NCBI GenBank assembly: GCA_029260575.1
Contig: JAJDDB010000035.1
Location: forward strand, 310,001-374,000
Length of the DNA: 64,000 nt
Reading direction: 5' to 3'
Origin: Phycisphaerales bacterium
Lineage (GTDB): Bacteria > Planctomycetota > Phycisphaerae > Phycisphaerales > SM1A02
Shown: positions 1 to 64,000 of the stretch, piece after piece
Layout of the letters: the number at the start of each line of letters is the position of its first letter
Position numbering within the stretch: position 1 is the first letter of the stretch
Made by a program: the position numbers and the translations under genes
Notes under the pieces: model-generated
Seen by the model: the letters and a program-made list of their open reading frames with translations, nothing else
What the model was told of the DNA's origin: nothing
The model's database searches: none

Positions 1-3000
1 TGTTGCGAATGAACTGGCGAAGCGTGAACGCGACATCAATCGCAATGGCGTGCTCAAGCGCGATGATGTGATATTCAACCGGGCTGACTGTCGGCACTTC
101 ATCCAGCCGGGTAAGTAGCGCTTCGATAACCGGGAATGACTGTTCGGTTGCGGTAATGACCAGGCTATTGCTTCGGCGGTCTGCAACGATACGGGCCTTG
201 ACTTCAACACCGTCGCTGTCCAGTTCATCAAGTTTGATGGTGATGCCGTCGGTACGACCTTCCGCATCAAGCTGCAGCGTGTCGGACAACATGCGGCGCA
301 CTTCTTCTGCACGTGCAACCTGGAGCGTGTACGTCCGAATGATTGTTTCATCGCTTGCGGGAGGAGTGTCCAGTCGATCGACGAGCGACAACACCTGTGG
401 CAATTGTTGTTTGGGGCTGTTGATTATCAGGCTGTTGGTTCGTATATCAGGTGTGACGCGCAGACCTTGACGATCTCGGGTGCCGAACTGCTCGCGCAGG
501 ATTTGTGCGATCTCATCAGCGTCGCCGTCAGCAAGCGCGATGATTTCAATCTTGCGATCGCCAGAGAGATCCGGTTGATCCAGCTGCCCCATCAATTCGC
601 GCAACAGGGCCATGTCATCATCGTTGGCGGAGACAATAAGCGCATTGCCCGCATCGCTGGGAACGATTGTGGCTGAAGAGCGCGGCGCGTTGATCGCATC
701 GGCGCGATTATCCAGAAATCGCTGCAACGTTCGCCCGAGATTCGATGCCCGACCGTACTGCAATGTCAACACCTGCATTGTCTGATCGGGCGGCGCAGTC
801 TCGTCATCAATTGTCGCAATGAGCGCTGCGATTTCTTCCTGCACCTTCTGCACACTGGAAACAATGATTGTGTTGCTGGAATCATCAATGCGAATGCGCG
901 GTTCGGATGGATCAGGCGGCTCCCACCAGCGGTTTGCTCGGCTGGGGTCAGTAAAAGCTTCGCGCAGAATGTCAGCGACGAGTTGCACATCAGCATGCTG
1001 CACGCTGTACAGCCGAACAAGGCGCTGCTCGCCGGCGGATGGCGGTGCATCGAGTACTTCAATCAGACGTTCGCCGAGTTGGAATTTGTCCCCCTCGCCG
1101 GTGACGATCAGAGCGTTCAGTCGATTGTCGCTGCGGATGGCCAGCGTTCCGCGTTGCTGCTGGGTGGAGCTGAACCGATTGCCGAAGCCAAAGAACATGA
1201 CCGGACCCTGATTCCAGGTGAGATCATTCACAAGGCCTTCAATGGTCTGGCGGATGTCTTCCGCGCGAGCGTGTTCCAGCGGATAGACGCGGAAGTCCAG
1301 CGCGCTGGCTGCTTCGGGTGAATCAAATTGCGCGACGAGTTCGCTGATCTGTTCGAAGTCGTCATCGGAAGCTGCAACGAGAATTGTCTTGCTTGCGGAA
1401 TCACCGATGATGGATACACGACGGCCGCGCTGCCTGCGGCCCTGGCCTGTGCTTGCGATTCGGGCTCGGTCGTCGTACAGCCGCTGTAAAGCGTCAGCAA
1501 CTGCGGATGCGTCCGCCAATTCCAGGGTAATAGTGCGTACATCAAACTGTTCGGTGGCGTCGCGGTCGATTTCAGCGAGCACGCGCTCGATATCAGCCAT
1601 GACTTCATCGGATGCGCGTACGAGCAGCAGGCCGGACTGATCATCGGGGACGACAAGCGTAGTCTCACGGCGGCTCTGGTCGGCGCTGAGAACGACCTTG
1701 TCGATCAGTTCAGCGACTCGGCTCGGCTGGGCTGCTTCAAGATCAATCATGCGCAGTGCGTGGGTCGCTTCGCCAAGCGTGCGGTCCAGTGATTCCAGCA
1801 GTTCATCGACTTCCGCAAGGTGCTCAGGCGCTGCGGTGACGATGAGCATATTGGTGCGCTCGTCTGCTGCGAATTCGGGTTGTTGAATCTGCCCACGACT
1901 TTGCCGCTGCATGACCGCAAAGCGCGTTCGGAAGATATTGCGCAGTGTGTTGACCAGTTCCCGCGCCCGAGCGTGCTTGAGTGGATACATCTTCAGCGTC
2001 GACTGCACATTCGGCGGAGCTTCATCGACCATCTCGATGAATCGATCAAGAAAGCTCAGTGCTGTCGGCGGCGCGGTGACGATCAGCGAGTTCGTCATGG
2101 AATCAGCGGAGACAAATACCGAACCGGGATCGAACATCGCTTCGATACGGTCATCGCCGCGCAGGAGCGTCATGTCCAGATCGCGCTGCGGTGCGTTTCG
2201 ACCCTGCTGCGGCTGCAACAGTTGATTCAGACTTTCTGCTGCGCGGTCAGCGGTGATGGTCGACAATGCATAAATCTTGACGACAACCGGTTCCGCTGCA
2301 GGTGTCCGCGACAACACTGCAATCAGGTCGGCAACCGTCTCGAAGTCGTTGTCCGAAGCGGAAATGATCAACGCATTGGCGTTTGTGTCTGGAATAATTG
2401 CGATACGTCGGCGCAGATCGCCACGACGCCCGCCCGGCGGCGTCATCTGCGACAATGTCTGCGCGATCATGCGATTCAGCCTGTTGACATCAAGTTCCGC
2501 CGGCAGCGGGATGTAGCGAATCCGTCCCGGCTGGGCTGGCATCTGTCGTTGAATCTCCGCAGCAAGTGCGGTCAGTCGCTGCACCGCTCGTTCGGAACCA
2601 ATGACGACCAGACTATTGGTCGCTTCGTCAACAGCAATCGTGATGTCGCTGGCGTCGTCGAAATCGGCAATGACCTGCTGGGTGATCTGTGGGACCAAAT
2701 CTTCTGAAGGTGCAGGCTGCGCTTCGTTGACAGCTTGAAATGCAGCGTTTTCAACCTGCGACGTTGTCGAGTCGCGCGGCGGCAGCGCGCCGAGAGCAGT
2801 CAACAGCATTGCAGTGAAGCGATTCGGTGCTGCCCATGAGATTGTCTTCGTTTCGTCCGCTGCCTCGCCGGCATCGCCATCAACATCCAAAGATGATGAC
2901 GTTGGTGAGCGGCGCTTTTCGAGTAGTTGCTCGAGCGTAATGACTTCCACGGCGGTGCTGCCGGAACGATTGAGCAGTTGCTCAAGCACTCGCGCGACCT

Positions 3001-6000
3001 CAGCTGCGTTCGCCCGAGTCGGGTCAACGGAAATCAACTGCATCTGGCGGCTTGTTGCGATGGTCGCAGCGTCGATCTGCTGCACGAGGTCGGCGATGCT
3101 CTCAAATTGTTCGTTTGTAGCGCGAACGACGAGGCTGTTGCTTGCAGCATCCACACGCACGACCGGCGGCTGAGCGGTTGTTGTGCTTTCAGCGAACATT
3201 GCTTCAATGTTGCCAGCCAACTGCTGAGCGTCAGCATTACGAATGGTGAGCACGCGGACGGAGCGAGCCGGGCCTGCAGCAATTGCTTCCGGGTCGACAT
3301 CGAGTTCACCAATGAGTTGCTCGGCAATATCAATAACGGCTGGCGGGCCGGCGACAACGACCGCATTCAGTTGTTCATCAGCGGAAACGCGCAGTGGCGC
3401 ATCGCCGGGATTCTGCTGCTGCACCTGCATCCATTGAATGCGTGCCCATGTCGGAAGCTGATCAGGCGTGAGGCGTTCGGTGTCAGCAAGAACTTGCTGC
3501 ACGAGGGGCGCAATGCGCTGGGCGCGAGCATGCTTCAGGAACACTGCGCGGACGTGTACATCATCTGCTGCGGTGGCAGCAGTGTTCACGCGTTCCAGGA
3601 ACGCGGTGATCTCAGTCAGAATCGGTTCGCCGGCTGCGACAATCAGCGTGTTGGTCTGTTCGTCAGAATCAATCTGCACCGGGTGGTTGATCTTGAGCTG
3701 CGTAGCGCGGCTGTCATATCGCTGGCGCAACATGCCTGCCAGGGATGCGGCCCTGCCGCGGCGCAGTTGCAGCACATGAAGCGGCGGCAGGTCAACAGTA
3801 CTCGGCCGATCCAATTCGCGAATGACCTGCTGAATCAAACCGTGCTGATCTGATTCCGCAATGATGAACAGGCTGTTGGTGCGCTCGATGATCTCGATCT
3901 CGGGATCGGGAACAGATCGCGCGGTGCCGGTCTGCTGCGTCCGGCTGATGAGTTCGGTCAGTGTCGCATAGATATTCGCAGCGCTGGCCTGCGTAAGTGT
4001 GTACAGCCGACCGTCGCGGTTCGGCGGAAGCAGACGAACTGCTTGCTGCATCGCCTGCTCAAAGAGCTGTACCGATTCACTGCGCCCGCTGAGCAGGATG
4101 CTCCCACTTGCAGCGTCAAAGACAGCGTCAGGCATGGGTAGTTCATCCGGCTCTGCACCGCGGGCAAGTTGCTCGAACACGAAGCGTGCCTTCTTCAGCG
4201 CGCCATCTGCATCAACTGCAGGTGCGGCAAGAACGCGAAACGAAAAGTCATCAGATGATGATTTGTCGAGTGTCTTGATCAACGCTTCGATCGTTTCGAA
4301 TTGTTCGGGCAATGCTGTAATGAGCAACATGTCCAGCATGTCAACAGCTTTGATCTGCGGCTCGACGAATCGGCGATTCGGATCGGTGTCCAGAACTTGT
4401 TTGATCAGAGTTGCAAGTTCAGTCGCCAGCGCGGTCGGCTTTGCATTGGCGATCGAGAGCTGTCGGGTTTCACGATCTATGACTTGGTTCTGCTGCACCA
4501 TCTCAAGGGACTGAGCGAATCGATCGAGTGCTGTGCTCGAACCGATCAACGTCAGTACCTGTTGATTTGGATCAAGTGTTGCAGCCACCTGCCAGTTCGG
4601 ATCGCTTGTGTCGCTCTGTTGATTATAGAGGTTTCGCGCAGCATCAAGGAGTCCGCGCGGATCGTCAGCGGTCAGTCGCAACATTCGCGCTTGCCGGTCG
4701 ATCTCCGCAGGAAGGTCAATGATGGGAACGAGTGCGCGAGCAGCTTCAACATCAATACTGCGGCCGGACAAGATGATTGACTGCCCATCGGGGCCGGCAA
4801 CGAACCGCATGGTTGCCTGTTGATGCGTGTTCAGCAAACCCTTAATGGCGTCAATTGCGGTGCGCGGCTGAATATTCCGCACCGCAACAACACTGATAAC
4901 TTGTACCCGTGCTGTGTTGGAGGCTGCAGTGTCCGACCAGCCGTCGACTTCGCGCAGCAGCGCTGCTGCTTCGCGGACTGATTCTTCATCGCCGATTACT
5001 GTCAGCTTGCCGAAATCGTTCATTGCGACGACTGCCGGGCGATCCTTTTCTTCGCGTTTCTGAAAGAGTTGATTTACGTGCTGGGCAGCTTGCTTGGGGG
5101 ACATCGATTGCAGCGTGAACGTCTGCATCGCCCGCATCTGCGGCGAAGCGGGAACATCAAGCAGTTCGATCGTCTCGGTGGCCTTGTCGATCTTGCTTTG
5201 GGAACCCTTTGCGATGATTGAATTGGTTCGATCGTCAGCGGACAGGCTCAGGCCGGGCATCGATTCTTCTTCGATCTTGACCTGCTGGCCCTGCTGATTT
5301 ATGACGTATTTCTCGACCTTTTCGCTCAGCAATGCCTTGATCGCTTCCAGCAAAGTGCTTGCGCGCGTGTGTTTGATTTTGTAAATCTCAACAACGCCTT
5401 CAATATCCTGGCGGTCGAGTTCATCGACGATACTGAGCAGCCGGCGAACCTGCCCCGCTGTTTCAGTAATGACGAGTACGTTCTGCTGCTCGACCGGCGT
5501 GACTGATCCATACTCCGCAACAAGCGGAGCGAGTTTTTCTGCAAGCCCCTTTGCGAGGATGATGTTCAGCGGTTTGACGACGGTGATGATCTGATCAGCG
5601 GTGACATCGTCAGGAAGTTCACCTACGAACGTCGGCACGTTCTCCTTCTGCATCTCCGACAGTTTCTGGAGATAGAGCATGTCATCGTCAACGCGGAGCA
5701 TGACGCCGCGCGACTGCAACACGATGTTGAGCACGCGCAGCGCTTCATCGATCGAATAGCTGTGCGGCGACACGTAATCGAGTGTGCCTTCAGGAGCATC
5801 GGTTTCCCACACGACCGGTAATGTGGTCACGCGCGAGAAATATTCGACGACCTGTTTGAAGGGTGCGCCCTTGAAGTTAAAACGCAGTTCGACTGGTTCA
5901 GCGTGCGCATCGCCAGCTGAAGCGTTGTCTGTTACCTGCGCAGCATTAGCGCACGACAACTTCAGGGTTGAGAACGGTTCGATGAAGAGTGCTGCGACAC

Positions 6001-6037
6001 ACAGAGCTGCCGCAAGCCTCACAATTCCGGGGTGCAT
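1..6037 (-). CDS. Giant GspD-like protein with more than 20 tandem secretin N domains (3' end outside window)
   Basis: The reading frame runs without a stop from an ATG at 6037 to the left edge, giving at least 2012 residues. A GGAGG lies 7 bases before the ATG. The protein starts with a signal peptide (hydrophobic LAAALCVAALF) and an N0/STN-like domain at about residues 45-125. It then has about 22-23 repeats of 65-110 residues. Each repeat begins with a strand such as 'VYPLEHARA' and closes with 'D..TNSLIVTA....F..I..LI..LD', the pattern of the secretin N1/NolW fold. Ordinary GspD or PilQ has two to four such domains before the outer-membrane barrel. No barrel is visible here, so it should lie left of position 1 if it exists. 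Its place at the end of a gspF-to-gspM operon supports a type II secretion channel. The domain family is clear. That it is the functional secretin is inference. Confidence 0.88.
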   Translation of the reverse strand, partial: MHPGIVRLAAALCVAALFIEPFSTLKLSCANAAQVTDNASAGDAHAEPVELRFNFKGAPFKQVVEYFSRVTTLPVVWETDAPEGTLDYVSPHSYSIDEALRVLNIVLQSRGVMLRVDDDMLYLQKLSEMQKENVPTFVGELPDDVTADQIITVVKPLNIILAKGLAEKLAPLVAEYGSVTPVEQQNVLVITETAGQVRRLLSIVDELDRQDIEGVVEIYKIKHTRASTLLEAIKALLSEKVEKYVINQQGQQVKIEEESMPGLSLSADDRTNSIIAKGSQSKIDKATETIELLDVPASPQMRAMQTFTLQSMSPKQAAQHVNQLFQKREEKDRPAVVAMNDFGKLTVIGDEESVREAAALLREVDGWSDTAASNTARVQVISVVAVRNIQPRTAIDAIKGLLNTHQQATMRFVAGPDGQSIILSGRSIDVEAARALVPIIDLPAEIDRQARMLRLTADDPRGLLDAARNLYNQQSDTSDPNWQVAATLDPNQQVLTLIGSSTALDRFAQSLEMVQQNQVIDRETRQLSIANAKPTALATELATLIKQVLDTDPNRRFVEPQIKAVDMLDMLLITALPEQFETIEALIKTLDKSSSDDFSFRVLAAPAVDADGALKKARFVFEQLARGAEPDELPMPDAVFDAASGSILLSGRSESVQLFEQAMQQAVRLLPPNRDGRLYTLTQASAANIYATLTELISRTQQTGTARSVPDPEIEIIERTNSLFIIAESDQHGLIQQVIRELDRPSTVDLPPLHVLQLRRGRAASLAGMLRQRYDSRATQLKINHPVQIDSDEQTNTLIVAAGEPILTEITAFLERVNTAATAADDVHVRAVFLKHARAQRIAPLVQQVLADTERLTPDQLPTWARIQWMQVQQQNPGDAPLRVSADEQLNAVVVAGPPAVIDIAEQLIGELDVDPEAIAAGPARSVRVLTIRNADAQQLAGNIEAMFAESTTTAQPPVVRVDAASNSLVVRATNEQFESIADLVQQIDAATIATSRQMQLISVDPTRANAAEVARVLEQLLNRSGSTAVEVITLEQLLEKRRSPTSSSLDVDGDAGEAADETKTISWAAPNRFTAMLLTALGALPPRDSTTSQVENAAFQAVNEAQPAPSEDLVPQITQQVIADFDDASDITIAVDEATNSLVVIGSERAVQRLTALAAEIQRQMPAQPGRIRYIPLPAELDVNRLNRMIAQTLSQMTPPGGRRGDLRRRIAIIPDTNANALIISASDNDFETVADLIAVLSRTPAAEPVVVKIYALSTITADRAAESLNQLLQPQQGRNAPQRDLDMTLLRGDDRIEAMFDPGSVFVSADSMTNSLIVTAPPTALSFLDRFIEMVDEAPPNVQSTLKMYPLKHARARELVNTLRNIFRTRFAVMQRQSRGQIQQPEFAADERTNMLIVTAAPEHLAEVDELLESLDRTLGEATHALRMIDLEAAQPSRVAELIDKVVLSADQSRRETTLVVPDDQSGLLLVRASDEVMADIERVLAEIDRDATEQFDVRTITLELADASAVADALQRLYDDRARIASTGQGRRQRGRRVSIIGDSASKTILVAASDDDFEQISELVAQFDSPEAASALDFRVYPLEHARAEDIRQTIEGLVNDLTWNQGPVMFFGFGNRFSSTQQQRGTLAIRSDNRLNALIVTGEGDKFQLGERLIEVLDAPPSAGEQRLVRLYSVQHADVQLVADILREAFTDPSRANRWWEPPDPSEPRIRIDDSSNTIIVSSVQKVQEEIAALIATIDDETAPPDQTMQVLTLQYGRASNLGRTLQRFLDNRADAINAPRSSATIVPSDAGNALIVSANDDDMALLRELMGQLDQPDLSGDRKIEIIALADGDADEIAQILREQFGTRDRQGLRVTPDIRTNSLIINSPKQQLPQVLSLVDRLDTPPASDETIIRTYTLQVARAEEVRRMLSDTLQLDAEGRTDGITIKLDELDSDGVEVKARIVADRRSNSLVITATEQSFPVIEALLTRLDEVPTVSPVEYHIIALEHAIAIDVAFTLRQFIRN

Positions 6038-6085
6038 CCTGCATCCTCCACGAGTGTGTGGACTGGCTCCGCCAAGGCACGCAGT

Positions 6086-7054
6086 TCACCGTTGCACAGG
6101 AACACGATCGTTCAGCGTGGTTCCGATACTGACGAGAAACTGCTGCTGGTTCAATTCAAATCGGGCATTTTCCCCTTCCGCGGCCAAAAGAACGGCTTTT
6201 CCGATCGAATCGCCAACCAGCAGCCGAAGGGTTTCGCCGGTCGCCTGTTGATGAAGCCACGCTTCAACGCCATCAGGACCCGCAGCAGTTCCGGTCAAAG
6301 CCCAGTTGGAATACGGAAACTCGGGCTTAGGTTTTGGCGCGGGTTCAGGGTTCTCAGCAACCTGCACGGGCGCAGCAGGCTCGGGTTTGGGCAACGCGAA
6401 AGGATTGGTGTCAACGATGCTGGCAAATCGCGCAAGTCGCTGGCTTTCATATGGTTGGACATCAAGTTCAGACGCCGGCCTATAGCCGGGCAGGATCAAT
6501 GTCGTCAGCCGAACAGAGATTCCGCAGCGGGTGCCGCCATCTTTAGCAGTCAATTTCACCTGATCGATCCGCTTCAGCCATGGCTCGGTTGCCAGTGCAT
6601 CAAGCAGCGCGACTGCCTGCTGGATTGTGCCTTCGGCATTGATCCAACCTTCGATCTCCACCAGGTCGATGAGTTCGCGCAATTCTCGCTGTACTCCACG
6701 GCGCTGAAATTTATTTCGGGCCGGCGAAAGCTTGGCTGATGCTCCAGCCGTGCTGACGCTCGCGCCGCTCAGCCCGAGTTGCTCAGCAAGGCGGTTGAGG
6801 TGGGTCCGCAATTCGTGATCAGCAGTCTCCCGATCGCTGCCCAGTGTCTGATCGGAGAAGCCCTGAAGCTGCCTGCGCATCACCATTGGGTTGATGCCCG
6901 TTCGCGCTGTAATGCGCTCAGTGAGATCATCGATGCGCTGCAGCTTCTCGGCCCGCGGAGTGAAGAATGTACTTCTGGAGATGGAAGTCACCACCCACAA
7001 ACCAATGACAGATGCCACGACGATGAGCAGGATGTTACGCATCCGTGTGTTCAT
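6086..7054 (-). CDS. PilO/GspM-like inner-membrane protein with a C-terminal GspC/PilP-like domain
   Basis: The protein has 322 residues. There is one membrane helix near the N-terminus (about residues 8-26), a coiled region, and an alpha/beta segment to about residue 200 that suits the PilO/GspM assembly-platform fold. A Pro/Lys-rich linker (about 215-240) leads to a last 75-residue segment containing 'YSNWALTGTAAG' and 'RLLVGDSIG'. That segment resembles the homology region of GspC and the beta domain of PilP, which bind the N0 domain of the secretin. The ATG overlaps the stop of the upstream PilM/N-like gene by 4 bases, so the two are translationally coupled. The fusion would place secretin-binding and platform functions in one chain. 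The PilO-like part is a moderate call and the HR-like part is read by eye. Confidence 0.72.
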   Translation of the reverse strand: MNTRMRNILLIVVASVIGLWVVTSISRSTFFTPRAEKLQRIDDLTERITARTGINPMVMRRQLQGFSDQTLGSDRETADHELRTHLNRLAEQLGLSGASVSTAGASAKLSPARNKFQRRGVQRELRELIDLVEIEGWINAEGTIQQAVALLDALATEPWLKRIDQVKLTAKDGGTRCGISVRLTTLILPGYRPASELDVQPYESQRLARFASIVDTNPFALPKPEPAAPVQVAENPEPAPKPKPEFPYSNWALTGTAAGPDGVEAWLHQQATGETLRLLVGDSIGKAVLLAAEGENARFELNQQQFLVSIGTTLNDRVPVQR

Positions 7055-8571
7055 GACGGCGGCGCACCTTCAGTTGTCGATTTGTTTTCCGAAACAGGGG
7101 CTGCTTCGGCGTCAGCAATCAGGCGATAGGTGAATCCGAATGGAAGACGTCTGCCGCCGGGCGCATCTGCACCGCTGGAACTTGTCGCGTAGATGTCCGA
7201 TTCAACCAGCGCTTCGCGCAGTTTGTCTGCAGTTGCGCGATCGACCGCCTCGCCATCCACGGTGATAGAGACAACTGCGGGTGCAGACCAGGCGCGCGCA
7301 GCGTCGGCATCACGATCAAAGCGTACACCTCGGAAATCGAGCGATCCCGAGAAACTGTCGAATACAACCTCGCCTGGCTTCGGCGCGACATTCGTCAACG
7401 CGCCCAGATGCGCAAGCCAGTCCGGTTCAACAGCGTGCCACTGTTGGAGATGCTGCACACGGTAGTTGTCGCGTACATACCGCAGAAATCCGGGTGTTGC
7501 TTCCTTGTACTTCGTTTCCAGTCTGATGATGTCGTCATCAAGAGCTTGCAGATGCATCCTGCCGAATGTCCAGAAGCTCAACAGCACGACAAGTACAGCG
7601 CCACCGGCCATGATCACACGCCGGCGGCGGTCGGCAACTCGATCCGCAGCTTTACGCGGGTTTGCAAAGTCAATTTCATCCAGGCTGAGCAGGCTTTCGA
7701 GCAATGTTCCCGCAAGCGGCCAAATGCCGGTCATGCGCGACGTGCCGGGATCGATCTGCGGATGTGTCCGAAGAACGCGCGTCGGCACGTCGAGAATCGA
7801 ACCAATCTCCCGTGCTGCTTCGTCGGTCAGTTCGCCATTGCCCAGCAGCACCGCTTCATCAATCGGCGCGGAGTCTTCAGCAATGCGGTAGCTCATCCAT
7901 GTTCGACGGGTTTCGGTGATCAGTGTGTGCACGATCTGCTGATGCGATGAACTCTGTGGAATTTCCGCAGCCCGGGTGATGCGCACCGCTCCGTCGGTAA
8001 CCAGTACGAATTCAACCGCTTCGGTGGTCACATCAAGAACAAGACCCGCAGCTGTTCCCTCTGCATCAAGCGCCTGCAGCAATGCTGCTGCGCCCATGCC
8101 CCGAAGCGTAATGCGGGCAATTTTCAGACCGGCGGCATGGGCGACTTCTCGCGTGTGCTGCAAGGCGTCTTCCGGCAGCGCAGCAGCAAGTACAGTCGTA
8201 TGTGTTTCCGTCGAATCGACCGCAATGTAATCAATGACCGCGCCCTCGCTTGAGAACGGCAGATCGCGCTGCATCGTCAGCCGAGTCATCTCCGGAAGTT
8301 CATCTTCATCGACTGTTGGCAGTGTCAATCGTTTGAGCACGACGCGTTCACGAGACAGTGCAAAGGTGACCTGTCCGCGTGGAACCCCAGCATCCGCAAG
8401 TTGCTCCGCGACCCACTGGCCGAGCGTTTCCGTGTCGGATGTGTCCAGCCAGTCCGGGTAGTCCTGGGAAAGAGTTCGCCGAACGCGCAGCAATCGTCGA
8501 TCTCGATCGGCCTCGAGCGCGCGAAGCTGGCGCCTGCCAAGATCAAGAACGAGTTCACGTCGTGCTGCCAT
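7051..8571 (-). CDS. gspL: GspL-like protein (PilM-type actin-fold domain plus PilN-type domain)
   Basis: The protein has 506 residues. The N-terminal 310 residues show the actin-like ATPase fold of PilM/GspL: 'LVLDLGRRQLRALEAD' at the start, then an acidic middle region containing 'LVLDVTTEAVEFVLV'. A Arg-rich stretch is followed by one membrane helix (about residues 320-345) and a periplasmic PilN/GspL-like domain. In type II systems GspL links the GspE ATPase to the pseudopilus platform. I chose the ATG at 8571 because GGTGGAG lies 5 bases before it and the protein then begins MAARRELVLDLG. A start at 8634 is possible but adds an unlikely 21 residues. A 110-base gap separates it from gspK, the widest gap after the one behind gspG. 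Confidence 0.85.
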   Translation of the reverse strand: MAARRELVLDLGRRQLRALEADRDRRLLRVRRTLSQDYPDWLDTSDTETLGQWVAEQLADAGVPRGQVTFALSRERVVLKRLTLPTVDEDELPEMTRLTMQRDLPFSSEGAVIDYIAVDSTETHTTVLAAALPEDALQHTREVAHAAGLKIARITLRGMGAAALLQALDAEGTAAGLVLDVTTEAVEFVLVTDGAVRITRAAEIPQSSSHQQIVHTLITETRRTWMSYRIAEDSAPIDEAVLLGNGELTDEAAREIGSILDVPTRVLRTHPQIDPGTSRMTGIWPLAGTLLESLLSLDEIDFANPRKAADRVADRRRRVIMAGGAVLVVLLSFWTFGRMHLQALDDDIIRLETKYKEATPGFLRYVRDNYRVQHLQQWHAVEPDWLAHLGALTNVAPKPGEVVFDSFSGSLDFRGVRFDRDADAARAWSAPAVVSITVDGEAVDRATADKLREALVESDIYATSSSGADAPGGRRLPFGFTYRLIADAEAAPVSENKSTTEGAPPS

Positions 8572-8681
8572 CGAAACTCCACCCGCCTGCTTGTTCAACA
8601 GGCAACCGCCCGGCCTGTTGCTGCCAGCGCGCACTTTTCGCGCCGCTTGCTCCTACATCGGCAGAAGATGCGATTCTCGCC

Positions 8682-10169
8682 TCAATCGGCGGTGTGCCAG
8701 CGGCCCAGTCGGCGGCGGGCCGGCGGCGGCTCGGCTGCATTCGTTTCGGCCGGCTGGGTCGATTTCGGCGGAGTCGGCATCAACGGGGCTGGATTCAGCG
8801 GCGATGGATCGAGCCCTGATTCGGTCACGTTCGATGATTGATCCGGCGAACTATTCGCGCTTGGCGTGTCGTCCAACTCATCATCGACTTCGCTCTGTAC
8901 ACCAATCCCACGAACTGTGGCATCAGATGCAAGCATCACCGCGCTCTGGAGCATGGTGACATCACGCAGATATGCAATGCGCGGCTGCGGCGCAGACAGA
9001 TCAATGACGAGTTCATAGATCTGCGGGTCGCCTAGCGGGCCGTCCGGCTGCTCCCGGTCAACCAGGCCTGCGGCCATGTACAGGCGATACGTCCAGCTTC
9101 GTGTGGTGATCCCGCCGGCAAGTTCGACGTATGCTTCGCGGGGCAGTATGCCCTGCACGATCGGCCAGATGATCGAAGCACGATCGTCTGCATCAAGAGA
9201 CTCGCGCATCTGCACGATCTGAGCTGCCTGCTCGGGTTCGATGCCCGGCAGGGCTGCAAGGACATCGCGCGATGCAGTGTTGATATTCACCCTGCCAAAA
9301 TGGAATGCGCCGGCTTCGGTTGTAAGAACATCAAGAATTTCAGCCCAGTCTTCGGTTTCCGTTCCAAAGGCAATCATCGTTTCGATGATCTTCGATTCCT
9401 CGTTAAAGTCGACGCGCTCGAAGAGTTGTTTGAGAATCTGCGAAGCGCCGTCGCCGAAGCGTTCATTGATGCGCTCGCCGAGTTCATCTGACCACGGCAC
9501 GTCAAGGTTGATGCGCTGCTTTTCGTTGCGCTGGATGGCCGGTTCGAAACCGAAAACAGTGATGACATCCGAGAGAGCTTCAACTGCAGAAGCATCTGCG
9601 CCCGATGGTGTGCGCATCGGTTGTTCTGATCGTGATCGCTGGGCGCGCTGCATGAGGTTGAATCGACTGGCGGGCCCGAAAACAAGCTGCGGGTCGATGC
9701 CGGGCACACTGCTGAGATCCGCAAGACTGCGATACGTTCCGTCGAAGTGCTGATCACGATGTTCGATGATCTTCTGCGCCAGCTGAGTATCTACAACATT
9801 TGTCGCAGCAAGGGTTTCCGCGTCGATCTCGTTGATATCCAGCCGTGCGGATTCCGGCTGCAGCAGTGTGCCGTCCGCGCCGATCGGCAGAATCCGCACC
9901 AAGGCGAGCGCGCCATCGGCGTCGTACAGCTCGTACTGCTCCTCAAGCTCCGGCAGCCCGCCGTCGAGAATAGTTGTCCGCTGGGCATTCAGTTCGTTCA
10001 TAAGAACCTGCGCCGCTGACCAGCTGAGTGAACGTGTTTGTGCGCGCGATGCTGCGCGATTCCGTGCTGTCGATTCTGCCTGAGCCATGTACAGCACGCC
10101 CGTGACAACCAGCAGCGCGAGCATGACGATGATGAACACCGAGAGGATGACAAAGCCGCGACGCTTCAT
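8682..10169 (-). CDS. gspK: Type II secretion minor pseudopilin GspK
   Basis: The protein has 495 residues. It begins MKRRG followed by FVILSVFIIVMLALLV, a class III prepilin signal with Gly at -1. The residue at +5 is Ser rather than Glu, which is usual for GspK, the tip subunit of the pseudopilus. The large periplasmic part contains two helix-hairpin-helix-like segments: 'LDINEIDAETLAATNVV' at about residue 108 and 'VNINTASRDVLAALPGI' at about residue 295. This is the typical GspK arrangement. The C-terminal 100 residues are Pro/Ser-rich and probably disordered, which is an extension on the family. The start overlaps the gspJ stop by 4 bases (ATGA). Confidence 0.9.
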   Translation of the reverse strand: MKRRGFVILSVFIIVMLALLVVTGVLYMAQAESTARNRAASRAQTRSLSWSAAQVLMNELNAQRTTILDGGLPELEEQYELYDADGALALVRILPIGADGTLLQPESARLDINEIDAETLAATNVVDTQLAQKIIEHRDQHFDGTYRSLADLSSVPGIDPQLVFGPASRFNLMQRAQRSRSEQPMRTPSGADASAVEALSDVITVFGFEPAIQRNEKQRINLDVPWSDELGERINERFGDGASQILKQLFERVDFNEESKIIETMIAFGTETEDWAEILDVLTTEAGAFHFGRVNINTASRDVLAALPGIEPEQAAQIVQMRESLDADDRASIIWPIVQGILPREAYVELAGGITTRSWTYRLYMAAGLVDREQPDGPLGDPQIYELVIDLSAPQPRIAYLRDVTMLQSAVMLASDATVRGIGVQSEVDDELDDTPSANSSPDQSSNVTESGLDPSPLNPAPLMPTPPKSTQPAETNAAEPPPARRRLGRWHTAD

Positions 10170-10951
10170 GGCTGAGCTCCGGTTGCAGCCTGATCCTCGC
10201 CCTGCAACTGTTCCTTGGCTGCATCAGGAATGCGTATAACCCGGAAACGGTCCGGCAGTGTCTCGTCTTGAAATCCACGATTATCGCGCATGGCAAATTC
10301 GAATTCATCGAACCCACCTTCAGAATCGAATGTGTTGGGGTCCGCACCATCACGAGCATTCGCATCAGCGCTTGTCTCCTGCTGCTGATCACGAGACTCA
10401 AACCAGATCGATATCTCAACTGCTTGCGGCAGCGCATCTGAATCGATGCTGTTGTATGCATCGGTCCAGCGCGAACCGTCGTAGTATCTGAAGCGCAACT
10501 GCGCAATCTGCTCGGTCAATGTCTCGGTTGTTCGTGTCTGGTCGTCAATTTCAGCCCAGCGCGTCAGTTCGATGCGCTGTGCGCTCGCAACGAATTGGAA
10601 GGTGGTGATCTGCATGTCGCTGTAGACTGCCCGATCTAGTGCGCCGCGCTGGGCGAGACTTGCAGCAACCGATCGGCTGGCAATCGTGAGCGATGTATTC
10701 GTCCCTTGAACCCCCGCCTCAAGCGAACGATTGCCCGCAATGCTCACGAGCAACTCCGCTTCCAGTCGGTCGATGAGCGTGCTGGCAGCACGAAACTGAT
10801 CTGCCCGCTCCAGCAATCGCTCTCGCGTGTTCAGCAAATCGAAATAGAACGAGAATATTGTGCTCAATAACGCAAGTGCCAACCCCAGCGCGATCAACAC
10901 TTCCAGAAGCGTAAATGACCGCCTTTGCAGTGGCTTACGGAAGTGTGTCAT
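10166..10951 (-). CDS. gspJ: Type II secretion pseudopilin GspJ-like
   Basis: The protein has 261 residues and an N-methylation signal RRS-FTLLEVLIALGLALALL with Glu at +5. The residue at -1 is Ser instead of the usual Gly. The hydrophobic helix is followed by a long charged helix ('LLERADQFRAASTLIDRLEAEL') and a beta-rich domain ending in an acidic tail. Length and position between gspI and gspK identify it as the GspJ subunit of the pseudopilus tip. Its ATG overlaps the stop of gspI by 4 bases, and its own stop overlaps gspK in the same way. The family call rests on the prepilin motif and gene order more than on specific residues. Confidence 0.83.
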   Translation of the reverse strand: MTHFRKPLQRRSFTLLEVLIALGLALALLSTIFSFYFDLLNTRERLLERADQFRAASTLIDRLEAELLVSIAGNRSLEAGVQGTNTSLTIASRSVAASLAQRGALDRAVYSDMQITTFQFVASAQRIELTRWAEIDDQTRTTETLTEQIAQLRFRYYDGSRWTDAYNSIDSDALPQAVEISIWFESRDQQQETSADANARDGADPNTFDSEGGFDEFEFAMRDNRGFQDETLPDRFRVIRIPDAAKEQLQGEDQAATGAQP

Positions 10952-11484
10952 GGTTGATGCCTCCGACCATTCGGCTCCATCGGCAACCCTTCAAGCATCT
11001 CGTCCAGTTCGTAGGCTTCCGCTTCCGCGTCGCGCATTTTCATCAGTTGCCGAAGCGTGTACCGCACGTTTGTGTCATCCGGCGATGCCGCGCCGCGCAT
11101 ATCCGGTAACAGTTGAAAGACCGTCACTTCCACGAGTGTCAGGCCGGCAAACTCGGTGCGCTGTGTGTTGATATCCACGCCCCACCCGGGCAAACCACGG
11201 GCGATGCGCTCATCAACCAATTCTCGATACTTCTCGTTGGACCCGAGTTGCCGCGGCACGCCTTCGCGCAAATCGCTCAGCGTGAGCGAACCGTTCTCAA
11301 GTTCGGCCATGAGCGATGCTGCTAAATCAACCGCCTGCTGCTCGGCAAGTGAGCGCATCTGCGCATCGATCGCAGTGCGCACCGCGCCAAGCACAAATGA
11401 TGCAGCCCCGGCAAAAATCGCAATCGACAATAACACTTCGAGAAGAATCCCCCCGCGTCGAGCGTTCTGATGAGACTTCCTCAT
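10948..11484 (-). CDS. gspI: Type II secretion pseudopilin GspI-like
   Basis: The protein has 178 residues. The N-terminal signal RRG-GILLEVLLSIAIFAGAA has the Glu at +5 if cleaved after Gly11. The helix continues into 'AIDAQMRSLAEQQAVDLAASLMAELENG', the usual amphipathic stretch of a minor pseudopilin. A small globular domain contains 'LTLVEVTVFQLLPD', matching the 'v.V.W' strand typical of GspI. It sits between gspH and gspJ with 4-base overlaps on both sides. It probably initiates the pseudopilus tip with GspJ and GspK. The order H-I-J-K supports the subunit name. The sequence alone would only say prepilin-like. Confidence 0.83.
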   Translation of the reverse strand: MRKSHQNARRGGILLEVLLSIAIFAGAASFVLGAVRTAIDAQMRSLAEQQAVDLAASLMAELENGSLTLSDLREGVPRQLGSNEKYRELVDERIARGLPGWGVDINTQRTEFAGLTLVEVTVFQLLPDMRGAASPDDTNVRYTLRQLMKMRDAEAEAYELDEMLEGLPMEPNGRRHQP

Positions 11485-12353
11485 GATGATGCCTCTGCAT
11501 CATCATCCGCATCCTCAGACATCTCCTCGGAATTGTCATCCACATTGTTCATCTCGGTGGGCGGCGAATTTTCAGCGGGTTCGAATTCGCTGACGTCATC
11601 ATCAAACTCACTTTCTTGTTCCTCTGCGTCTTCTTCAATAGCCTCATCACCGGGTTCAACGCGCTGGATGACAGGCAAGCCCGTCCAATGGTTGATGCGC
11701 ATTTCGGCAGCCCGCTTCTGCGAATCTATCAACCACCGAATTTCTGAAATGAGTGCTGAACCATCGGGCAGAAACACCGCAAGACGAACGGAATCAGTTG
11801 AATCGTGCAGCGCGTCGTCCGGCTCAAACTCATCGCCCAATATTCCCAGGCCGTCTGCCGATGCATCACTCAACCAGGTCGGTTTGATACGTGTAATTTC
11901 AATATCGCGGGGCAGTGGTTGCTTTGCCCACGGCTCGTAAATGGTCGTTTCATCCTTGTCCTCGTCGGATTCGCTGACCGGCTCGGAAAATTCCGGCCGA
12001 TCGATGCGCGGCTGCGGCGTGTCGGCGTCGAGCATCTCTTCGGGCATATCCAGCCGAAGCAGTCGTGCGCCGAGATGTGATCGGACAACACTTCCAGTAG
12101 ATGGCGAACGTTCATCGACCATCCAGAACACTTCGACGGTTTCACCGGTCGCTTGCGCGTGCGCGCGGGCTAACAGCAATTGCTGGAAAAGTACATCAAC
12201 AGTGGAGACAAATCTTCGTTCGTCAACTCTGCCCAGAAGATTCGGCGCGACGATTGCTGCCATTGCTGCAACGACCGCAATGGCGATCAGCAATTCTAAT
12301 AATGTCAGCGCGCGTCGGCGCAGCATGCGTGCAGCTCCGGACGTTGGGATCAC
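11481..12353 (-). CDS. gspH: Type II secretion pseudopilin GspH-like, with a long acidic C-terminus
   Basis: The protein has 290 residues, long for GspH (usually about 150-200). It carries a prepilin signal RRRA-LTLLELLIAIAVVAAM with Glu at +5 and Ala rather than Gly at -1. The globular part begins 'FVSTVDVLFQQLLLARAHAQATGETVE', the common GspH/FimT pattern. The last 60 residues are very acidic (many Glu/Asp, for example 'EDAEEQESEFDDDVSEFEP') and probably disordered. The start is a GTG that overlaps the gspG stop (GTGA). An ATG nine codons later (12326) is an alternative. GspH is expected to join the tip of the pseudopilus to the GspG shaft. Confidence 0.82.
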   Translation of the reverse strand: MIPTSGAARMLRRRALTLLELLIAIAVVAAMAAIVAPNLLGRVDERRFVSTVDVLFQQLLLARAHAQATGETVEVFWMVDERSPSTGSVVRSHLGARLLRLDMPEEMLDADTPQPRIDRPEFSEPVSESDEDKDETTIYEPWAKQPLPRDIEITRIKPTWLSDASADGLGILGDEFEPDDALHDSTDSVRLAVFLPDGSALISEIRWLIDSQKRAAEMRINHWTGLPVIQRVEPGDEAIEEDAEEQESEFDDDVSEFEPAENSPPTEMNNVDDNSEEMSEDADDDAEASS

Positions 12354-12913
12354 CCGCCGCCGGCTGTGTCCCCATCGGGCATCGCGAAGTCATCAAACTC
12401 TTCGCTCATCTCACCTTCATCATCACGCCAGCGATCAAGGTTGGAGATATCGTCTGCAGTGCCTTCTTCCTTGTCAGGGCCAATCGAGACAAGTTCGTAC
12501 ATGGACGGCATCTGCTCGGATTGCTGGTTGTATACCCAGTCACTGCCCCAGTTGTCCTGCGGCTTGGGCGTTTCCAGGTACGGACCCTTCCAATCTGTCT
12601 GGGCATCCTCATCATCGATGGCATCTTTGCTCCACAGTGCTTTAACGCCTTCGTCATCTGATGGATAGCGTCCCATGTCCAGCCGGAACATCTTCATCGC
12701 ACCGTGAATGACGTCAAAATCTGCCTTCTGAATGTTGATATCCGCTTCGGCTTTCTTCGGCAGCAGGTTGACGACCACCAAGCCGCCAAGCGCAAGCAAA
12801 ATAGCAATCACGATCAGCACTTCGATCAGCGTCAAGCCGCGGCGCTGTGTGCGAGGTTGTCGGGTGCGTCGGGCCTTGTGCGCCGGCCCTTGTGTCAGAG
12901 CAGTCATTGTCAC
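12350..12913 (-). CDS. gspG: Type II secretion major pseudopilin GspG
   Basis: The protein has 187 residues. A 26-residue basic leader ends in RRG, followed by LTLIEVLIVIAILLALGGLV with Glu at +5. The mature protein contains 'DVIHGAMKMFRLDMGRYPS', then 'GVKALWS', 'WKGPYLE.PKPQDNWGSDWVY' and 'ELVSIGPDKEEGTADDI'. These are the conserved GspG segments, including the calcium-binding acidic loop near the end. GspG is the repeated shaft subunit of the pseudopilus. The C-terminus has an extra acidic stretch compared with short GspG proteins. The gap to gspF is 104 bases, the largest behind the operon promoter, so an internal ribosome site or extra promoter may sit there. Confidence 0.95.
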   Translation of the reverse strand: MTMTALTQGPAHKARRTRQPRTQRRGLTLIEVLIVIAILLALGGLVVVNLLPKKAEADINIQKADFDVIHGAMKMFRLDMGRYPSDDEGVKALWSKDAIDDEDAQTDWKGPYLETPKPQDNWGSDWVYNQQSEQMPSMYELVSIGPDKEEGTADDISNLDRWRDDEGEMSEEFDDFAMPDGDTAGGG

Positions 12914-13017
12914 GGTCTCCCTACACGTGCGAGTGTTTCAAACATCAAGTCGTTGATTCATCCTACATCGGCTCAGCGGGCAGGTTCAACGCAATCACGC
13001 AATTCAGCGGCCGATTC

Positions 13018-14202
13018 TCACATTGCAGAACTCATGCGCATCATCGGCACGATCAAGGCCACGAAAATGAACAGCACCACCCCAGCCAGGCCTAGCAACA
13101 TGATCGGCTCCAACAGCCGAAGCGTGATCGCCAGCATGCGGTCAATTCGTTTTTCGAGCGTGTCGGCAATCGTCACCAGCACCTCGGGCAGGTTGTTGGC
13201 CGACTCACCAACAGAAATCATCTCGATCACATCCTCAGCGAACAGTCCGCTTTCATCCAGCGGCCGGGTCAACGTTTCGCCGGAGCGAACCGATTCGGTC
13301 GCCCGCTCGATGGCCTCTTCCAGCAGAATATTGCCCGCAGCATCTCGGCTGATCTGCATCGCGCTGAGTAGCGGAATGCCGTTGGTCAAAAGCGTGCCGA
13401 GGATCCTGCAGAACCGTGCGACCGCAAGCGACTGGATCAGGAATCCCCACTTCGGAATGCGCATCTGCAGTGCTGTGAACTGCCTGTGGATATCGCGCCG
13501 CTGACTGAGCCACCAGATGACGCTGCTCAGAACAACCCCAGCAATGATCAGCACCAGCCAGTGGTTGCGCAGCAGGTGCGAGGTTCCGATCAAAACTTCC
13601 GTCGGCCAGGGAATGTCAATGCGTGTATAGAAGGTTTCAAACTTCGGCACGAAGACGATCATTGCGTATATCACGATGCTCAGACCGATCGTAAGCAGCG
13701 CAATCGGATAGATCAGGTTTCCGATGACTTTGCCGCGTGAATCAGCCTGCTGCTCAAGGAATGTGCCCATGCGTTCGAGCACCTGTTCGAGGAAGCCGCC
13801 CTGCTCACCCGCGCGCACCATTGCGACATGTATATCAGGAAAGACCACGGGGTGCGCGCCCATTGCATCAGCGAGGCGCGTGCCATCGGCCACAGCATCC
13901 GCAACATCGTTCATGACCGATGCCAGTCGCGGACTAGTCTTGCTGCGCCCCATGAGTCGAAGGCCGCGCAGCAGCGGGACTCCGGCGCGCATGAGATCTG
14001 CAAGCTGACAGTAGGCGGTTGCCAATCTGCGTATGGACACGCCACGCCGAAGTGCAATCGATTCACGCTGGGCGCTGATGCGCACCGGGACCAGTCTGCG
14101 GGACTGCAATTCAGCTACGACCGCTTTTTCGTCGGTCCCAGCCAGTTTCCCTGCGACCCGCTGGCCGTCGGAGTCGCGGGCGATGTACGCAAACGTTCCC
14201 AT
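13018..14202 (-). CDS. gspF: Type II secretion inner-membrane platform protein GspF
   Basis: The protein has 394 residues from the ATG at 14202. The N-terminus 'FAYIARDSDGQRVAGKL' and 'A..L..R.L.PV.I' is the GspF/PilC signature. Two T2SSF domains follow: the first contains 'LADLMRAGVPLLRGLRLM' and the second 'RFCRILGTLLTNGIPLLSAM'. Three membrane helices are visible at about residues 165-192, 217-237 and 362-385. GspF is the polytopic platform protein that works with GspE and GspL. A TTG two codons upstream (14208) also opens the frame. I prefer 14202 because a TAGAAT box ends 9 bases before it and no Shine-Dalgarno site is present, which suggests a leaderless mRNA. It is the first gene of the operon. 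Confidence 0.93.
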   Translation of the reverse strand: MGTFAYIARDSDGQRVAGKLAGTDEKAVVAELQSRRLVPVRISAQRESIALRRGVSIRRLATAYCQLADLMRAGVPLLRGLRLMGRSKTSPRLASVMNDVADAVADGTRLADAMGAHPVVFPDIHVAMVRAGEQGGFLEQVLERMGTFLEQQADSRGKVIGNLIYPIALLTIGLSIVIYAMIVFVPKFETFYTRIDIPWPTEVLIGTSHLLRNHWLVLIIAGVVLSSVIWWLSQRRDIHRQFTALQMRIPKWGFLIQSLAVARFCRILGTLLTNGIPLLSAMQISRDAAGNILLEEAIERATESVRSGETLTRPLDESGLFAEDVIEMISVGESANNLPEVLVTIADTLEKRIDRMLAITLRLLEPIMLLGLAGVVLFIFVALIVPMMRMSSAM

Positions 14203-14211
14203 AGGCAATTG

Positions 14212-14217
14212 ATTCTA
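14212..14217 (-). promoter_or_regulatory. Candidate -10 box (TAGAAT) of the type II secretion operon
   Basis: TAGAAT is read on the minus strand, with its 3' end 9 bases from the gspF ATG. No clear -35 hexamer is visible 15-19 bases upstream. The spacing would place transcription start at or next to the ATG. Confidence 0.4.
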
Positions 14218-14391
14218 CCGATCGGCTCATGCGGCGCCGCAGCACCAATGTGGCGCCTGCTGTTGGAAGCTGCATGCAGGCAATTGCCGTTCGTTGTTGA
14301 CGACGAACGTGCCCTGGCAGTACGCTGCTGCTGATTCGTGGTTCAGGATGGACCCGGACGTGCTCCCGGATGTTTTTTCGGAGTGTTGACC

Positions 14392-14598
14392 ATGCCCAGC
14401 ACGGACGCTGCGACTGTCAACGAGCTGGTGCATCTGCTCGATCGAACGGAACGCCTGCTCATCACCTTTTATTACGTCGACCGACTGTCGCTTGCGGAGA
14501 TCGCGTTGGTGCTAGATATCGCCCCGCCGCGCGTCGTCGAAATGCTTCAGATGGTTCGCCACCGAATACGCGCCGCGGTCACCAGCGAATCATCATGA
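14392..14598 (+). CDS. Stand-alone sigma-70 region 4-like DNA-binding protein
   Basis: This is a small protein of 68 residues. The sequence 'LDRTERLLITFYYVDRLSLAEIALVLDIAPPRVVEMLQMVRHRIRA' (described in parts: residues about 14-60) follows the region 4 helix-turn-helix of FliA/WhiG-type sigma factors, including the 'L...E..vi.l.Y.d.Ls..EIa..Ld...rV' pattern. Regions 2 and 3 are absent, so it cannot act as a complete sigma factor. It may bind the -35 element or the RNA polymerase beta flap as a regulator. I chose the ATG at 14392, with GGAG 9 bases upstream. An in-frame ATG/GTG further up (14338) adds residues without pattern. Its last codons overlap the convergent YiiX-like gene by 6 bases. 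It is divergent from gspF, so it could regulate the secretion operon, but this is inference. Confidence 0.7.
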   Translation: MPSTDAATVNELVHLLDRTERLLITFYYVDRLSLAEIALVLDIAPPRVVEMLQMVRHRIRAAVTSESS

Positions 14599-16026
14599 CG
14601 AAGCCTGACGATTGCGAAGTTCAGTCAGCTTCGGCGTGACGTCTGCGCCGGTGTAGATTGTCTCATCGCCCCACTCCACGCCGAACAACAGAACCGGATC
14701 GAAGCCGCGCTTCTCGATGCCGAGCGTCACAATGTCTTCTGCGGTGAGAACTGTCTTGCCCGCACGCTCACTGAGCGCAAATTCGATTCCCGCCAGGCCG
14801 TGGTATGCGCGATAGACAACTTCGGTGCATACAAGCCGGTCCGATCGGAAGAAATCAAACTCAAAGTCGTACAACTTGCCTTCGTGCTGCACTGCTCGGC
14901 TGATCGCCTTTGCGATCGTTGGTGTATCAACCGTCGGCCGAAGCACAAGCAGCGCATCGACAGCCAGCGTATCGATCAACGGTCGAAACAGCACACCATC
15001 CTTGCGGGCTTCCAGAACTCGAATGGGATCAACCCAGCGTGCAGCCCGCAGCGCATCAACTTCAATGCAAAGCAATTCACGCTGCGCTTCCGGGCCGATG
15101 TGCAGCGATGAATGCGGCCAGAATCCGGGGAGAAACAGGTTACTGAACGCAGTATCGTGTCGGCTCAGCAGGACATCGCCCGGTTCGAGGATGGATTCAA
15201 TTTCCGCGCGAATGGAATCGTTGAGCCGATGTGGCGCAATCGGGCTGTGTATGTCCGCAACAACGCGTCCGCCGAGTTCCATAATCGCAAATAAACTTTG
15301 CTGCATTGCAGACGCCCGTCGACGACGCCAGGAATGCCAACGATACGACAGTCTTGCCCGCGCGTAATCACGAAACCGACGATATACAAACGGCTCAGCA
15401 TCACGCAGATACTCAAGCACCGGCTCGAGCAACGGATCATCAGCCAGCGCATCGATCTCCGCGCGGCGCTGCTCCGCAAGATGGCGGACGCGGCGGATGC
15501 GCAGTGCATTGCGCGGACTGGTCAGAGCCCTGTAGATAGTCGTGTACTGCTTGCGCGGTATGCCGAAGGTCGGCTCGGCTTCGTTGAGCTTGCGCTGTAT
15601 GAGTTTGTGATTTGCTAACTCAGCAACAAGCGTATGCGCTGCCCGCACAAGCAGGCACACTGCTGTGTAGCCAATGACGAACGCGCGAAGCTGCGTATGT
15701 TCGTCAATAATGCTTCCGTCATGCGGGTTTGCAATGGGTTCCAGCTCGTTGATCGTTTGCAGCAGCGCTGCCCGAGCACCCAGATACTGTGCAAACCGAT
15801 GCCGAACGAATTCATCCTCATCAGGCGTGAAATAGCCACGGCTGACTGCGCGTTCGCACGCTATGCGTTCAGCGGACAGGTCGGCCAGCCCGCCGACCGC
15901 TGGGGCAAGCGACTGTATCGAACGAGACGCAGCTGCAATCGTTTGCTCGTGCTCCACAGCGGCCAAGATACCACCACTGTGTGTTGTCAGGCCAGTGGTT
16001 CGGAGACTGCGGGTATGCTGCCACAT
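14593..16026 (-). CDS. YiiX-like permuted NlpC/P60 (papain-fold) protein with a helical N-terminal domain
   Basis: The protein has 477 residues from an ATG at 16026. The C-terminal half carries the two landmarks of the YaeF/YiiX permuted papain-like family. The first is 'LEPGDVLLSRHD' followed by 'FWPHSSLHIG', with the catalytic-type His. The second is 'SDRLVCTEVVYRAY', with Cys-Thr-Glu. These enzymes are lipid-acting or amidase-type cysteine hydrolases. The substrate here is unknown. The N-terminal 230 residues are mostly helical and Arg-rich and match nothing I recognise. No signal peptide is visible. The open frame extends to 16110 but would then overlap the divergent gene at 16076, so the later ATG is preferred. 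The fold assignment is fairly sure, activity is inferred. Confidence 0.7.
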   Translation of the reverse strand: MWQHTRSLRTTGLTTHSGGILAAVEHEQTIAAASRSIQSLAPAVGGLADLSAERIACERAVSRGYFTPDEDEFVRHRFAQYLGARAALLQTINELEPIANPHDGSIIDEHTQLRAFVIGYTAVCLLVRAAHTLVAELANHKLIQRKLNEAEPTFGIPRKQYTTIYRALTSPRNALRIRRVRHLAEQRRAEIDALADDPLLEPVLEYLRDAEPFVYRRFRDYARARLSYRWHSWRRRRASAMQQSLFAIMELGGRVVADIHSPIAPHRLNDSIRAEIESILEPGDVLLSRHDTAFSNLFLPGFWPHSSLHIGPEAQRELLCIEVDALRAARWVDPIRVLEARKDGVLFRPLIDTLAVDALLVLRPTVDTPTIAKAISRAVQHEGKLYDFEFDFFRSDRLVCTEVVYRAYHGLAGIEFALSERAGKTVLTAEDIVTLGIEKRGFDPVLLFGVEWGDETIYTGADVTPKLTELRNRQASS

Positions 16027-16075
16027 GATTTGATCGAAGAATCGGTCGCTGTGTTTCAAGACAAGGAATCTCAAG

Positions 16076-16888
16076 ATGCATCCGTTTGTGCTCGTTCTCG
16101 TGGTCACCATTGGTGGTCTGCTTGGTGGTGCGCTTGTGCTGCACAGCCTGGCGCTGCTCGGGGCGATGGGTCGGCACGTTGGCGCTGCGTGCTGCCGGGC
16201 GCCACTGATTGACGTGGTGGTGTTTTATTTCACTGCGTTGCCATGGATTGTCGGCCCCGTCCTTGCCGGGTGGTGGGGGCTACCAGTCGCAGTCGGCGGG
16301 CAGATTGCTGCCCTACTGCTGTGGGTTGTCGGCCACGAACTCACACACCCGGGCGCGCGGCGCGGCCCGCGCATTCATGGCACGCTTGATCGACTGGTGG
16401 GACGATTGCGCAATCACTTTGCGGTGTGGTGGACCGCCTGGGCTGTACCCGTGTTCTGGATCATTCGCCTTGCAGAAATTTTTGTGTACCCACCGTTGAC
16501 GTGGAGCGCGCGCCTGCCGAAGTATCGACATGCTGACTGGATCAACGTCTCGCGCCATAAATTCAGCGGGCTCGTGGGTTACGACCTGATCTGGTGTCTG
16601 TACTGCGACTGGATGACCGGGGTGTGGTCGCTCGGCGGTGAAATGCTCCGCAATGTCGAGTCGTTCTGGTGTCCCATCCGATTCTACAGCGACAAGAAAT
16701 GTGATAATTGCAAAGTAGACTTTCCCGATCTCGATAGCGGGTGGGTTGCAGCAAGCGGGTCAATGCGCGATGTGGCAGACGTGCTTGAAGAACAATACGC
16801 GCAGCCGCGCGATGCGAATTCCTGGTTTGGCCACCCCGCTCGATTGACCGTGGAAGGCAAGGCTGTCGAAACGAATGAGCAGGTATAA
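16076..16888 (+). CDS. Unknown integral membrane protein with a cysteine cluster
   Basis: The protein has 270 residues and I do not recognise the family. Hydrophobic segments at about residues 3-30, 45-65, 68-92 and 118-140 suggest three or four membrane helices. A 'VVGHELTHPGARRGPR' segment follows the third helix. It resembles a short HExxH-like start but has HELTH, that is His-Glu-Leu-Thr-His, so only two of the usual positions are clearly spaced. The hydrophilic C-terminal third contains 'FWCPIRFYSDKKCDNCK', a Cys-x9-Cys-x2-Cys cluster that could bind metal. AAGGA lies 8 bases upstream of the ATG. The gene is divergent from the YiiX-like gene. Its function cannot be inferred from the context. 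Confidence 0.75.
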   Translation: MHPFVLVLVVTIGGLLGGALVLHSLALLGAMGRHVGAACCRAPLIDVVVFYFTALPWIVGPVLAGWWGLPVAVGGQIAALLLWVVGHELTHPGARRGPRIHGTLDRLVGRLRNHFAVWWTAWAVPVFWIIRLAEIFVYPPLTWSARLPKYRHADWINVSRHKFSGLVGYDLIWCLYCDWMTGVWSLGGEMLRNVESFWCPIRFYSDKKCDNCKVDFPDLDSGWVAASGSMRDVADVLEEQYAQPRDANSWFGHPARLTVEGKAVETNEQV

Positions 16889-16911
16889 CGAGTCAAAGCG
16901 ACAATCAAACG

Positions 16912-17601
16912 TTACGCCGGGCTTCGGCGGCGGCAGCGCGTTGACACAGCGCCGATCGCAAGTAGTGCGATAGTTGCAGGTCCGGGCACAGACGTGAATT
17001 CGTATTCAATCGTCACACGGCCGGAATAGTTTCCCGCAACGGGATCGATCGGACCGAAGCCGCCGCCTGTGGACACGAATGTCTCTACCTGGGAAGTGAT
17101 GTCTATTGTCACTTGACCAAGCCCGATGTATGGCGCGAAGTCGCCCGGATTGAACCTCTCGATCGACATACTGTCGTTACCAACACCGCCGACAACCGAG
17201 AACGAGTCTGTCCCGATGAAGTCAGCCGCGCCATCGTTGTCTGCATCAACATTACCGTTGTCCAATTGCAACGGCTTGGCAACTACAGAGAACGCACTTG
17301 GGCCCGCGGCTGTGACTTCAGCGCCGATACCCAATTGAATTGTTGACGCAATGCCCGCTTCATTGTCCCAAGCAATGGTGCCGCCGCTTGTGCTTGCATC
17401 AAGTGTAATCGTAATCTTCGTAAGCGCGCCCTTGGCCGGATCAAATTGGGACAGGTCAACCTGTGTGCCGTTCGTCACCGCCAGCGGACCGAAGTCCGAA
17501 AAGTGTGATTGCGTAGCCGCAGGCGCTGCAGCAGTTGTCATCGCGGCAACAAATACCGCTACGGTGAACGTTGCCACACGCATTCTGTTTCGCATCTGCA
17601 T
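16912..17601 (-). CDS. PEP-CTERM surface protein with a choice-of-anchor E-like domain
   Basis: The protein has 229 residues with a signal peptide (about residues 1-30, ending near AAPAATQ). The body is beta-rich and holds 'LSQFDPAKGALTKITITLD', the typical opening of choice-of-anchor E domains. It ends with a sorting tail: 'VPGPATIALLAIGAV' then an Arg-rich end, which is a PEP-CTERM signal (V-P-G-P variant of V-P-E-P). Such tails are processed by an exosortase, which is not in this window. A strong GGAGG lies 8 bases upstream of the ATG. The protein is probably exported and anchored or released at the surface. An acidic 'VDADNDGAADF' segment around residue 115 may bind calcium. Confidence 0.82.
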   Translation of the reverse strand: MQMRNRMRVATFTVAVFVAAMTTAAAPAATQSHFSDFGPLAVTNGTQVDLSQFDPAKGALTKITITLDASTSGGTIAWDNEAGIASTIQLGIGAEVTAAGPSAFSVVAKPLQLDNGNVDADNDGAADFIGTDSFSVVGGVGNDSMSIERFNPGDFAPYIGLGQVTIDITSQVETFVSTGGGFGPIDPVAGNYSGRVTIEYEFTSVPGPATIALLAIGAVSTRCRRRSPA

Positions 17602-17655
17602 CGCACAATCCTCCGCACAGCAACGGAGTGCGCATGGGCTATAGCCTCAACGATG

Positions 17656-17673
17656 CCCGACTTCATTGTCGGG
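17656..17673. repeat. Short perfect inverted repeat between acs and the PEP-CTERM gene
   Basis: CCCGAC and GTCGGG are separated by 6 bases. There is no T-run on the minus strand, so it is a poor terminator for the acetyl-CoA synthetase gene. It may simply fold in the 5' leader of the PEP-CTERM gene. Confidence 0.3.
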
Positions 17674-17855
17674 GTTTCGCATTCTTGCCAGATGCCCGCA
17701 CGCCGCTGGCTGCTGTACATATAAGCGTATCGCGCAGTACTGCCTAAACAAGACTTTTCTGCACCGGACTACGAACAGATAGCAAACACAAAATCGACGC
17801 GCGTTGATTGGGTGAGAACTTTATCCTTTTCAGGGCCAGCGTCTTATGAAATGCA

Positions 17856-19937
17856 TCACCCTTCCTTGTCCTCGCGCAGCTTCGCAAGCACAGTGAAGTC
17901 TTCCAGCGTGGTCGTGTCCTGTGTGCCTTGTTCGTCGCCGCTAGCAATGCTGCGCAACAGTCTGCGCATGATCTTGCCGCTACGCGTTTTCGGCAGCGCA
18001 TCGGTAAACCGAATCATGTCCGGCTTGGCGATCGCGCCAATTTCCTGTGCGACGTGTTCACGCAAAGTGCTGCGCAGTTTCTCAGCATTGCTTTTGTCAG
18101 CCGGCTGATGGTTCGGCCCCAACGTGCAGAACGCAGCAATGCCGGTTCCCTTGATTTCATGAGGCATGCCGACCACTGCAGCTTCCACAACTGCCTCATG
18201 ACTGACCAGCGCGCTTTCGACTTCCATTGTGCCCAAGCGGTGGCCGGAGACATTTATCACATCATCAACGCGACCCATGATCCAGAAATTGCCGCGTGCA
18301 TCACGCTTCGCGCCGTCGCCAGCAAAGTACATACCCTTGATGCGCGAGAAATACGTGTCAATAAAGCGCTGGCGATCGCCATGAATCCCGCGCAGCATGC
18401 CCGGCCATGGTTTGCGAATTGCCAGCAACCCTCCCGTCTCAACCGGCTGTTCGTTGCCGTTGTCATCAACAATCACAGCATCGATTCCGAAAAACGGCAG
18501 TGTGCATGAACCGGGAACCGTCGGCGTGGCAGCGGGCAGCGGCGTGATCATGTGCCCACCTGTTTCGGTCTGCCACCATGTGTCAACGATTGGACACTTT
18601 TCCGAACCAATAACTTCGTGATACCACATCCACGCTTCGGGGTTGATCGGTTCGCCGACGGTGCCGAGCACCTTCAGTGATGACAGATCGTGATTGTCCG
18701 GATGCTCGCGCCCCCACTTCATGAACGCGCGGATTGCTGTTGGTGCGGTGTAAAACTGCGTGACCTTGTGGCGCTCGACGATATCCCAGAAACGATCCGG
18801 CTGCGGATAATTCGGCGCGCCTTCATACATCACCGTCGGCACACGGTTGGGCAGGATGCCATAGATAATGTAGCTGTGGCCGGTAACCCAGCCGACGTCT
18901 GCGGTACACCAAAATACCTGCTGTTGATCGGGCACGAGGTTGAACACGTATTTGCTGGTCAGGTATGTGAATACCATATACCCGCCGGTGGTGTGCACGA
19001 TGCCCTTGGGTTTGCCCGTCGAACCGGAGGTGTACAGAAGGAACAGCATGTCCTCGCTGTCCATGTGCTCGCAAGGGCAATCATCAGCAGCATTGTCGAC
19101 GAGTTCATGCCACCATGTGTCGCGCACATCGTTCCATGAAATGTTATTGTTGCAGCGTTTGAGCACAATGACATTTCGAACAGCGTTCGCGCTGCCTTGG
19201 AGTTCATTGCATGCTGCATCAACATTGTCTTTCAGCGGAACAATAGCGCCGCGTCGCCACGCACCATCGCATGTCACTATGACCTTGCTGTCTGCATCAA
19301 CGACGCGATCGACAATTGCAGATGAACTGAACCCGCCGAAGATGACGGAATGCGGTGCGCCGATTCGAGCACATGCAAGGACCGCAACCGCTAACTCCGG
19401 AACCATGCCCATATAGATGGTGACGACATCGCCTTTGCGCACGCCGAGGTTCTTCAGCGCGTTGGCAAATTTGCAGACGTCGTGCTTGAGGTCGTTGTAG
19501 GTGAGTTTTCGAACTTCCGGGCCGCTGATGCCGGCTTCGTACTGCAGCGCCGCGCCCGCTCCGCCAGCTCCGGGAACTGGCTCGCCTTCCCAAACAATGG
19601 CGACATCATCTCCGTGGCCAGAAGCAATCTGTCGATCAACGCAGTTGTAGCAGACATTTGTCTGCCCGCCCACGAACCACTTCGCATCAGGGAGTTTCCA
19701 TTCAACCACGCTCGACCACGGCGCAAACCAGTGCAATTCGCCAGCCGCCTCCGACCAGAATCCATCGGGATCTTCGATCGATCTCTTATACAAAGCGTGG
19801 TATTGATCCAACGATTTGACATACGCGCCACCAATGCGTGAAGAAACACCCTCGGGGGGTTGAAACACACGGTTCTCGTGCAATACGGATTCGATCGATG
19901 CGGATTCAGTGACAGCCGGCTCAGCGTGATTGCTCAT
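17856..19937 (-). CDS. acs: Acetyl-CoA synthetase (AMP-forming)
   Basis: The protein has 693 residues, some 40 longer than the usual 650. It converts acetate, ATP and CoA to acetyl-CoA through acetyl-AMP in the cytoplasm. The N-terminal cap contains '[16 protein letters not shown]'. The P-loop '[16 protein letters not shown]' lies at residues 301-316, the '[10 protein letters not shown]' motif is in the middle, and '[18 protein letters not shown]' starts the C-terminal domain. '[14 protein letters not shown]' near the end carries the Lys that is acetylated in the family. Extra residues lie at about 121-138 (Gly/Ala-rich) and at the N-terminus. An AGGTG lies about 8 bases upstream of the ATG. 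The gene stands alone on the minus strand. Confidence 0.97.
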
Positions 19938-20020
19938 AGCAACACCTCAGTTGGTTGGGCGTTGCACTGTACCGCACACGCAGCCGAGGCAAAAGCCCGA
20001 ACCGACCGCGCACCATTGCC

Positions 20021-21028
20021 TTACGGCGAGACGGGTTCTTCAGATTCAGACGAAACGTCTACGAATTCCGTTGCAATGTCCACTAGCAGGTTCGCAAGAA
20101 CGTGATGGCCCCGAACTGACAAATGCAAGCCATCAATATAAAGCGGCTGATCCGATTCAGAGATGGCAACATTGTATGCTTCACGAGTCGATCGCATTGG
20201 CACGTCAAGCGCGTGCAGCGTCCTGCGAAGCGTCAATGTATCGTTGAGTGGAATGCCGAGCGTCTCTGCTTCCATGGAATGAAGGACGAACACAACAGGT
20301 ATGCCTTCACTCTTGAACACATTGCGCAGGTCTTGCATTGCCTCGGCGACGGTCTGGAGATCATTCGAAGTGAATGTTCGCATCATGAACGCCTGTTCGT
20401 CCTTGGAAAGACGTTGGATTGCTCTTACGGCAAGCTCTTCGATCGCAAATGTCGGACGCAAACCGCCTTCGGGCAGTTGGCTCGTGTCTGCGGGAACATC
20501 CCATACATCGAACGCGTTGAGTACAACAATCGCAAGATCAGCATCAAACGTGCCGAAGCGTTGAATGTATGCCAGCATGTTCGGCACGCCCCAGCTTGGC
20601 GCGGAGATGTTGCCGACGACCACGGGCCGGCCGGTCTGCTTTGCGAGCCGCATCTGCAGCAAGTGCGTGACGAGTTCAGATTGATCAACATGTGCGCCGC
20701 CGTTGATAATGCTGTCACCGAGGACGAGCACGCGCAATTCATCGTCTGATTTCTTGGTTTTCGAGAATTCATCGCTTCGCATCGACCACTGATTGAACGA
20801 GATGCGTTGGCCGAATCGTCGATAGCTGCGCGACGGCTCTGCGAGATATTCCATTGCTGCATCCCGCACATACACCGGCGGGTCGCCGAATCCGAAAACG
20901 TACCTCGCGATCAACTCCGCTGTCACTAGCAAGACGAGAAGTATCACTATGCCAAGCAGCACGCGGCGCATCCACTTGCGACGGCCGGGCTTTCCTTTGG
21001 TGGTTTCGCTGCTGTGCTGAGTCTGCAT
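20021..21028 (-). CDS. Membrane-anchored SGNH/GDSL hydrolase-like protein
   Basis: The protein has 335 residues from the ATG at 21028. A basic N-terminus is followed by one membrane helix ('VLLGIVILLVLLVTAELIARYVFG', about residues 20-43), so the domain probably faces the periplasm. 'LRVLVLGDSIINGGAHVD' is the GDS block with the nucleophile Ser. A late 'YIDGLHLSVRGHHVLANLL' supplies the D-x-x-H pair. These mark the SGNH hydrolase fold seen in esterases and in polysaccharide O-acetylesterases and acyltransferase partners. The substrate is unknown. The frame also opens from a GTG at 21103. I prefer the ATG because it gives a normal membrane anchor. It follows rnr at a distance of 93 bases on the same strand. 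Confidence 0.78.
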   Translation of the reverse strand: MQTQHSSETTKGKPGRRKWMRRVLLGIVILLVLLVTAELIARYVFGFGDPPVYVRDAAMEYLAEPSRSYRRFGQRISFNQWSMRSDEFSKTKKSDDELRVLVLGDSIINGGAHVDQSELVTHLLQMRLAKQTGRPVVVGNISAPSWGVPNMLAYIQRFGTFDADLAIVVLNAFDVWDVPADTSQLPEGGLRPTFAIEELAVRAIQRLSKDEQAFMMRTFTSNDLQTVAEAMQDLRNVFKSEGIPVVFVLHSMEAETLGIPLNDTLTLRRTLHALDVPMRSTREAYNVAISESDQPLYIDGLHLSVRGHHVLANLLVDIATEFVDVSSESEEPVSP

Positions 21029-21121
21029 ATCAGAATATTGTGCTACGGGTTGTCGTATGTAGCCGCCGACCCGGAACCGCTCAACCGAGTTGGTTCCGGA
21101 CACAACGCCAATTGATCGGAC

Positions 21122-23503
21122 TTACTTCCGCGAGCGCCCTTTTGTACCTCGTTTGCCTTTTGAAGAGCCTCGTGCGCTACCGCGCTGCTGTCGGCGATCC
21201 TTTTGTTGTCCTGATGTGCTGCTTTTGCCGGAATCTCCAGTATCACGAGTGCCGTGATCCATCGCGTTGGCGGGAAGTTCCGTCATGAGCAGATCAAGCT
21301 GCCGCGAGGGAAGATCAACATTGGTGACCTGAACAGTGACAATATCGCCGATGCCGATTGCTGCGCCGCTGCGCTCTGCGACCAGCCGGCCGCTGGATTG
21401 ATCCACGCGCCACCGATCGGGGCGCTTGCCGGACTGTGGTAAGTCTGCGGTCTTGATAAGTCCCTCGACGAGAAACTTCTCGATGGACACAAAGACGCCC
21501 GCGCCGGAAATTCCCGTGATGACACCCGTAAAATCATCGCCGAGATGTTTCTCGCGCAGGAACTGCATGACAAGGAATGCACGCAATTCGCGTTCAGCGC
21601 CTTCTGATTCAACTTCGGAATCGCTGCAGTGTGTTCCTAGAACAATAAGTTCACCTTCATCCAACACGCGGTCATCATTCATAAGACGGCGGGCGAACTG
21701 CTTGCTCTTGCCCGTAGGCGGCATCGACGTGCCGTTGTCCGTTTTTTCAAGCAGAGCCTGCAACGCGCGGTGTGCAGTCAGGTCGGGGTACCGACGGATC
21801 GGGCTTGTGAAATGCAGGTAGTGCTCGGACGCAAGGGCAAAGTGGCCGATCAGCGCGGGGCTGTATGTCGCCTTGCTGAGTGTGCGCAGAACTGCAAAGT
21901 GCACCGCCCGGGAAGCGGGTGTGTGTCGCGTCACTTCCAGAAGCGCCTGAAGGTCCTTGCGCGTCGGTTCATCGGGCAGTTTCCATTTCGCAGACCGAGC
22001 GTACATCTGCAATTCTTCGATATCACCATGCACCGGGTCAGGGTGAATGCGTCGCAGCACCGGAACATTGAAACCGCTGAACAGCCGAGCAACTGCCTCG
22101 TTCGCTTCGACCATGAACATTTCGATAATCTTGTGCGTGTACACATCATCTTCCGGCACTGCATCAACGACATGCCCGTCATCGTCGAAAACGAGTTCGA
22201 CCTCCGGCAGCGCCAGCACGATCATGCCATCTTTCATTCGCCGCTTCTGCAAGATCTTTGCGAGTTTGTCGCACCGTCTCAGAGTTTCGATCAATTCCTC
22301 GGAATACTCCGGCTTCGTGCGAGCATTCTTCTCGGCTTCATCGGAATCGCCATCAATCAGCGCCTGGGCTTCGATATACGTCAGCCGCTTTCGCGATCGA
22401 ATCACGGTTGATGCAAAGCGCTGCGAACGTACGTTTCCTTCGTTGTCGAAGGTGATGAACGCGCTCTTGGTCATTCGATCGACCTGCTCCTGCAACGAAC
22501 ACACACCGTTGGACAGCGTCTCCGGAAGCATGGGCAGCACCAGCCGAGGCAGGTACGTACTGTTTGCGCGCTCCCGAGCTTCTTCATCGAGCGCGCCGCC
22601 CTGAGCGACGAACGAACTCACATCTGCAATGTGTACGCCCAGCGTCCACTCGCTCTGCGACTCGTCATATTCAAGGGAAATCGCATCATCAAAATCCTTT
22701 GCGTCAGGCGGGTCAATCGTGAAGATGAATGTATCCGTCAGGTCTTCCCGATCACGTTTTGCTGCTTCGACATCCTGATCAAAATTCCGCGATGCATCGC
22801 GGGCTTCATCCATAGCGCTATCAGGGAACTCCGTACGCAAGCCATGAGCGACTATTACCGCCTGCGTTTCGACATCGGGTTTGCCGCCGATGCCGAGCAC
22901 TTTGGTGATGACGCCCTCAGCGACATAATCGTCTTCTGGATAGTGCACGAGTTCGACGACGATTTTATCGCCGGGCTTTGCGTTCTTTGCATGCGGATCG
23001 CGGATAAGTACCGGATCGCGCAACATGTTGCCATCCGGTTTCATGAACCATTCACTGCCCTTGCGCGTCAACACACCGACAAACTGATCCCGCCCGCGTT
23101 CGAGTACTTCAAGGATGCGTCCGGAGACACGTTCGCCCCTGCGTCCGCCGCTGTGTACGACTCGGGCGCGCACGCGATCACCGGAGATCGCATCGCGCGC
23201 CCCGCCCGGCGGGATAAACAGATCACCTTCGCGGAATGGATGATCGGTGCGCACGAATCCGAAGCCGCGAGGCTTGAGCCGGAGCACACCGGTCACTTCC
23301 TCACTGAACGAAGGAAGCCGCACAAGTTTGTCTTTGCCGAGCGCGACAACTTCGTCTTTCGCAAGCAAATGCACAGCCTGGCGGAATTGCTCGAGTTCAT
23401 CATCGTCGATGCGCATGTCGCGCGCAATCGCATCAATCGTGGACGGTTCATATTTGCTGTGCTTGAGGTGATCAAGCACGCGTTTGGTAAATCGAAGGGG
23501 CAT
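21122..23503 (-). CDS. rnr: Ribonuclease R (3'-5' exoribonuclease)
   Basis: The protein has 793 residues, standard for RNase R. An N-terminal winged-helix segment ('VLDHLKHSKYEPSTIDAIARDM') is followed by cold-shock domains with 'GFGFVRTD' near residue 80. The RNB catalytic domain has 'DPPDAKDFDDAISL' with the metal-binding Asp residues. Later come 'HFTSPIRRYPDLTAHR' and an S1 domain starting 'GDDFTGVITGISGAGVFV'. The C-terminal 40 residues are Lys/Arg/Ser/Gly-rich, the usual basic RNA-binding tail. The enzyme degrades structured RNA and takes part in rRNA and tmRNA quality control in the cytoplasm. AGAGG precedes the ATG. Confidence 0.96.
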   Translation of the reverse strand: MPLRFTKRVLDHLKHSKYEPSTIDAIARDMRIDDDELEQFRQAVHLLAKDEVVALGKDKLVRLPSFSEEVTGVLRLKPRGFGFVRTDHPFREGDLFIPPGGARDAISGDRVRARVVHSGGRRGERVSGRILEVLERGRDQFVGVLTRKGSEWFMKPDGNMLRDPVLIRDPHAKNAKPGDKIVVELVHYPEDDYVAEGVITKVLGIGGKPDVETQAVIVAHGLRTEFPDSAMDEARDASRNFDQDVEAAKRDREDLTDTFIFTIDPPDAKDFDDAISLEYDESQSEWTLGVHIADVSSFVAQGGALDEEARERANSTYLPRLVLPMLPETLSNGVCSLQEQVDRMTKSAFITFDNEGNVRSQRFASTVIRSRKRLTYIEAQALIDGDSDEAEKNARTKPEYSEELIETLRRCDKLAKILQKRRMKDGMIVLALPEVELVFDDDGHVVDAVPEDDVYTHKIIEMFMVEANEAVARLFSGFNVPVLRRIHPDPVHGDIEELQMYARSAKWKLPDEPTRKDLQALLEVTRHTPASRAVHFAVLRTLSKATYSPALIGHFALASEHYLHFTSPIRRYPDLTAHRALQALLEKTDNGTSMPPTGKSKQFARRLMNDDRVLDEGELIVLGTHCSDSEVESEGAERELRAFLVMQFLREKHLGDDFTGVITGISGAGVFVSIEKFLVEGLIKTADLPQSGKRPDRWRVDQSSGRLVAERSGAAIGIGDIVTVQVTNVDLPSRQLDLLMTELPANAMDHGTRDTGDSGKSSTSGQQKDRRQQRGSARGSSKGKRGTKGRSRK

Positions 23504-23751
23504 AAAGACCTCTGGTCTAAAGCAGCTTGTGCTGCGGGGATTTGCCTTCCACAGTACGACTCGTCGCGAATTCAGGCAAACCGGGGGAAGTGGTGAACAG
23601 CAAGCACGTACAGGAAGCGATGCACTGTCAACAAAACTCTCGTATTCAAGCGCCGCTGTGAATATCCTGAAGGTGGAAAGATGTTTTACATGGTAGGTGG
23701 TGGGCGCAGGCTTCGGCCTGCCGAATCAACAGAAAACACGGAGGGAATCTC

Positions 23752-24198
23752 ATGTCACGCTCGTCACAACGAACAATTCTTGCATTGCTTGTCTTCACCA
23801 TTGTGGCTGGAGCCGCAGTGGTTGTTGCGGACTCCACGACAAACAACGATTACGTGCAGGCATATGATCAGGACGGCAACCGCGTCGTCATGCCGAAAGT
23901 ACGCATTATCAATTGGGACAACACGGTTGCCAAATTCGATTCATCAACAGGTGCCATTTATCGATTCCATGGCGATCTGCGCACCGATGATGTGCATGGC
24001 CAATGGGTCAAGTCCGTTCCAGGTATCACCGGCGCATCCGGCGCGCTGCAGATTCAAAACACAGTCGGCGTCGAAAATTTCGGAGCGACCTTCCTTGTTG
24101 ATACAGTCTCCGGCCGAACATGGATTCTGCAGCGAGCCCGCAGAAATCGCGATAATCCGTCAGTTGGCGTGTGGGAAGAAGTAAAGACACTACGCTAG
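23752..24198 (+). CDS. Small exported protein of unknown function
   Basis: The protein has 148 residues. A signal peptide occupies about residues 1-27 ('TILALLVFTIVAGAAVVVADS'), so the mature protein of about 120 residues is exported. The mature part contains 'WDNTVAKFDSSTGAIYRFHGDL' and 'DTVSGRTWILQ'. The second of these looks like the short 'D..TG.ty.l' repeat strand seen in proteins that report 'tracking' values, but I do not recognise a family. A strong GGAGGG lies 7 bases upstream of the ATG. The gene is divergent from rnr and followed by an intrinsic terminator, so it is probably monocistronic. Confidence 0.75.
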   Translation: MSRSSQRTILALLVFTIVAGAAVVVADSTTNNDYVQAYDQDGNRVVMPKVRIINWDNTVAKFDSSTGAIYRFHGDLRTDDVHGQWVKSVPGITGASGALQIQNTVGVENFGATFLVDTVSGRTWILQRARRNRDNPSVGVWEEVKTLR

Positions 24199-24223
24199 TA
24201 CATGCGTTTCGAAGCAAAGATTG

Positions 24224-24253
24224 AAAGCCCCGTTCGTTGAGCGCGGGCTTTTC
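24224..24253 (+). terminator. Intrinsic terminator of the small exported protein gene
   Basis: AAAGCCC at 24224 pairs with GGGCTTT at 24245, followed by TTC TTG on the plus strand. It begins 26 bases after the stop codon. Confidence 0.7.
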
Positions 24254-24263
24254 TTGTGCGCAT

Positions 24264-24602
24264 TCATGAATCGCTCTTGCTCGGCGGCTTCTTCGATTCT
24301 GTCGGCGTCTTTGATTTCGTTTCGCTGCTGGCCGTAGAATTTGTCTTGGAATCCGACGTCTTCTTCTTGTCATCGCCCGCCGGCTTCTTCTCCGCCTCTG
24401 CTGCCTTCTTGTACGAATCGCTGCGGTAGTCGGTCTCGTAAAAACCGCTGCCCTTGAACAGTACGCCGGCTCCGGTGCCGATCAAACGTTCGAGCTTAAG
24501 CTTTGAGCACTCGGGACATTTGCGTTTCACCGAATCAGACATCTGCTGAAACAGCTCAAAGCGATGACCACACGCGCCGCACACATAGTCGTACGTCGGC
24601 AT
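24264..24602 (-). CDS. FmdB-family zinc ribbon protein
   Basis: The protein has 112 residues. The first 45 residues are the FmdB zinc ribbon: 'MPTYDYVCGACGHRFELFQ' with the first Cys pair and 'KCPECSKLKLERLIG' with the second. The middle has 'GAGVLFKGSGFYETDYRS', which is common in the family. The last 45 residues are Lys/Ser/Thr-rich, of low complexity. FmdB proteins are small putative regulatory or RNA-related proteins of uncertain role. The ATG overlaps the grpE stop by one base (TGATG), so it is the last gene of the grpE unit. Confidence 0.88.
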   Translation of the reverse strand: MPTYDYVCGACGHRFELFQQMSDSVKRKCPECSKLKLERLIGTGAGVLFKGSGFYETDYRSDSYKKAAEAEKKPAGDDKKKTSDSKTNSTASSETKSKTPTESKKPPSKSDS

Positions 24603-25201
24603 CAGGCGTCATCTCCACCGGTGTGATGATCGTCGCTGCTGACGATGACAACCTTGGCAGGGCGCAACACGAAATCGTCCAGCATGTAGCCGGTTTGAAA
24701 GACGTTCAGCACGCTGCCAGGCAGATGTTCTTCGGACGGCTGGTGCATGACTGCCTGGTGGTGCTGCGGATCAAACTCACTGCCCGGCTGCGGATTGATG
24801 GTGGAAAGTCCGCACGCCTGCAGCGCACGTGCCATCTCATCACGAACTATATTCACGCCTGCGATCATCTGCTCGACTGACATCTGCCCTGCATCCTGCT
24901 GCAGCGCCAACTCGAACTGATCCAGAACAGGAAGCAGCGCGCGAACCACGCGCGACTTTCCCGATTCCACCGCTCGGGCTTCGTTCTCAACGCTGCGCCG
25001 CTGGTAGTTTTTGAAATCAGCGAGCGCGCGCATCTTTGCTGACACAGCTTCATCGCGCTCAGCCTGAAGCTGTTCGATCTGCTCCGCAAGATCGCCTGGA
25101 AGGTTCTGCGCCTGATGCTCATCCGGCGCAGTTGCAGTCGGCGCATGTGGATCGCCGCCAGGCATTTGGGGTTTCTTTTGTTTGTCACGTCTTGAAGACA
25201 T
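24602..25201 (-). CDS. grpE: Nucleotide exchange factor GrpE
   Basis: The protein has 199 residues. A disordered N-terminus is followed by a long coiled coil ('EQIEQLQAERDEAVSAKMRALADFKNYQRR', about residues 38-70) and the C-terminal beta domain with 'GSEFDPQHHQAVMHQPS' and 'GYMLDDFVLRPAKVVIVS'. GrpE releases ADP from DnaK in the cytoplasm. No dnaK is present in this window. It lies 32 bases downstream of dnaJ, with a GAGG site 8 bases before the ATG, and is likely co-transcribed with dnaJ and the FmdB-type gene. Confidence 0.95.
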   Translation of the reverse strand: MSSRRDKQKKPQMPGGDPHAPTATAPDEHQAQNLPGDLAEQIEQLQAERDEAVSAKMRALADFKNYQRRSVENEARAVESGKSRVVRALLPVLDQFELALQQDAGQMSVEQMIAGVNIVRDEMARALQACGLSTINPQPGSEFDPQHHQAVMHQPSEEHLPGSVLNVFQTGYMLDDFVLRPAKVVIVSSDDHHTGGDDA

Positions 25202-25233
25202 CGACGAACCTCATAACAATCATAGCGCCGTGT

Positions 25234-26388
25234 TTACGAACCTGTGACTGCGCCCTTGAGTTTGTCCCACAGCGAAGATGCTTTGGTCGTGCCGACTTCC
25301 AGCTTTTCGGTAGATGCATATTCACTAAGTAATGTGCGTTGTTTGTCATTCAACTTGCTCGGTACAACGAGCTGGCAGATCGCCAGGATATCCCCGCGTT
25401 TGCCGGTGCGCAGGTTCGGCAACCCCTGCCCCTGCACGCGGAAGAGCTCGCCATGTTGCGTGCCCGGCTCCACAGCAACAAGAGTTGAGCCGTTCAACGT
25501 CGGTATTGCGACATCAGCACCAAGCGCTGCCTGCGTGAATGCGACCGGAATCGCCACAAGCAGATTGTCGGCATCGCGTTCGAATGTTTCATGATCGCGC
25601 ACGCGCACGACAACATGCAGATCGCCTCGCACACCATCACCGCCCGGCGAGCGGTCCGGCGGCGGCGGTTCACCCTCACCAGCCACCCGCACCGCTTGGC
25701 CGTCGTGAATGCCCGCTGGAATTTTCACCACAATGTTTCGCTTCAGGGAGACGCGGCCTCTGCCTCGGCAATCCGGACATTTATCAGTGACTACACTGCC
25801 GCGCCCGTGACAGGCCGGGCATGTTGTCACCATGCGAAACATGCCGCCAAGGCCTTGCTGCATAACCTGGCCGTTCCCGCCGCAGGTGCTGCAGGTCATC
25901 GGCTCGCTGCCGGGTTTCGCGCCGCTACCGGTGCAGGTGTTGCATACGTCCAGCCGTTTGAATTCAACTTCACGATCAGCGCCGGTTAATACTTCTTCCA
26001 GCGCCAGTTCAACTTCTGTTTCCAGGTCGTAGCCGCGCGGAATTCCGCGCTGTTGCCTGTTGCGCCGCCCGCCGCCGCCAAACGCCCCACCGAAAATGTC
26101 CTCGAACATCGAGAAGATGTCCTCCGCATTCATCGAATTGAAGTCGTGGCCGGGCGTTCCGCGCAGGCCTGCATGCCCGTACTTGTCATACCGGGCGCGG
26201 CGCTGCGAATCAGCAAGCACTTCGTATGCTTCAGCTGCCTCTTTGAATTTCGCCTCAGCGTCCTTGTCGCCGGAATTTCGATCCGGGTGATGCTTCATCG
26301 CCAGCCGACGATACGCGCGCTTGACGTCATCGCCGGACGCAGTCCGTTCGATGCCGAGAATTTCATAATAGTCGCGCGTGGTTGGCAT
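25234..26388 (-). CDS. dnaJ: Chaperone protein DnaJ (Hsp40)
   Basis: The protein has 384 residues. The J domain has HPD at residues 34-36. A Gly/Phe-rich linker ('[11 protein letters not shown]') follows. The zinc domain has all four CxxCxGxG repeats: [24 protein letters not shown] and CPDCRGRG. The C-terminal substrate domains contain '[14 protein letters not shown]' and '[15 protein letters not shown]'. It delivers unfolded clients to DnaK and stimulates its ATPase. An acidic/basic imperfect hairpin separates it from groEL upstream, so it may be transcribed separately from the groE genes. Family length and all motifs are intact. Confidence 0.97.
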
Positions 26389-26428
26389 AGGTTCCGATAC
26401 GTTCCGAACAGGCGCTGAATACTACAAA

Positions 26429-26483
26429 CGGGCCGCATGATGAACGCGCCGCGTGTTCAGCGCTGCGCTCATCACCCGGCCCG
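26429..26483 (-). terminator. Large imperfect hairpin, probable terminator after the second groEL
   Basis: The 19-base arms at 26429-26447 and 26465-26483 pair with about four mismatches and a 17-base loop. Read on the minus strand, TTTG follows the stem. It lies 25 bases after the groEL stop. The T-run is short, so it is a moderate call. Confidence 0.5.
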
Positions 26484-26507
26484 TAATGAACGTTCCTATA
26501 CGACCGA

Positions 26508-28121
26508 TCAGCTGATCGCGCCTTCCACTGGCTTATCATCATCATTGAGATCGGTCAGAACGACATCCGTTGTGAGCATGAGACCGGCCACTGATGCTGC
26601 GTTCTGCAATGCCGTCCGCACAACCAGCGCTGGATCAATGATGCCGCTCTTGACGAGGTCTTCGTATTCGCCGATGCCGGCATTGAATCCGAAGCCGGCT
26701 TTGCCCTCGCGGATTTTCTCAACAATAAGATCGCCATCGTGACCGGCGTTGGTTGCAATTTGCCATGCAGGTGCTTCCAAAGCCTTGGCGACAATGTCGT
26801 AACCATGCTTTTCATCACCCTTGCCGCGGCTGCGCTTCTGCACGACTGCATCAATCGCGCGAACACACGCCACACCGCCGCCGGGTACATATCCTTCCTT
26901 GGCAGCTGCGCGGGTTGCGTTGAGTGCATCATCGACAAGATCTTTACGCTCTTTCATTGCGGTTTCAGTCGCAGCGCCGACATTGATGATCGCAACGCCG
27001 CCTGTCAACTTCGCAAGGCGCTCCTGCAGCTTCTCCTTGTCGTAGTCGCTGGTGGTGCGCTCGATCTGCGTGCGAATCTGATTGCAACGCGTTTCGATGT
27101 CTTTCTTCTTGCCTGCGCCCTGGATAACGGTCGAGTTGTCCTTATTGACGATGACCTTCTTGGCTGTTCCCAGTTCCTTCAGATCGATGTCTTCAAGATT
27201 TCGACCGAGATCTTCGCTGAAGAACGTGCCGGAGGTCAGCGTGGCGATGTCGCCAAGCATTGCCTTGCGACGATCGCCAAAGCCCGGAGCTTTGACCGCA
27301 CACACTTTGAGCACGCCGCGCAGACGATTGACGACCAGCGCTGCCAGTGCTTCGCTCTCGACATCTTCCGCAATGATCAGCAGCGGCTTGGAGCCGGTCG
27401 CAATCTTATTCAGCAGCGGCAGCAGATCCGCAAGATTCGAAATCTTCTTCTCGTGAATCAGGATCAGCGGATCTTCGAGAATGCACTCCGCCTTGGTGGG
27501 ATCGGTCATGAAGTACGGGCTGAGGAAACCCTTGTCGAAGGACATGCCTTCGACGAATTCGAGCGTGGTTTCTGCGGTTTTGCCTTCTTCGACTTCAACG
27601 ACGCCATCTGCACCGACGCGATCGATTGCTTTGGCAATGAGCTCGCCGATTTCCGCATCGTGATTTGCGGAGACGGTGGCGACCTTCTTGTAGTCGTCCT
27701 TGCCGCTGCACTTCTTTGCGAGTGTGTCGATCGCTTCACCAGCTGCAGCTGCTGCATCGTTGATGCCGCGCTGTAATGCCACAGCATTCACACCCGATGT
27801 CACGTAGCGCAAACCGTCGCGGTAAATTGCGTGGGCCAGAACAGTCGCGCTTGTCGTGCCGTCGCCAGCCAGATCAGCAGTTTTCTTTGCGACCTGATTG
27901 ACCATCTTCGCGCCCATGTTTTCAAACGGGTCGGGAAGTTCGACTTCCTTGGAAACGGTCACGCCGTCTTTGGTGACGTTCGGCCCGCCGAAGGATTTCT
28001 GCAGCGCGACGTGTCGGCCGGTGGGTCCCATTGTCACTGCGACAACCTTGGCGATCTTCTCGACGCCGGCCTTAAATTCAGCCTGGGCATCGACATCAAA
28101 TTTCATCTGTTTGCTGGACAT
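26508..28121 (-). CDS. groEL: Chaperonin GroEL, second paralogue (no GGM tail)
   Basis: The protein has 537 residues. The GroEL signatures are present: '[10 protein letters not shown]', '[16 protein letters not shown]', '[14 protein letters not shown]' with the ATPase Asp, '[10 protein letters not shown]' and a late '[10 protein letters not shown]'. The C-terminus ends '[11 protein letters not shown]' and lacks the Gly-Gly-Met repeats found in the other copy. It also has '[17 protein letters not shown]', a divergent stretch. It could form its own 60-kDa ring or a mixed complex and fold a different set of clients. It follows groES by 95 bases. The start has no clear Shine-Dalgarno site and a GAGTG/CACTC palindrome lies 15 bases upstream. 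Confidence 0.95.
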
Positions 28122-28136
28122 AGGTGTATAGCTCTC

Positions 28137-28148
28137 GAGTGTTCACTC
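28137..28148. promoter_or_regulatory. Palindrome GAGTGTTCACTC upstream of the second groEL
   Basis: The 12-base palindrome has GAGTG and CACTC arms and lies 15 bases before the groEL ATG. The arms are those of a CIRCE half-site but in the opposite arrangement, so HrcA binding cannot be claimed. It may be an operator for another heat-shock regulator. Confidence 0.3.
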
Positions 28149-28216
28149 TGTGCGGTGTAACAAAGCAGACGCCACGGCTCACGCTCGCAGCGAGAAGACA
28201 CAAATCAATGCGCTTT

Positions 28217-28507
28217 TTACTTTTCAATCAAGCCGAGCAGTTCGCTCTCGCGCATGATCATGTGGCTCGTGCCCTTAATTTCAACTTCGGTGCCGGCGTA
28301 CTTGCCGAACACAACGGTGTCGCCCTTCTTGACCGACGGCTTGACGCGCTCGCCGTTGTCGAGCAGCTTGCCGGGGCCGGTCGCCACGACTTTGCCCTGC
28401 ATGGGCTTTTCCTTGGCGTTTTCCGGAAGGAAAATGCCGCTGGCGGTCTTGGTTTCAGCTTCAAGGGGCTTGATCAGAACACGATCTTCAAGCGGTTTGA
28501 CGGACAT
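28217..28507 (-). CDS. groES: Co-chaperonin GroES
   Basis: The protein has 96 residues, the normal GroES length. It starts 'MSVKPLEDRVLIKPLEAE' and contains the mobile loop 'TASGIFLPENAKEKP' with the hydrophobic Ile-Phe-Leu tripeptide that contacts GroEL. 'GKVVATGPG' and 'VKKGDTVVFGKYAGTEV' follow. It caps the GroEL ring. An ACGGAG lies about 11 bases upstream of the ATG. The gene sits between the two groEL genes and all three are on the minus strand, an unusual order since groES normally comes first. Confidence 0.97.
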   Translation of the reverse strand: MSVKPLEDRVLIKPLEAETKTASGIFLPENAKEKPMQGKVVATGPGKLLDNGERVKPSVKKGDTVVFGKYAGTEVEIKGTSHMIMRESELLGLIEK

Positions 28508-28604
28508 TATTTCGTACTCCGTAATTCGTGAGCGCTGTTGGCTCGAAAGTTCTTCGTATCAATGCGCATGTACTTCTCGCGCAATGTGTTTCATAACGTT
28601 GGGT

Positions 28605-30302
28605 TCAAAATCCCATGCCCGGCATGCCGCCCATTCCACCCATGCCCGGCATGCCGCCGCCCATGCCACCCATTCCACCGTCCATGCCCGGCGCGCCGTG
28701 TGCATGTTCATCTTCATCAGACGGCATGTCGGTAATGATGCAATCCGTCGTCAGCAGCAGACCAGCGACGCTGACTGCGTTCTGCAACGCCGTGCGGTCA
28801 ACCTTGGCCGGAGTGATGACGCCGTCCTTGAGCAGGTCGCCGTATTCAAGCGTGAGCGCGTTGAAACCGAACGTGCCGGTCTTCTCCGCAACCTTGGCAA
28901 CGACAACAGTGCCCTTTTCGCCCGCGTTGTCTGCGATGGTTCGCAGCGGCACGGACAGAGCTTTCTCAACAATATCCACGCCGAACTTCTCATCACCGCG
29001 AACACTCTTGCGCACTTTCTCGAGTGCGCTGATGGCGCGAATGAAACTGACGCCGCCGCCGGGGACGATGCCCTCTTCCACCGCAGCGCGGGTGGCGTGC
29101 AATGCGTCTTCGACGCGTGCTTTCTTTTCTTTGAGTTCCGCTTCGCTGCCTGCGCCGACGTTGATCTGTGCGACGCCGCCAGCCAGCTTTGCCAACCGTT
29201 CCTGCAGCTTTTCGCGATCGTAATCAGAATCGGTAGTGGCGATTTCGTTGCGAATCTGGTCGATGCGGCTCTTGATTGCTGCGGTCGAACCTGCACCTTC
29301 GATAATCGTGGTGTTGTCGGAAGTAATTTCGACCTTCTTGGCCTGACCGAGCTGTTTCATCGACACCTGATCGAGTTCGATGCCGACATCCTTCATGATC
29401 GGCTCCGCGCCGGTCAGCACTGCGATGTCCTGCAGCATATCCTTGCGTCGATCGCCGTACCCCGGAGCTTTGACTGCTGCGACCTGCAGCACGCCGCGGA
29501 GTTTGTTGATGACCAAAGTGGACAGCGCCTCGCCGGTGATGTCTTCTGCGATGATGAGCAGCGGCTTCTTCGCGCCCATGACCTTTTCGAGCAGCGGCAC
29601 AAGTTTCTGCACGCTGTCGATCTTGTCTTCGTGAATCAGCACAAGCGGTTTGTCCAGGCTGACAGTCATTTCATCAGGTTTTGTGACGAAGTTCGGGCTG
29701 AGATAGCCACGGTCAAACTGCATGCCCTCAACGACATCGACGAAGGTTTCCAGGCTCGTGCCTTCTTCGACGGTGATCACGCCGTCCTTGCCAACCTTCT
29801 CGAACGCGTCAGCCATTATCTTTCCAATGGCTTCATCGTTGTTCGCGCTGATGGTTGCAACCGCAGCAATGGTGTCCTTCTTACCAGCCACCGGCTTGGA
29901 CATCGAGCTGATGTGTTCGACAGCGCCTTCGACAGCTTTGCGCATGCCTCGGACGAGTGCATTGGCATCGGCGCCGGCTGCGATGTGACGCAAGCCTGCT
30001 TTGAAAAGCGCTTCTGCAAGGACAGTAGCAGTTGTCGTACCATCGCCAGCATCGTCGCTGGTCTTGCTGGCTGCTTCCTTGACGAGCTGCGCGCCCATGT
30101 TTTCGACTTTGTCGCGGAGTTCGATTTCCTCTGCAACGGTCACGCCGTCCTTGGTGACGGTCGGCCCGCCCCAACTCTTGTCGAGTACGGCGTTGCGGCC
30201 ACGTGGGCCGAGTGTGGACTTCACCGCAGCGGCAAGTTTCTCCACGCCGGCCAGTAGGGCCTTTCGTGCATCTGTGTCAAAGGCAAGTTCCTTGGCGCCC
30301 AT
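28605..30302 (-). CDS. groEL: Chaperonin GroEL, canonical paralogue with Gly-Met tail
   Basis: The protein has 565 residues. '[17 protein letters not shown]', '[16 protein letters not shown]', '[16 protein letters not shown]' and '[15 protein letters not shown]' mark a GroEL with an intact ATPase site. It ends in a Gly/Met-rich tail of about 25 residues ([11 protein letters not shown] repeats), the usual tail inside the ring cavity. It is therefore the likely housekeeping chaperonin. A CGGAGA site precedes the ATG at 30302. The next gene downstream is groES, 97 bases away. No CIRCE element is visible upstream. Confidence 0.97.
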
Positions 30303-30555
30303 AAGTGCTGTCTCCGAATCTTCAGAATTCTTGAGGTGTCGGGGATTGATTCATTCACAACCAGCCGGGCGGGCAACATTGCGGTGCAGCCATAGCCTTT
30401 CGGTCCATGCCAGAAGAATGACCAAAACCCGCGCCAGAAAACCCACCAGCCATGCGATCGTCGTAATTAATTGAAAAATAGACACTTACGTCGATTTCTA
30501 ACTCGCACATCCAAGCAGCACATCTGACAGTCAGCGACACCAGACCGGTCCTATC

Positions 30556-30570
30556 CTGCCATCGTGGCAG
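30556..30570. repeat. Perfect hairpin between groEL and the zinc-ribbon membrane gene
   Basis: CTGCCA and TGGCAG flank three bases. It lies 8 bases beyond the stop codon of the minus-strand gene at 30578. No T-run follows. The rest of the 275-base gap (30303-30577) shows no gene; the groEL promoter must lie here or beyond. Confidence 0.35.
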
Positions 30571-30577
30571 TGTCGAA

Positions 30578-31639
30578 CTACATTTGGTCAGTCGTGCCGG
30601 TTTGCCTGGTTTGGGTCGATGACACATTCGAATTGGCCGCGTCATCGTGAACCCTCCGCGCTGCTATCTCCAGCCGATCCGCTTTCGTGTCCAGATTCGG
30701 CATGCGCGTATCCGTAGGAATCGAAGGCTTCGGCGGCAAGAGCAACTCATCAAGCGTAGGCGGCTGCTTGCGCAGAGCACTTCGAATCCACAACATGTTC
30801 ATCAGCAGATACCCCAGCCCGACCACCAGCATGAGATAACTGATTGCGACCATCACCATGCTGAGGCTCGACCAGAATCCCTCGGACGGCCAGACCCCGC
30901 GTGGAATCTGTTCGAGCACCAGCCCCAGCCCCACGAACCCGAGCACAGCGATAAGGCCGTGTACGTTTTGTCGGCCATCGCGTGCTGTCCGGTATTGCCG
31001 ACTGCGCTGCCCGATCAGTCGAAGTACGCCCTGTAACCCAACAAGCGCGATGATGAGAAAGAAGATCAGCGAGAGACCGATCGCCAGTTCAAAACCATCG
31101 GACCACGACTGCGGCAGGCGAAGCTGCAGCGTGCTGGCAAACGTCAGTTCGAGCATCGCAAGTCCGCTGAACACAAGCCCGACAAACAACAACCGAAGAT
31201 CGCGGCGCACAATGCCGGATTCATTCACATTCCGTGGCGGCGAGAGCCGCCACACCGCACCCAGCGCCGAAAGCACAAGCAGCGATGCCAGCAGCCGAGG
31301 TTGCGGCGGAACCCACCCGGACAAAGAGCCAATCTGATTGTGAAACACCCGATCAAGCCACGATGCCGTCGGCCGAGCCACCCACAAAATGCTCGCACAC
31401 AAACTCGCAGCAACCAGCCAGAGCATTGCCCCCCCGACAGCTTTGGGGTTGCGCAGTTGCGGCAGCCGAGTGCCTTCCGGATCGGTGGCATGCTGCACAC
31501 TGGCCCATATGCTGAGGCCGCATTCCGGGCATAAACCCGAAGCATTCAAGCCGCGCAGCTCGTATCCACACTGTCGACACTTCAACGATGTGGCGACGAT
31601 ACCGTGTCCGTAGATTCCCCGAGCGTGTCTCTGGTCCAC
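30578..31639 (-). CDS. Zinc-ribbon multi-pass membrane protein
   Basis: The protein has 353 residues from a GTG at 31639. The N-terminus carries a CxxC ribbon: 'LKCRQCGYELRGLNASGLC' then 'PECG', a type common in planctomycete membrane proteins. Six or seven hydrophobic helices follow, including 'AMLWLVAASLCASILWVA', 'RLLASLLVLSALGAVW', 'LLFVGLVFSGLAMLELTF' and 'MVMVAISYLMLVVGLGYLLMNML'. The C-terminus is hydrophilic. Its function is unknown. The frame is open up to 31741, but the GTG at 31639 has an AGGTGG about 4 bases before it and avoids overlap with the moxR promoter. It is divergent from moxR. Confidence 0.72.
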   Translation of the reverse strand: MDQRHARGIYGHGIVATSLKCRQCGYELRGLNASGLCPECGLSIWASVQHATDPEGTRLPQLRNPKAVGGAMLWLVAASLCASILWVARPTASWLDRVFHNQIGSLSGWVPPQPRLLASLLVLSALGAVWRLSPPRNVNESGIVRRDLRLLFVGLVFSGLAMLELTFASTLQLRLPQSWSDGFELAIGLSLIFFLIIALVGLQGVLRLIGQRSRQYRTARDGRQNVHGLIAVLGFVGLGLVLEQIPRGVWPSEGFWSSLSMVMVAISYLMLVVGLGYLLMNMLWIRSALRKQPPTLDELLLPPKPSIPTDTRMPNLDTKADRLEIAARRVHDDAANSNVSSTQTRQTGTTDQM

Positions 31640-31711
31640 TGACCACCTGCCTGCCGCCCCACGCGGTATTCGTCCGCCGATTGACCTTGGGAGTAATCGG
31701 TCTTCCAGCCT

Positions 31712-31720
31712 TGTTATACT
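31712..31720 (+). promoter_or_regulatory. Candidate extended -10 promoter of moxR
   Basis: TGTTATACT (TG, one base, TATACT) lies 55 bases before the moxR ATG. No good -35 hexamer is visible at the right distance. Confidence 0.4.
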
Positions 31721-31775
31721 CGCCGACCCCTTCGGCCGCACGATTGCAGTCGATCATCTCTGACGGATTCGCTAC

Positions 31776-32708
31776 ATGGCTCACGACGCGATCGAGCGAC
31801 TTCGCTCCAACATCACCAATGTGTACATGGGCAATTCTGCCGCTGTCGATCGGCTCATCGTCTGCATGCTCGCGCGCGGACACGTGCTCATCGAAGATGT
31901 GCCCGGCGTCGGCAAGACCGTCCTCGCACGCGCCATGGCCACATCCCTTGCCTGCAGCTTCGCGCGCATACAAGGTACGCCAGACCTTATGCCGACCGAC
32001 ATCATCGGCATCTCTGTCTACAACCGCGAACGCAGCGACTTCGATTTCAAGCCCGGACCGATCTTCAACAACATCATCCTGGCAGATGAAATCAACCGCA
32101 CAACGCCGCGCACACAGTCCGCGCTGCTGGAAGCAATGAGTGAATCGAACGTGACAGTCGATGGTGAGCCGCACCAGCTTCCAGAACCGTTCATGGTTAT
32201 CGCCACGCAGAACCCATATGAATTTGAAGGCACATACTTCCTGCCGGAGAATCAACTCGACCGATTCCTGATGCGGCTGAGTTTGGGCTATCCCGCTCCA
32301 GATGACGAATCGCGAATCATTCGCCAACAGCCGGCTCGGACGACGCTGACCCAGCTTTCGCCTGTCATGTCGGCAAGCGATGTGCTCGGACTCCAAGAGG
32401 AAGTCGACGCAGTCAATCTCGATCAAGCGCTCGTGGACTACATCATCAATCTCTCTGCAGCGACGCGCGACAACGAAGATCTGCAAGTCGGCATCAGTCC
32501 ACGCGGTTCGCTTGCGATTGCCCAGGCTGCTCGCGCCACCGCTGTCATGAACAGCCGGGAGTACTGCATTCCCGAAGACATCGTGTCGAACGTTCTTCCC
32601 GTGTGCGCCCATCGCATTATCAGCAAGACCTATATGCATGCGGGAGATTCGGTGACAACCCGGCGAATCATGCAGCAAGTACTCGAAACCGTGCCGAGCC
32701 CGGCGTAA
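31776..32708 (+). CDS. MoxR-family AAA+ ATPase
   Basis: The protein has 310 residues. Walker A is DVPGVGKT at residues 41-48, Walker B is ILADEIN at 101-107 and sensor 1 'VIATQNP' is at 141-147. 'LDRFLMRLSLGYP' and the C-terminal lid with 'SPRGSLAIAQAARA' complete the MoxR pattern. MoxR ATPases act as chaperones that assemble metal enzymes or control von Willebrand domain proteins. They are usually followed by DUF58 and VWA genes. Here the next gene is an unrelated membrane protein, so the partner is not nearby. It is divergent from the zinc-ribbon membrane gene. Confidence 0.95.
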   Translation: MAHDAIERLRSNITNVYMGNSAAVDRLIVCMLARGHVLIEDVPGVGKTVLARAMATSLACSFARIQGTPDLMPTDIIGISVYNRERSDFDFKPGPIFNNIILADEINRTTPRTQSALLEAMSESNVTVDGEPHQLPEPFMVIATQNPYEFEGTYFLPENQLDRFLMRLSLGYPAPDDESRIIRQQPARTTLTQLSPVMSASDVLGLQEEVDAVNLDQALVDYIINLSAATRDNEDLQVGISPRGSLAIAQAARATAVMNSREYCIPEDIVSNVLPVCAHRIISKTYMHAGDSVTTRRIMQQVLETVPSPA

Positions 32709-32864
32709 TCAGAGGACAGGATTCGCACACGAGGCCGCTGCCTCCAAGCGCCGCGGCGGGAAGCGCGTTGCTCCGCATTCCCGGATTTCCTGATACAGAC
32801 GCCGGTTCGCCAACGTCCCAATAATAAATCGCATTGCAGATGGCCCGGCAGTTCGGATTCGCCG

Positions 32865-33890
32865 ATGATGATTGGCACGCCCCGCCGGCCCGCGCCCGCA
32901 GATGGAGCCACAGCACTGACGAGTGAACTCGAACAGATGAGCAAGCTGGTTCGATATCCCACGCCCCGACCGGTCGGTCAGACTCGAACCCGGGTCGTTG
33001 TTGTTCGCCAGCCGATTCGTTCGGTCGGCACATCCGCACAGGGAGATCGGCTGCCGGTGCGCCTTGCGCTTGGGGTGATCGTAAGCTTCGCAATACTCGC
33101 AGGCGTCTGGCTGCTCGGCGCGCTTGGGCATCACCTTGGATATGCCAGCGCACTGCGCGTACCTGAGTTATCACTCGAACCATTCAGCGCGCTGGCAAAC
33201 GGCGCGCGAATGCTCGTCACAGCTCCGGTCACAGTCATCCAGGCAGGCATGACGTACTCGCTGTGGTTGATACTGGCGTTTGTCGCAATGATTCTGCCCG
33301 CAGCCGGGCTCGCAGCAGCCAAGCCGCTCGTGCCCGGCGGCCCGCGTCAACCACAGCTCGGCGTCGTGTTCTCGCACATCGGCGCAATCGCAGCATGCAT
33401 CTCCGCGCTGCTCGTCGTGTGGTGGTCCGCATCACCCGCCCGGCGCGCCATGATCGAACCGTTGCCATTGCAGATCGATCTCGCGCCGAACTGGCTGCAG
33501 CAGTGGCGGGCCGCATCCGGCTTTGACACGATTGCAGTCATCGCAACAGCACTGTGGGTCGTGCTCATGTTCAGACTAGCGATTCCCACATGGCTCAAGG
33601 CGCTCGCCACCACCGCAAGTCTTGCCGCTGCAGTTATTGCGTTTGCGTGTTTCGCAACAACCGCGGGCTGCGTCACCGGCATGCAGACAGGCCGCTCCGT
33701 AAGCGTTTTTCAGGATCAACCGAACACCACGCACCTGCTGCTCGGTTCAACGCGACAGCAGATCGCAACCGCAAAGATTGAAGCCGGCAATGTCATTGTC
33801 CAACTTCGCAATCGACCATCACAAATCGATGTCACCGCCAGCCTGTCGATGGATGAATTCCTGATCGATGCGCAGTCGCCGATTCAGTAA
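32865..33890 (+). CDS. Unknown multi-pass membrane protein
   Basis: The protein has 341 residues from the first ATG; a second ATG 24 codons later (32937) is also possible. A basic, Pro-rich N-terminus of about 60 residues is followed by about five hydrophobic helices: 'LALGVIVSFAILAGVWLLGALG', 'SLWLILAFVAMILPAAGLAAA', 'HIGAIAACISALLVVWW', 'TIAVIATALWVVLMFRLAI' and 'LATTASLAAAVIAFACFA'. The C-terminal 75 residues are extra-membrane and contain 'TTHLLLGSTRQQIATAKIEAGNVIVQL'. I do not recognise the family. It follows moxR by 156 bases and is convergent with the PH-domain gene. Confidence 0.68.
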   Translation: MMIGTPRRPAPADGATALTSELEQMSKLVRYPTPRPVGQTRTRVVVVRQPIRSVGTSAQGDRLPVRLALGVIVSFAILAGVWLLGALGHHLGYASALRVPELSLEPFSALANGARMLVTAPVTVIQAGMTYSLWLILAFVAMILPAAGLAAAKPLVPGGPRQPQLGVVFSHIGAIAACISALLVVWWSASPARRAMIEPLPLQIDLAPNWLQQWRAASGFDTIAVIATALWVVLMFRLAIPTWLKALATTASLAAAVIAFACFATTAGCVTGMQTGRSVSVFQDQPNTTHLLLGSTRQQIATAKIEAGNVIVQLRNRPSQIDVTASLSMDEFLIDAQSPIQ

Positions 33891-33903
33891 TCCCTGCATG
33901 TGA

Positions 33904-34551
33904 TTATCGATTGCGGCCGTACTTTCGAATCGCGTCATTGACGATGCGATGCACCGAGTACGGTCGGCGGATCATAACCCAGAATGCATCGAACACATCA
34001 CTGCCACTTGTGGCAAAGCCGATCGTTCCCAGGCCGAAGAAACGTTCGCGCATCGTTGCAAAGATGCTCGTGTGTTGAATATTCTTGAGCTGTGCTTCAA
34101 AGACCATCACGCGCAGCACGCCCATCCGCCGAATGACCCTGCGATCTGTCAGCACATACAGCCGCGACCACCATTCAAGCAATTGCCAGCCGAGACGGAT
34201 CGCGGCAAGTCCGATTCCCAGGGTAAATGCCTGCGTGTCGTTCCACCCAATCCACGAAAACCGTGCAACATATGCCAACGCAAATGTCAGGAGCGCGATC
34301 AACATCAACGACCCAGCCGAGGCGAGCGGAATGTACAGCAGGCTCGGCCGAATCAGCAGCACGATGATCTCATCATCGCCAATGAGATCAGCCGGCAGCA
34401 TGGCCTGAGCGCGAGTTGCCCCCAGTTCCATCTCGCCGGTGTTCAGCGATACATCTCCGGAATGTCTCATGCGCTTTGATGACACTTCGTGCTCTTGGTA
34501 TCGGCATCTCGCGGTCGGTGGCTGTTGTTCGCCAGTTTCTACAGCGTTCAC
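33904..34551 (-). CDS. Membrane protein with a bacterial PH (bPH2/DUF304-like) domain
   Basis: The protein has 215 residues. Two hydrophobic helices ('SLLYIPLASAGSLMLIALLTFALAYVA' and 'AFTLGIGLAAIRLGWQLLEWW') precede a C-terminal domain starting 'LYVLTDRRVIRRMGVLRVMVFEAQLKNIQHTSI', the strand pattern of bacterial PH domains of the DUF304 type. The start is a GTG that overlaps the hpt stop by 4 bases (GTGA), so it is coupled to hpt. Such proteins are of unknown function, perhaps in membrane stress. An internal ATG at 34470 is an alternative. Confidence 0.72.
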   Translation of the reverse strand: MNAVETGEQQPPTARCRYQEHEVSSKRMRHSGDVSLNTGEMELGATRAQAMLPADLIGDDEIIVLLIRPSLLYIPLASAGSLMLIALLTFALAYVARFSWIGWNDTQAFTLGIGLAAIRLGWQLLEWWSRLYVLTDRRVIRRMGVLRVMVFEAQLKNIQHTSIFATMRERFFGLGTIGFATSGSDVFDAFWVMIRRPYSVHRIVNDAIRKYGRNR

Positions 34552-35153
34552 AACGCCTCGCGTCGAAGGCAGCCGACCTCCGGCAGGTTGCGGTAGTAAT
34601 GGTCGTAATCCAATCCATACCCGACAACAAACTCATCCGGAATATCGAAACCAACGTACTCGCATGATGTCTGCATCGCAGAGTCAATCTGTTTGCGCAA
34701 CAACACACATGCTCGAACCGACAGCGGCTTGCGCTTCATCAATTCTTCACGAATCATACGGATCGTCTTGCCCGAATCGAGAATGTCATCAACGATCAGC
34801 ACGTGTTTGCCAGCTACATGTTCGGGCAACATTCCGCTGAGCGTCACCCCCTGGCTGGACGTTGCCTTGCCCGGATAGCTGCTGACTGTCACAACATCCA
34901 ATCGCATTTTCTGTGGCAATTCACGAATCAAGTCAGCTACGAAGATGATGCTGCCGGTGAGAATCGGCACCAGCACAATCTCCGCACCGGGGCCGAGTTG
35001 ATCGAGATCACGGGCAATCTCCGCGCCAAGCTCGCGAATACGCTCCGCAATCTGCTCGCGGCTGATCAGCACTCGATCAACATCTACGGAGACGCGCGGC
35101 GCTCGACCACGGGACTCCGGCGAATCAGATGATTTGACGTTTCCGCGCGACAT
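34548..35153 (-). CDS. hpt: Hypoxanthine phosphoribosyltransferase
   Basis: The protein has 201 residues, about 20 longer at the N-terminus than usual. 'LVPILTGSIIFVADLIREL' and 'VSSYPGKATSSQGV' precede the PRPP-binding motif 'HVLIVDDILDSGKT'. 'CEYVGFDIPDEFVVGYGLDY' is the purine-binding tail. The enzyme salvages hypoxanthine and guanine with PRPP. A TATGAT box ends 8 bases before the ATG and no Shine-Dalgarno site is visible, so its mRNA may be leaderless. The PH-domain gene is coupled downstream. Confidence 0.96.
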   Translation of the reverse strand: MSRGNVKSSDSPESRGRAPRVSVDVDRVLISREQIAERIRELGAEIARDLDQLGPGAEIVLVPILTGSIIFVADLIRELPQKMRLDVVTVSSYPGKATSSQGVTLSGMLPEHVAGKHVLIVDDILDSGKTIRMIREELMKRKPLSVRACVLLRKQIDSAMQTSCEYVGFDIPDEFVVGYGLDYDHYYRNLPEVGCLRREAL

Positions 35154-35161
35154 AGACGCAC

Positions 35162-35167
35162 ATCATA
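35162..35167 (-). promoter_or_regulatory. Candidate -10 box (TATGAT) of hpt
   Basis: TATGAT on the minus strand ends 8 bases before the hpt ATG. There is no clear -35. Confidence 0.4.
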
Positions 35168-35182
35168 CGTGCAATCGGCCGC

Positions 35183-36637
35183 TCAGCCGATGAACAGCGT
35201 TGTTAACGCCAGCAGCGTCGTAAACGACACCGCGTCGGTCACCATGATCAGGAAGATTGCTGAGGATTGAGCCGGATCAAACCCGAGGCGGCGCATCAGC
35301 AGCGGAATCCCGCTGCCGGCCAGCGTTCCCACCCCCATGGCAACCATCGCGGCAATACCTGCAACCAATCCGATGCGCCATGTAGCGCTCTCAATGAAAT
35401 TCGAAAGCGCGGTGACAATTGCCATGATCCCGATGCCCAGCGCCACCCCGCTCAACAGCCCGACCGCCCCCTCGCGGGCGATCAACGGCATAATGCGTTC
35501 CGGGCGCACTTCATTAAGCACAATGCCGCGCAACGTGACCGCCAAAGCCTGATGGCCGGCATTACCCACCAGCGCCGCAATCACCGGCAACAAAAACGCG
35601 AGCACCGGATGTGCTTTGATCAGATCTTCACCAACAAGTACCGCAGCACCCGCAAAACACGTAAACAGCAAACTGAGACCCAACCACGGGAATCGGCCGC
35701 GCAGCTTTGTCCGCAGATCCGAATACACTGCTTCACCAGCACCCGCGCCGACTGTCTTCTGCACGTCTTCGGTTTGTTCTGCGCGAATAGTGTCAATGAT
35801 GTCGTCAACAGTCACAATGCCCAGCAGCCGATCCTGCGCATCAACAACCGCGAGCATGTAATAGTCGTAACGATCAAATATCGCAGCGACTTCTTCCCGA
35901 TCCGTCTCCACGCGCACCGCCTTGACGGATTTTTCCATGATGTCCGCAAGTAGTGCATTCGGATGATTGAGCAGCAGTTCGCGCAGACCGACCACGCCGA
36001 CAAGATGATCCTGATCATCAACCACCATCAGATGCTGCATATCACGCGGCAATGCAGCGCCGCGAAGTTCTTCAATCGCTTGCGCAACGGATAAATGATC
36101 GCGCAATGCGGTAAATTCAATCGTCATCAACCCGCCGGCAGAATCGACGTCATACCGTGCGAGCCGTCGAAGCTGCGCTGCTTCACGGGCGGGAATCGAC
36201 GCAAGCAGATGATCGCGATCATGGTGATCAAGCCCCTGCAACAGGTCCGCTGCATCGTCAGGTGCCATGACTTCCAGCAGGTGCGACGCGTACTCGTCCT
36301 TGCCTTCGGTGATGAGGTCCTGCACAACGCTGATCGCCAGCGGGCGATTCATCTCCGACAACGTCAGCGCCGCTGCGTCATCTTCCATTTCCTCGATCAA
36401 CTCGCGGCGATGGTCATCTTCCAGCGCTTCAAGCGTGTCCGCAGCGTCCGCAGCTTCCTGCTGCTCGACCAGATCCGCAAGTACTTCAACATCGATCGTG
36501 TGCGCAATGGCTTCAGCAACCGCCGCATCCTGCGGAGACTGATCACTTGGATCAGTCACCAGCCCGGAATCCTGCGATTCAAGCGGTACGCCGGTTACAT
36601 CCGGTTGATCTTCAGACTGTTGGCGTTCATCGGCCAT
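35183..36637 (-). CDS. mgtE: Magnesium transporter MgtE
   Basis: The protein has 484 residues. The N domain shows repeated 'APDDAADLLQGLDHHDRDHLLA' helices. Two CBS domains follow: 'MTIEFTALRDHLSVAQAIEEL' to 'VVDDQDHLVGVVGLRELLL' and 'RYDYYMLAVVDAQDRLLGIVTVDDII'. The C-terminal part has five membrane helices with the pore region 'ALVGNAGHQALAVTLRGI'. MgtE is a gated Mg2+ channel in the cytoplasmic membrane, closed by Mg2+ bound to the N and CBS domains. The first 45 residues are acidic and disordered, an extension on the family. A TACACT box ends 6 bases before the ATG and no ribosome site is visible. Confidence 0.96.
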   Translation of the reverse strand: MADERQQSEDQPDVTGVPLESQDSGLVTDPSDQSPQDAAVAEAIAHTIDVEVLADLVEQQEAADAADTLEALEDDHRRELIEEMEDDAAALTLSEMNRPLAISVVQDLITEGKDEYASHLLEVMAPDDAADLLQGLDHHDRDHLLASIPAREAAQLRRLARYDVDSAGGLMTIEFTALRDHLSVAQAIEELRGAALPRDMQHLMVVDDQDHLVGVVGLRELLLNHPNALLADIMEKSVKAVRVETDREEVAAIFDRYDYYMLAVVDAQDRLLGIVTVDDIIDTIRAEQTEDVQKTVGAGAGEAVYSDLRTKLRGRFPWLGLSLLFTCFAGAAVLVGEDLIKAHPVLAFLLPVIAALVGNAGHQALAVTLRGIVLNEVRPERIMPLIAREGAVGLLSGVALGIGIMAIVTALSNFIESATWRIGLVAGIAAMVAMGVGTLAGSGIPLLMRRLGFDPAQSSAIFLIMVTDAVSFTTLLALTTLFIG

Positions 36638-36643
36638 GGCAAC

Positions 36644-36649
36644 AGTGTA
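36644..36649 (-). promoter_or_regulatory. Candidate -10 box (TACACT) of mgtE
   Basis: TACACT on the minus strand ends 6 bases before the mgtE ATG. No Shine-Dalgarno site is present between them. Confidence 0.4.
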
Positions 36650-36676
36650 CCGGCCGGCGAAGATGGCAATAATATG

Positions 36677-37771
36677 TCAGTTGGCGTTGGCATCGTTTTG
36701 TAACAGCAGCACAATCGCTCGGCCGGCATCATCCGATCGCTGCAGCGCATAATCCACCGCTGCGTTGCCATCGTCATCTAGCAACTGCGCATCCGCGCCA
36801 TGATCAAGCAACACCTGCACTAACTGCGGCTGCGCGAACGCAGCTGCGACATGCACCACGGTACTGCCATCAGTCGTGCGGAGGTTCGGATCAGCCCCGC
36901 TCTCAAGCAGAATGGTGGTTTTCACCAGGTTGTCGTTGGCCACTGCAAGCATCAGCGCTGTCACGCCGTCTTCCGCCTGATGATGTGCCGCCGCCCCGCG
37001 TGTGCACAGATATTCCATCACATCGTTAGACCCGAATTGCGCAGCCCACAGCAGCGCTGTGTACCCATTGGGGTCCACAGCTTCCAGATCTGCGCCGGCT
37101 TCAAGCAGGAACTCGATCAGCGCAATCCGCCCCGGCGCAGCTGCGAGCATCAGTGCCGTCAACCCCGGCGTGTTAGCAATCTCGGGATCAGCCCCTCGCT
37201 GCAGCAGCAGCCGAGCAAGCGCTTCGTCATGGCGAAGCACTGCCTGGTGCAATGCCGTCATGCCGCCGTCGTCTTGCGCATCGATGTCAGCCCCTGCATC
37301 CAGCAGAATCGCAGCAATGTCTTGTCTTCCCTGCGCCGCAGCAAGCATGAGCGGCGTCACATCGTTGAACCACCTGCTCTGGACATCCGCACCGGCTGCG
37401 AGCAACATTGCAGCACATGCAGCGCAGTCGCTGCGCGCAGCGCCGTGCAGTGCAGTCCAGTCGTTGTCAGATCGGGCATGCACATCCGCACTGTATTCGA
37501 GCAGCAACCGCAACATGTCCACATCACCAGTTGACGCGGCGTGCATGAGCAACGTCATGCCCACAGTGTCCGGTTGTTCAACATTGCCCGCTGCAGCCAG
37601 AAGATGCTGCGCCCCGGCAACATCACCGCCTCGAACATGATCTCGCAATTGCTGCTGCTCGGTCGCTGACAGCTGCTGCTGCGCTGTCGCGCAGCCCGAT
37701 ACAACGGTCATCAAGAGCAGCGCAAGCACGCACAGCCCAACTGTCCTGGGATGCTTAGATTGCTGGTTCAT
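36677..37771 (-). CDS. Ankyrin-repeat lipoprotein
   Basis: The protein has 364 residues from the ATG at 37771. The signal peptide has a lipobox VSGC with the Cys at residue 27, so it is a lipoprotein. About nine ankyrin repeats follow in tandem, with units such as 'DWTALHGAARSDCAACAAML' and 'GMTALHQAVLRHDEALARLL' and 'GADPEIANTPGLTALML'. Ankyrin repeats bind proteins, here in the periplasm or at the outer membrane. The open frame extends upstream to 37966, but that part overlaps the LOG-family gene and lacks a signal. The chosen start overlaps the LOG gene by 17 bases, which suggests coupled expression. Confidence 0.85.
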   Translation of the reverse strand: MNQQSKHPRTVGLCVLALLLMTVVSGCATAQQQLSATEQQQLRDHVRGGDVAGAQHLLAAAGNVEQPDTVGMTLLMHAASTGDVDMLRLLLEYSADVHARSDNDWTALHGAARSDCAACAAMLLAAGADVQSRWFNDVTPLMLAAAQGRQDIAAILLDAGADIDAQDDGGMTALHQAVLRHDEALARLLLQRGADPEIANTPGLTALMLAAAPGRIALIEFLLEAGADLEAVDPNGYTALLWAAQFGSNDVMEYLCTRGAAAHHQAEDGVTALMLAVANDNLVKTTILLESGADPNLRTTDGSTVVHVAAAFAQPQLVQVLLDHGADAQLLDDDGNAAVDYALQRSDDAGRAIVLLLQNDANAN

Positions 37772-38564
37772 CGGGCGTGATGTACGGTTTTCGCAGTCTT
37801 CCACCTTTGCGCGGTTCGATACCCAGTCGGGTGCCTTCGCCTTCCATGCATTCTTCATCACCTGCAAACCGCGGCAACTGCGGCCCGGCTGTGCGCAACC
37901 CGATGTGCGTGTCGTAAACAATCTGCACAGCCTCCTCCAGATCGTCGGTGACGTGAAAAAGATCAAAATCCTTGTTGCTTATCGTCTGGAATTCATCATG
38001 AAGTGACTTGTGGATCCATTCGACGAGACCTGACCAATAGTCGCTGCCGATCAACACAACGGGGAACGGCACGATTTTCAATGTTTGCATCAGCGTCAGC
38101 GACTCGAACAATTCATCGAGCGTGCCAAACCCGCCGGGGAAGATGATGAACCCGCAAGCATACTTGACGAACATCACCTTGCGGATGAAGAAGTATCGGA
38201 AATCAACTTCGACGTTTTGATACGCGTTCGGCATCTGTTCCATCGGCAGCGCGATGTTCAAACCCACTGATGTCCCGCCGGCTTCACTCGCGCCTTTGTT
38301 GGCGGCTTCCATGATGCCCGGCCCGCCGCCAGTGATCACCGCGAGGTCTTTTTGCACCAACAATCGCCCGCACTCGACAGCAAGTTGGTAATACCGATCG
38401 TCCGGTTCGGTCCTGGCAGAACCGAAGACACTGACCGCAGGCCCGACGCGCACCATGGTCTCCAGTGACTCGACAAATTCACTCATGATCCGAAACACCC
38501 GCCAACTCTCGTGGCGTAGCGCTTCCTTATGGGTCTCGGTCAGTGGTCCGTCAGATAGGTCCAT
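37755..38564 (-). CDS. LOG-family protein (Rossmann-fold nucleotide phosphoribohydrolase-like)
   Basis: The protein has 269 residues. 'AVITGGGPGIMEAANKGASE' and 'FPGGFGTLDELFE' are the conserved phosphate- and metal-site motifs (PGGxGTxxE) of the LOG/TIGR00730 family. Family members hydrolyse nucleoside 5'-monophosphates to ribose 5-phosphate and base. The C-terminal 35 residues are basic and not part of the core. An AGGAG lies 7 bases before the ATG and a TAGAAT box about 30 bases before it. The downstream ankyrin lipoprotein gene overlaps its 3' end. Confidence 0.92.
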   Translation of the reverse strand: MDLSDGPLTETHKEALRHESWRVFRIMSEFVESLETMVRVGPAVSVFGSARTEPDDRYYQLAVECGRLLVQKDLAVITGGGPGIMEAANKGASEAGGTSVGLNIALPMEQMPNAYQNVEVDFRYFFIRKVMFVKYACGFIIFPGGFGTLDELFESLTLMQTLKIVPFPVVLIGSDYWSGLVEWIHKSLHDEFQTISNKDFDLFHVTDDLEEAVQIVYDTHIGLRTAGPQLPRFAGDEECMEGEGTRLGIEPRKGGRLRKPYITPDEPAI

Positions 38565-38674
38565 TGCGTGTCTCCTGCGGTTGAGCCCGACGATTCTACA
38601 GGCGGCAGGGCAATCCGCAGCTTGCCGGCGAATTCACATAACCACCTGCAACGAAACAAGATACAAGCGATCAT

Positions 38675-38703
38675 TTGAAACCGGGCTCGCACAATGCTAT
38701 AGT
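38675..38703 (+). promoter_or_regulatory. Promoter of folC (TTGAAA, 17 bases, TATAGT)
   Basis: TTGAAA at 38675-38680 and TATAGT at 38698-38703 are separated by 17 bases, a good sigma-70 type pair with a TG extension before the -10. It ends 18 bases before the folC ATG, giving a leader of about 11 bases with no Shine-Dalgarno site. Confidence 0.65.
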
Positions 38704-38721
38704 CATTGATTCATTCATCCC

Positions 38722-40128
38722 ATGGCAAAAACAACGACCAAGCGCAACTCGCGCCGCACCGCACGAAAGCCGGCGCCCGAGATCGCCACGTTTCCAAACG
38801 CGGTTCGGTATCTCTATGAACAGACAAACGTCGAGCGCATGCGACTTGTGCGCGTCGACAAGAACGTCTTCAAGCTCGAACGCATGCGCGATCTTCTTGA
38901 AGCGCTGGGCAATCCACATGAACAGGTTCGGATGATCCACGTTGCGGGAACGGTTGGCAAAGGTTCGACCGTTTCCATGATTGCCTCGATGCTGCGCGGC
39001 TGCGACTACGCCGTTGGTGAATATACGAGCCCGCATCTGATCGATGTGCGCGAGCGCATTGCCATCAACGGGCAAATGATTTCCAAGAATGATTTCACCA
39101 CGCTCACGCACGACATCGCAAACGCAGCACTCCAGGCGAAACTCGAACCGACATTCTTCGAGCTGATGACCGCAATTGCGTTTCAGCATTTTGCGGATCA
39201 AGCAGTCGACGTCGCTGTGATAGAAACCGGCCTGGGCGGACGGCTGGATTCCACAAATGTCATCACTCCCGAAGTCAGCGTCATCACCCGAGTGGACATC
39301 GACCACACCCAACTGCTCGGGCGGGCAATCACGGATATTGCACGCGAAAAAGCAGGGATTCTGAAGCGGGGTGTGCCCGCAATCACCGGCGGACAGGAGC
39401 CGGAAGTCGAAGCTGTCATCCGCGAAGTCGCTGAAGAAATCGGCGCGCCCATCCGCGTGATCGACAAGGACATCGAGTTCAGCAGCAGGTTCTGCGTCTC
39501 TCCGGAATTGGGCCCGCACACGCGCATCTGCCTCATTACCGAAAACAGTCAGTTCATGCACCTGCCGGTGCCGCTGCCGGGCGAACACCAAGCTATTAAC
39601 TGCGCGCTTGCTCTGGCGGCAATCGATGTGCTCAAAGGCGCCGGCTTCGAGTTCGAAGAAGTCGCGCTGAACAACGGCCTGGCTGAAACCAAAACACCGG
39701 GGCGCATGGAGCTCATCTGGACGCAGCCGCGCATTCTTGTCGATGGCGCGCACAATGCTGCAGCACTGGGCACGCTGATGCGATGTGTCGGCGCACATGT
39801 TCCCTATGACTCCATGGTCTGCATCTTCGGCTGCTGCGAAGACAAAGATATTCGGCGCCTGCTCGAAAAGGTCTCGCTCGGCGGAGACAAAGTCATCTTC
39901 ACCCGGGCTAAGGGAAATCCCCGTGCAGCTGACCCCGGCGAGCTGCAGCGACAATTCAATGACATCAGCGGCAAGATGTCTCAGGTCGCCAAGGATCTGC
40001 CCGAGGCAATCCGACTTGCATCCCGAGCGGTCGGCCGGGATGACCTCATCTGCGTGACCGGCAGTTTCTATCTCGTCGGCGAAGCTAAGAAATTCCTCGC
40101 TGAGGTGTCCAGGAAACAGACAAACTGA
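38722..40128 (+). CDS. folC: Folylpolyglutamate synthase / dihydrofolate synthase
   Basis: The protein has 468 residues. It ligates glutamate to (dihydro)folate with ATP in the cytoplasm. The P-loop is 'HVAGTVGKGSTVSMIASML' (about residues 73-91), followed by 'EYTSPHLIDVRERIAING', 'VAVIETGLGGRLDSTNV' and 'VDIDHTQLLG', all typical of FolC. The C-terminal Mur ligase domain has 'PGRMELIWTQPRILVDGAHN'. A basic N-terminal stretch of about 20 residues is extra. It stands upstream of leuS on the same strand but leuS has its own promoter region, so the two are probably separate units. Confidence 0.95.
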   Translation: MAKTTTKRNSRRTARKPAPEIATFPNAVRYLYEQTNVERMRLVRVDKNVFKLERMRDLLEALGNPHEQVRMIHVAGTVGKGSTVSMIASMLRGCDYAVGEYTSPHLIDVRERIAINGQMISKNDFTTLTHDIANAALQAKLEPTFFELMTAIAFQHFADQAVDVAVIETGLGGRLDSTNVITPEVSVITRVDIDHTQLLGRAITDIAREKAGILKRGVPAITGGQEPEVEAVIREVAEEIGAPIRVIDKDIEFSSRFCVSPELGPHTRICLITENSQFMHLPVPLPGEHQAINCALALAAIDVLKGAGFEFEEVALNNGLAETKTPGRMELIWTQPRILVDGAHNAAALGTLMRCVGAHVPYDSMVCIFGCCEDKDIRRLLEKVSLGGDKVIFTRAKGNPRAADPGELQRQFNDISGKMSQVAKDLPEAIRLASRAVGRDDLICVTGSFYLVGEAKKFLAEVSRKQTN

Positions 40129-40162
40129 CTGCTTGTGCCAGTGTTCGTATGTACATTGCTTG

Positions 40163-40190
40163 TTGCCTGAGCCCGATGCGTCGTTACACT
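40163..40190 (+). promoter_or_regulatory. Candidate promoter of the leuS leader (TTGCCT, 16 bases, TACACT)
   Basis: TTGCCT at 40163 and TACACT at 40185-40190 are 16 bases apart. The -10 box ends 11 bases before the ATG of a 24-codon leader ORF. Confidence 0.5.
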
Positions 40191-40201
40191 CTGCTGTCGT
40201 G

Positions 40202-40276
40202 ATGTCATCCGTGACCAATTCCAATTCGAAATCCGCATCAGACTCGCCTCAGCTTGGTGCAGAGGTCCTGCTGTAG
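40202..40276 (+). CDS. Putative leader peptide of leuS (24 codons, ends Val-Leu-Leu)
   Basis: An ORF of 24 codons reads MSSVTNSNSKSASDSPQLGA followed by EVLL and a TAG stop. Three Leu codons (CTT, CTG, CTG) lie in its last seven, with CTG CTG directly before the stop. It lies between a candidate promoter and an intrinsic terminator in the 259-base gap before leuS. There is no Shine-Dalgarno site, and the start may be used in a leaderless way. The position before a leucyl-tRNA synthetase fits transcription attenuation by leucyl-tRNA supply. The coding status rests on context only. Confidence 0.4.
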   Translation: MSSVTNSNSKSASDSPQLGAEVLL

Positions 40277-40315
40277 GTCCGCGCGAGCGTCACACACCCC
40301 ACCTCCGAACATCGG

Positions 40316-40346
40316 CAGGGTCTCGCTCAGGCGGGACCCTGTTTTA
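40316..40346 (+). terminator. Intrinsic terminator in the leuS leader
   Basis: CAGGGTC pairs with GACCCTG and the stem continues inward by T-G and CGC/GCG to a TCAG loop, 11 base pairs in all, followed by TTTTA. It ends 42 bases before the leuS ATG, so it must be conditional or leaky. The segment CAGAGGTCC at 40260 could pair with GGACCCTG and compete with it. Confidence 0.75.
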
Positions 40347-40387
40347 CATTCCGCGCACGCACACAATTCAACCGATGGTTTTCAGAT

Positions 40388-43336
40388 ATGAGCAACGCAA
40401 CCAACGCAGAGACTGCCCGCCCCGCCGACGCCGCCAACGAACACCCGTTCCGGTATGACGCTGCACTGGCGGACGCAATCGAACTGCGCTGGCAGCAGTA
40501 CTGGGATGCCCACGCAACATTCCGAGCGACAAACCCCGGCGATGCGGACTTCAATCCCCGCCAGCCCAAGTTCTACTGTCTGGATATGTTCCCCTATCCA
40601 TCAGGAGCCGGGCTGCACGTCGGCCACCCGGAAGGCTACACCGCAACCGACATCATCAGCAGGTACAAACGCCACCGCGGGTTCAACGTGCTGCACCCCA
40701 TGGGCTGGGATGCGTTCGGGCTACCCGCAGAGCAATACGCCATAGCCACAGGCGTACACCCCGCAAAAACAACCCGCCAGGCAATCGAAACGTTTCGCAG
40801 ACAACTGAAGCGCTTCGGCTTCAGTTACGACTGGTCGCGCGAGTTTGCCACGATCGACCCGGAGTATCACCACTGGACGCAGTGGATTTGGTTGCAGGCG
40901 TACAACGCGTGGTACGACACCGAACAGGATCGTGCGCGCCCGATTGACGAACTGATCGCAGAATTCAATTCCGCTGCGCGCCCGCCGATGCTCAACCCGC
41001 AGGCAGCAGAATATTCCGGCGCAGGGGATCTGCCTGAAGGAACGCGACTCGCTGCGTGGAATGAACTCGATCCTGATGTGCAGCGAATGGTGATCGACTC
41101 CTATCGCCTTGCGTACACAGCTCGGCAAACGGTCAATTGGTGTCCGAAGCTCGGCACAGCCCTGGCCAATGAAGAAGTCATCGACGGCAGGAGCGAACGT
41201 GGCGGCCATCCTGTGGTGCGCATGCCGCTGACGCAGTGGATGTTCCGCATCACGTCGTATGCTGACCGTCTGCTGGCGGATCTGGATCTCTGTCAGTGGC
41301 CGCATTCAACGCGCGTCATGCAGGAGCAGTGGATCGGCCGCAGCGAAGGCGCGGAAATCGAATTCCCGCTGCTGGATGCAACCAAACAGACTCTGGGAAT
41401 GGGGCTGCGCGTCTTTACTACTCGCCCGGACACGATCTTCGGCGCGACGTACATGGTCGTTGCGCCGGAACACCCGATGGTCGAACAGGCAATCGACGCA
41501 CCAAATCAGCAGACTGACGTCAGCAAGCTGCGCGCGTATGTCGCAGCCGCAACCGGTCGAAGCGATGTCGAACGCCAGGAAGCAAAGCAAAAGACCGGCG
41601 TCTTCACCGGCTACGCCGCGCACAACCCCGCCACCGGCGAGGCCATTCCCGTGTGGACAAGCGACTACGTACTGATGGGATACGGAACAGGCGCGATCAT
41701 GGCTGTACCCGGGCAGGATCAGCGCGACTGGGACTTTGCGACCAAATTTGATCTGCCGATTGTTCGAACAGTGCAGCCTCCAAACGACTTCGACGGAGAA
41801 GCGTTCGTTGGTGACGGCCCCGCAATCAACAGCGCAAATGATGAAGTGTCACTCAACGGCATGGATGTCATTCAGGCCAAGACAACAATCATCGAGTGGC
41901 TGACGCACAAACAGAAGGGCATGGGCAAGATCAACTACAAGCTGCGCGACTGGTTGTTCAGCCGCCAGCGGTATTGGGGTGAGCCGTTCCCGATCGTATA
42001 TGACGAACACGGAAATCACTATCCGGTTGATGAAGCTGCACTGCCGGTCGAGTTGCCTGATCTGCAGGACTATCAACCGCCGGAGTCTGACAAACCCCAG
42101 CCGATGCTGGCAAAGGCAACGGACTGGCTGCACACGACAGCGGGCGAAGCGGGTGTTTGTGCTGAACTGTTGCCTCCGGAAACGCGGGTGCGGCGCGAAG
42201 CCAACACGATGCCAAACTGGGCGGGTTCGTGCTGGTATTACCTGCGCTTCTGTGACCCGAATTGCGCAGATCGATTGACTTCAAAGGCAGCTGAACAGTA
42301 TTGGATGGGAACATCCAATGCACTCGGACTCCAGTCCGTGGAATCGAACAATCAACAATCCCAAGCTCAGGAAAGCCCGGGCATTGCACCCGGCGTCGAT
42401 CTCTACATCGGCGGAGCGGAACACGCGGTGCTGCATCTGCTGTACGCGCGTTTCTGGCACAAAATCCTGTTTGATCTGGGCGTTGTCTCGACACCCGAAC
42501 CATTTCACAAGCTGTTCCATCAGGGCATGATCACAAGCTTCGCATATCAGGATTCCACCGGCAGGCTCACACCGATCGATGAAGTCGAACAGCGCGATGA
42601 GAAACACGTCCTGAAATCGACAGGCGAAGAGGTCGTGCAGATCAACGCCAAGATGAGTAAGACGCTCAAGAACGTCATCAACCCCGATGATGTCATTGCT
42701 GAATACGGAGCAGATACATTCCGTCTATACGAGATGTACATGGGGCCGCTGGATGCTGCCAAGCCGTGGAATCCGCGCGATATCATCGGTGTGTACCGCT
42801 TCCTGCAACGTGCCTGGCGGCTGACTGTCAGTGAACAGACCGGCGAGCTGCGCATTGCAGAGACTGCTGACAACACGATCGAAAAGCAACTGCACCGGAT
42901 GATTCATAAGGTCGGCGACGATATCGAACGGCTGTCGTTCAATACCGCAATTGCAGCGATGATCGAGTTCGTCAACACAGCCACCGCGGCTGGTGAACTG
43001 ACTCGCGAGCAACTGCTGCGTTTCGCTATCACGTTGTCACCGTTTGCGCCGCACATGGCAGAAGAACTCTGGCAGAAACTGGGCAATCCCACGTCAATCG
43101 CCCGCGAACCCTGGCCGGCTGTTGATGCTTCCTTGCTGCACGATGATGAAATCGAGCTGCCGGTGCAGATTCTCGGCAAGGTGCGCAGCAAGATCACAGT
43201 CCCCGCCGACGCCGATCAGAAAACCGTGGAAGATGCAGCGCTGAAAGATGACAAGATCAAGACCCAACTCCAAGGCAAGACCGTGCGCAAAATCATCATT
43301 GTGCCCGGCAAGATCGTCAACATCATCGCCAACTGA
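40388..43336 (+). CDS. leuS: Leucyl-tRNA synthetase
   Basis: The protein has 982 residues, over 100 longer than typical bacterial LeuRS (about 860). The class I motif HVGH is at residues 77-80 and KMSKT at about 755-759. The CP1 editing domain has 'FTTRPDTIFGATYMVVAPEHP' and 'VPGQDQRDWDFATKFDLPI'. 'NWAGSCWYYLRFCDPN' and 'VDLYIGGAEHAVLHLLYARF' are in place. Extra segments occur at about residues 195-230 ('LIAEFNSAARPPMLNPQAAE' and following) and at about 650-672 (Ser/Gln/Asn-rich 'VESNNQQSQAQESP'). The leader upstream contains a promoter, a short ORF and a terminator that suggest attenuation. Confidence 0.97.
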   Translation: MSNATNAETARPADAANEHPFRYDAALADAIELRWQQYWDAHATFRATNPGDADFNPRQPKFYCLDMFPYPSGAGLHVGHPEGYTATDIISRYKRHRGFNVLHPMGWDAFGLPAEQYAIATGVHPAKTTRQAIETFRRQLKRFGFSYDWSREFATIDPEYHHWTQWIWLQAYNAWYDTEQDRARPIDELIAEFNSAARPPMLNPQAAEYSGAGDLPEGTRLAAWNELDPDVQRMVIDSYRLAYTARQTVNWCPKLGTALANEEVIDGRSERGGHPVVRMPLTQWMFRITSYADRLLADLDLCQWPHSTRVMQEQWIGRSEGAEIEFPLLDATKQTLGMGLRVFTTRPDTIFGATYMVVAPEHPMVEQAIDAPNQQTDVSKLRAYVAAATGRSDVERQEAKQKTGVFTGYAAHNPATGEAIPVWTSDYVLMGYGTGAIMAVPGQDQRDWDFATKFDLPIVRTVQPPNDFDGEAFVGDGPAINSANDEVSLNGMDVIQAKTTIIEWLTHKQKGMGKINYKLRDWLFSRQRYWGEPFPIVYDEHGNHYPVDEAALPVELPDLQDYQPPESDKPQPMLAKATDWLHTTAGEAGVCAELLPPETRVRREANTMPNWAGSCWYYLRFCDPNCADRLTSKAAEQYWMGTSNALGLQSVESNNQQSQAQESPGIAPGVDLYIGGAEHAVLHLLYARFWHKILFDLGVVSTPEPFHKLFHQGMITSFAYQDSTGRLTPIDEVEQRDEKHVLKSTGEEVVQINAKMSKTLKNVINPDDVIAEYGADTFRLYEMYMGPLDAAKPWNPRDIIGVYRFLQRAWRLTVSEQTGELRIAETADNTIEKQLHRMIHKVGDDIERLSFNTAIAAMIEFVNTATAAGELTREQLLRFAITLSPFAPHMAEELWQKLGNPTSIAREPWPAVDASLLHDDEIELPVQILGKVRSKITVPADADQKTVEDAALKDDKIKTQLQGKTVRKIIIVPGKIVNIIAN

Positions 43337-43362
43337 TCCCGCATGAGAATTCCCACCCACCC

Positions 43363-43394
43363 AAAGCCCAGGCACCCCAGCGGCCGGGTTCTTT
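43363..43394 (+). terminator. Probable terminator of leuS
   Basis: AGCCC-A-GGC pairs with GCC-GGGTT with one bulged A, followed by CTTT. It lies 27 bases after the leuS stop. A T8 run follows about 15 bases later. Confidence 0.5.
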
Positions 43395-43440
43395 ATGTAT
43401 GGAAGCACTTTTTTTTCTTCGCCCAACCACTTGCGCGCAC

Positions 43441-43446
43441 TACACT
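43441..43446 (+). promoter_or_regulatory. Candidate -10 box (TACACT) of the 43456 gene
   Basis: TACACT ends 9 bases before the ATG at 43456, with no Shine-Dalgarno site between and no clear -35. Confidence 0.4.
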
Positions 43447-43455
43447 AAGACCACG

Positions 43456-43806
43456 ATGAAGTCCACGAGCACTTGGCGTGAATTGATGCGTTGCGATGAC
43501 AAGCGGCTGGCCCAGATTGTCACCGTCACCATCGCATCGATGGAGTTTGACGTTCGATGCACGCACATCGACGATCCGTTTGCCGAGCGCAGGCTGCCGC
43601 TCTCGGCCCCGTTTTCCATTGAAGTCCGCGAAGATGACTGGCAGGATCTGACAGATGTACTGCACGATCTCATTGCTGAGCAGCTCGAGTTTGATGCGTA
43701 TGTGGAGCGGCGTGATGCTGGTGTCGGCCGCAGGCAACGTCAATTCCTGCTGATTCTGGTCGGCGTTGTCGCTGCCCTGGCTGCAACTGGTGCGATCGAA
43801 CTCTGA
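43456..43806 (+). CDS. Small protein of unknown function with a C-terminal membrane helix
   Basis: The protein has 116 residues from the ATG at 43456. The first 90 residues are soluble and include 'SIEVREDDWQDLTDVLHDLIAEQLEFDAYVERRD', an acidic helical stretch. The last 20 residues ('QFLLILVGVVAALAATGAIEL') form a membrane helix, so it may be tail-anchored. No family is recognised. A TACACT box ends 9 bases before the ATG. The frame opens further upstream (43399), but that part would include the box and is unlikely to be coding. It precedes two other unknown genes on the same strand. Confidence 0.65.
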   Translation: MKSTSTWRELMRCDDKRLAQIVTVTIASMEFDVRCTHIDDPFAERRLPLSAPFSIEVREDDWQDLTDVLHDLIAEQLEFDAYVERRDAGVGRRQRQFLLILVGVVAALAATGAIEL

Positions 43807-43833
43807 AGCATGCCGCAGCCGCGCCGCTCGTCG

Positions 43834-43839
43834 TACACT
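43834..43839 (+). promoter_or_regulatory. Candidate -10 box (TACACT) of the 43848 gene
   Basis: TACACT ends 8 bases before the ATG at 43848. No Shine-Dalgarno site lies between them. Confidence 0.4.
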
Positions 43840-43847
43840 ACCAATCC

Positions 43848-45167
43848 ATGACTCGCGCAACCGGCCCCATTGAAATAACAGGTTCCCCGTGGCATGTCCA
43901 TCACGGCGAGCCGACGACACTGCTTGCGTTCCTCCCGGGCACACTCCCGCCGGATCGCAATGCTGTTGTAGCGCAACTGGAGCGCTTCGGCGCAACCAAA
44001 ATCGAACACGCAAATGATCCCAGCGAGCAGCCGGGCGTTCTCTGGCAGGCTGAAGTCAGCGCGCCTTGTGTGCGCGGCAACGCTGTGCTTTGGTGTGAAA
44101 ATGCCCAACAGGTCGCGCCGGGTACGTTCAACGATCCTGAAATCGAATCGAGCAACTGGATCGTCGGCACACAGGCTTTGCTGCACGTTGATGAACCTTC
44201 TGAATCCTACATGCAATTGCTGCATTTGCTCATCAGTGCAATGGCGGATTCGCCGGGACTTCTTGATCTGAATACGAATATGTGCCATCCGCGTGCGTTC
44301 CTCACCGAACAGCTTGCGCTTGCTGATGCGCCGGCGCCGATCGATTGGTTGTGGCGCATCGATGTCGTTGCTGCGGATTCCAGTACAGAGGCAAACACGC
44401 CGCTGTGGCTGCGCACCGCAGGATTGCTTCGGTGCTGGCGCGCGGAACTGGAATTGTTCAACGTTCCGTACAGTCACGCAGCCGCAGCCGGGCGGCTGCT
44501 GCATCTGCTTGCTGAACAATCACTCGACGGTCCACTGCCAGATCCGGGCATGCCGTTCGAAGTCGGCGCAAATCTCAGAGTCTCACTCCAACCAGCAGCT
44601 CAGTGCATTGCATCTCTGGATGCAGATGCAATCGGTTCCGCAGACTTTCGCGCAGCAAACGGTATCGATCAACAACACCCTGCCGCTGTGGTTGTGACTG
44701 CTCTGCCCGATGCTGCACATTCAAGCACGATGGTGCCGCCGCCGCTTGATGTTCTACATGCTTTGCACAAAGGTGATGCTGCGATCTACCGAACAATTCG
44801 TTCCACTGCCAGGCAGGCAGCGCTGGCCCGCAGCCGCTGGCCGGGTTTCGTCGACGCATGGCAGCAAGCTGCACAGTCCGGCGCAGCTGATACTCATTTT
44901 CTGGTCAAAGCTGCAATCACAGCAGATGTGCAGGATGTCGCTGATCGCGAACACATTTGGATGGAAGTGGACACGATCACCGACAGCAGCTTGATCGCCC
45001 AGCCCCTGCACGACACAACAACGACTTCCGCGATAGCCGCTGAAGATCGTTGCGAACTCGACCCTGACGGGATCAGCGACTGGTTGATCCTCACGCCAAC
45101 GCAGCGCCTCGGCCCCGCGCACCTTCCTGCGGAATCTGCTTCATCAATACTGGAAACCAAACAATGA
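43848..45167 (+). CDS. Unknown protein with a DUF2314-like C-terminal segment
   Basis: The protein has 439 residues with no signal peptide or membrane helix. The N-terminal 300 residues are not recognised; they contain 'LLAFLPGTLPPDRNAVVAQL' near the start, which resembles the DUF4026 type of opening. A later segment, 'AADTHFLVKAAITAD' followed by 'EHIWMEVDTITDSSLIAQPL', resembles the DUF2314 pattern (aFlVK..f....e..e.mWv.V). Both assignments are by eye and tentative. The start codon of the next gene overlaps the stop by 4 bases. Function is unknown; the pair may be a small two-gene unit. Confidence 0.7.
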   Translation: MTRATGPIEITGSPWHVHHGEPTTLLAFLPGTLPPDRNAVVAQLERFGATKIEHANDPSEQPGVLWQAEVSAPCVRGNAVLWCENAQQVAPGTFNDPEIESSNWIVGTQALLHVDEPSESYMQLLHLLISAMADSPGLLDLNTNMCHPRAFLTEQLALADAPAPIDWLWRIDVVAADSSTEANTPLWLRTAGLLRCWRAELELFNVPYSHAAAAGRLLHLLAEQSLDGPLPDPGMPFEVGANLRVSLQPAAQCIASLDADAIGSADFRAANGIDQQHPAAVVVTALPDAAHSSTMVPPPLDVLHALHKGDAAIYRTIRSTARQAALARSRWPGFVDAWQQAAQSGAADTHFLVKAAITADVQDVADREHIWMEVDTITDSSLIAQPLHDTTTTSAIAAEDRCELDPDGISDWLILTPTQRLGPAHLPAESASSILETKQ

Positions 45168-45565
45168 TGCGTTCGTCACCGAACATTCCCGAAGGCGCTG
45201 AACGCGTGTTTGAAGCAGAATCACTCTTCCATGCGCAAACACTGGTTGCGGTGCTTGCAGATCACGACATCGAAGCACTGGCTGCGCCTCACATTCAACA
45301 CGGCACAGGCGTGCATCCAGATGCAGCTACCGGCCCTATCCCCGTTATAACCCGCGCTGCCGATGCTGCCGAAGCTCGTGCGATTCTTGCTGACGTCGCG
45401 GCCAATGCGCAACACATCGACTGGGACAGTGAAATCGAACACGAAGCGGCAGCGCCGCAGATGCGCACGGGCGGCATGCCTCTGGTTGCCCGGCTGGGTC
45501 TCATCGCTGGACTTCTCATTCTTGGATTGATTTTCATCGGAATGATTCTGACGATCGTGCTGTAA
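45164..45565 (+). CDS. Small DUF2007-like protein with a C-terminal membrane helix
   Basis: The protein has 133 residues. The N-terminus 'ERVFEAESLFHAQTLVAVLADHDIEAL' and the later 'PVITRAADAAEARAILADV' follow the DUF2007 pattern (a small domain proposed to be signal-transducing: a 'v..a....A..l...L...gI.a' opening and 'v.V...d...A...l'). The last 28 residues form a membrane helix ('RLGLIAGLLILGLIFIGMILTIVL'). The ATG overlaps the stop of the preceding gene (ATGA), so it is translated in the same unit. It is convergent with the PDZ gene with only 21 bases between. Confidence 0.7.
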   Translation: MMRSSPNIPEGAERVFEAESLFHAQTLVAVLADHDIEALAAPHIQHGTGVHPDAATGPIPVITRAADAAEARAILADVAANAQHIDWDSEIEHEAAAPQMRTGGMPLVARLGLIAGLLILGLIFIGMILTIVL

Positions 45566-45586
45566 CCGGCAATGACAGGCTACGTT

Positions 45587-46669
45587 TCATCGACGATCAA
45601 TCATGAGTTCAGCGCAACGGTTGTACACATCTGTGAGGTACTTGCGATGTTTTCGGGAATTGCTGCGATTGTTTATCTGCTGCTGCAAGTCTGACAATCG
45701 CGTCTGCCAGACCTGCGTCATTGTAGATCGCCGAATTCGCCCGTCCGCAATCTTCTTCTTCTCGCGAATAATGGCCTGCACATAACGGTGCTGCTCAACA
45801 AGCTTGAATTCGTCGTTTGTCTTGGCGATGACGCGCCCGCGTGTTTTCGCAGGATCAACAGCAGGATCCAGACGCAGCACTCTTGAATGATCTCCGAAAT
45901 TCAGAGTCAATTGATTTGCTCGCCGCTCGCGTTCTTCAATCACGGGCCCGTCGCGCTGAACGAACCCGTTCTGGTCCAGTAATTTTTCTGCAGATCCGAG
46001 TACGACTGCGATCTTCATTTCGTCATAGAGTAGCAACCCCTCTTCATCGCGCAGAGCGTTGCCCATGTCATCACGCCTGACGCGTTGCACAGTCAAGTCC
46101 AGGGATTCACCTGGTAATCGTTCTTGGGCGGCACGAATCAGTTCCTGAGCGTTTGCAATTTCAATATCATCAATGTGCGTAATAAGATCATTGATCCGCA
46201 GGACATGCTGCGCCGGAAGGTCGGGAAGAAGCCCATTTACTTTCACCGGCATCTGGCCGCGTGGCATGCTGATACCAAGGGCCCCGCGCGGCCGCTCCAC
46301 AAGATTCATGCGCGCCGCTGACAGTAATCGATGCCGTTGTTCCAAGCTGATCGCGCCGCTGCGCAGCATCGTCCGCACCTGCTGAATATCCGCACCAAAA
46401 TTCACAAAATCCTGCAGCGCCTTTTCCCGGTCTGCAAAGTACTGCGAGTCAAACCGCGACACTATTGCGCGCAATTCCTGCGGCACAGCAACATCACGAT
46501 CGTCTACAGCATCAAGCTCGGCATCCGCAGACTGCTCGGGCTGCTGTGGCGCGAACGGTGAATCGGGATTCACCGGCACAACCTGCTGCGCATTGACTGT
46601 CAACACGCACCCAGCGAGCGACAGTCCCGCTGCAATGACTGACCCGAGATGGCCTGTGCGCCGCGTCAT
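45587..46669 (-). CDS. Exported PDZ-domain protein
   Basis: The protein has 360 residues. A signal peptide covers about residues 1-28. 'LAGC' at residues 18-21 could be a lipobox, so it may be a lipoprotein. The middle contains a PDZ-like segment: 'RGALGISMPRGQMPVKVNGLLPDLPAQHVLRINDLITHIDDIEI' (residues about 128-172) followed by 'GESLDLTVQRVRRD'. The rest is helical and basic, ending in an Arg/Lys-rich coiled segment. No protease domain is visible. Its ATG overlaps the stop of the upstream kinase gene by 4 bases. Confidence 0.78.
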   Translation of the reverse strand: MTRRTGHLGSVIAAGLSLAGCVLTVNAQQVVPVNPDSPFAPQQPEQSADAELDAVDDRDVAVPQELRAIVSRFDSQYFADREKALQDFVNFGADIQQVRTMLRSGAISLEQRHRLLSAARMNLVERPRGALGISMPRGQMPVKVNGLLPDLPAQHVLRINDLITHIDDIEIANAQELIRAAQERLPGESLDLTVQRVRRDDMGNALRDEEGLLLYDEMKIAVVLGSAEKLLDQNGFVQRDGPVIEERERRANQLTLNFGDHSRVLRLDPAVDPAKTRGRVIAKTNDEFKLVEQHRYVQAIIREKKKIADGRIRRSTMTQVWQTRLSDLQQQINNRSNSRKHRKYLTDVYNRCAELMIDRR

Positions 46670-47778
46670 TTTGAAGAATCCGTCTCCGTGCCAGAGTCCC
46701 GCAGGAACTGCGTAAGTTTAGCGGCACGCGGCCGAAGCCAGCGGACTTTGTCATGCACCATCGCCAGGAACGATTGTCCGGACAAATGTGCGAATCGGCC
46801 GGCTGCTGCGATCGGGAGCACGCTTTCCACAATCATTGCCTCGATAATCAGCCACGGCAGCGCATCGATCTCCGCATCCGTCAACGGGCTGGCAACTGTC
46901 TGTTCGTACCCGTCCAGCAGCGCCCGGATGCGGCGATGACTCACACCCTGCGGCCAGTCCGCAGGGTGATCAACGTCGCCGGTTCGCATGGAAAACTGCA
47001 GCGCAGCATTGGCAACATCGATCATGCGCGGTGCCATTCGTGCTGAATCAAAGTCCAATGCTGCGACAACTTTGCCATCGCGCAGCAGAAGATTGCCCGG
47101 ATGCCAGTCGCCATGCACAACTTTGGACGGCCACTGTTCAAGGCCGAGATCGGTGACCCGCTCGCGGGCTTCGGCATACGCCTCATCCAGTTCACTGGTC
47201 ATCGAGAGCAGCGTTTCCGGATCTGCATCAACGGAAACGCGCTGCACGGATTCAGGAAGTTGTTGCAACGGACTTGCAAGGTCCATGCCGTGATACGTGC
47301 CGTTTGGCGGCGAAAAACTACTTTCAAAATCAGCGACCGCAGAATGCAGCCGACCAAGCGCCCTGCCTGATTCGGTGGCAGCCCGGCGATCTGTTGCCGG
47401 TCGTGTGCCGTGGACAAATTCAAACAACTCATACGTCTGCCCCCGCAGTTGCAGCAGACTGTTGTGTTCATCGCGCGTGCCGAATAACCGCGGCACCGGG
47501 TAATGCACGCTCTTGAGATACAGCATCAATTCATGCGCGAATGCCACCCGATACGGATCTTCCCGACCGGGCGCACGTCGTTTGAGCAGATATTCACTAC
47601 TGCGCGTCACGATGCGCAGCTTCGGCGAACGGCGCGAGCCGAACGGAAACTCACGAATGCTCGTGATGACATCCAGCTCGTAATGACTGAGCACCATCGC
47701 AAGTTCCGACGGCTCAAAGCGATCACGAGCAGCGCCATGCTCTGCGACAGGTCCGAGATGCGAAGGCGGTTCATACAT
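46666..47778 (-). CDS. Aminoglycoside phosphotransferase (APH)-like kinase
   Basis: The protein has 370 residues. The APH/choline kinase fold is shown by 'YLLKRRAPGREDPYRVAFAH' (nucleotide-binding Lys), the Brenner motif 'VVHGDWHPGNLLLRDGKVVAALDFDSARM' read in two parts (HGDWHPGNLL, then DFD for the metal), and a helical C-terminus. The substrate is unknown. Relatives phosphorylate homoserine, choline, sugars or fructosamine. It sits between yicC and the PDZ gene on the minus strand and shares a 4-base overlap with the latter. Confidence 0.85.
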   Translation of the reverse strand: MYEPPSHLGPVAEHGAARDRFEPSELAMVLSHYELDVITSIREFPFGSRRSPKLRIVTRSSEYLLKRRAPGREDPYRVAFAHELMLYLKSVHYPVPRLFGTRDEHNSLLQLRGQTYELFEFVHGTRPATDRRAATESGRALGRLHSAVADFESSFSPPNGTYHGMDLASPLQQLPESVQRVSVDADPETLLSMTSELDEAYAEARERVTDLGLEQWPSKVVHGDWHPGNLLLRDGKVVAALDFDSARMAPRMIDVANAALQFSMRTGDVDHPADWPQGVSHRRIRALLDGYEQTVASPLTDAEIDALPWLIIEAMIVESVLPIAAAGRFAHLSGQSFLAMVHDKVRWLRPRAAKLTQFLRDSGTETDSSK

Positions 47779-47912
47779 GTTGCAAAGCCAAGAAACCGGA
47801 AAACCAAACAGCCAAACATGTGCGGGGCAGCACAGAAGTCTACCGAACCGAACCGCTCGAACAGCGCATCGCAGCGGAATTTCGAGCTGTTTGGCGGTCC
47901 GGCTGTCTGCGT

Positions 47913-48800
47913 TTACTCGACGTTGTGCGACTGTTCCTTGATGCGGTCGATCGTGCTCTTGATCTCGACGATGCGTCGGCTGACTTCCACGTCAAGGCAT
48001 TTGCTGGCAATCGTGTTTGCCTCACGCAGCATCTCCTGGCTCAGGAAATCAAGCGTGCGCCCGACCGGGTCGGTCGTCTCAGAATCAATCAACTCGGCAA
48101 ACTGGACCAGGTGTCCCTGCAACCGCGACACTTCCTCTGCTATGTCCGAGCGCTCTGCGTAGACCGCAACTTCACGAAGTACATCCTCTTCCCGGATCGC
48201 TGCACCGGATTCCTTCAGAAGCGACTCCATGCGCTGCCGAAGCCGCTGTTGGTACTGATCAAGCACGCCCGGCACGCGCGTCTGAATAACCCCAAGGTGA
48301 GTCGCAATCGCATCACAATGGGTTTTCAGATCATCATGCACGACCACACCCTCGCGGGTGCGCATGTCCAGCACACGATCACATGCCTGCTTGATCAGAT
48401 TCGACAACGCAGAGCGGGCTTGCTCCATGCGCTGCTCGCCGGTGTCGTTGACAAGCACGCCGGGCAATTCCAGCAGTGAGCCGAGATCAACCCGAGCTGC
48501 GTCGTGGTCGATTCCCTGCACCGACATGATCTGATCGAGGTACCGCCGAAGCGCTTTGCTGTTGATCTGCGCTGCCGCGGCTGCTGATGTGTCGCTGAAC
48601 TTGACCGTTACGACAATCGTCCCGCGGTTCAATCGTCTGGCGACAAGCGATTCCAGCTCCGCTTCGAGGCCTTGCAGTTCATCAGGCAGGCGCAACTGGC
48701 TCTTGAAATATTTATTGTTCAGCGAGCGAATCTCGACCAGATAATGTGCGCCATCCACATCAGTCGAAGCGCTGCCGAAGCCCGTCATCGATCGGATCAT
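47913..48800 (-). CDS. yicC: YicC-family endoribonuclease
   Basis: The protein has 295 residues, the typical length. The N-terminus 'MIRSMTGFGSASTDVDG' and 'VEIRSLNNKYFKSQLRLPDEL' are the YicC signature. The C-terminal DUF1732 part has 'EEDVLREVAVYAERSDIAEEVSRL' and 'GRTLDFLSQEMLREANTIASK'. YicC proteins are RNA-cleaving enzymes linked to stationary phase. The gene starts 6 bases after the secG stop and has a CGGAG 9 bases before the ATG, so it is likely in the tpiA-secG-yicC unit. Downstream the gap to the kinase gene is 134 bases without further genes. Confidence 0.95.
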   Translation of the reverse strand: MIRSMTGFGSASTDVDGAHYLVEIRSLNNKYFKSQLRLPDELQGLEAELESLVARRLNRGTIVVTVKFSDTSAAAAAQINSKALRRYLDQIMSVQGIDHDAARVDLGSLLELPGVLVNDTGEQRMEQARSALSNLIKQACDRVLDMRTREGVVVHDDLKTHCDAIATHLGVIQTRVPGVLDQYQQRLRQRMESLLKESGAAIREEDVLREVAVYAERSDIAEEVSRLQGHLVQFAELIDSETTDPVGRTLDFLSQEMLREANTIASKCLDVEVSRRIVEIKSTIDRIKEQSHNVE

Positions 48801-48806
48801 CGAGCG

Positions 48807-49199
48807 TTACTCCGGCTGTTGGGCGTCATCAGCATCGCTGTCCGGCGTTGTTGGCAAGGCGCTGCTGTTGGCGCCGTCCACCGGGCTCGGCGTCGTGGGC
48901 AAACCACTTTCCGGATCGCCGACCTGCGACGTCTGCGTAGCCGGTTGGGCGGTGCTTTCAGTTTCCACAAGGTTCAAACTTACTGCCAGACCAAGCCAGA
49001 GGACGAAGCCGATCACAGTAATCACAGTCAATGCATCACCAACTCTGCCGCCGAAGACAGTATCTGTGCCGCCGCCGCCAGCCCCGCCGAACGCGCCCGC
49101 AAGGCCGCCGCCGGTTGGTCGCTGCACAAGAATCACCAGAACCATCGCTGCGGAGATGATGATGAATACGACTGTCAAAATGCCGAATGTGGGGTTCAT
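48807..49199 (-). CDS. secG: Protein translocase subunit SecG
   Basis: The protein has 130 residues from the ATG at 49199. Two membrane helices are present: 'LTVVFIIISAAMVLVILVQRP' and 'VGDALTVITVIGFVLWLGLAVSL'. Between them is the SecG core 'GGLAGAFGGAGGGGTDTVFGG'. SecG joins SecYE in the cytoplasmic membrane and assists SecA. The last 50 residues are Ser/Pro/Thr/Asp-rich and unstructured, longer than usual. tpiA lies upstream at 79 bases, a common bacterial neighbour of secG. Confidence 0.95.
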   Translation of the reverse strand: MNPTFGILTVVFIIISAAMVLVILVQRPTGGGLAGAFGGAGGGGTDTVFGGRVGDALTVITVIGFVLWLGLAVSLNLVETESTAQPATQTSQVGDPESGLPTTPSPVDGANSSALPTTPDSDADDAQQPE

Positions 49200-49278
49200 A
49201 TCTGCTGCTTCCAACTTCGCCCGAACCTCTGCCGGGCCTGTTCATGTGCCTGTCCCACCGTGGCAGGCAAGCCTGAGC

Positions 49279-50055
49279 TTAGGCCGTTGCCCCGACCGTA
49301 GAGCGGACAATATCAAGGAATTGATCTGCCTTGAGAGACGCTCCGCCGACCAGAAATCCGTCAATATCCGGCTGCTGGTACAACGCCGCCGCATTGCTCG
49401 GCTTCACTGACCCACCATATTGGATCCGCGTCACCGCTGCTGTCGCTTCATCATAGAGACCAGCCAGCGTTGTGCGAATCTGCGCATGTACCGCCTGGGC
49501 GTCCTCAGGGGTTGCGGTACGCCCGGTCCCAATTGCCCAGACTGGCTCATACGCAATCACCACCTGCCGCATCTGCTCCACACGTATCTGCTCCAGCCCG
49601 GCCCGAAGCTGATCAACTGTGACCTGCTGAGTCTGGCCTGCCTCGCGTTGGACCATTGTTTCACCGATGCACAGCACACCCGTAAGCCCTGCCGCCAGCG
49701 CAGTGTGCAGCTTGCGATTGAGCAGAAAATCGTCCTCGCCGATGACATGCCTGCGTTCGCTGTGGCCGACGAGCACAATCTCAACATCCAGATCGATAAG
49801 CATTTCCGCGCTGACTTCGCCGGTGAACGCGCCGTTGGGTTCGTGATAGAGATCCTGGGCTCCGAGCAGGATCGCATGGTGACCGAGCTTCGCGCCAACC
49901 GGGTTCAGATACGGGAACGGTGGAAACAACGCGACATCGCAGCCGGCAGTGCATGTCTGGCACTGCGCAACAACATCCTCAACCAGTTCCACAGCGCTGG
50001 CGAGGTTCGTATTCATCTTCCAGTTGCCGCCGACAATCGGCCGTCGCGTGCTCAT
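49279..50055 (-). CDS. tpiA: Triosephosphate isomerase
   Basis: The protein has 258 residues from the ATG at 50055. 'PIVGGNWKMNTN' holds the N-terminal Asn and Lys, 'EIVLVGHSERRHVIGEDD' carries the catalytic His, 'VVIAYEPVWAIGTGRTATPE' has the catalytic Glu and 'RIQYGGSVKPSNAA' closes the phosphate site. The enzyme interconverts glyceraldehyde-3-phosphate and dihydroxyacetone phosphate. The frame is open up to 50139, but the standard family start is the ATG chosen, with AGGGG 8 bases upstream. It heads the tpiA-secG-yicC run and is divergent from alaS. Confidence 0.97.
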   Translation of the reverse strand: MSTRRPIVGGNWKMNTNLASAVELVEDVVAQCQTCTAGCDVALFPPFPYLNPVGAKLGHHAILLGAQDLYHEPNGAFTGEVSAEMLIDLDVEIVLVGHSERRHVIGEDDFLLNRKLHTALAAGLTGVLCIGETMVQREAGQTQQVTVDQLRAGLEQIRVEQMRQVVIAYEPVWAIGTGRTATPEDAQAVHAQIRTTLAGLYDEATAAVTRIQYGGSVKPSNAAALYQQPDIDGFLVGGASLKADQFLDIVRSTVGATA

Positions 50056-50216
50056 GGCCACACCCCTGTTTCGAACGCAACACGATACCTGATTTACCGG
50101 CAAAGCCCAGCATGTCCCGATGCTGAGAACTGAACGCACAAAATCTCCCGCTACCCCCCCCTGTAGTTAGCGCTTCGGGCCGGTTCTTTGGAATCATCGC
50201 CGCCCGATTGATGCCC

Positions 50217-50222
50217 TACACT
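50217..50222 (+). promoter_or_regulatory. Candidate -10 box (TACACT) of alaS
   Basis: TACACT ends 9 bases before the ATG at 50232 with no Shine-Dalgarno site. An upstream ATG at 50208 would lie before the box, so 50232 is favoured. A run of eight C lies at 50154-50161 in the same gap. Confidence 0.4.
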
Positions 50223-50231
50223 ATCCTTCCC

Positions 50232-53272
<3,041 letters not shown>

Positions 53273-53276
<4 letters not shown>

Positions 53277-53695
53277 CTCAAGACAACGACAAGTCGCAAT
53301 CCTTTGGCTTCAACCGCCCGCGGGATGAAACGCAGCCGCCGAACGATGGCGCAGCACACGGCACCATCAAGCAGGCAACTGAATCTGAAGTGCTGCAATT
53401 TGTCACGCCGCTCAAGAGTTTTGAGCAGCAGATCGGCGAGCATGTCATGCGTGCGCTTGCTGCACCGGAGACTGTCGCTGTAGTCACTGCTGTTGTTGTT
53501 GGCCCCGACGGGCAACAGCGCATCGTCTCGGCTGCGCTTGATCCGAAAATGATGACACAGGTGCAACAGATGTTTGGTGAAGCTGCTGAGCAGCGCACGG
53601 AGGAAATCCCCTGCGTCGGTTTTCATTGCTACATCAATCCAAAGGACGATTCGAAATCCAGGACTGACGACGAATCAAAAAGTGCGGAATCATGA
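53273..53695 (+). CDS. Small soluble protein of unknown function
   Basis: The protein has 140 residues. No family is recognised. The middle is ordered: 'GEHVMRALAAPETVAVVTAVVVGPDGQQRIVSAALDPKMMTQVQQMF' (residues about 60-105) looks like a small alpha/beta domain. The ends are polar and probably disordered. A single 'PCVGFHCYI' contains two Cys five residues apart. The ATG overlaps the alaS stop (ATGA) and its own stop overlaps the next ATG, so it is translated in one unit with alaS and the isomerase-like gene. Confidence 0.72.
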
Positions 53696-54567
53696 CGACA
53701 CCTCTTTACAAAATCTCCCTTGCCCAGTGGTCGTTGCACCGCACGATCGAATCTGGCGAACTGGACCCGCTGGATTTTCCGAAGTACGCGCTGCAGCAAT
53801 TCGGTATTGACGCAGTGGAATACGTGAATCGTTGTTTCGGCGAGATGCCGACCGATGACACGTTTGGCGAACTGAAGACGCGTTGCGACGACCTTGGAGT
53901 GCATTCGCTGCTGATCATGATCGATCGCGAGGGTGATCTCGGCCACGCAGATGATGCCGAGCGCACGCGCGCGGTTGAGAATCATTACAAATGGGTCGAA
54001 CGCGCCGCACAACTCGGCTGCCACAGTATCCGCGTCAACGCAAAATCCACCGGCACGCCGAACGAACAACACGATCGTGTCGTTGACGGACTGACCCGGC
54101 TGAGCAAATTCGCAGCGCCGCACAACATCAACGTGCTGGTCGAAAACCATGGCGGGTTGTCTTCCACCGGCACCTGGCTCACTGGCGTCATGGAAACCGT
54201 CAACATGCCCAACTGCGGAACACTGCCGGACTTCGGAAACTTCTTCCTCGGCAACAACTGGTTCGATGAAACCCAGCGCAACGATCCCGCAATGTGGTAC
54301 GACCGGTACCACGGCGTCGCAGAACTTATGCCGTTTGCAAAAGCTGTCAGCGCCAAGAGCAACAGCTTCAATGCGCACGGCAACGAAGTCGAAACCGATT
54401 ACCTGCGCATGATGCAGATTGTCCTCAATGCCGGCTATCACGGCCACGTCGGCATCGAATACGAAGGCAACGACCTGTCCGAGCACGACGGCATCCTCGC
54501 CACGAAGCATCTCCTGGAGCGCGTGCGCAATACGATTGAAGCACAGTCGACCGCATACACCGCATGA
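53692..54567 (+). CDS. Sugar phosphate isomerase/epimerase-like TIM-barrel protein
   Basis: The protein has 291 residues of the AP endonuclease 2 / xylose isomerase-like TIM barrel. Typical strand ends are seen: 'FGIDAVEYVNRCF', 'GCHSIRVNAKS', 'HNINVLVENHGGLSS' (metal Glu), 'CGTLPDFGNFF' (Asp) and a late 'HVGIEYEGNDLSEHDGI' (Glu). It would use a divalent metal and act on a sugar or inositol derivative; the substrate is not known. There is no signal peptide, unlike many planctomycete relatives. It overlaps the small gene upstream by 4 bases. Confidence 0.88.
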   Translation: MTTPLYKISLAQWSLHRTIESGELDPLDFPKYALQQFGIDAVEYVNRCFGEMPTDDTFGELKTRCDDLGVHSLLIMIDREGDLGHADDAERTRAVENHYKWVERAAQLGCHSIRVNAKSTGTPNEQHDRVVDGLTRLSKFAAPHNINVLVENHGGLSSTGTWLTGVMETVNMPNCGTLPDFGNFFLGNNWFDETQRNDPAMWYDRYHGVAELMPFAKAVSAKSNSFNAHGNEVETDYLRMMQIVLNAGYHGHVGIEYEGNDLSEHDGILATKHLLERVRNTIEAQSTAYTA

Positions 54568-54579
54568 TCAAACATCAAC

Positions 54580-54585
54580 TACAAT
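54580..54585 (+). promoter_or_regulatory. Candidate -10 box (TACAAT) of the dehydrogenase gene
   Basis: TACAAT ends 6 bases before the ATG at 54592, with no Shine-Dalgarno site between. Confidence 0.4.
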
Positions 54586-54591
54586 GCGACC

Positions 54592-55623
54592 ATGCAAGCC
54601 GTCACGATCACGAAGCAGGGAACCCCTGTCACACCGAACGTCAAGGTTGTCAACGACTGGCCTGCGCCGCAACCCAAACCCGGCGAGGCGCTCGTGCGCA
54701 CAGAAGCCTCGGCTCTGAACCACCTCGACCTGTGGGTCGGCACGGGACTGCCGGGCATTGATCTGGACTATCCCCGTATCGGCGGCTCCGACGGCGCGGG
54801 CATCATCGAACAGGTCGGCCCCGGCGTGGATGAATCCTGGATCGGCCGGCGCGTGCTGCTGCGCGCGAACATGCCGATCAACGATGCGCCCATGCCCGGG
54901 CAACCGCCGACCACGCCGGACATCACGATGATCGGCGAGCACATCAACGGCGCACATACTGCGAAATTCTGCGCGCCAATTGCAAACCTGTTGGACATCG
55001 GCGACACCGATCCGATTACTGCTGCTGCGTTCGGACTGACGCACCTTACTGCGTGGCGCATGCTTCTGACCCGCGCGCAACTTCAAGCCGGCCAAACCGT
55101 GCTGATCCCTGGCATCGGTGGTGGCGTGGCCACAGCATTGCTGAACATTGCCAAACACTTTGGCTGTACAACAATTGTCACCAGCCGCCATCAGTGGAAG
55201 CTCGACCGCGCGATCGAACTCGGAGCTGATCATGCGATACTCGACGACGGCAGCGACTGGTCGAAACAGGTGCGCAGCGCAACCGGTCGCCGTGGTGTCG
55301 ACATCTGCGCTGATTCCGTCGGCAAGGCGATCCATCTGTTGTGTATCAAGTCGCTGACGCGTGGCGGCGTGTATGTGACCTGTGGCTGCACGAGCGGGTC
55401 CGACGCCACGACTGATCTTGCGCGCGTCTTCTGGAATCAGCTTTCGATTCTTGGTTCGACGATGGGGACACACGATGAATTTCATCAGGTGGTGTCGCTG
55501 CTGCGAAGCGGCGCAGTCAAACCTGTGATCGACAGAACGTATCCAGCTCACGAGGCAGCGGAGGCGTTCAGCCGACTTGAATCGGGTGAACAGTTCGGCA
55601 AGATCGTCTTGAATTGGAGTTGA
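54592..55623 (+). CDS. Medium-chain alcohol dehydrogenase / quinone reductase-like protein
   Basis: The protein has 343 residues. An N-terminal GroES-like domain contains 'GEALVRTEASALNHLDLWVG' and 'PRIGGSDGAGIIEQVG'. A Rossmann domain follows with 'QTVLIPGIGGGVATALLNIAKHFG' (NAD(P)-binding, read as GIGGGVA) and a tail 'VKPVIDRTYPAHEAAEAFSRLESGEQFGKIVL'. The four-Cys structural zinc loop is replaced by a Pro-rich loop ('NMPINDAPMPGQPPTTP'), and the catalytic Cys is Asn (NHLD). So it is a zinc-free MDR enzyme, perhaps a quinone or enoyl reductase. It follows the isomerase-like gene by 24 bases and has a TACAAT box just before the start. Confidence 0.9.
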   Translation: MQAVTITKQGTPVTPNVKVVNDWPAPQPKPGEALVRTEASALNHLDLWVGTGLPGIDLDYPRIGGSDGAGIIEQVGPGVDESWIGRRVLLRANMPINDAPMPGQPPTTPDITMIGEHINGAHTAKFCAPIANLLDIGDTDPITAAAFGLTHLTAWRMLLTRAQLQAGQTVLIPGIGGGVATALLNIAKHFGCTTIVTSRHQWKLDRAIELGADHAILDDGSDWSKQVRSATGRRGVDICADSVGKAIHLLCIKSLTRGGVYVTCGCTSGSDATTDLARVFWNQLSILGSTMGTHDEFHQVVSLLRSGAVKPVIDRTYPAHEAAEAFSRLESGEQFGKIVLNWS

Positions 55624-55733
55624 AGTCACATGCAACATGCCGGTGGGTTCTTTGAATCGCTCATTCTGCAAATGCATTGCACGGGGAATGAACCATGTTG
55701 AAGTAGCGCGCTCAAGTCTTTGCACTTCTGACA

Positions 55734-56297
55734 TTGATTGGTGGAGCAGCAGGCTGCGCTTCATCTGACAGTCAAGACAAGAACGTTCGTGAAACGACAA
55801 CCCAACCATCCGCGACAGACATTCAGGATGTCATGCGTGCGAAGCTCACGTACACGCAGGCGATTGTGGAAGCGCTGGCGATATCTGATTACAAGCAGAT
55901 TGAGCACAATGCGATGCGGCTTGTCGATCTCAGTCAGCAAGGTGGCTGGATGGTGCATGACACCATGGCGTATGCGGGACTCAGCGACGACTTTCGCAAT
56001 CGCGCGCGAACACTTGCTATGGGTTCGCTCCGCAATGATCTGGACTTGACAACTGACCATTATGCGCAACTGCTCGATTCATGCATTGCCTGCCACGACC
56101 ATTTGAAACAGCAAAGACAGACCAAAGACATGCCGGGTGCCGTGTCCTCCATTCTCGAAACTGATTTGGATATCCGTGCTCGTGCGGATGATGCGCGCCG
56201 CAGAGATTTGACCAACACGATATTGGCGTTGCTGCAAAAGAGACAACGCCCGGTCCCCCCTCCATCCGGACCGGGCGCTGCGAATGTCGTGTATTGA
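55734..56297 (+). CDS. Probable haem-binding (CxxCH) lipoprotein with a broken start
   Basis: The open frame from a TTG at 55734 gives 187 residues. The body has 'MRAKLTYTQAIVEALAISDY', 'LRNDLDLTTDHYAQLLDSCIACHDHL': CIACH is a c-type haem site, and the four-helix pattern resembles cytochrome c'. The N-terminus ends in GGAAGC, a lipobox. The natural signal peptide lies upstream in frame: ATG TTG AAG at 55695, with GGGGA before it, but the next codon is TAG (55704-55706). After it the frame reads R A Q V F A L L T L I G G A A G C. So the gene is either inactivated by a nonsense change, started at a weak CTG/TTG, or affected by a sequence error. It may not be exported as it stands. Confidence 0.6.
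   Translation: MIGGAAGCASSDSQDKNVRETTTQPSATDIQDVMRAKLTYTQAIVEALAISDYKQIEHNAMRLVDLSQQGGWMVHDTMAYAGLSDDFRNRARTLAMGSLRNDLDLTTDHYAQLLDSCIACHDHLKQQRQTKDMPGAVSSILETDLDIRARADDARRRDLTNTILALLQKRQRPVPPPSGPGAANVVY
56248..56278. repeat. Perfect 10-base inverted repeat inside the 3' end of the cytochrome-like gene
   Basis: CGCCCGGTCC at 56248-56257 pairs fully with GGACCGGGCG at 56269-56278 around an 11-base loop. It lies inside the coding region, and no T-run follows. It may slow transcription between the two convergent genes. Confidence 0.45.
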
Positions 56298-56307
56298 CCG
56301 TGACCAG

Positions 56308-56811
56308 TTACGCTGCGGAGCGGAATTGATCCTGATCGTTGTTGCTGGGCGCAGTTTGGGTGCCGTCGAATTCGCCATCGATCAACTGACCGGTAAATAC
56401 AGCTTTCCATGCGGGATTCACAAACAGCGCGATCAGTATCACCGGGTAGACGAGCGCGATGATTGTGCCCACGCCGAACGCGCTGAGCAGAACGGCTTTG
56501 CCGACGCTGTTGACGATTGCAAGTGTCGCAGCAGCGAGACTGAAATTTCGCCCCCACGGCGCGACTTTGAGTACGCCGATGCCGGAAATAAACAACAACG
56601 CCGCAATGGTGAGGCTGAATAGTCCGAGAAGTGCGTGTGCGCCGCCGACCGCAGCAGCCTGGCCGGCAGTTTCTGCTTCTGCTGCTGATCCGATGATCGC
56701 CAGAACGCCGCCGCCGAGCACAGTCAGAAGCGAGCCGATGCACCACAGCGAACCAAAGATGATGTTCAGAATGCCGATTGCGGTCATTCCGCTGGTGCGT
56801 TGCGTGGGCAT
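56308..56811 (-). CDS. Small four-helix membrane protein of unknown function
   Basis: The protein has 167 residues. Four hydrophobic helices are seen: 'GILNIIFGSLWCIGSLLTVLGG', 'AHALLGLFSLTIAALLFISGIGVL', 'FSLAAATLAIVNSVGKAVLLSA' and 'IIALVYPVILIALFVNPAWK'. This fits the small membrane proteins with 'G.l.i..g...l....' repeats that are frequent in planctomycetes, but no function is known. AAGGAA lies 7 bases before the ATG. It is convergent with the cytochrome-like gene. Confidence 0.75.
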   Translation of the reverse strand: MPTQRTSGMTAIGILNIIFGSLWCIGSLLTVLGGGVLAIIGSAAEAETAGQAAAVGGAHALLGLFSLTIAALLFISGIGVLKVAPWGRNFSLAAATLAIVNSVGKAVLLSAFGVGTIIALVYPVILIALFVNPAWKAVFTGQLIDGEFDGTQTAPSNNDQDQFRSAA

Positions 56812-57085
56812 TGCCTATTCCTTCATGTGCAATTGTGGCGCGAGAAGCCTCAGCCCAGTTTCTTTGACATGACCCAACCCCCGGTCCATCGGCTGGTTGT
56901 ACAGAAGATTTGAATGCGGAAGATCGATGGCTTGATTCTGCAACTGCCTGCCCGATCCACAGCGAACCGGCGTTACAATCGCTACAGTCGTAGGACCACA
57001 TAAAAACCGCCATAGCAGCCGCTTGCTGTCTGTTGACCCACCAACAGACTGGACGGCTGACGTGGCGAGCACTCTGAACCGACCA

Positions 57086-58339
57086 ATGTCTATACCGACC
57101 ATGCACGCACCACATCCGCCAGCCGAATCGCACCGCTGGGCCATCCAGCAGCTTGAAGCCTGGCTTGACGAACAAGCAGCAACGTTCGTTCGGCTGCGCC
57201 GGCGGATTCACGCTACGCCCGAAGCCTCCAGTACCGAACGCGGCACCACCGCGCTCATCGTCGACAATCTCAAACAGGCAGGGCTCAACCCGCAGGTCAT
57301 GACTGATAACATCGGTGTAGTGGTCGATGTAATCGTCGCACCGGACAGCGATACGTTCATCGCGCTGCGGGCTGAACTTGATGCGGTCGGCGTCCGCGAT
57401 GACAAACTGGTACCCTACGCATCGACCCGAGATGATCTCTGTCATGCCTGCGGCCACGACGCACATGCAACGATGGTCCTCAGCGCTGCGTGCGCTGCGC
57501 ACAAACATCGCGATGCGCTTGCAACGCTTGGCCTGAAACACAATCTTCGATTCATCTTCCAACCAGCAGAAGAAACTGCGGTCGGGGCACGTTTGATGAT
57601 CAATCAAAACGTGCTGGATTCGGTACTGTCGATCATTGCAGTACACGTCGATCCACATCGTCGTTCTGGCACGATCGGCTTGCGCAACGGTCCACTCACA
57701 AGCGGCGCGAAGGGCTTTGACATCATCATTCACGGGCGCGGCGGGCATTCCGCCCGGCCAAACGAAGCAATCGACCCCCTTCCGGCTGCGATCAATATTG
57801 CCTCGATGCTGTATCAACTCTGCCCCCGCGTGATCGACAGCCGCCAACCGGTTGTGCTGACGATCGGTTCGCTGCACAGCGGAACTGCTGCCAATGCCAT
57901 TCCCGATACGTCGACCATCCGCGGGACGTTGCGCAGCACCCGGCTGGAGTCCATGGAACTTGTGCAGCGGCGGATGGAATCGATCATTGAGGGCGTCGCG
58001 CAGGCAACCGGTTGCACCGTTGAACTGCATATCCCGTATCACGCTCCACCGACGAACAACGACAAACACATCATCGATGTCATGGAAGCTGCAGCAAACG
58101 ACCTGCTCGGCCCCGAAAACGTGTCGTGGATTGATCAACCGAGTATGGGTGCTGAGGACTTTGCGTTCTACCAGGAGTTGATCCCCGGCGCGATCATTCG
58201 ACTGGGCTCGGCCGGCGACACCGCCGCGACGCAGTGGCCGTTGCACTCGCCGCGGTTTGACATCGATGAAAGCGTGCTGGGTATCGGCAGCAAGTTCCTG
58301 CTGCGCGTGGCGCTGCGGCTGGCTGCAGAGCATGAATAG
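57086..58339 (+). CDS. M20-family metallo-amidohydrolase
   Basis: The protein has 417 residues from the ATG at 57086. The M20D pattern is complete: 'RRRIHATPEAS' near the start, 'RAELDAVGV' , 'CHACGHDAHATMVLSAA' with the metal Cys/His, 'FIFQPAEETAVGARLMI' with the Glu pair, 'GRGGHSARPNEAIDPL' of the dimer domain and 'GAEDFAFYQELIPGAIIRLG' at the end. Relatives cleave N-acyl or IAA-amino acid conjugates and hippurate. The frame opens at a TTG at 57023, but the ATGs at 57086 or 57101 are more likely. No signal peptide is seen. No ribosome site is obvious. Confidence 0.92.
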   Translation: MSIPTMHAPHPPAESHRWAIQQLEAWLDEQAATFVRLRRRIHATPEASSTERGTTALIVDNLKQAGLNPQVMTDNIGVVVDVIVAPDSDTFIALRAELDAVGVRDDKLVPYASTRDDLCHACGHDAHATMVLSAACAAHKHRDALATLGLKHNLRFIFQPAEETAVGARLMINQNVLDSVLSIIAVHVDPHRRSGTIGLRNGPLTSGAKGFDIIIHGRGGHSARPNEAIDPLPAAINIASMLYQLCPRVIDSRQPVVLTIGSLHSGTAANAIPDTSTIRGTLRSTRLESMELVQRRMESIIEGVAQATGCTVELHIPYHAPPTNNDKHIIDVMEAAANDLLGPENVSWIDQPSMGAEDFAFYQELIPGAIIRLGSAGDTAATQWPLHSPRFDIDESVLGIGSKFLLRVALRLAAEHE

Positions 58340-58919
58340 GACAAAATTGTGAGGGTGTTGTGGCGCGCGCACCTGATTGCTGGGGGTGGTTACTTGCATG
58401 CGCGCAAACGCGCACGTGGAGATAATCGACTGTAATTGGTGATCTGTGATTGGCGTTGCTGCACCTTGGCGCGCACAGTTACAGATTCGCGCGCGCGGCG
58501 CGCGCATTTGCGCGACTCGGGTTCGTGCGCGCAGTGGTGTTGCGTGATGCACCGATCCCCTTGCTCTCAGTCTCTCTCCCGAGCGGAGAGGGAAGTAACA
58601 AAATGAACCCGTGTCATCAATTATGAAAATGGCGTCGAAAGTGTGTCGCACTATGTTGGACGAACACATGCCCGTGCGCGCGCCAGTGCGTTGATGCCTG
58701 ACTTCCTGCGTTCCTTTTGCTGGAAATTATGTTCAACCTGCGGATCGCAATGCCATCTGTTGGCGCGCGCTATCGGAACAGCATGATCGACGGCAGTTTT
58801 TCTGCGGATTGCATTCCCTGATCGGTGGTTGAGCGGGTATTGTGCTCAGTGGAGCGGAATGACGGCACACTGGCCCGCGCACTCGTCCGCGCATTGGAGC
58901 CCGAGCACAGGGGATGCAC
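58340..58919. other. GCGC-rich intergenic region without a recognised gene
   Basis: These 580 bases have no ORF with family resemblance. GCGC and GCGCGC blocks recur at about 58365, 58398, 58471, 58489-58514, 58528, 58675 and 58762. A CTCTCCC...GGAGAGGG inverted repeat lies near 58575-58595. The promoter of the following ligase gene should be near the right end. The region may hold a regulatory RNA or repeats, but nothing can be shown. Confidence 0.45.
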
Positions 58920-60044
58920 ATGTCCACCGTCTTTAATGGAAACGAAAGCCACACGCTCGGCGTGGAGTTGGAACTGCAACTGGTTGACCGCAAGACCGGC
59001 GCGCTGTCCAACTCGATCGGCAGGATTCTCGATCGCGTGCCCCAAAAGTGGGAAGACTGCTTCAAGCCGGAACTCATGCAAAGTTACTGCGAGATCAACA
59101 CCGGCGTGTGCAACACCGTTGCCGAGGTCGAAACAGACCTGTCCGAGAAACTCCGCTGGGCTTACGACGCAGCGGAACAGCTTGGGTTGACATTCATCTG
59201 GGGCAGCGCACATCCGTTTAGCAGATGGGATGATCAACAGGCCAGCCCCGGCGAGCGGTATGCCTGGCTGCTGGAAACGATGCAGGACGTAGGCAGACGG
59301 CTGGTTGTGTTCGGCCTGCACGTACACGTCGGCCTGGACAGCGGCGACAAAGCGATTCAGATGTGTGATCGGCTGTTGCGACACTTGCCGACGATGCTGG
59401 CGCTGTCTGCGAGCAGTCCGATCTGGTGCGGTCGCGACACAGGCATGATGTCGTACCGTTCGAAGATTATGGAAGCGCTGCCGACTGCGGGTTTGCCGCA
59501 TCCGCTGCGGAACTGGTCTGAGTACAACTGGCTGATCGATCATCTGATTGCGACGGACTTCATCCGCAGTATTCGTGAAATCTGGTGGGATGTGCGCCCG
59601 CACGCAGGGTTCGGCACGGTCGAAGTGCGGATCATGGACATGCCGTTGAACATGCAGCACCTGCTGGGTCTGGTTGCGCTGGTGCAATCAACAGTGGCTT
59701 CAATTTCTGAAAACATCGACCGCGGCGCGTATCAATTCGACAGCCATCCGATGATCGCCAAGCAGAACAAATGGCAGGCGGTGCGGTACGGGATGGACGC
59801 AACGCTGGTGGATTTTGACACGATGCTGGCTGTGCCCGCGCGGCAGATGGCCAAGCGTATGATCGAAAATTGCACGCCTGCTGCGGAACGCCTGGGGTGC
59901 GCGGCGCAGTTGGAGGGTCTGCACGACATCATCGAGAATGGCACAAGCGCGTACCGGCAAAAACGCATCTGGGAGAAAACCCTGGATGCACGGCAGGTGG
60001 TTCAATACCTCATGGAGCAGTCCTGCGCTCTGGAGCCGGTCTGA
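58920..60044 (+). CDS. YbdK-type carboxylate-amine ligase (glutamate-cysteine ligase family 2)
   Basis: The protein has 374 residues. 'HTLGVELELQLVDRKTG' opens the GCS2 fold, with the Glu pair that binds metal. 'SYCEINTGVCNTVAEVETDL' (Glu), 'GSAHPFSRWDDQQ', 'GLHVHVGL' (His pair) and 'EVRIMDMPLN' (Glu and Arg) follow the family order. Relatives ligate glutamate to cysteine or to another amine with ATP. The substrate here is unknown. An AGGGG lies 6 bases before the ATG at 58920; another ATG stands two codons earlier. It follows a 580-base gap without a gene. Confidence 0.92.
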   Translation: MSTVFNGNESHTLGVELELQLVDRKTGALSNSIGRILDRVPQKWEDCFKPELMQSYCEINTGVCNTVAEVETDLSEKLRWAYDAAEQLGLTFIWGSAHPFSRWDDQQASPGERYAWLLETMQDVGRRLVVFGLHVHVGLDSGDKAIQMCDRLLRHLPTMLALSASSPIWCGRDTGMMSYRSKIMEALPTAGLPHPLRNWSEYNWLIDHLIATDFIRSIREIWWDVRPHAGFGTVEVRIMDMPLNMQHLLGLVALVQSTVASISENIDRGAYQFDSHPMIAKQNKWQAVRYGMDATLVDFDTMLAVPARQMAKRMIENCTPAAERLGCAAQLEGLHDIIENGTSAYRQKRIWEKTLDARQVVQYLMEQSCALEPV

Positions 60045-60162
60045 AAACCAAATCTCCGCATTGACTTGCTTTGCGCGGGTGCCCATCGAACAATAACAAC
60101 GCGGCCTTGTTTGACCGGGCAGAGGCGAAATAGACAAAAAGTGTGCAGGGAGTCCGAATCAG

Positions 60163-60504
60163 ATGAGTGAAAACAATCCGAACGACGATTCGAAGCAGCA
60201 GCAATCGTCTTCAGCTGGGACCGCAACGGTGCAGCGGCCGGCAACCCGCCCCGCCCCACCGAGGCTCGACCGCATGCCGCCGTGGCGGGTCTTGCTGCAC
60301 AACGACAGAGTAAATGACATTGGATACGTGGTTGAAACAATCATGGAATTGACGACATTGAAGCCGCCGATGGCGGTACAGCGCACGATGGAAGCGCACA
60401 CACGCGGCTTGACGCTGCTGATGACGACACATCGAGAGCACGCAGAATTGCTTCAGGAGCAATTCACAAGCAAGCAGCTCACCGTAACGATCGAACCTGA
60501 ATAG
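60163..60504 (+). CDS. clpS: ATP-dependent Clp protease adaptor ClpS
   Basis: The protein has 113 residues. The N-terminal 38 residues are polar and disordered. The core 'WRVLLHNDRVNDIGYVVETI' followed by 'THREHAELLQEQF' and 'LTVTIEPE' is the ClpS fold. The N-degron pocket includes the 'HNDRVND' block where the family has 'NDDYTPM'; the Pro-Met of the pocket is replaced by 'NDIGY'. It would deliver N-degron substrates to ClpAP. AGGGAG lies about 11 bases before the ATG. clpA is not in the window. Confidence 0.92.
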   Translation: MSENNPNDDSKQQQSSSAGTATVQRPATRPAPPRLDRMPPWRVLLHNDRVNDIGYVVETIMELTTLKPPMAVQRTMEAHTRGLTLLMTTHREHAELLQEQFTSKQLTVTIEPE

Positions 60505-60535
60505 CGATATTGGCAGCAGCGCACAGCGCATGACG

Positions 60536-60563
60536 AGGCCCGACATCGAATGATGCCGGGCCT
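60536..60563. terminator. Hairpin terminator between convergent clpS and the exported-protein gene
   Basis: AGGCCCG pairs with CGGGCCT, and CATC with GATG further in, with one mismatch and a GAAT loop. A T-rich stretch (GATTGTTG) follows on the plus strand. It lies 31 bases after the clpS stop. Confidence 0.6.
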
Positions 60564-60587
60564 GATTGTTGTGATCGTGCGTTGTGC

Positions 60588-61097
60588 TTATTCCGCAGCG
60601 AGTGTTTTCGTGCCGCCGACTTCACGGGGCGATTCGTAGACGCGAATCTGATAGGAACGGACAGTATCAATGTCATCGGGCTCCAGCGCGATCAGGCAAC
60701 TGCCGAGCTGCGTGGTTTGCTGCGGTTCGAGCCCGCCGAAGGAACCCTGTGATGCGCAGCCAATGAGTTGACCGCGCTCGTTGAAGAACGCAATGTTGTA
60801 TTCAAAGTGCATCGGCGTACTGGTGGGGTTTGTAATTGTCGCGCCGGCATTGATGATCGACTTGTCGAAAAACTCGTCAATGTGCATGCGACATTCAAAC
60901 TTGAGTTTGTCGCCGAGCGTGACTGTGTGGACGCCCTTGGAGTCGAACGGGCTTTCGGGTTTTTCGAGTTTGACGTCGTCCTGGGCAAAGTCGGTTGTGA
61001 CAGCGGTGCCGGCGGATTGTGTCAGTGCGCCGGCGGTATATGCGGCAGCAGCAAGGACCGTTGCTGCCAGAGCGGTTCGTGCAAGCTTCATGTGCAT
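60588..61097 (-). CDS. Exported protein of unknown function
   Basis: The protein has 169 residues with a signal peptide ('LARTALAATVLAAAAYTAGALTQ', about residues 5-27). The mature part contains 'GDKLKFECRMHIDEFFDKSIINAGATITNPTSTPMHFEYNIAFFNERGQLIGC' (residues about 62-114), a beta-sandwich like pattern seen in small periplasmic proteins, with two Cys. It ends in a second Cys-bearing strand ('TQLGSCLIAL') and basic tail. No family is recognised. A GAAAGGG lies about 13 bases before the ATG. Confidence 0.72.
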   Translation of the reverse strand: MHMKLARTALAATVLAAAAYTAGALTQSAGTAVTTDFAQDDVKLEKPESPFDSKGVHTVTLGDKLKFECRMHIDEFFDKSIINAGATITNPTSTPMHFEYNIAFFNERGQLIGCASQGSFGGLEPQQTTQLGSCLIALEPDDIDTVRSYQIRVYESPREVGGTKTLAAE

Positions 61098-61364
61098 TTT
61101 CGGTCAACCCTTTCTCAGGTGGAATGCGTGAACAGTGTCAGGTAGCTCTATCGGCAGATTTTGCCGAGACACGGCAAGCGAACGCAACCAGAATGCGTTG
61201 AGTATTCAGGATGTGCGTGCTCTGCGGTTCGGTGGGTCCAGTACATGGCGTTGACGGTGCCTGTTGCTGGCTGATCGCGGCTGAGCTGGCTCGGTGCGGA
61301 AATCTGCAGATCCAGATTGCCGGCGGCTGATATCAGAAGAGTCTCTGCCCGCGGAGGTAATGGC

Positions 61365-62822
61365 ATGCAACGAAAACGTGGACGGCTCGGATGGGTGTGT
61401 GCAACGGTCACTGCATTGTGTGTGGTGCCCGCCGTGGCGGCTGCGGGGACGAACACAATCTCGCCATGTGTTGTAGAAGGTGATGTCATTGCAGATGCCG
61501 GCAAAGCTGTGCGCATCGACAATGTCGCAATCAACAACAGCGGACAGTGGCTCGTGGAAGCAAGACTCGAACATGAAGACGCCAACGCGTATTCGGTTGT
61601 GCTGCGCGATGGCGTTGTGATACTTCGTGAAGGTGATGCGATCGGAGATGCGGGTGCGTACATCGCTGGGTTTGATGCGCTGCATCTGAATGCAAAGGGC
61701 GTGACCGGGTGGAATCTGTTTCTCAGCGGCGTACCTGAGACGGAAGATTCTGCTGTGTTCGTGCAACACACCATGCACATTCGCGAAGGGGAATATTCGA
61801 CAGCGGCGGAATTCGGTTCGCAGACGGTGTATCTCGGGTTCTTTGATGCGCGAATCAATGCGGCGGGCAATGTCGCCATCATTGCAACTGTTGACGATCC
61901 GGAAATCGTTTCAAGAACAGATCGCGCGATTGTGCTTGTGCATTTTGATGAGAGCGGCGCATTGCAGTCTGAAACTGTGATTGCGAAAGAGGGTGCTGTG
62001 CCCGCCGGGCAGACCGAGCCGTTCGAGGACTTCCAGACCGGGCCGCACTGTCTTGCACTGAACAATGACAACGCAGTCCTGTTTCTGGCGGACCTTGCCG
62101 GCGACACGGCACGCGATGATGTGATCTATCTGAATGATGCCCTGATTGCACAACAAGGAGCGGCCGCGCCGGTTGCTGGAAGAACGTATCGAAGTCTGGC
62201 AGTGGGCGCTGTCGATCTGAACAATCACGGCGAATTCGTGTTTCGGGCTCTACTGGATGGCGATGCATCGACCAGCTCGATCATCGTAAAGAACAACGCG
62301 ACGTTCAGACTGGAAGGTGATCCGATCACAACAGCACGCGGAACGTTTGCGCTCACTGGTTTCGGCAACGGGCCGATCGCGATCGCGGACACCGGCTCTG
62401 TATTGTGGTTCGGCGAGTGGGATGATCCGGATACGACTGTGAATTCGGGGATCTTTCTCGATGACGAGTTGCTCGTGCAGGAAGGCGTCACCGTTGTCGC
62501 CGATTCGGTTGTGGACACGATCGCAACAGGTGAAGATGCAATGGCCTTCAGCGACAACGGACGGTTCATCATCTTTGAAGCGATGCTGCGCGATGGGCGC
62601 AACGGCGCATTCGTGATTGATGTTCCGCTGCGGTGCGCTGCGGATATCACTGACAACGGATTTGCGCACCAACCCGATGGTGTCGTCGATGTCTTTGATC
62701 TGCTTGCAGTATTGACAGCATGGACGACAGACGGCCCGGGCGCGAACATCGCCAACGCGCCCAATAACACTGTTGATGTGCTGGACCTGCTGGAACTGCT
62801 CAGTAACTGGGGCGATTGCTGA
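61365..62822 (+). CDS. Exported NxxG-repeat protein with a C-terminal dockerin-like pair
   Basis: The protein has 485 residues from the ATG at 61365, which has GGAGG 7 bases upstream. A signal peptide covers about 1-30 ('VCATVTALCVVPAVAAAG'). The body contains 'NNSGQWLVEARLEHEDAN' and repeated 'LNNHGEFVFRALLDG', 'FSDNGRFIIFEAML' units, the 'N..G...f.a.l' repeats common in planctomycete exported proteins (choice-of-anchor tandem repeat type). The C-terminus holds two dockerin-like EF-hand motifs: 'PDGVVDVFDLLAVLTAWT' and 'NNTVDVLDLLELLSNWGDC'. These may bind calcium or act as a sorting or attachment signal. The protein is probably secreted and anchored at the surface. Confidence 0.82.
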   Translation: MQRKRGRLGWVCATVTALCVVPAVAAAGTNTISPCVVEGDVIADAGKAVRIDNVAINNSGQWLVEARLEHEDANAYSVVLRDGVVILREGDAIGDAGAYIAGFDALHLNAKGVTGWNLFLSGVPETEDSAVFVQHTMHIREGEYSTAAEFGSQTVYLGFFDARINAAGNVAIIATVDDPEIVSRTDRAIVLVHFDESGALQSETVIAKEGAVPAGQTEPFEDFQTGPHCLALNNDNAVLFLADLAGDTARDDVIYLNDALIAQQGAAAPVAGRTYRSLAVGAVDLNNHGEFVFRALLDGDASTSSIIVKNNATFRLEGDPITTARGTFALTGFGNGPIAIADTGSVLWFGEWDDPDTTVNSGIFLDDELLVQEGVTVVADSVVDTIATGEDAMAFSDNGRFIIFEAMLRDGRNGAFVIDVPLRCAADITDNGFAHQPDGVVDVFDLLAVLTAWTTDGPGANIANAPNNTVDVLDLLELLSNWGDC

Positions 62823-62952
62823 ACTGCTGTGGGGTTGTCCAGCGATTTGAGTTGTATTTCTCGCTTGATTATTTGCTGCGCGATGTAGAATGTGAATGTA
62901 GGCATATCACCAGCCAACAGGGCTGTGGGGCTTCCTGTCGGGGACGCACATC

Positions 62953-63807
62953 ATGATGAATAGATTCGCTGCCGTCGTCATGCTGATCTTCACAGTGGTT
63001 TTGTTCAATGCCGGCGTGCAAGGGTCGGTCACCTGTCCGGGTGATGTATCTGATGGCGCGCAGGCGGGTGAAGACTTTGATGTCAACGTATTCGACCTGC
63101 TGCTGTTGTTAGATGGTTGGACAGCAGATGCGCCGGGTGCGGAGATCGCAGACCCGAACGATGTTGTGGATGTGTTTGATCTTCTGGAACTCCTCAGCGG
63201 CTGGGGGCAGTGCCTGTTCGTGCCGGGTGATGTGTGCGCGCATGATGAGTTTGGCACAGCGCGATGTCAGTTGTCAGACGGGACGGGACAGGGGACGAGT
63301 GGCGTGCTGGCCGCGGCCTCGGATCCGATCTACGGTTTCATCGTCGCCGATGACTTTCGTGTCGAGACGACCGGCGTCTTGACGACGGTCTGCTGGTACG
63401 GCGTCTACGCCGACTTCGGTGCTGGCACGAACTGTTTCGAAAACGTCACGGACGATTTCCTGCTCAAGATCTACACCGGCTCCGGCGGATCGCCGTCGCC
63501 CAACGCATTCTTAGAGCTGGACATCGGCGACATGACGTTGAACGTGGACAAAGTGTTCACCGGTGATGTGCTCAGCAGCGGCAATCTCTCAACTGCTGTG
63601 TTCGAATACACCTACGAGATTCCCGCCGGTCAGCAGGTTGTGCTTGATCAGGGGCAGTGCTATTGGCTGGAGATCAGCAACGCTGTTGCCGGCGATTGCG
63701 CGTGGTTGTGGGTGACGGCGCCGCCGGGCGACGGATTCGCGATGCAGCGCTCCGCAGCGAATCCGATGTATGCGAACATTGATCAGGAAAATTACGACCT
63801 GGCATGA
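62953..63807 (+). CDS. Exported protein with N-terminal dockerin-like pair, ended by an in-frame TGA
   Basis: The protein has 284 residues before the stop. A signal peptide is at about 1-24. It is followed directly by a dockerin-like pair: 'DFDVNVFDLLLLLDGWT' and 'NDVVDVFDLLELLSGWGQC'. A beta-rich domain follows with 'VADDFRVETTGVLTTVCWYGVYADF' and 'YWLEISN', typical of planctomycete exported jelly-roll proteins. The frame ends 'ENYDLA' and TGA at 63805, but it stays open beyond the TGA to the window edge with protein-like sequence. The gene is therefore probably longer in its intact form. A second ATG lies one codon after the first. Confidence 0.7.
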   Translation: MMNRFAAVVMLIFTVVLFNAGVQGSVTCPGDVSDGAQAGEDFDVNVFDLLLLLDGWTADAPGAEIADPNDVVDVFDLLELLSGWGQCLFVPGDVCAHDEFGTARCQLSDGTGQGTSGVLAAASDPIYGFIVADDFRVETTGVLTTVCWYGVYADFGAGTNCFENVTDDFLLKIYTGSGGSPSPNAFLELDIGDMTLNVDKVFTGDVLSSGNLSTAVFEYTYEIPAGQQVVLDQGQCYWLEISNAVAGDCAWLWVTAPPGDGFAMQRSAANPMYANIDQENYDLA

Positions 63808-64000
63808 TGCCTGAATCTGGACGCGGGCGATCTGAAAAACTACGGTCCGGGGATATTGTGCTCGGACATCGCATGCGACAGTGCGGTGCCGTTTTGCCCG
63901 TTTGCCTGCACAATATCGCCGCAGATGTACCTACAAACGCCGTTGACGTTTGATTCGGCATCGGCGTCGGACGCAGACGTGCAAGGGGCGTTTGGCGTTG
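63808..64000 (+). other. In-frame continuation of the preceding gene after TGA
   Basis: The 64 codons after the TGA read 'CLNLDAGDLKNYGPG' and on through 'CSDIACDSAVPFCPFAC' to 'SDADVQGAFGV' without a stop. The sequence is Cys-rich and has no low-complexity character. It is likely the distal part of the same gene, which leaves the window at the right edge. Confidence 0.5.

Follow-up and report, generated by a model that had tools for sequence, protein, structure and literature searches.

The region preceding leuS in the window, the 64,000-nt stretch of Phycisphaerales DNA analyzed here, is best read as a ribosome-mediated transcription attenuator, a reading that comparison of the sequence with its relatives makes highly probable. 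Such a switch would very probably raise LeuRS when charged tRNA-Leu runs short, and matching isoleucine and threonine switches seem to be present in the same genome. The reading is backed by the conservation of the promoter, the leader ORF, a Leu codon, the spacing, and the terminator stem, by the specificity of the leaders before leuS, ileS, and thrS, and by the place at which the best complement to region 3, the 5' arm of the terminator, is found. A leaderless start, ribosome stalling, transcription termination, and a response to leucine are what we infer beyond these observations.

The elements before leuS were located at the following window positions:

40163..40168, forward strand: -35 element TTGCCT, seen in the sequence, with a 16-nt spacer to the -10 element
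40185..40190, forward strand: -10 element TACACT, seen in the sequence and in relatives with the same or a similar hexamer
40202 (ATG) to 40274-40276 (TAG), forward strand: leader ORF of 24 codons, MSSVTNSNSKSASDSPQLGAEVLL, seen in the sequence
40199..40276, forward strand: the ORF if read from the alternative in-frame start GTG at 40199, which lies 8 nt behind the -10 element
40243..40248, forward strand: region 1, CTCGCC over the Asp-Ser-Pro codons, which can pair with region 2
40253..40255, forward strand: predicted control codon CTT, seven codons before the stop, with the Leu conserved in relatives
40281..40289, forward strand: region 2, GCGCGAGCG, just behind the stop, the predicted 5' strand of the antiterminator, from complementarity across leaders
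40316..40326, forward strand: region 3, 5' arm of the terminator, from folding and alignment
40331..40345, forward strand: region 4, 3' arm of the terminator with TTTT, from folding and alignment
40388..43336, forward strand: leuS, leucine--tRNA ligase, the presumed regulated gene (TIGR00396, 969.8 bits, cut-off 548.4)

The promoter-like pair, the 24-codon ORF, the 11-bp terminator, and the leuS ATG were thus all found where the first-pass annotation had placed them, and its count of three Leu codons in the leader ORF was confirmed. The hairpin, at 40316-40341, consists of 11 bp in the form CAGGGTCTCGC-TCAG-GCGGGACCCTG and is followed directly by TTTT at 40342-40345. Its predicted energy was -21.7 kcal/mol, compared to -7.1 kcal/mol in shuffled sequences (n=200, none as good; z -7.1). 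The gap between the leader stop and the terminator is 38 nt, which is longer than usual, and the T run contains four residues only. A generic promoter and terminator scan listed neither element at the site of the leuS leader, because the T run is only four residues long and the promoter match is modest. Taken alone, the elements of the window are suggestive but ordinary.

In the proposed mechanism, RNA polymerase would start at the leader start codon or a few bases from it, giving a leaderless leader mRNA. With ample charged tRNA-Leu, the ribosome would pass the CTT codon, reach the stop, and cover region 2, so that the terminator (3:4) would form and transcription would end before leuS. With charged tRNA-Leu in short supply, it would stall at CTT and mask region 1. 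Region 2 would then be free to capture the terminator's 5' arm (2:3), and transcription would read through into leuS.

The arrangement was examined in 142 planctomycete-type leuS loci, 126 of which have distinct upstream regions, while 44 loci outside the planctomycetes (actinobacterial ones and one of the Rhodothermales) were left out. The detector required a start codon with a -10-like hexamer 5-11 nt ahead of it, a frame 8-35 codons long, and a hairpin followed by T residues, and it was blind to amino acids in that leucine played no part in its criteria. It matched 22 of the 126 distinct upstream regions, compared to 0.2 +- 0.4 in 20 rounds of dinucleotide shuffling. In 99 of the 126 regions, neither the detector nor inspection revealed such an element (ten of them were covered by the detector only), and the end of folC is close to leuS in many of the element-free regions that were read. 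Five leuS leaders (L002, L041, L150, L156, and L160) were added by eye with the codons in view, and L032 was excluded for its weak hairpin and the absence of a Leu at the expected place. After the near-copies L041, L179, L182, L183, and L184 were dropped as well as L032, a set of 21 leaders remained. A covariance model, R1, was built from the part of the leader 3' of the stop codon; it was limited to this part because a whole-leader MAFFT alignment misaligned the ORF. Matches of R1 before leuS among 28 new loci yielded seven further leuS leaders, whose ORFs were chosen by eye, for a total of 28. Loci with a leader include both Planctomycetota and Phycisphaerales bacteria, and further ones come from genomes of the window's family and of a second family of its order. 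The comparison of related leaders proposed in the first-pass annotation showed the ORF, the Leu codon, and the stem kept together in other genera.

This recurrence also bears on the simplest alternative, in which the hairpin is merely the terminator of the upstream folC gene and the promoter and ORF are there by chance. The folC gene precedes the leader on the same strand and ends at 40128, where an intrinsic terminator would be ordinary, but the hairpin lies about 190 nt beyond this end and behind a promoter, and the order of promoter, ORF, and terminator with a Leu at a constant position is seen in relatives far more often than expected by chance. The folC explanation thus has very little probability. 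Separately, the matches of R1, and of a second model, R2, that were examined at places other than leuS, ileS, and thrS resemble ordinary terminators that follow other genes.

The leader mRNAs appear to be leaderless as judged from the position of the -10 box: in 18 of the 19 leuS leaders measured, 6-9 nt separate its end from the start codon. The window is the nineteenth, with 11 nt from the end of the -10 element to the ATG and 8 nt to the GTG. The leaders L150 and L156, which have no TANNNT, were not among the 19. A TTGATY or TTGCCY hexamer at the 16-nt spacing was found in nine further leaders among those measured. Since the -10 box stands so close to most leader starts, a leaderless state is probable. 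Planctomycetes have been counted, from one genome, among the phyla with a leaderless or S1 signature (PMC5397173), and the trpL leader transcript of S. meliloti is described as starting at its own ATG (PMC7298713).

The Leu codons of the leaders are conserved in position. In all 28 accepted leaders, a Leu codon was found 6-9 codons before the stop, and in 24 of them it lies seven or eight codons before it. Among the 22 leuS matches of the blind detector, such a codon was present in 20, the exceptions being L032 and L179. Leucine accounted for 63 of the 353 codons in the 21 leaders, compared to 763 of the 10,552 codons in 11 leuS genes (p 1e-10), while several leaders contain a single Leu codon only. 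The share of CTT among Leu codons was 28/63 in the leaders and 50/763 in the same 11 leuS genes (p 8e-15). In the leuS gene of the window, CTT makes up 1.4% of the Leu codons, and it makes up 13.9% in six window genes pooled; it is therefore uncommon rather than rare there. The first-pass annotation had placed the stalling at the two CTG codons at the end of the ORF. The conserved position points elsewhere, to the CTT of codon 18 (40253-40255). A Ser-Pro pair was found within about eight bases before the conserved Leu region in ten of the 21 leaders, and the features described for the planctomycete leaders are a TCG-CC(N)-CTT core, a preference for CTT, and the GCGCGCGA segment. The leader of L150, from the second family, is MNPSPIQLGDELLTTR, which resembles ...DSPQLGAEVLL of the window.

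Past the leader stop, most leaders continue with a stretch similar to GCGCGCGA and then with a terminator of the form GGCCTCGC...GCGAGGCC or near it. The distance from the stop to the terminator is 24-38 nt in most leaders and 48 nt in L003, while in L152 the terminator was placed by hand. Two-sided changes were observed at six of the ten aligned terminator pairs in 26 leaders, near-copies included. Segments of 14 nt, taken stepwise along the 21 leaders and scored against the 5' arm of the terminator, were most complementary to this arm at 4 nt past the stop, with a mean of -11.7 kcal/mol compared to -6 to -9 kcal/mol within the ORF. The shuffle-corrected t at the peak was -4.8, and when 5' arms were swapped among species the strongest t in 30 replicates was -4.1, obtained with coarser steps and fewer shuffles. 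The best complement of the 5' arm therefore sits where a terminating ribosome would be, as in a classical attenuator. Within the ORF, complementarity to region 2 was greatest near the Ser-Pro codons, where region 1 lies (t about -2.9, seen at several neighboring offsets in 20-21 leaders and uncorrected for the number of offsets).

In folding of the competing structures, the predicted chance that the 5' arm is captured ahead of synthesis of the 3' arm was 0.71 for a ribosome stalled at the Leu codon and 0.48 for one at the stop, and the difference between the stalled and stop positions exceeded the mean of shuffled spacers in 16 of the 21 leaders (p 7e-4). Taken leader by leader, the duplex of regions 2 and 3 was better than shuffles at p<0.05 in three of 26 leaders, with a combined p of 0.002 and a permutation p of 0.018. 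The weak point of the attenuator reading is the antiterminator of the window itself, as modeled: its duplex of regions 2 and 3 was no better than shuffles (p 0.54), and its predicted capture was 0.66 with a stalled and 0.65 with a terminating ribosome, a difference of nil. The best alternative fold of the window did become weaker, going from -14.4 kcal/mol with the ribosome at codon 23 to -9.6 kcal/mol with the ribosome at the stop. The pairing that the same annotation had favored, between CAGAGGTCC and the 3' arm, is possible (-10.8 kcal/mol), while support for it across relatives is weak and scattered; the conserved antiterminator would instead be formed mainly by the GC-rich stretch behind the stop with the 5' arm.

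The placement of these elements also weighs on a second alternative, in which the leader ORF acts mainly on translation, on re-initiation, or on the stability of the mRNA, and the stem does no more than mark where a transcript ends. Bacterial leader ORFs are common, and not all of them are regulators of transcription (PMC4833913). In the leaders, a strong terminator stands between the ORF and leuS, and region 2 is placed so that a ribosome terminating at the leader stop would cover it. In the 17 leaders measured, 80-154 nt separate the leader stop from leuS, which would be far for re-initiation. An effect mainly on translation or stability is thus very unlikely, and the attenuator remains the preferred reading.

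The leaders extend to other synthetase genes. R1 also matched upstream of ileS in three places, each of them preceded by an ORF rich in Ile codons. The genome of the window has such an ileS leader, MMPHNAAITSIAITKPR, on the same contig and 134 kb before the window, with a promoter (TTGACC/TATCCT) and a hairpin; the ileS gene itself, cut by the locus, scored 616.5 against the ileS cut-off of 621.4. In a set of 31 ileS upstream regions, composed of 30 loci from 70 genomes with a match plus L250, Ile leaders were present in 12 on reading and in 10 by the blind detector, and all 10 blind matches carry at least three Ile. The ileS leaders L254 and L250 were added by eye with the codons in view. Similarly, the R2 model, built from ileS leaders, matched thrS in the genome G010 behind MIIQTATSTTTTTRRLSQA. 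Thr-rich leaders were found at five of eight thrS loci, two of them (L316 and L320) added by eye with the codons in view; the blind detector matched three of the eight, all Thr-rich. No such leader was seen on reading at L314, L315, and L317, the last of which has an uncertain start. The planctomycete thrS leaders contain 7-11 Thr codons with a hairpin behind, and the genome of the window has one of these Thr-rich leaders, MNNRSITMTTTTTTPEGG. Leaders before leuS, ileS, and thrS were all present in G000, G008, G009, G010, and G036.

The codon content of the leaders tracks the enzyme. The leuS leaders contained 85 Leu, 12 Ile, and 42 Thr among 464 residues, the ileS leaders 7, 51, and 12 among 215, and the thrS leaders 2, 3, and 42 among 88 (chi-square p 5e-37, with leaders partly chosen with the codons in view). 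The blind counts are safer than codon counts from partly hand-chosen leaders. Before other synthetase genes, the blind detector matched none of 35 regions (PF00587, PF00579, and PF01409 loci, in the frame of the family match), which we take to be those of serS, proS, glyS, tyrS, trpS, and pheS; eight of the 51 loci in this control were unusable, being cut or short. The six PF01409 (PheRS alpha) loci yielded no match, and the known pheST attenuator relies on Phe codons and has other sequences than the leuS leaders. No leader was seen on reading before valS in the genome of the window. Together with the joint conservation before leuS, the cognate leaders of ileS and thrS support the leader-peptide transcription attenuator that had been proposed for leuS.

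This specificity likewise argues against a third alternative, in which the terminator serves a T-box, another riboswitch, or a binding protein such as LeuRS. In other phyla, many synthetase genes are under T-box control (PMC1262725), and ThrRS of E. coli regulates its own expression (PMC2965389). No Rfam family reached its gathering score in the window, and a search of positions 39000-42000 with E up to 1 gave no T-box, the only match near leuS being istR at 0.68. A protein, in turn, would not need codons for Leu, Ile, and Thr in the leaders of leuS, ileS, and thrS, respectively. The probability of such a regulator is accordingly very low, and attenuation through the leader peptide is retained.

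Several known systems resemble this attenuator. The first-pass annotation had considered leader control of a synthetase uncommon, which holds; such control of leuS is not without precedent, because leuS attenuators have been predicted in two Streptomyces species (Seliverstov et al. 2005, PMC1262725). They likewise consist of a leader ORF with Leu codons and a terminator before leuS, with an antiterminator predicted in S. coelicolor and S. avermitilis, and they are the closest precedent, although they belong to another phylum than the planctomycete leaders. RNA-seq of S. lividans revealed a leaderless leuL2, MRAVRLLLSEPR, before leuS, as well as leaders before thrS, alaS, and trpS, with thrL and trpL2 reported as leaderless (PMC8079986). 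Like the planctomycete leaders, those of S. lividans thrS, alaS, and trpS place cognate codons before synthetase genes. In contrast to the planctomycete thrS leaders, thrL of S. lividans contains two Thr and has no clear terminator, and the S. lividans leader table includes no ileS leader (PMC8079986). The pheST operon of gamma-proteobacteria is a synthetase operon likewise under ribosome-mediated attenuation (PMC1262725). T-box riboswitches also increase the expression of synthetases in response to uncharged cognate tRNA, but in them the tRNA binds the RNA directly and without translation, unlike in a leader-peptide attenuator. No report of leader-peptide attenuation in planctomycetes or of ileS was found in a literature search that was thin on subscription journals.

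The leuS leader of the window would thus be an attenuator of a known kind in another phylum, and it is apparently one of a set with those of ileS and thrS. It is likely that the Phycisphaerales have a family of leaderless leader-peptide attenuators, with one amino acid per gene (Leu for leuS, Ile for ileS, and Thr for thrS), as a translation-based counterpart of T-box networks, with all three in the genome of the window and in four relatives. If true, this would mean that a set of synthetase genes can sense its own charged tRNA in a third way, in addition to T-boxes and repressor proteins, and ileS would be a new target for control by an isoleucine leader peptide. The cell plan of planctomycetes is compartment-like, and the coupling of transcription and translation in them has been debated. 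Since an attenuator of this type works only with ribosomes close behind RNA polymerase, a working copy in planctomycetes would be direct evidence for transcription-translation coupling there.

Leader ORFs followed by hairpins were also found upstream of two other aminoacyl-tRNA synthetase genes in the window's own genome (G000):

ileS leader (one locus, read as L132, L253, and L286): G000:C35:176338-176419, on the minus strand and not within the window
thrS leader (L316): G000:C27, upstream of 47302

The ileS leader reads MMPHNAAITSIAITKPR, and similar Ile leaders were identified in 11 more of the 31 ileS regions read. In three ileS leaders (L262, L268, and L270), a longer ORF runs through the conserved stretch that is usually located after the stop. 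The thrS leader is Thr-rich (MNNRSITMTTTTTTPEGG), and Thr-rich leaders were also present in the related genomes G008, G009, G010, and G036.

Among the leuS regions, the leader of L179 is a near-copy of that of L121, with Arg replacing the conserved Leu codon after Ser-Pro, a substitution that possibly represents a natural loss of the control codon. In L128, L129, and L130, leuS regions without the attenuator, a -10-like hexamer lies a few bases 5' of the leuS ATG itself, and the leuS mRNA of such relatives may therefore be leaderless.
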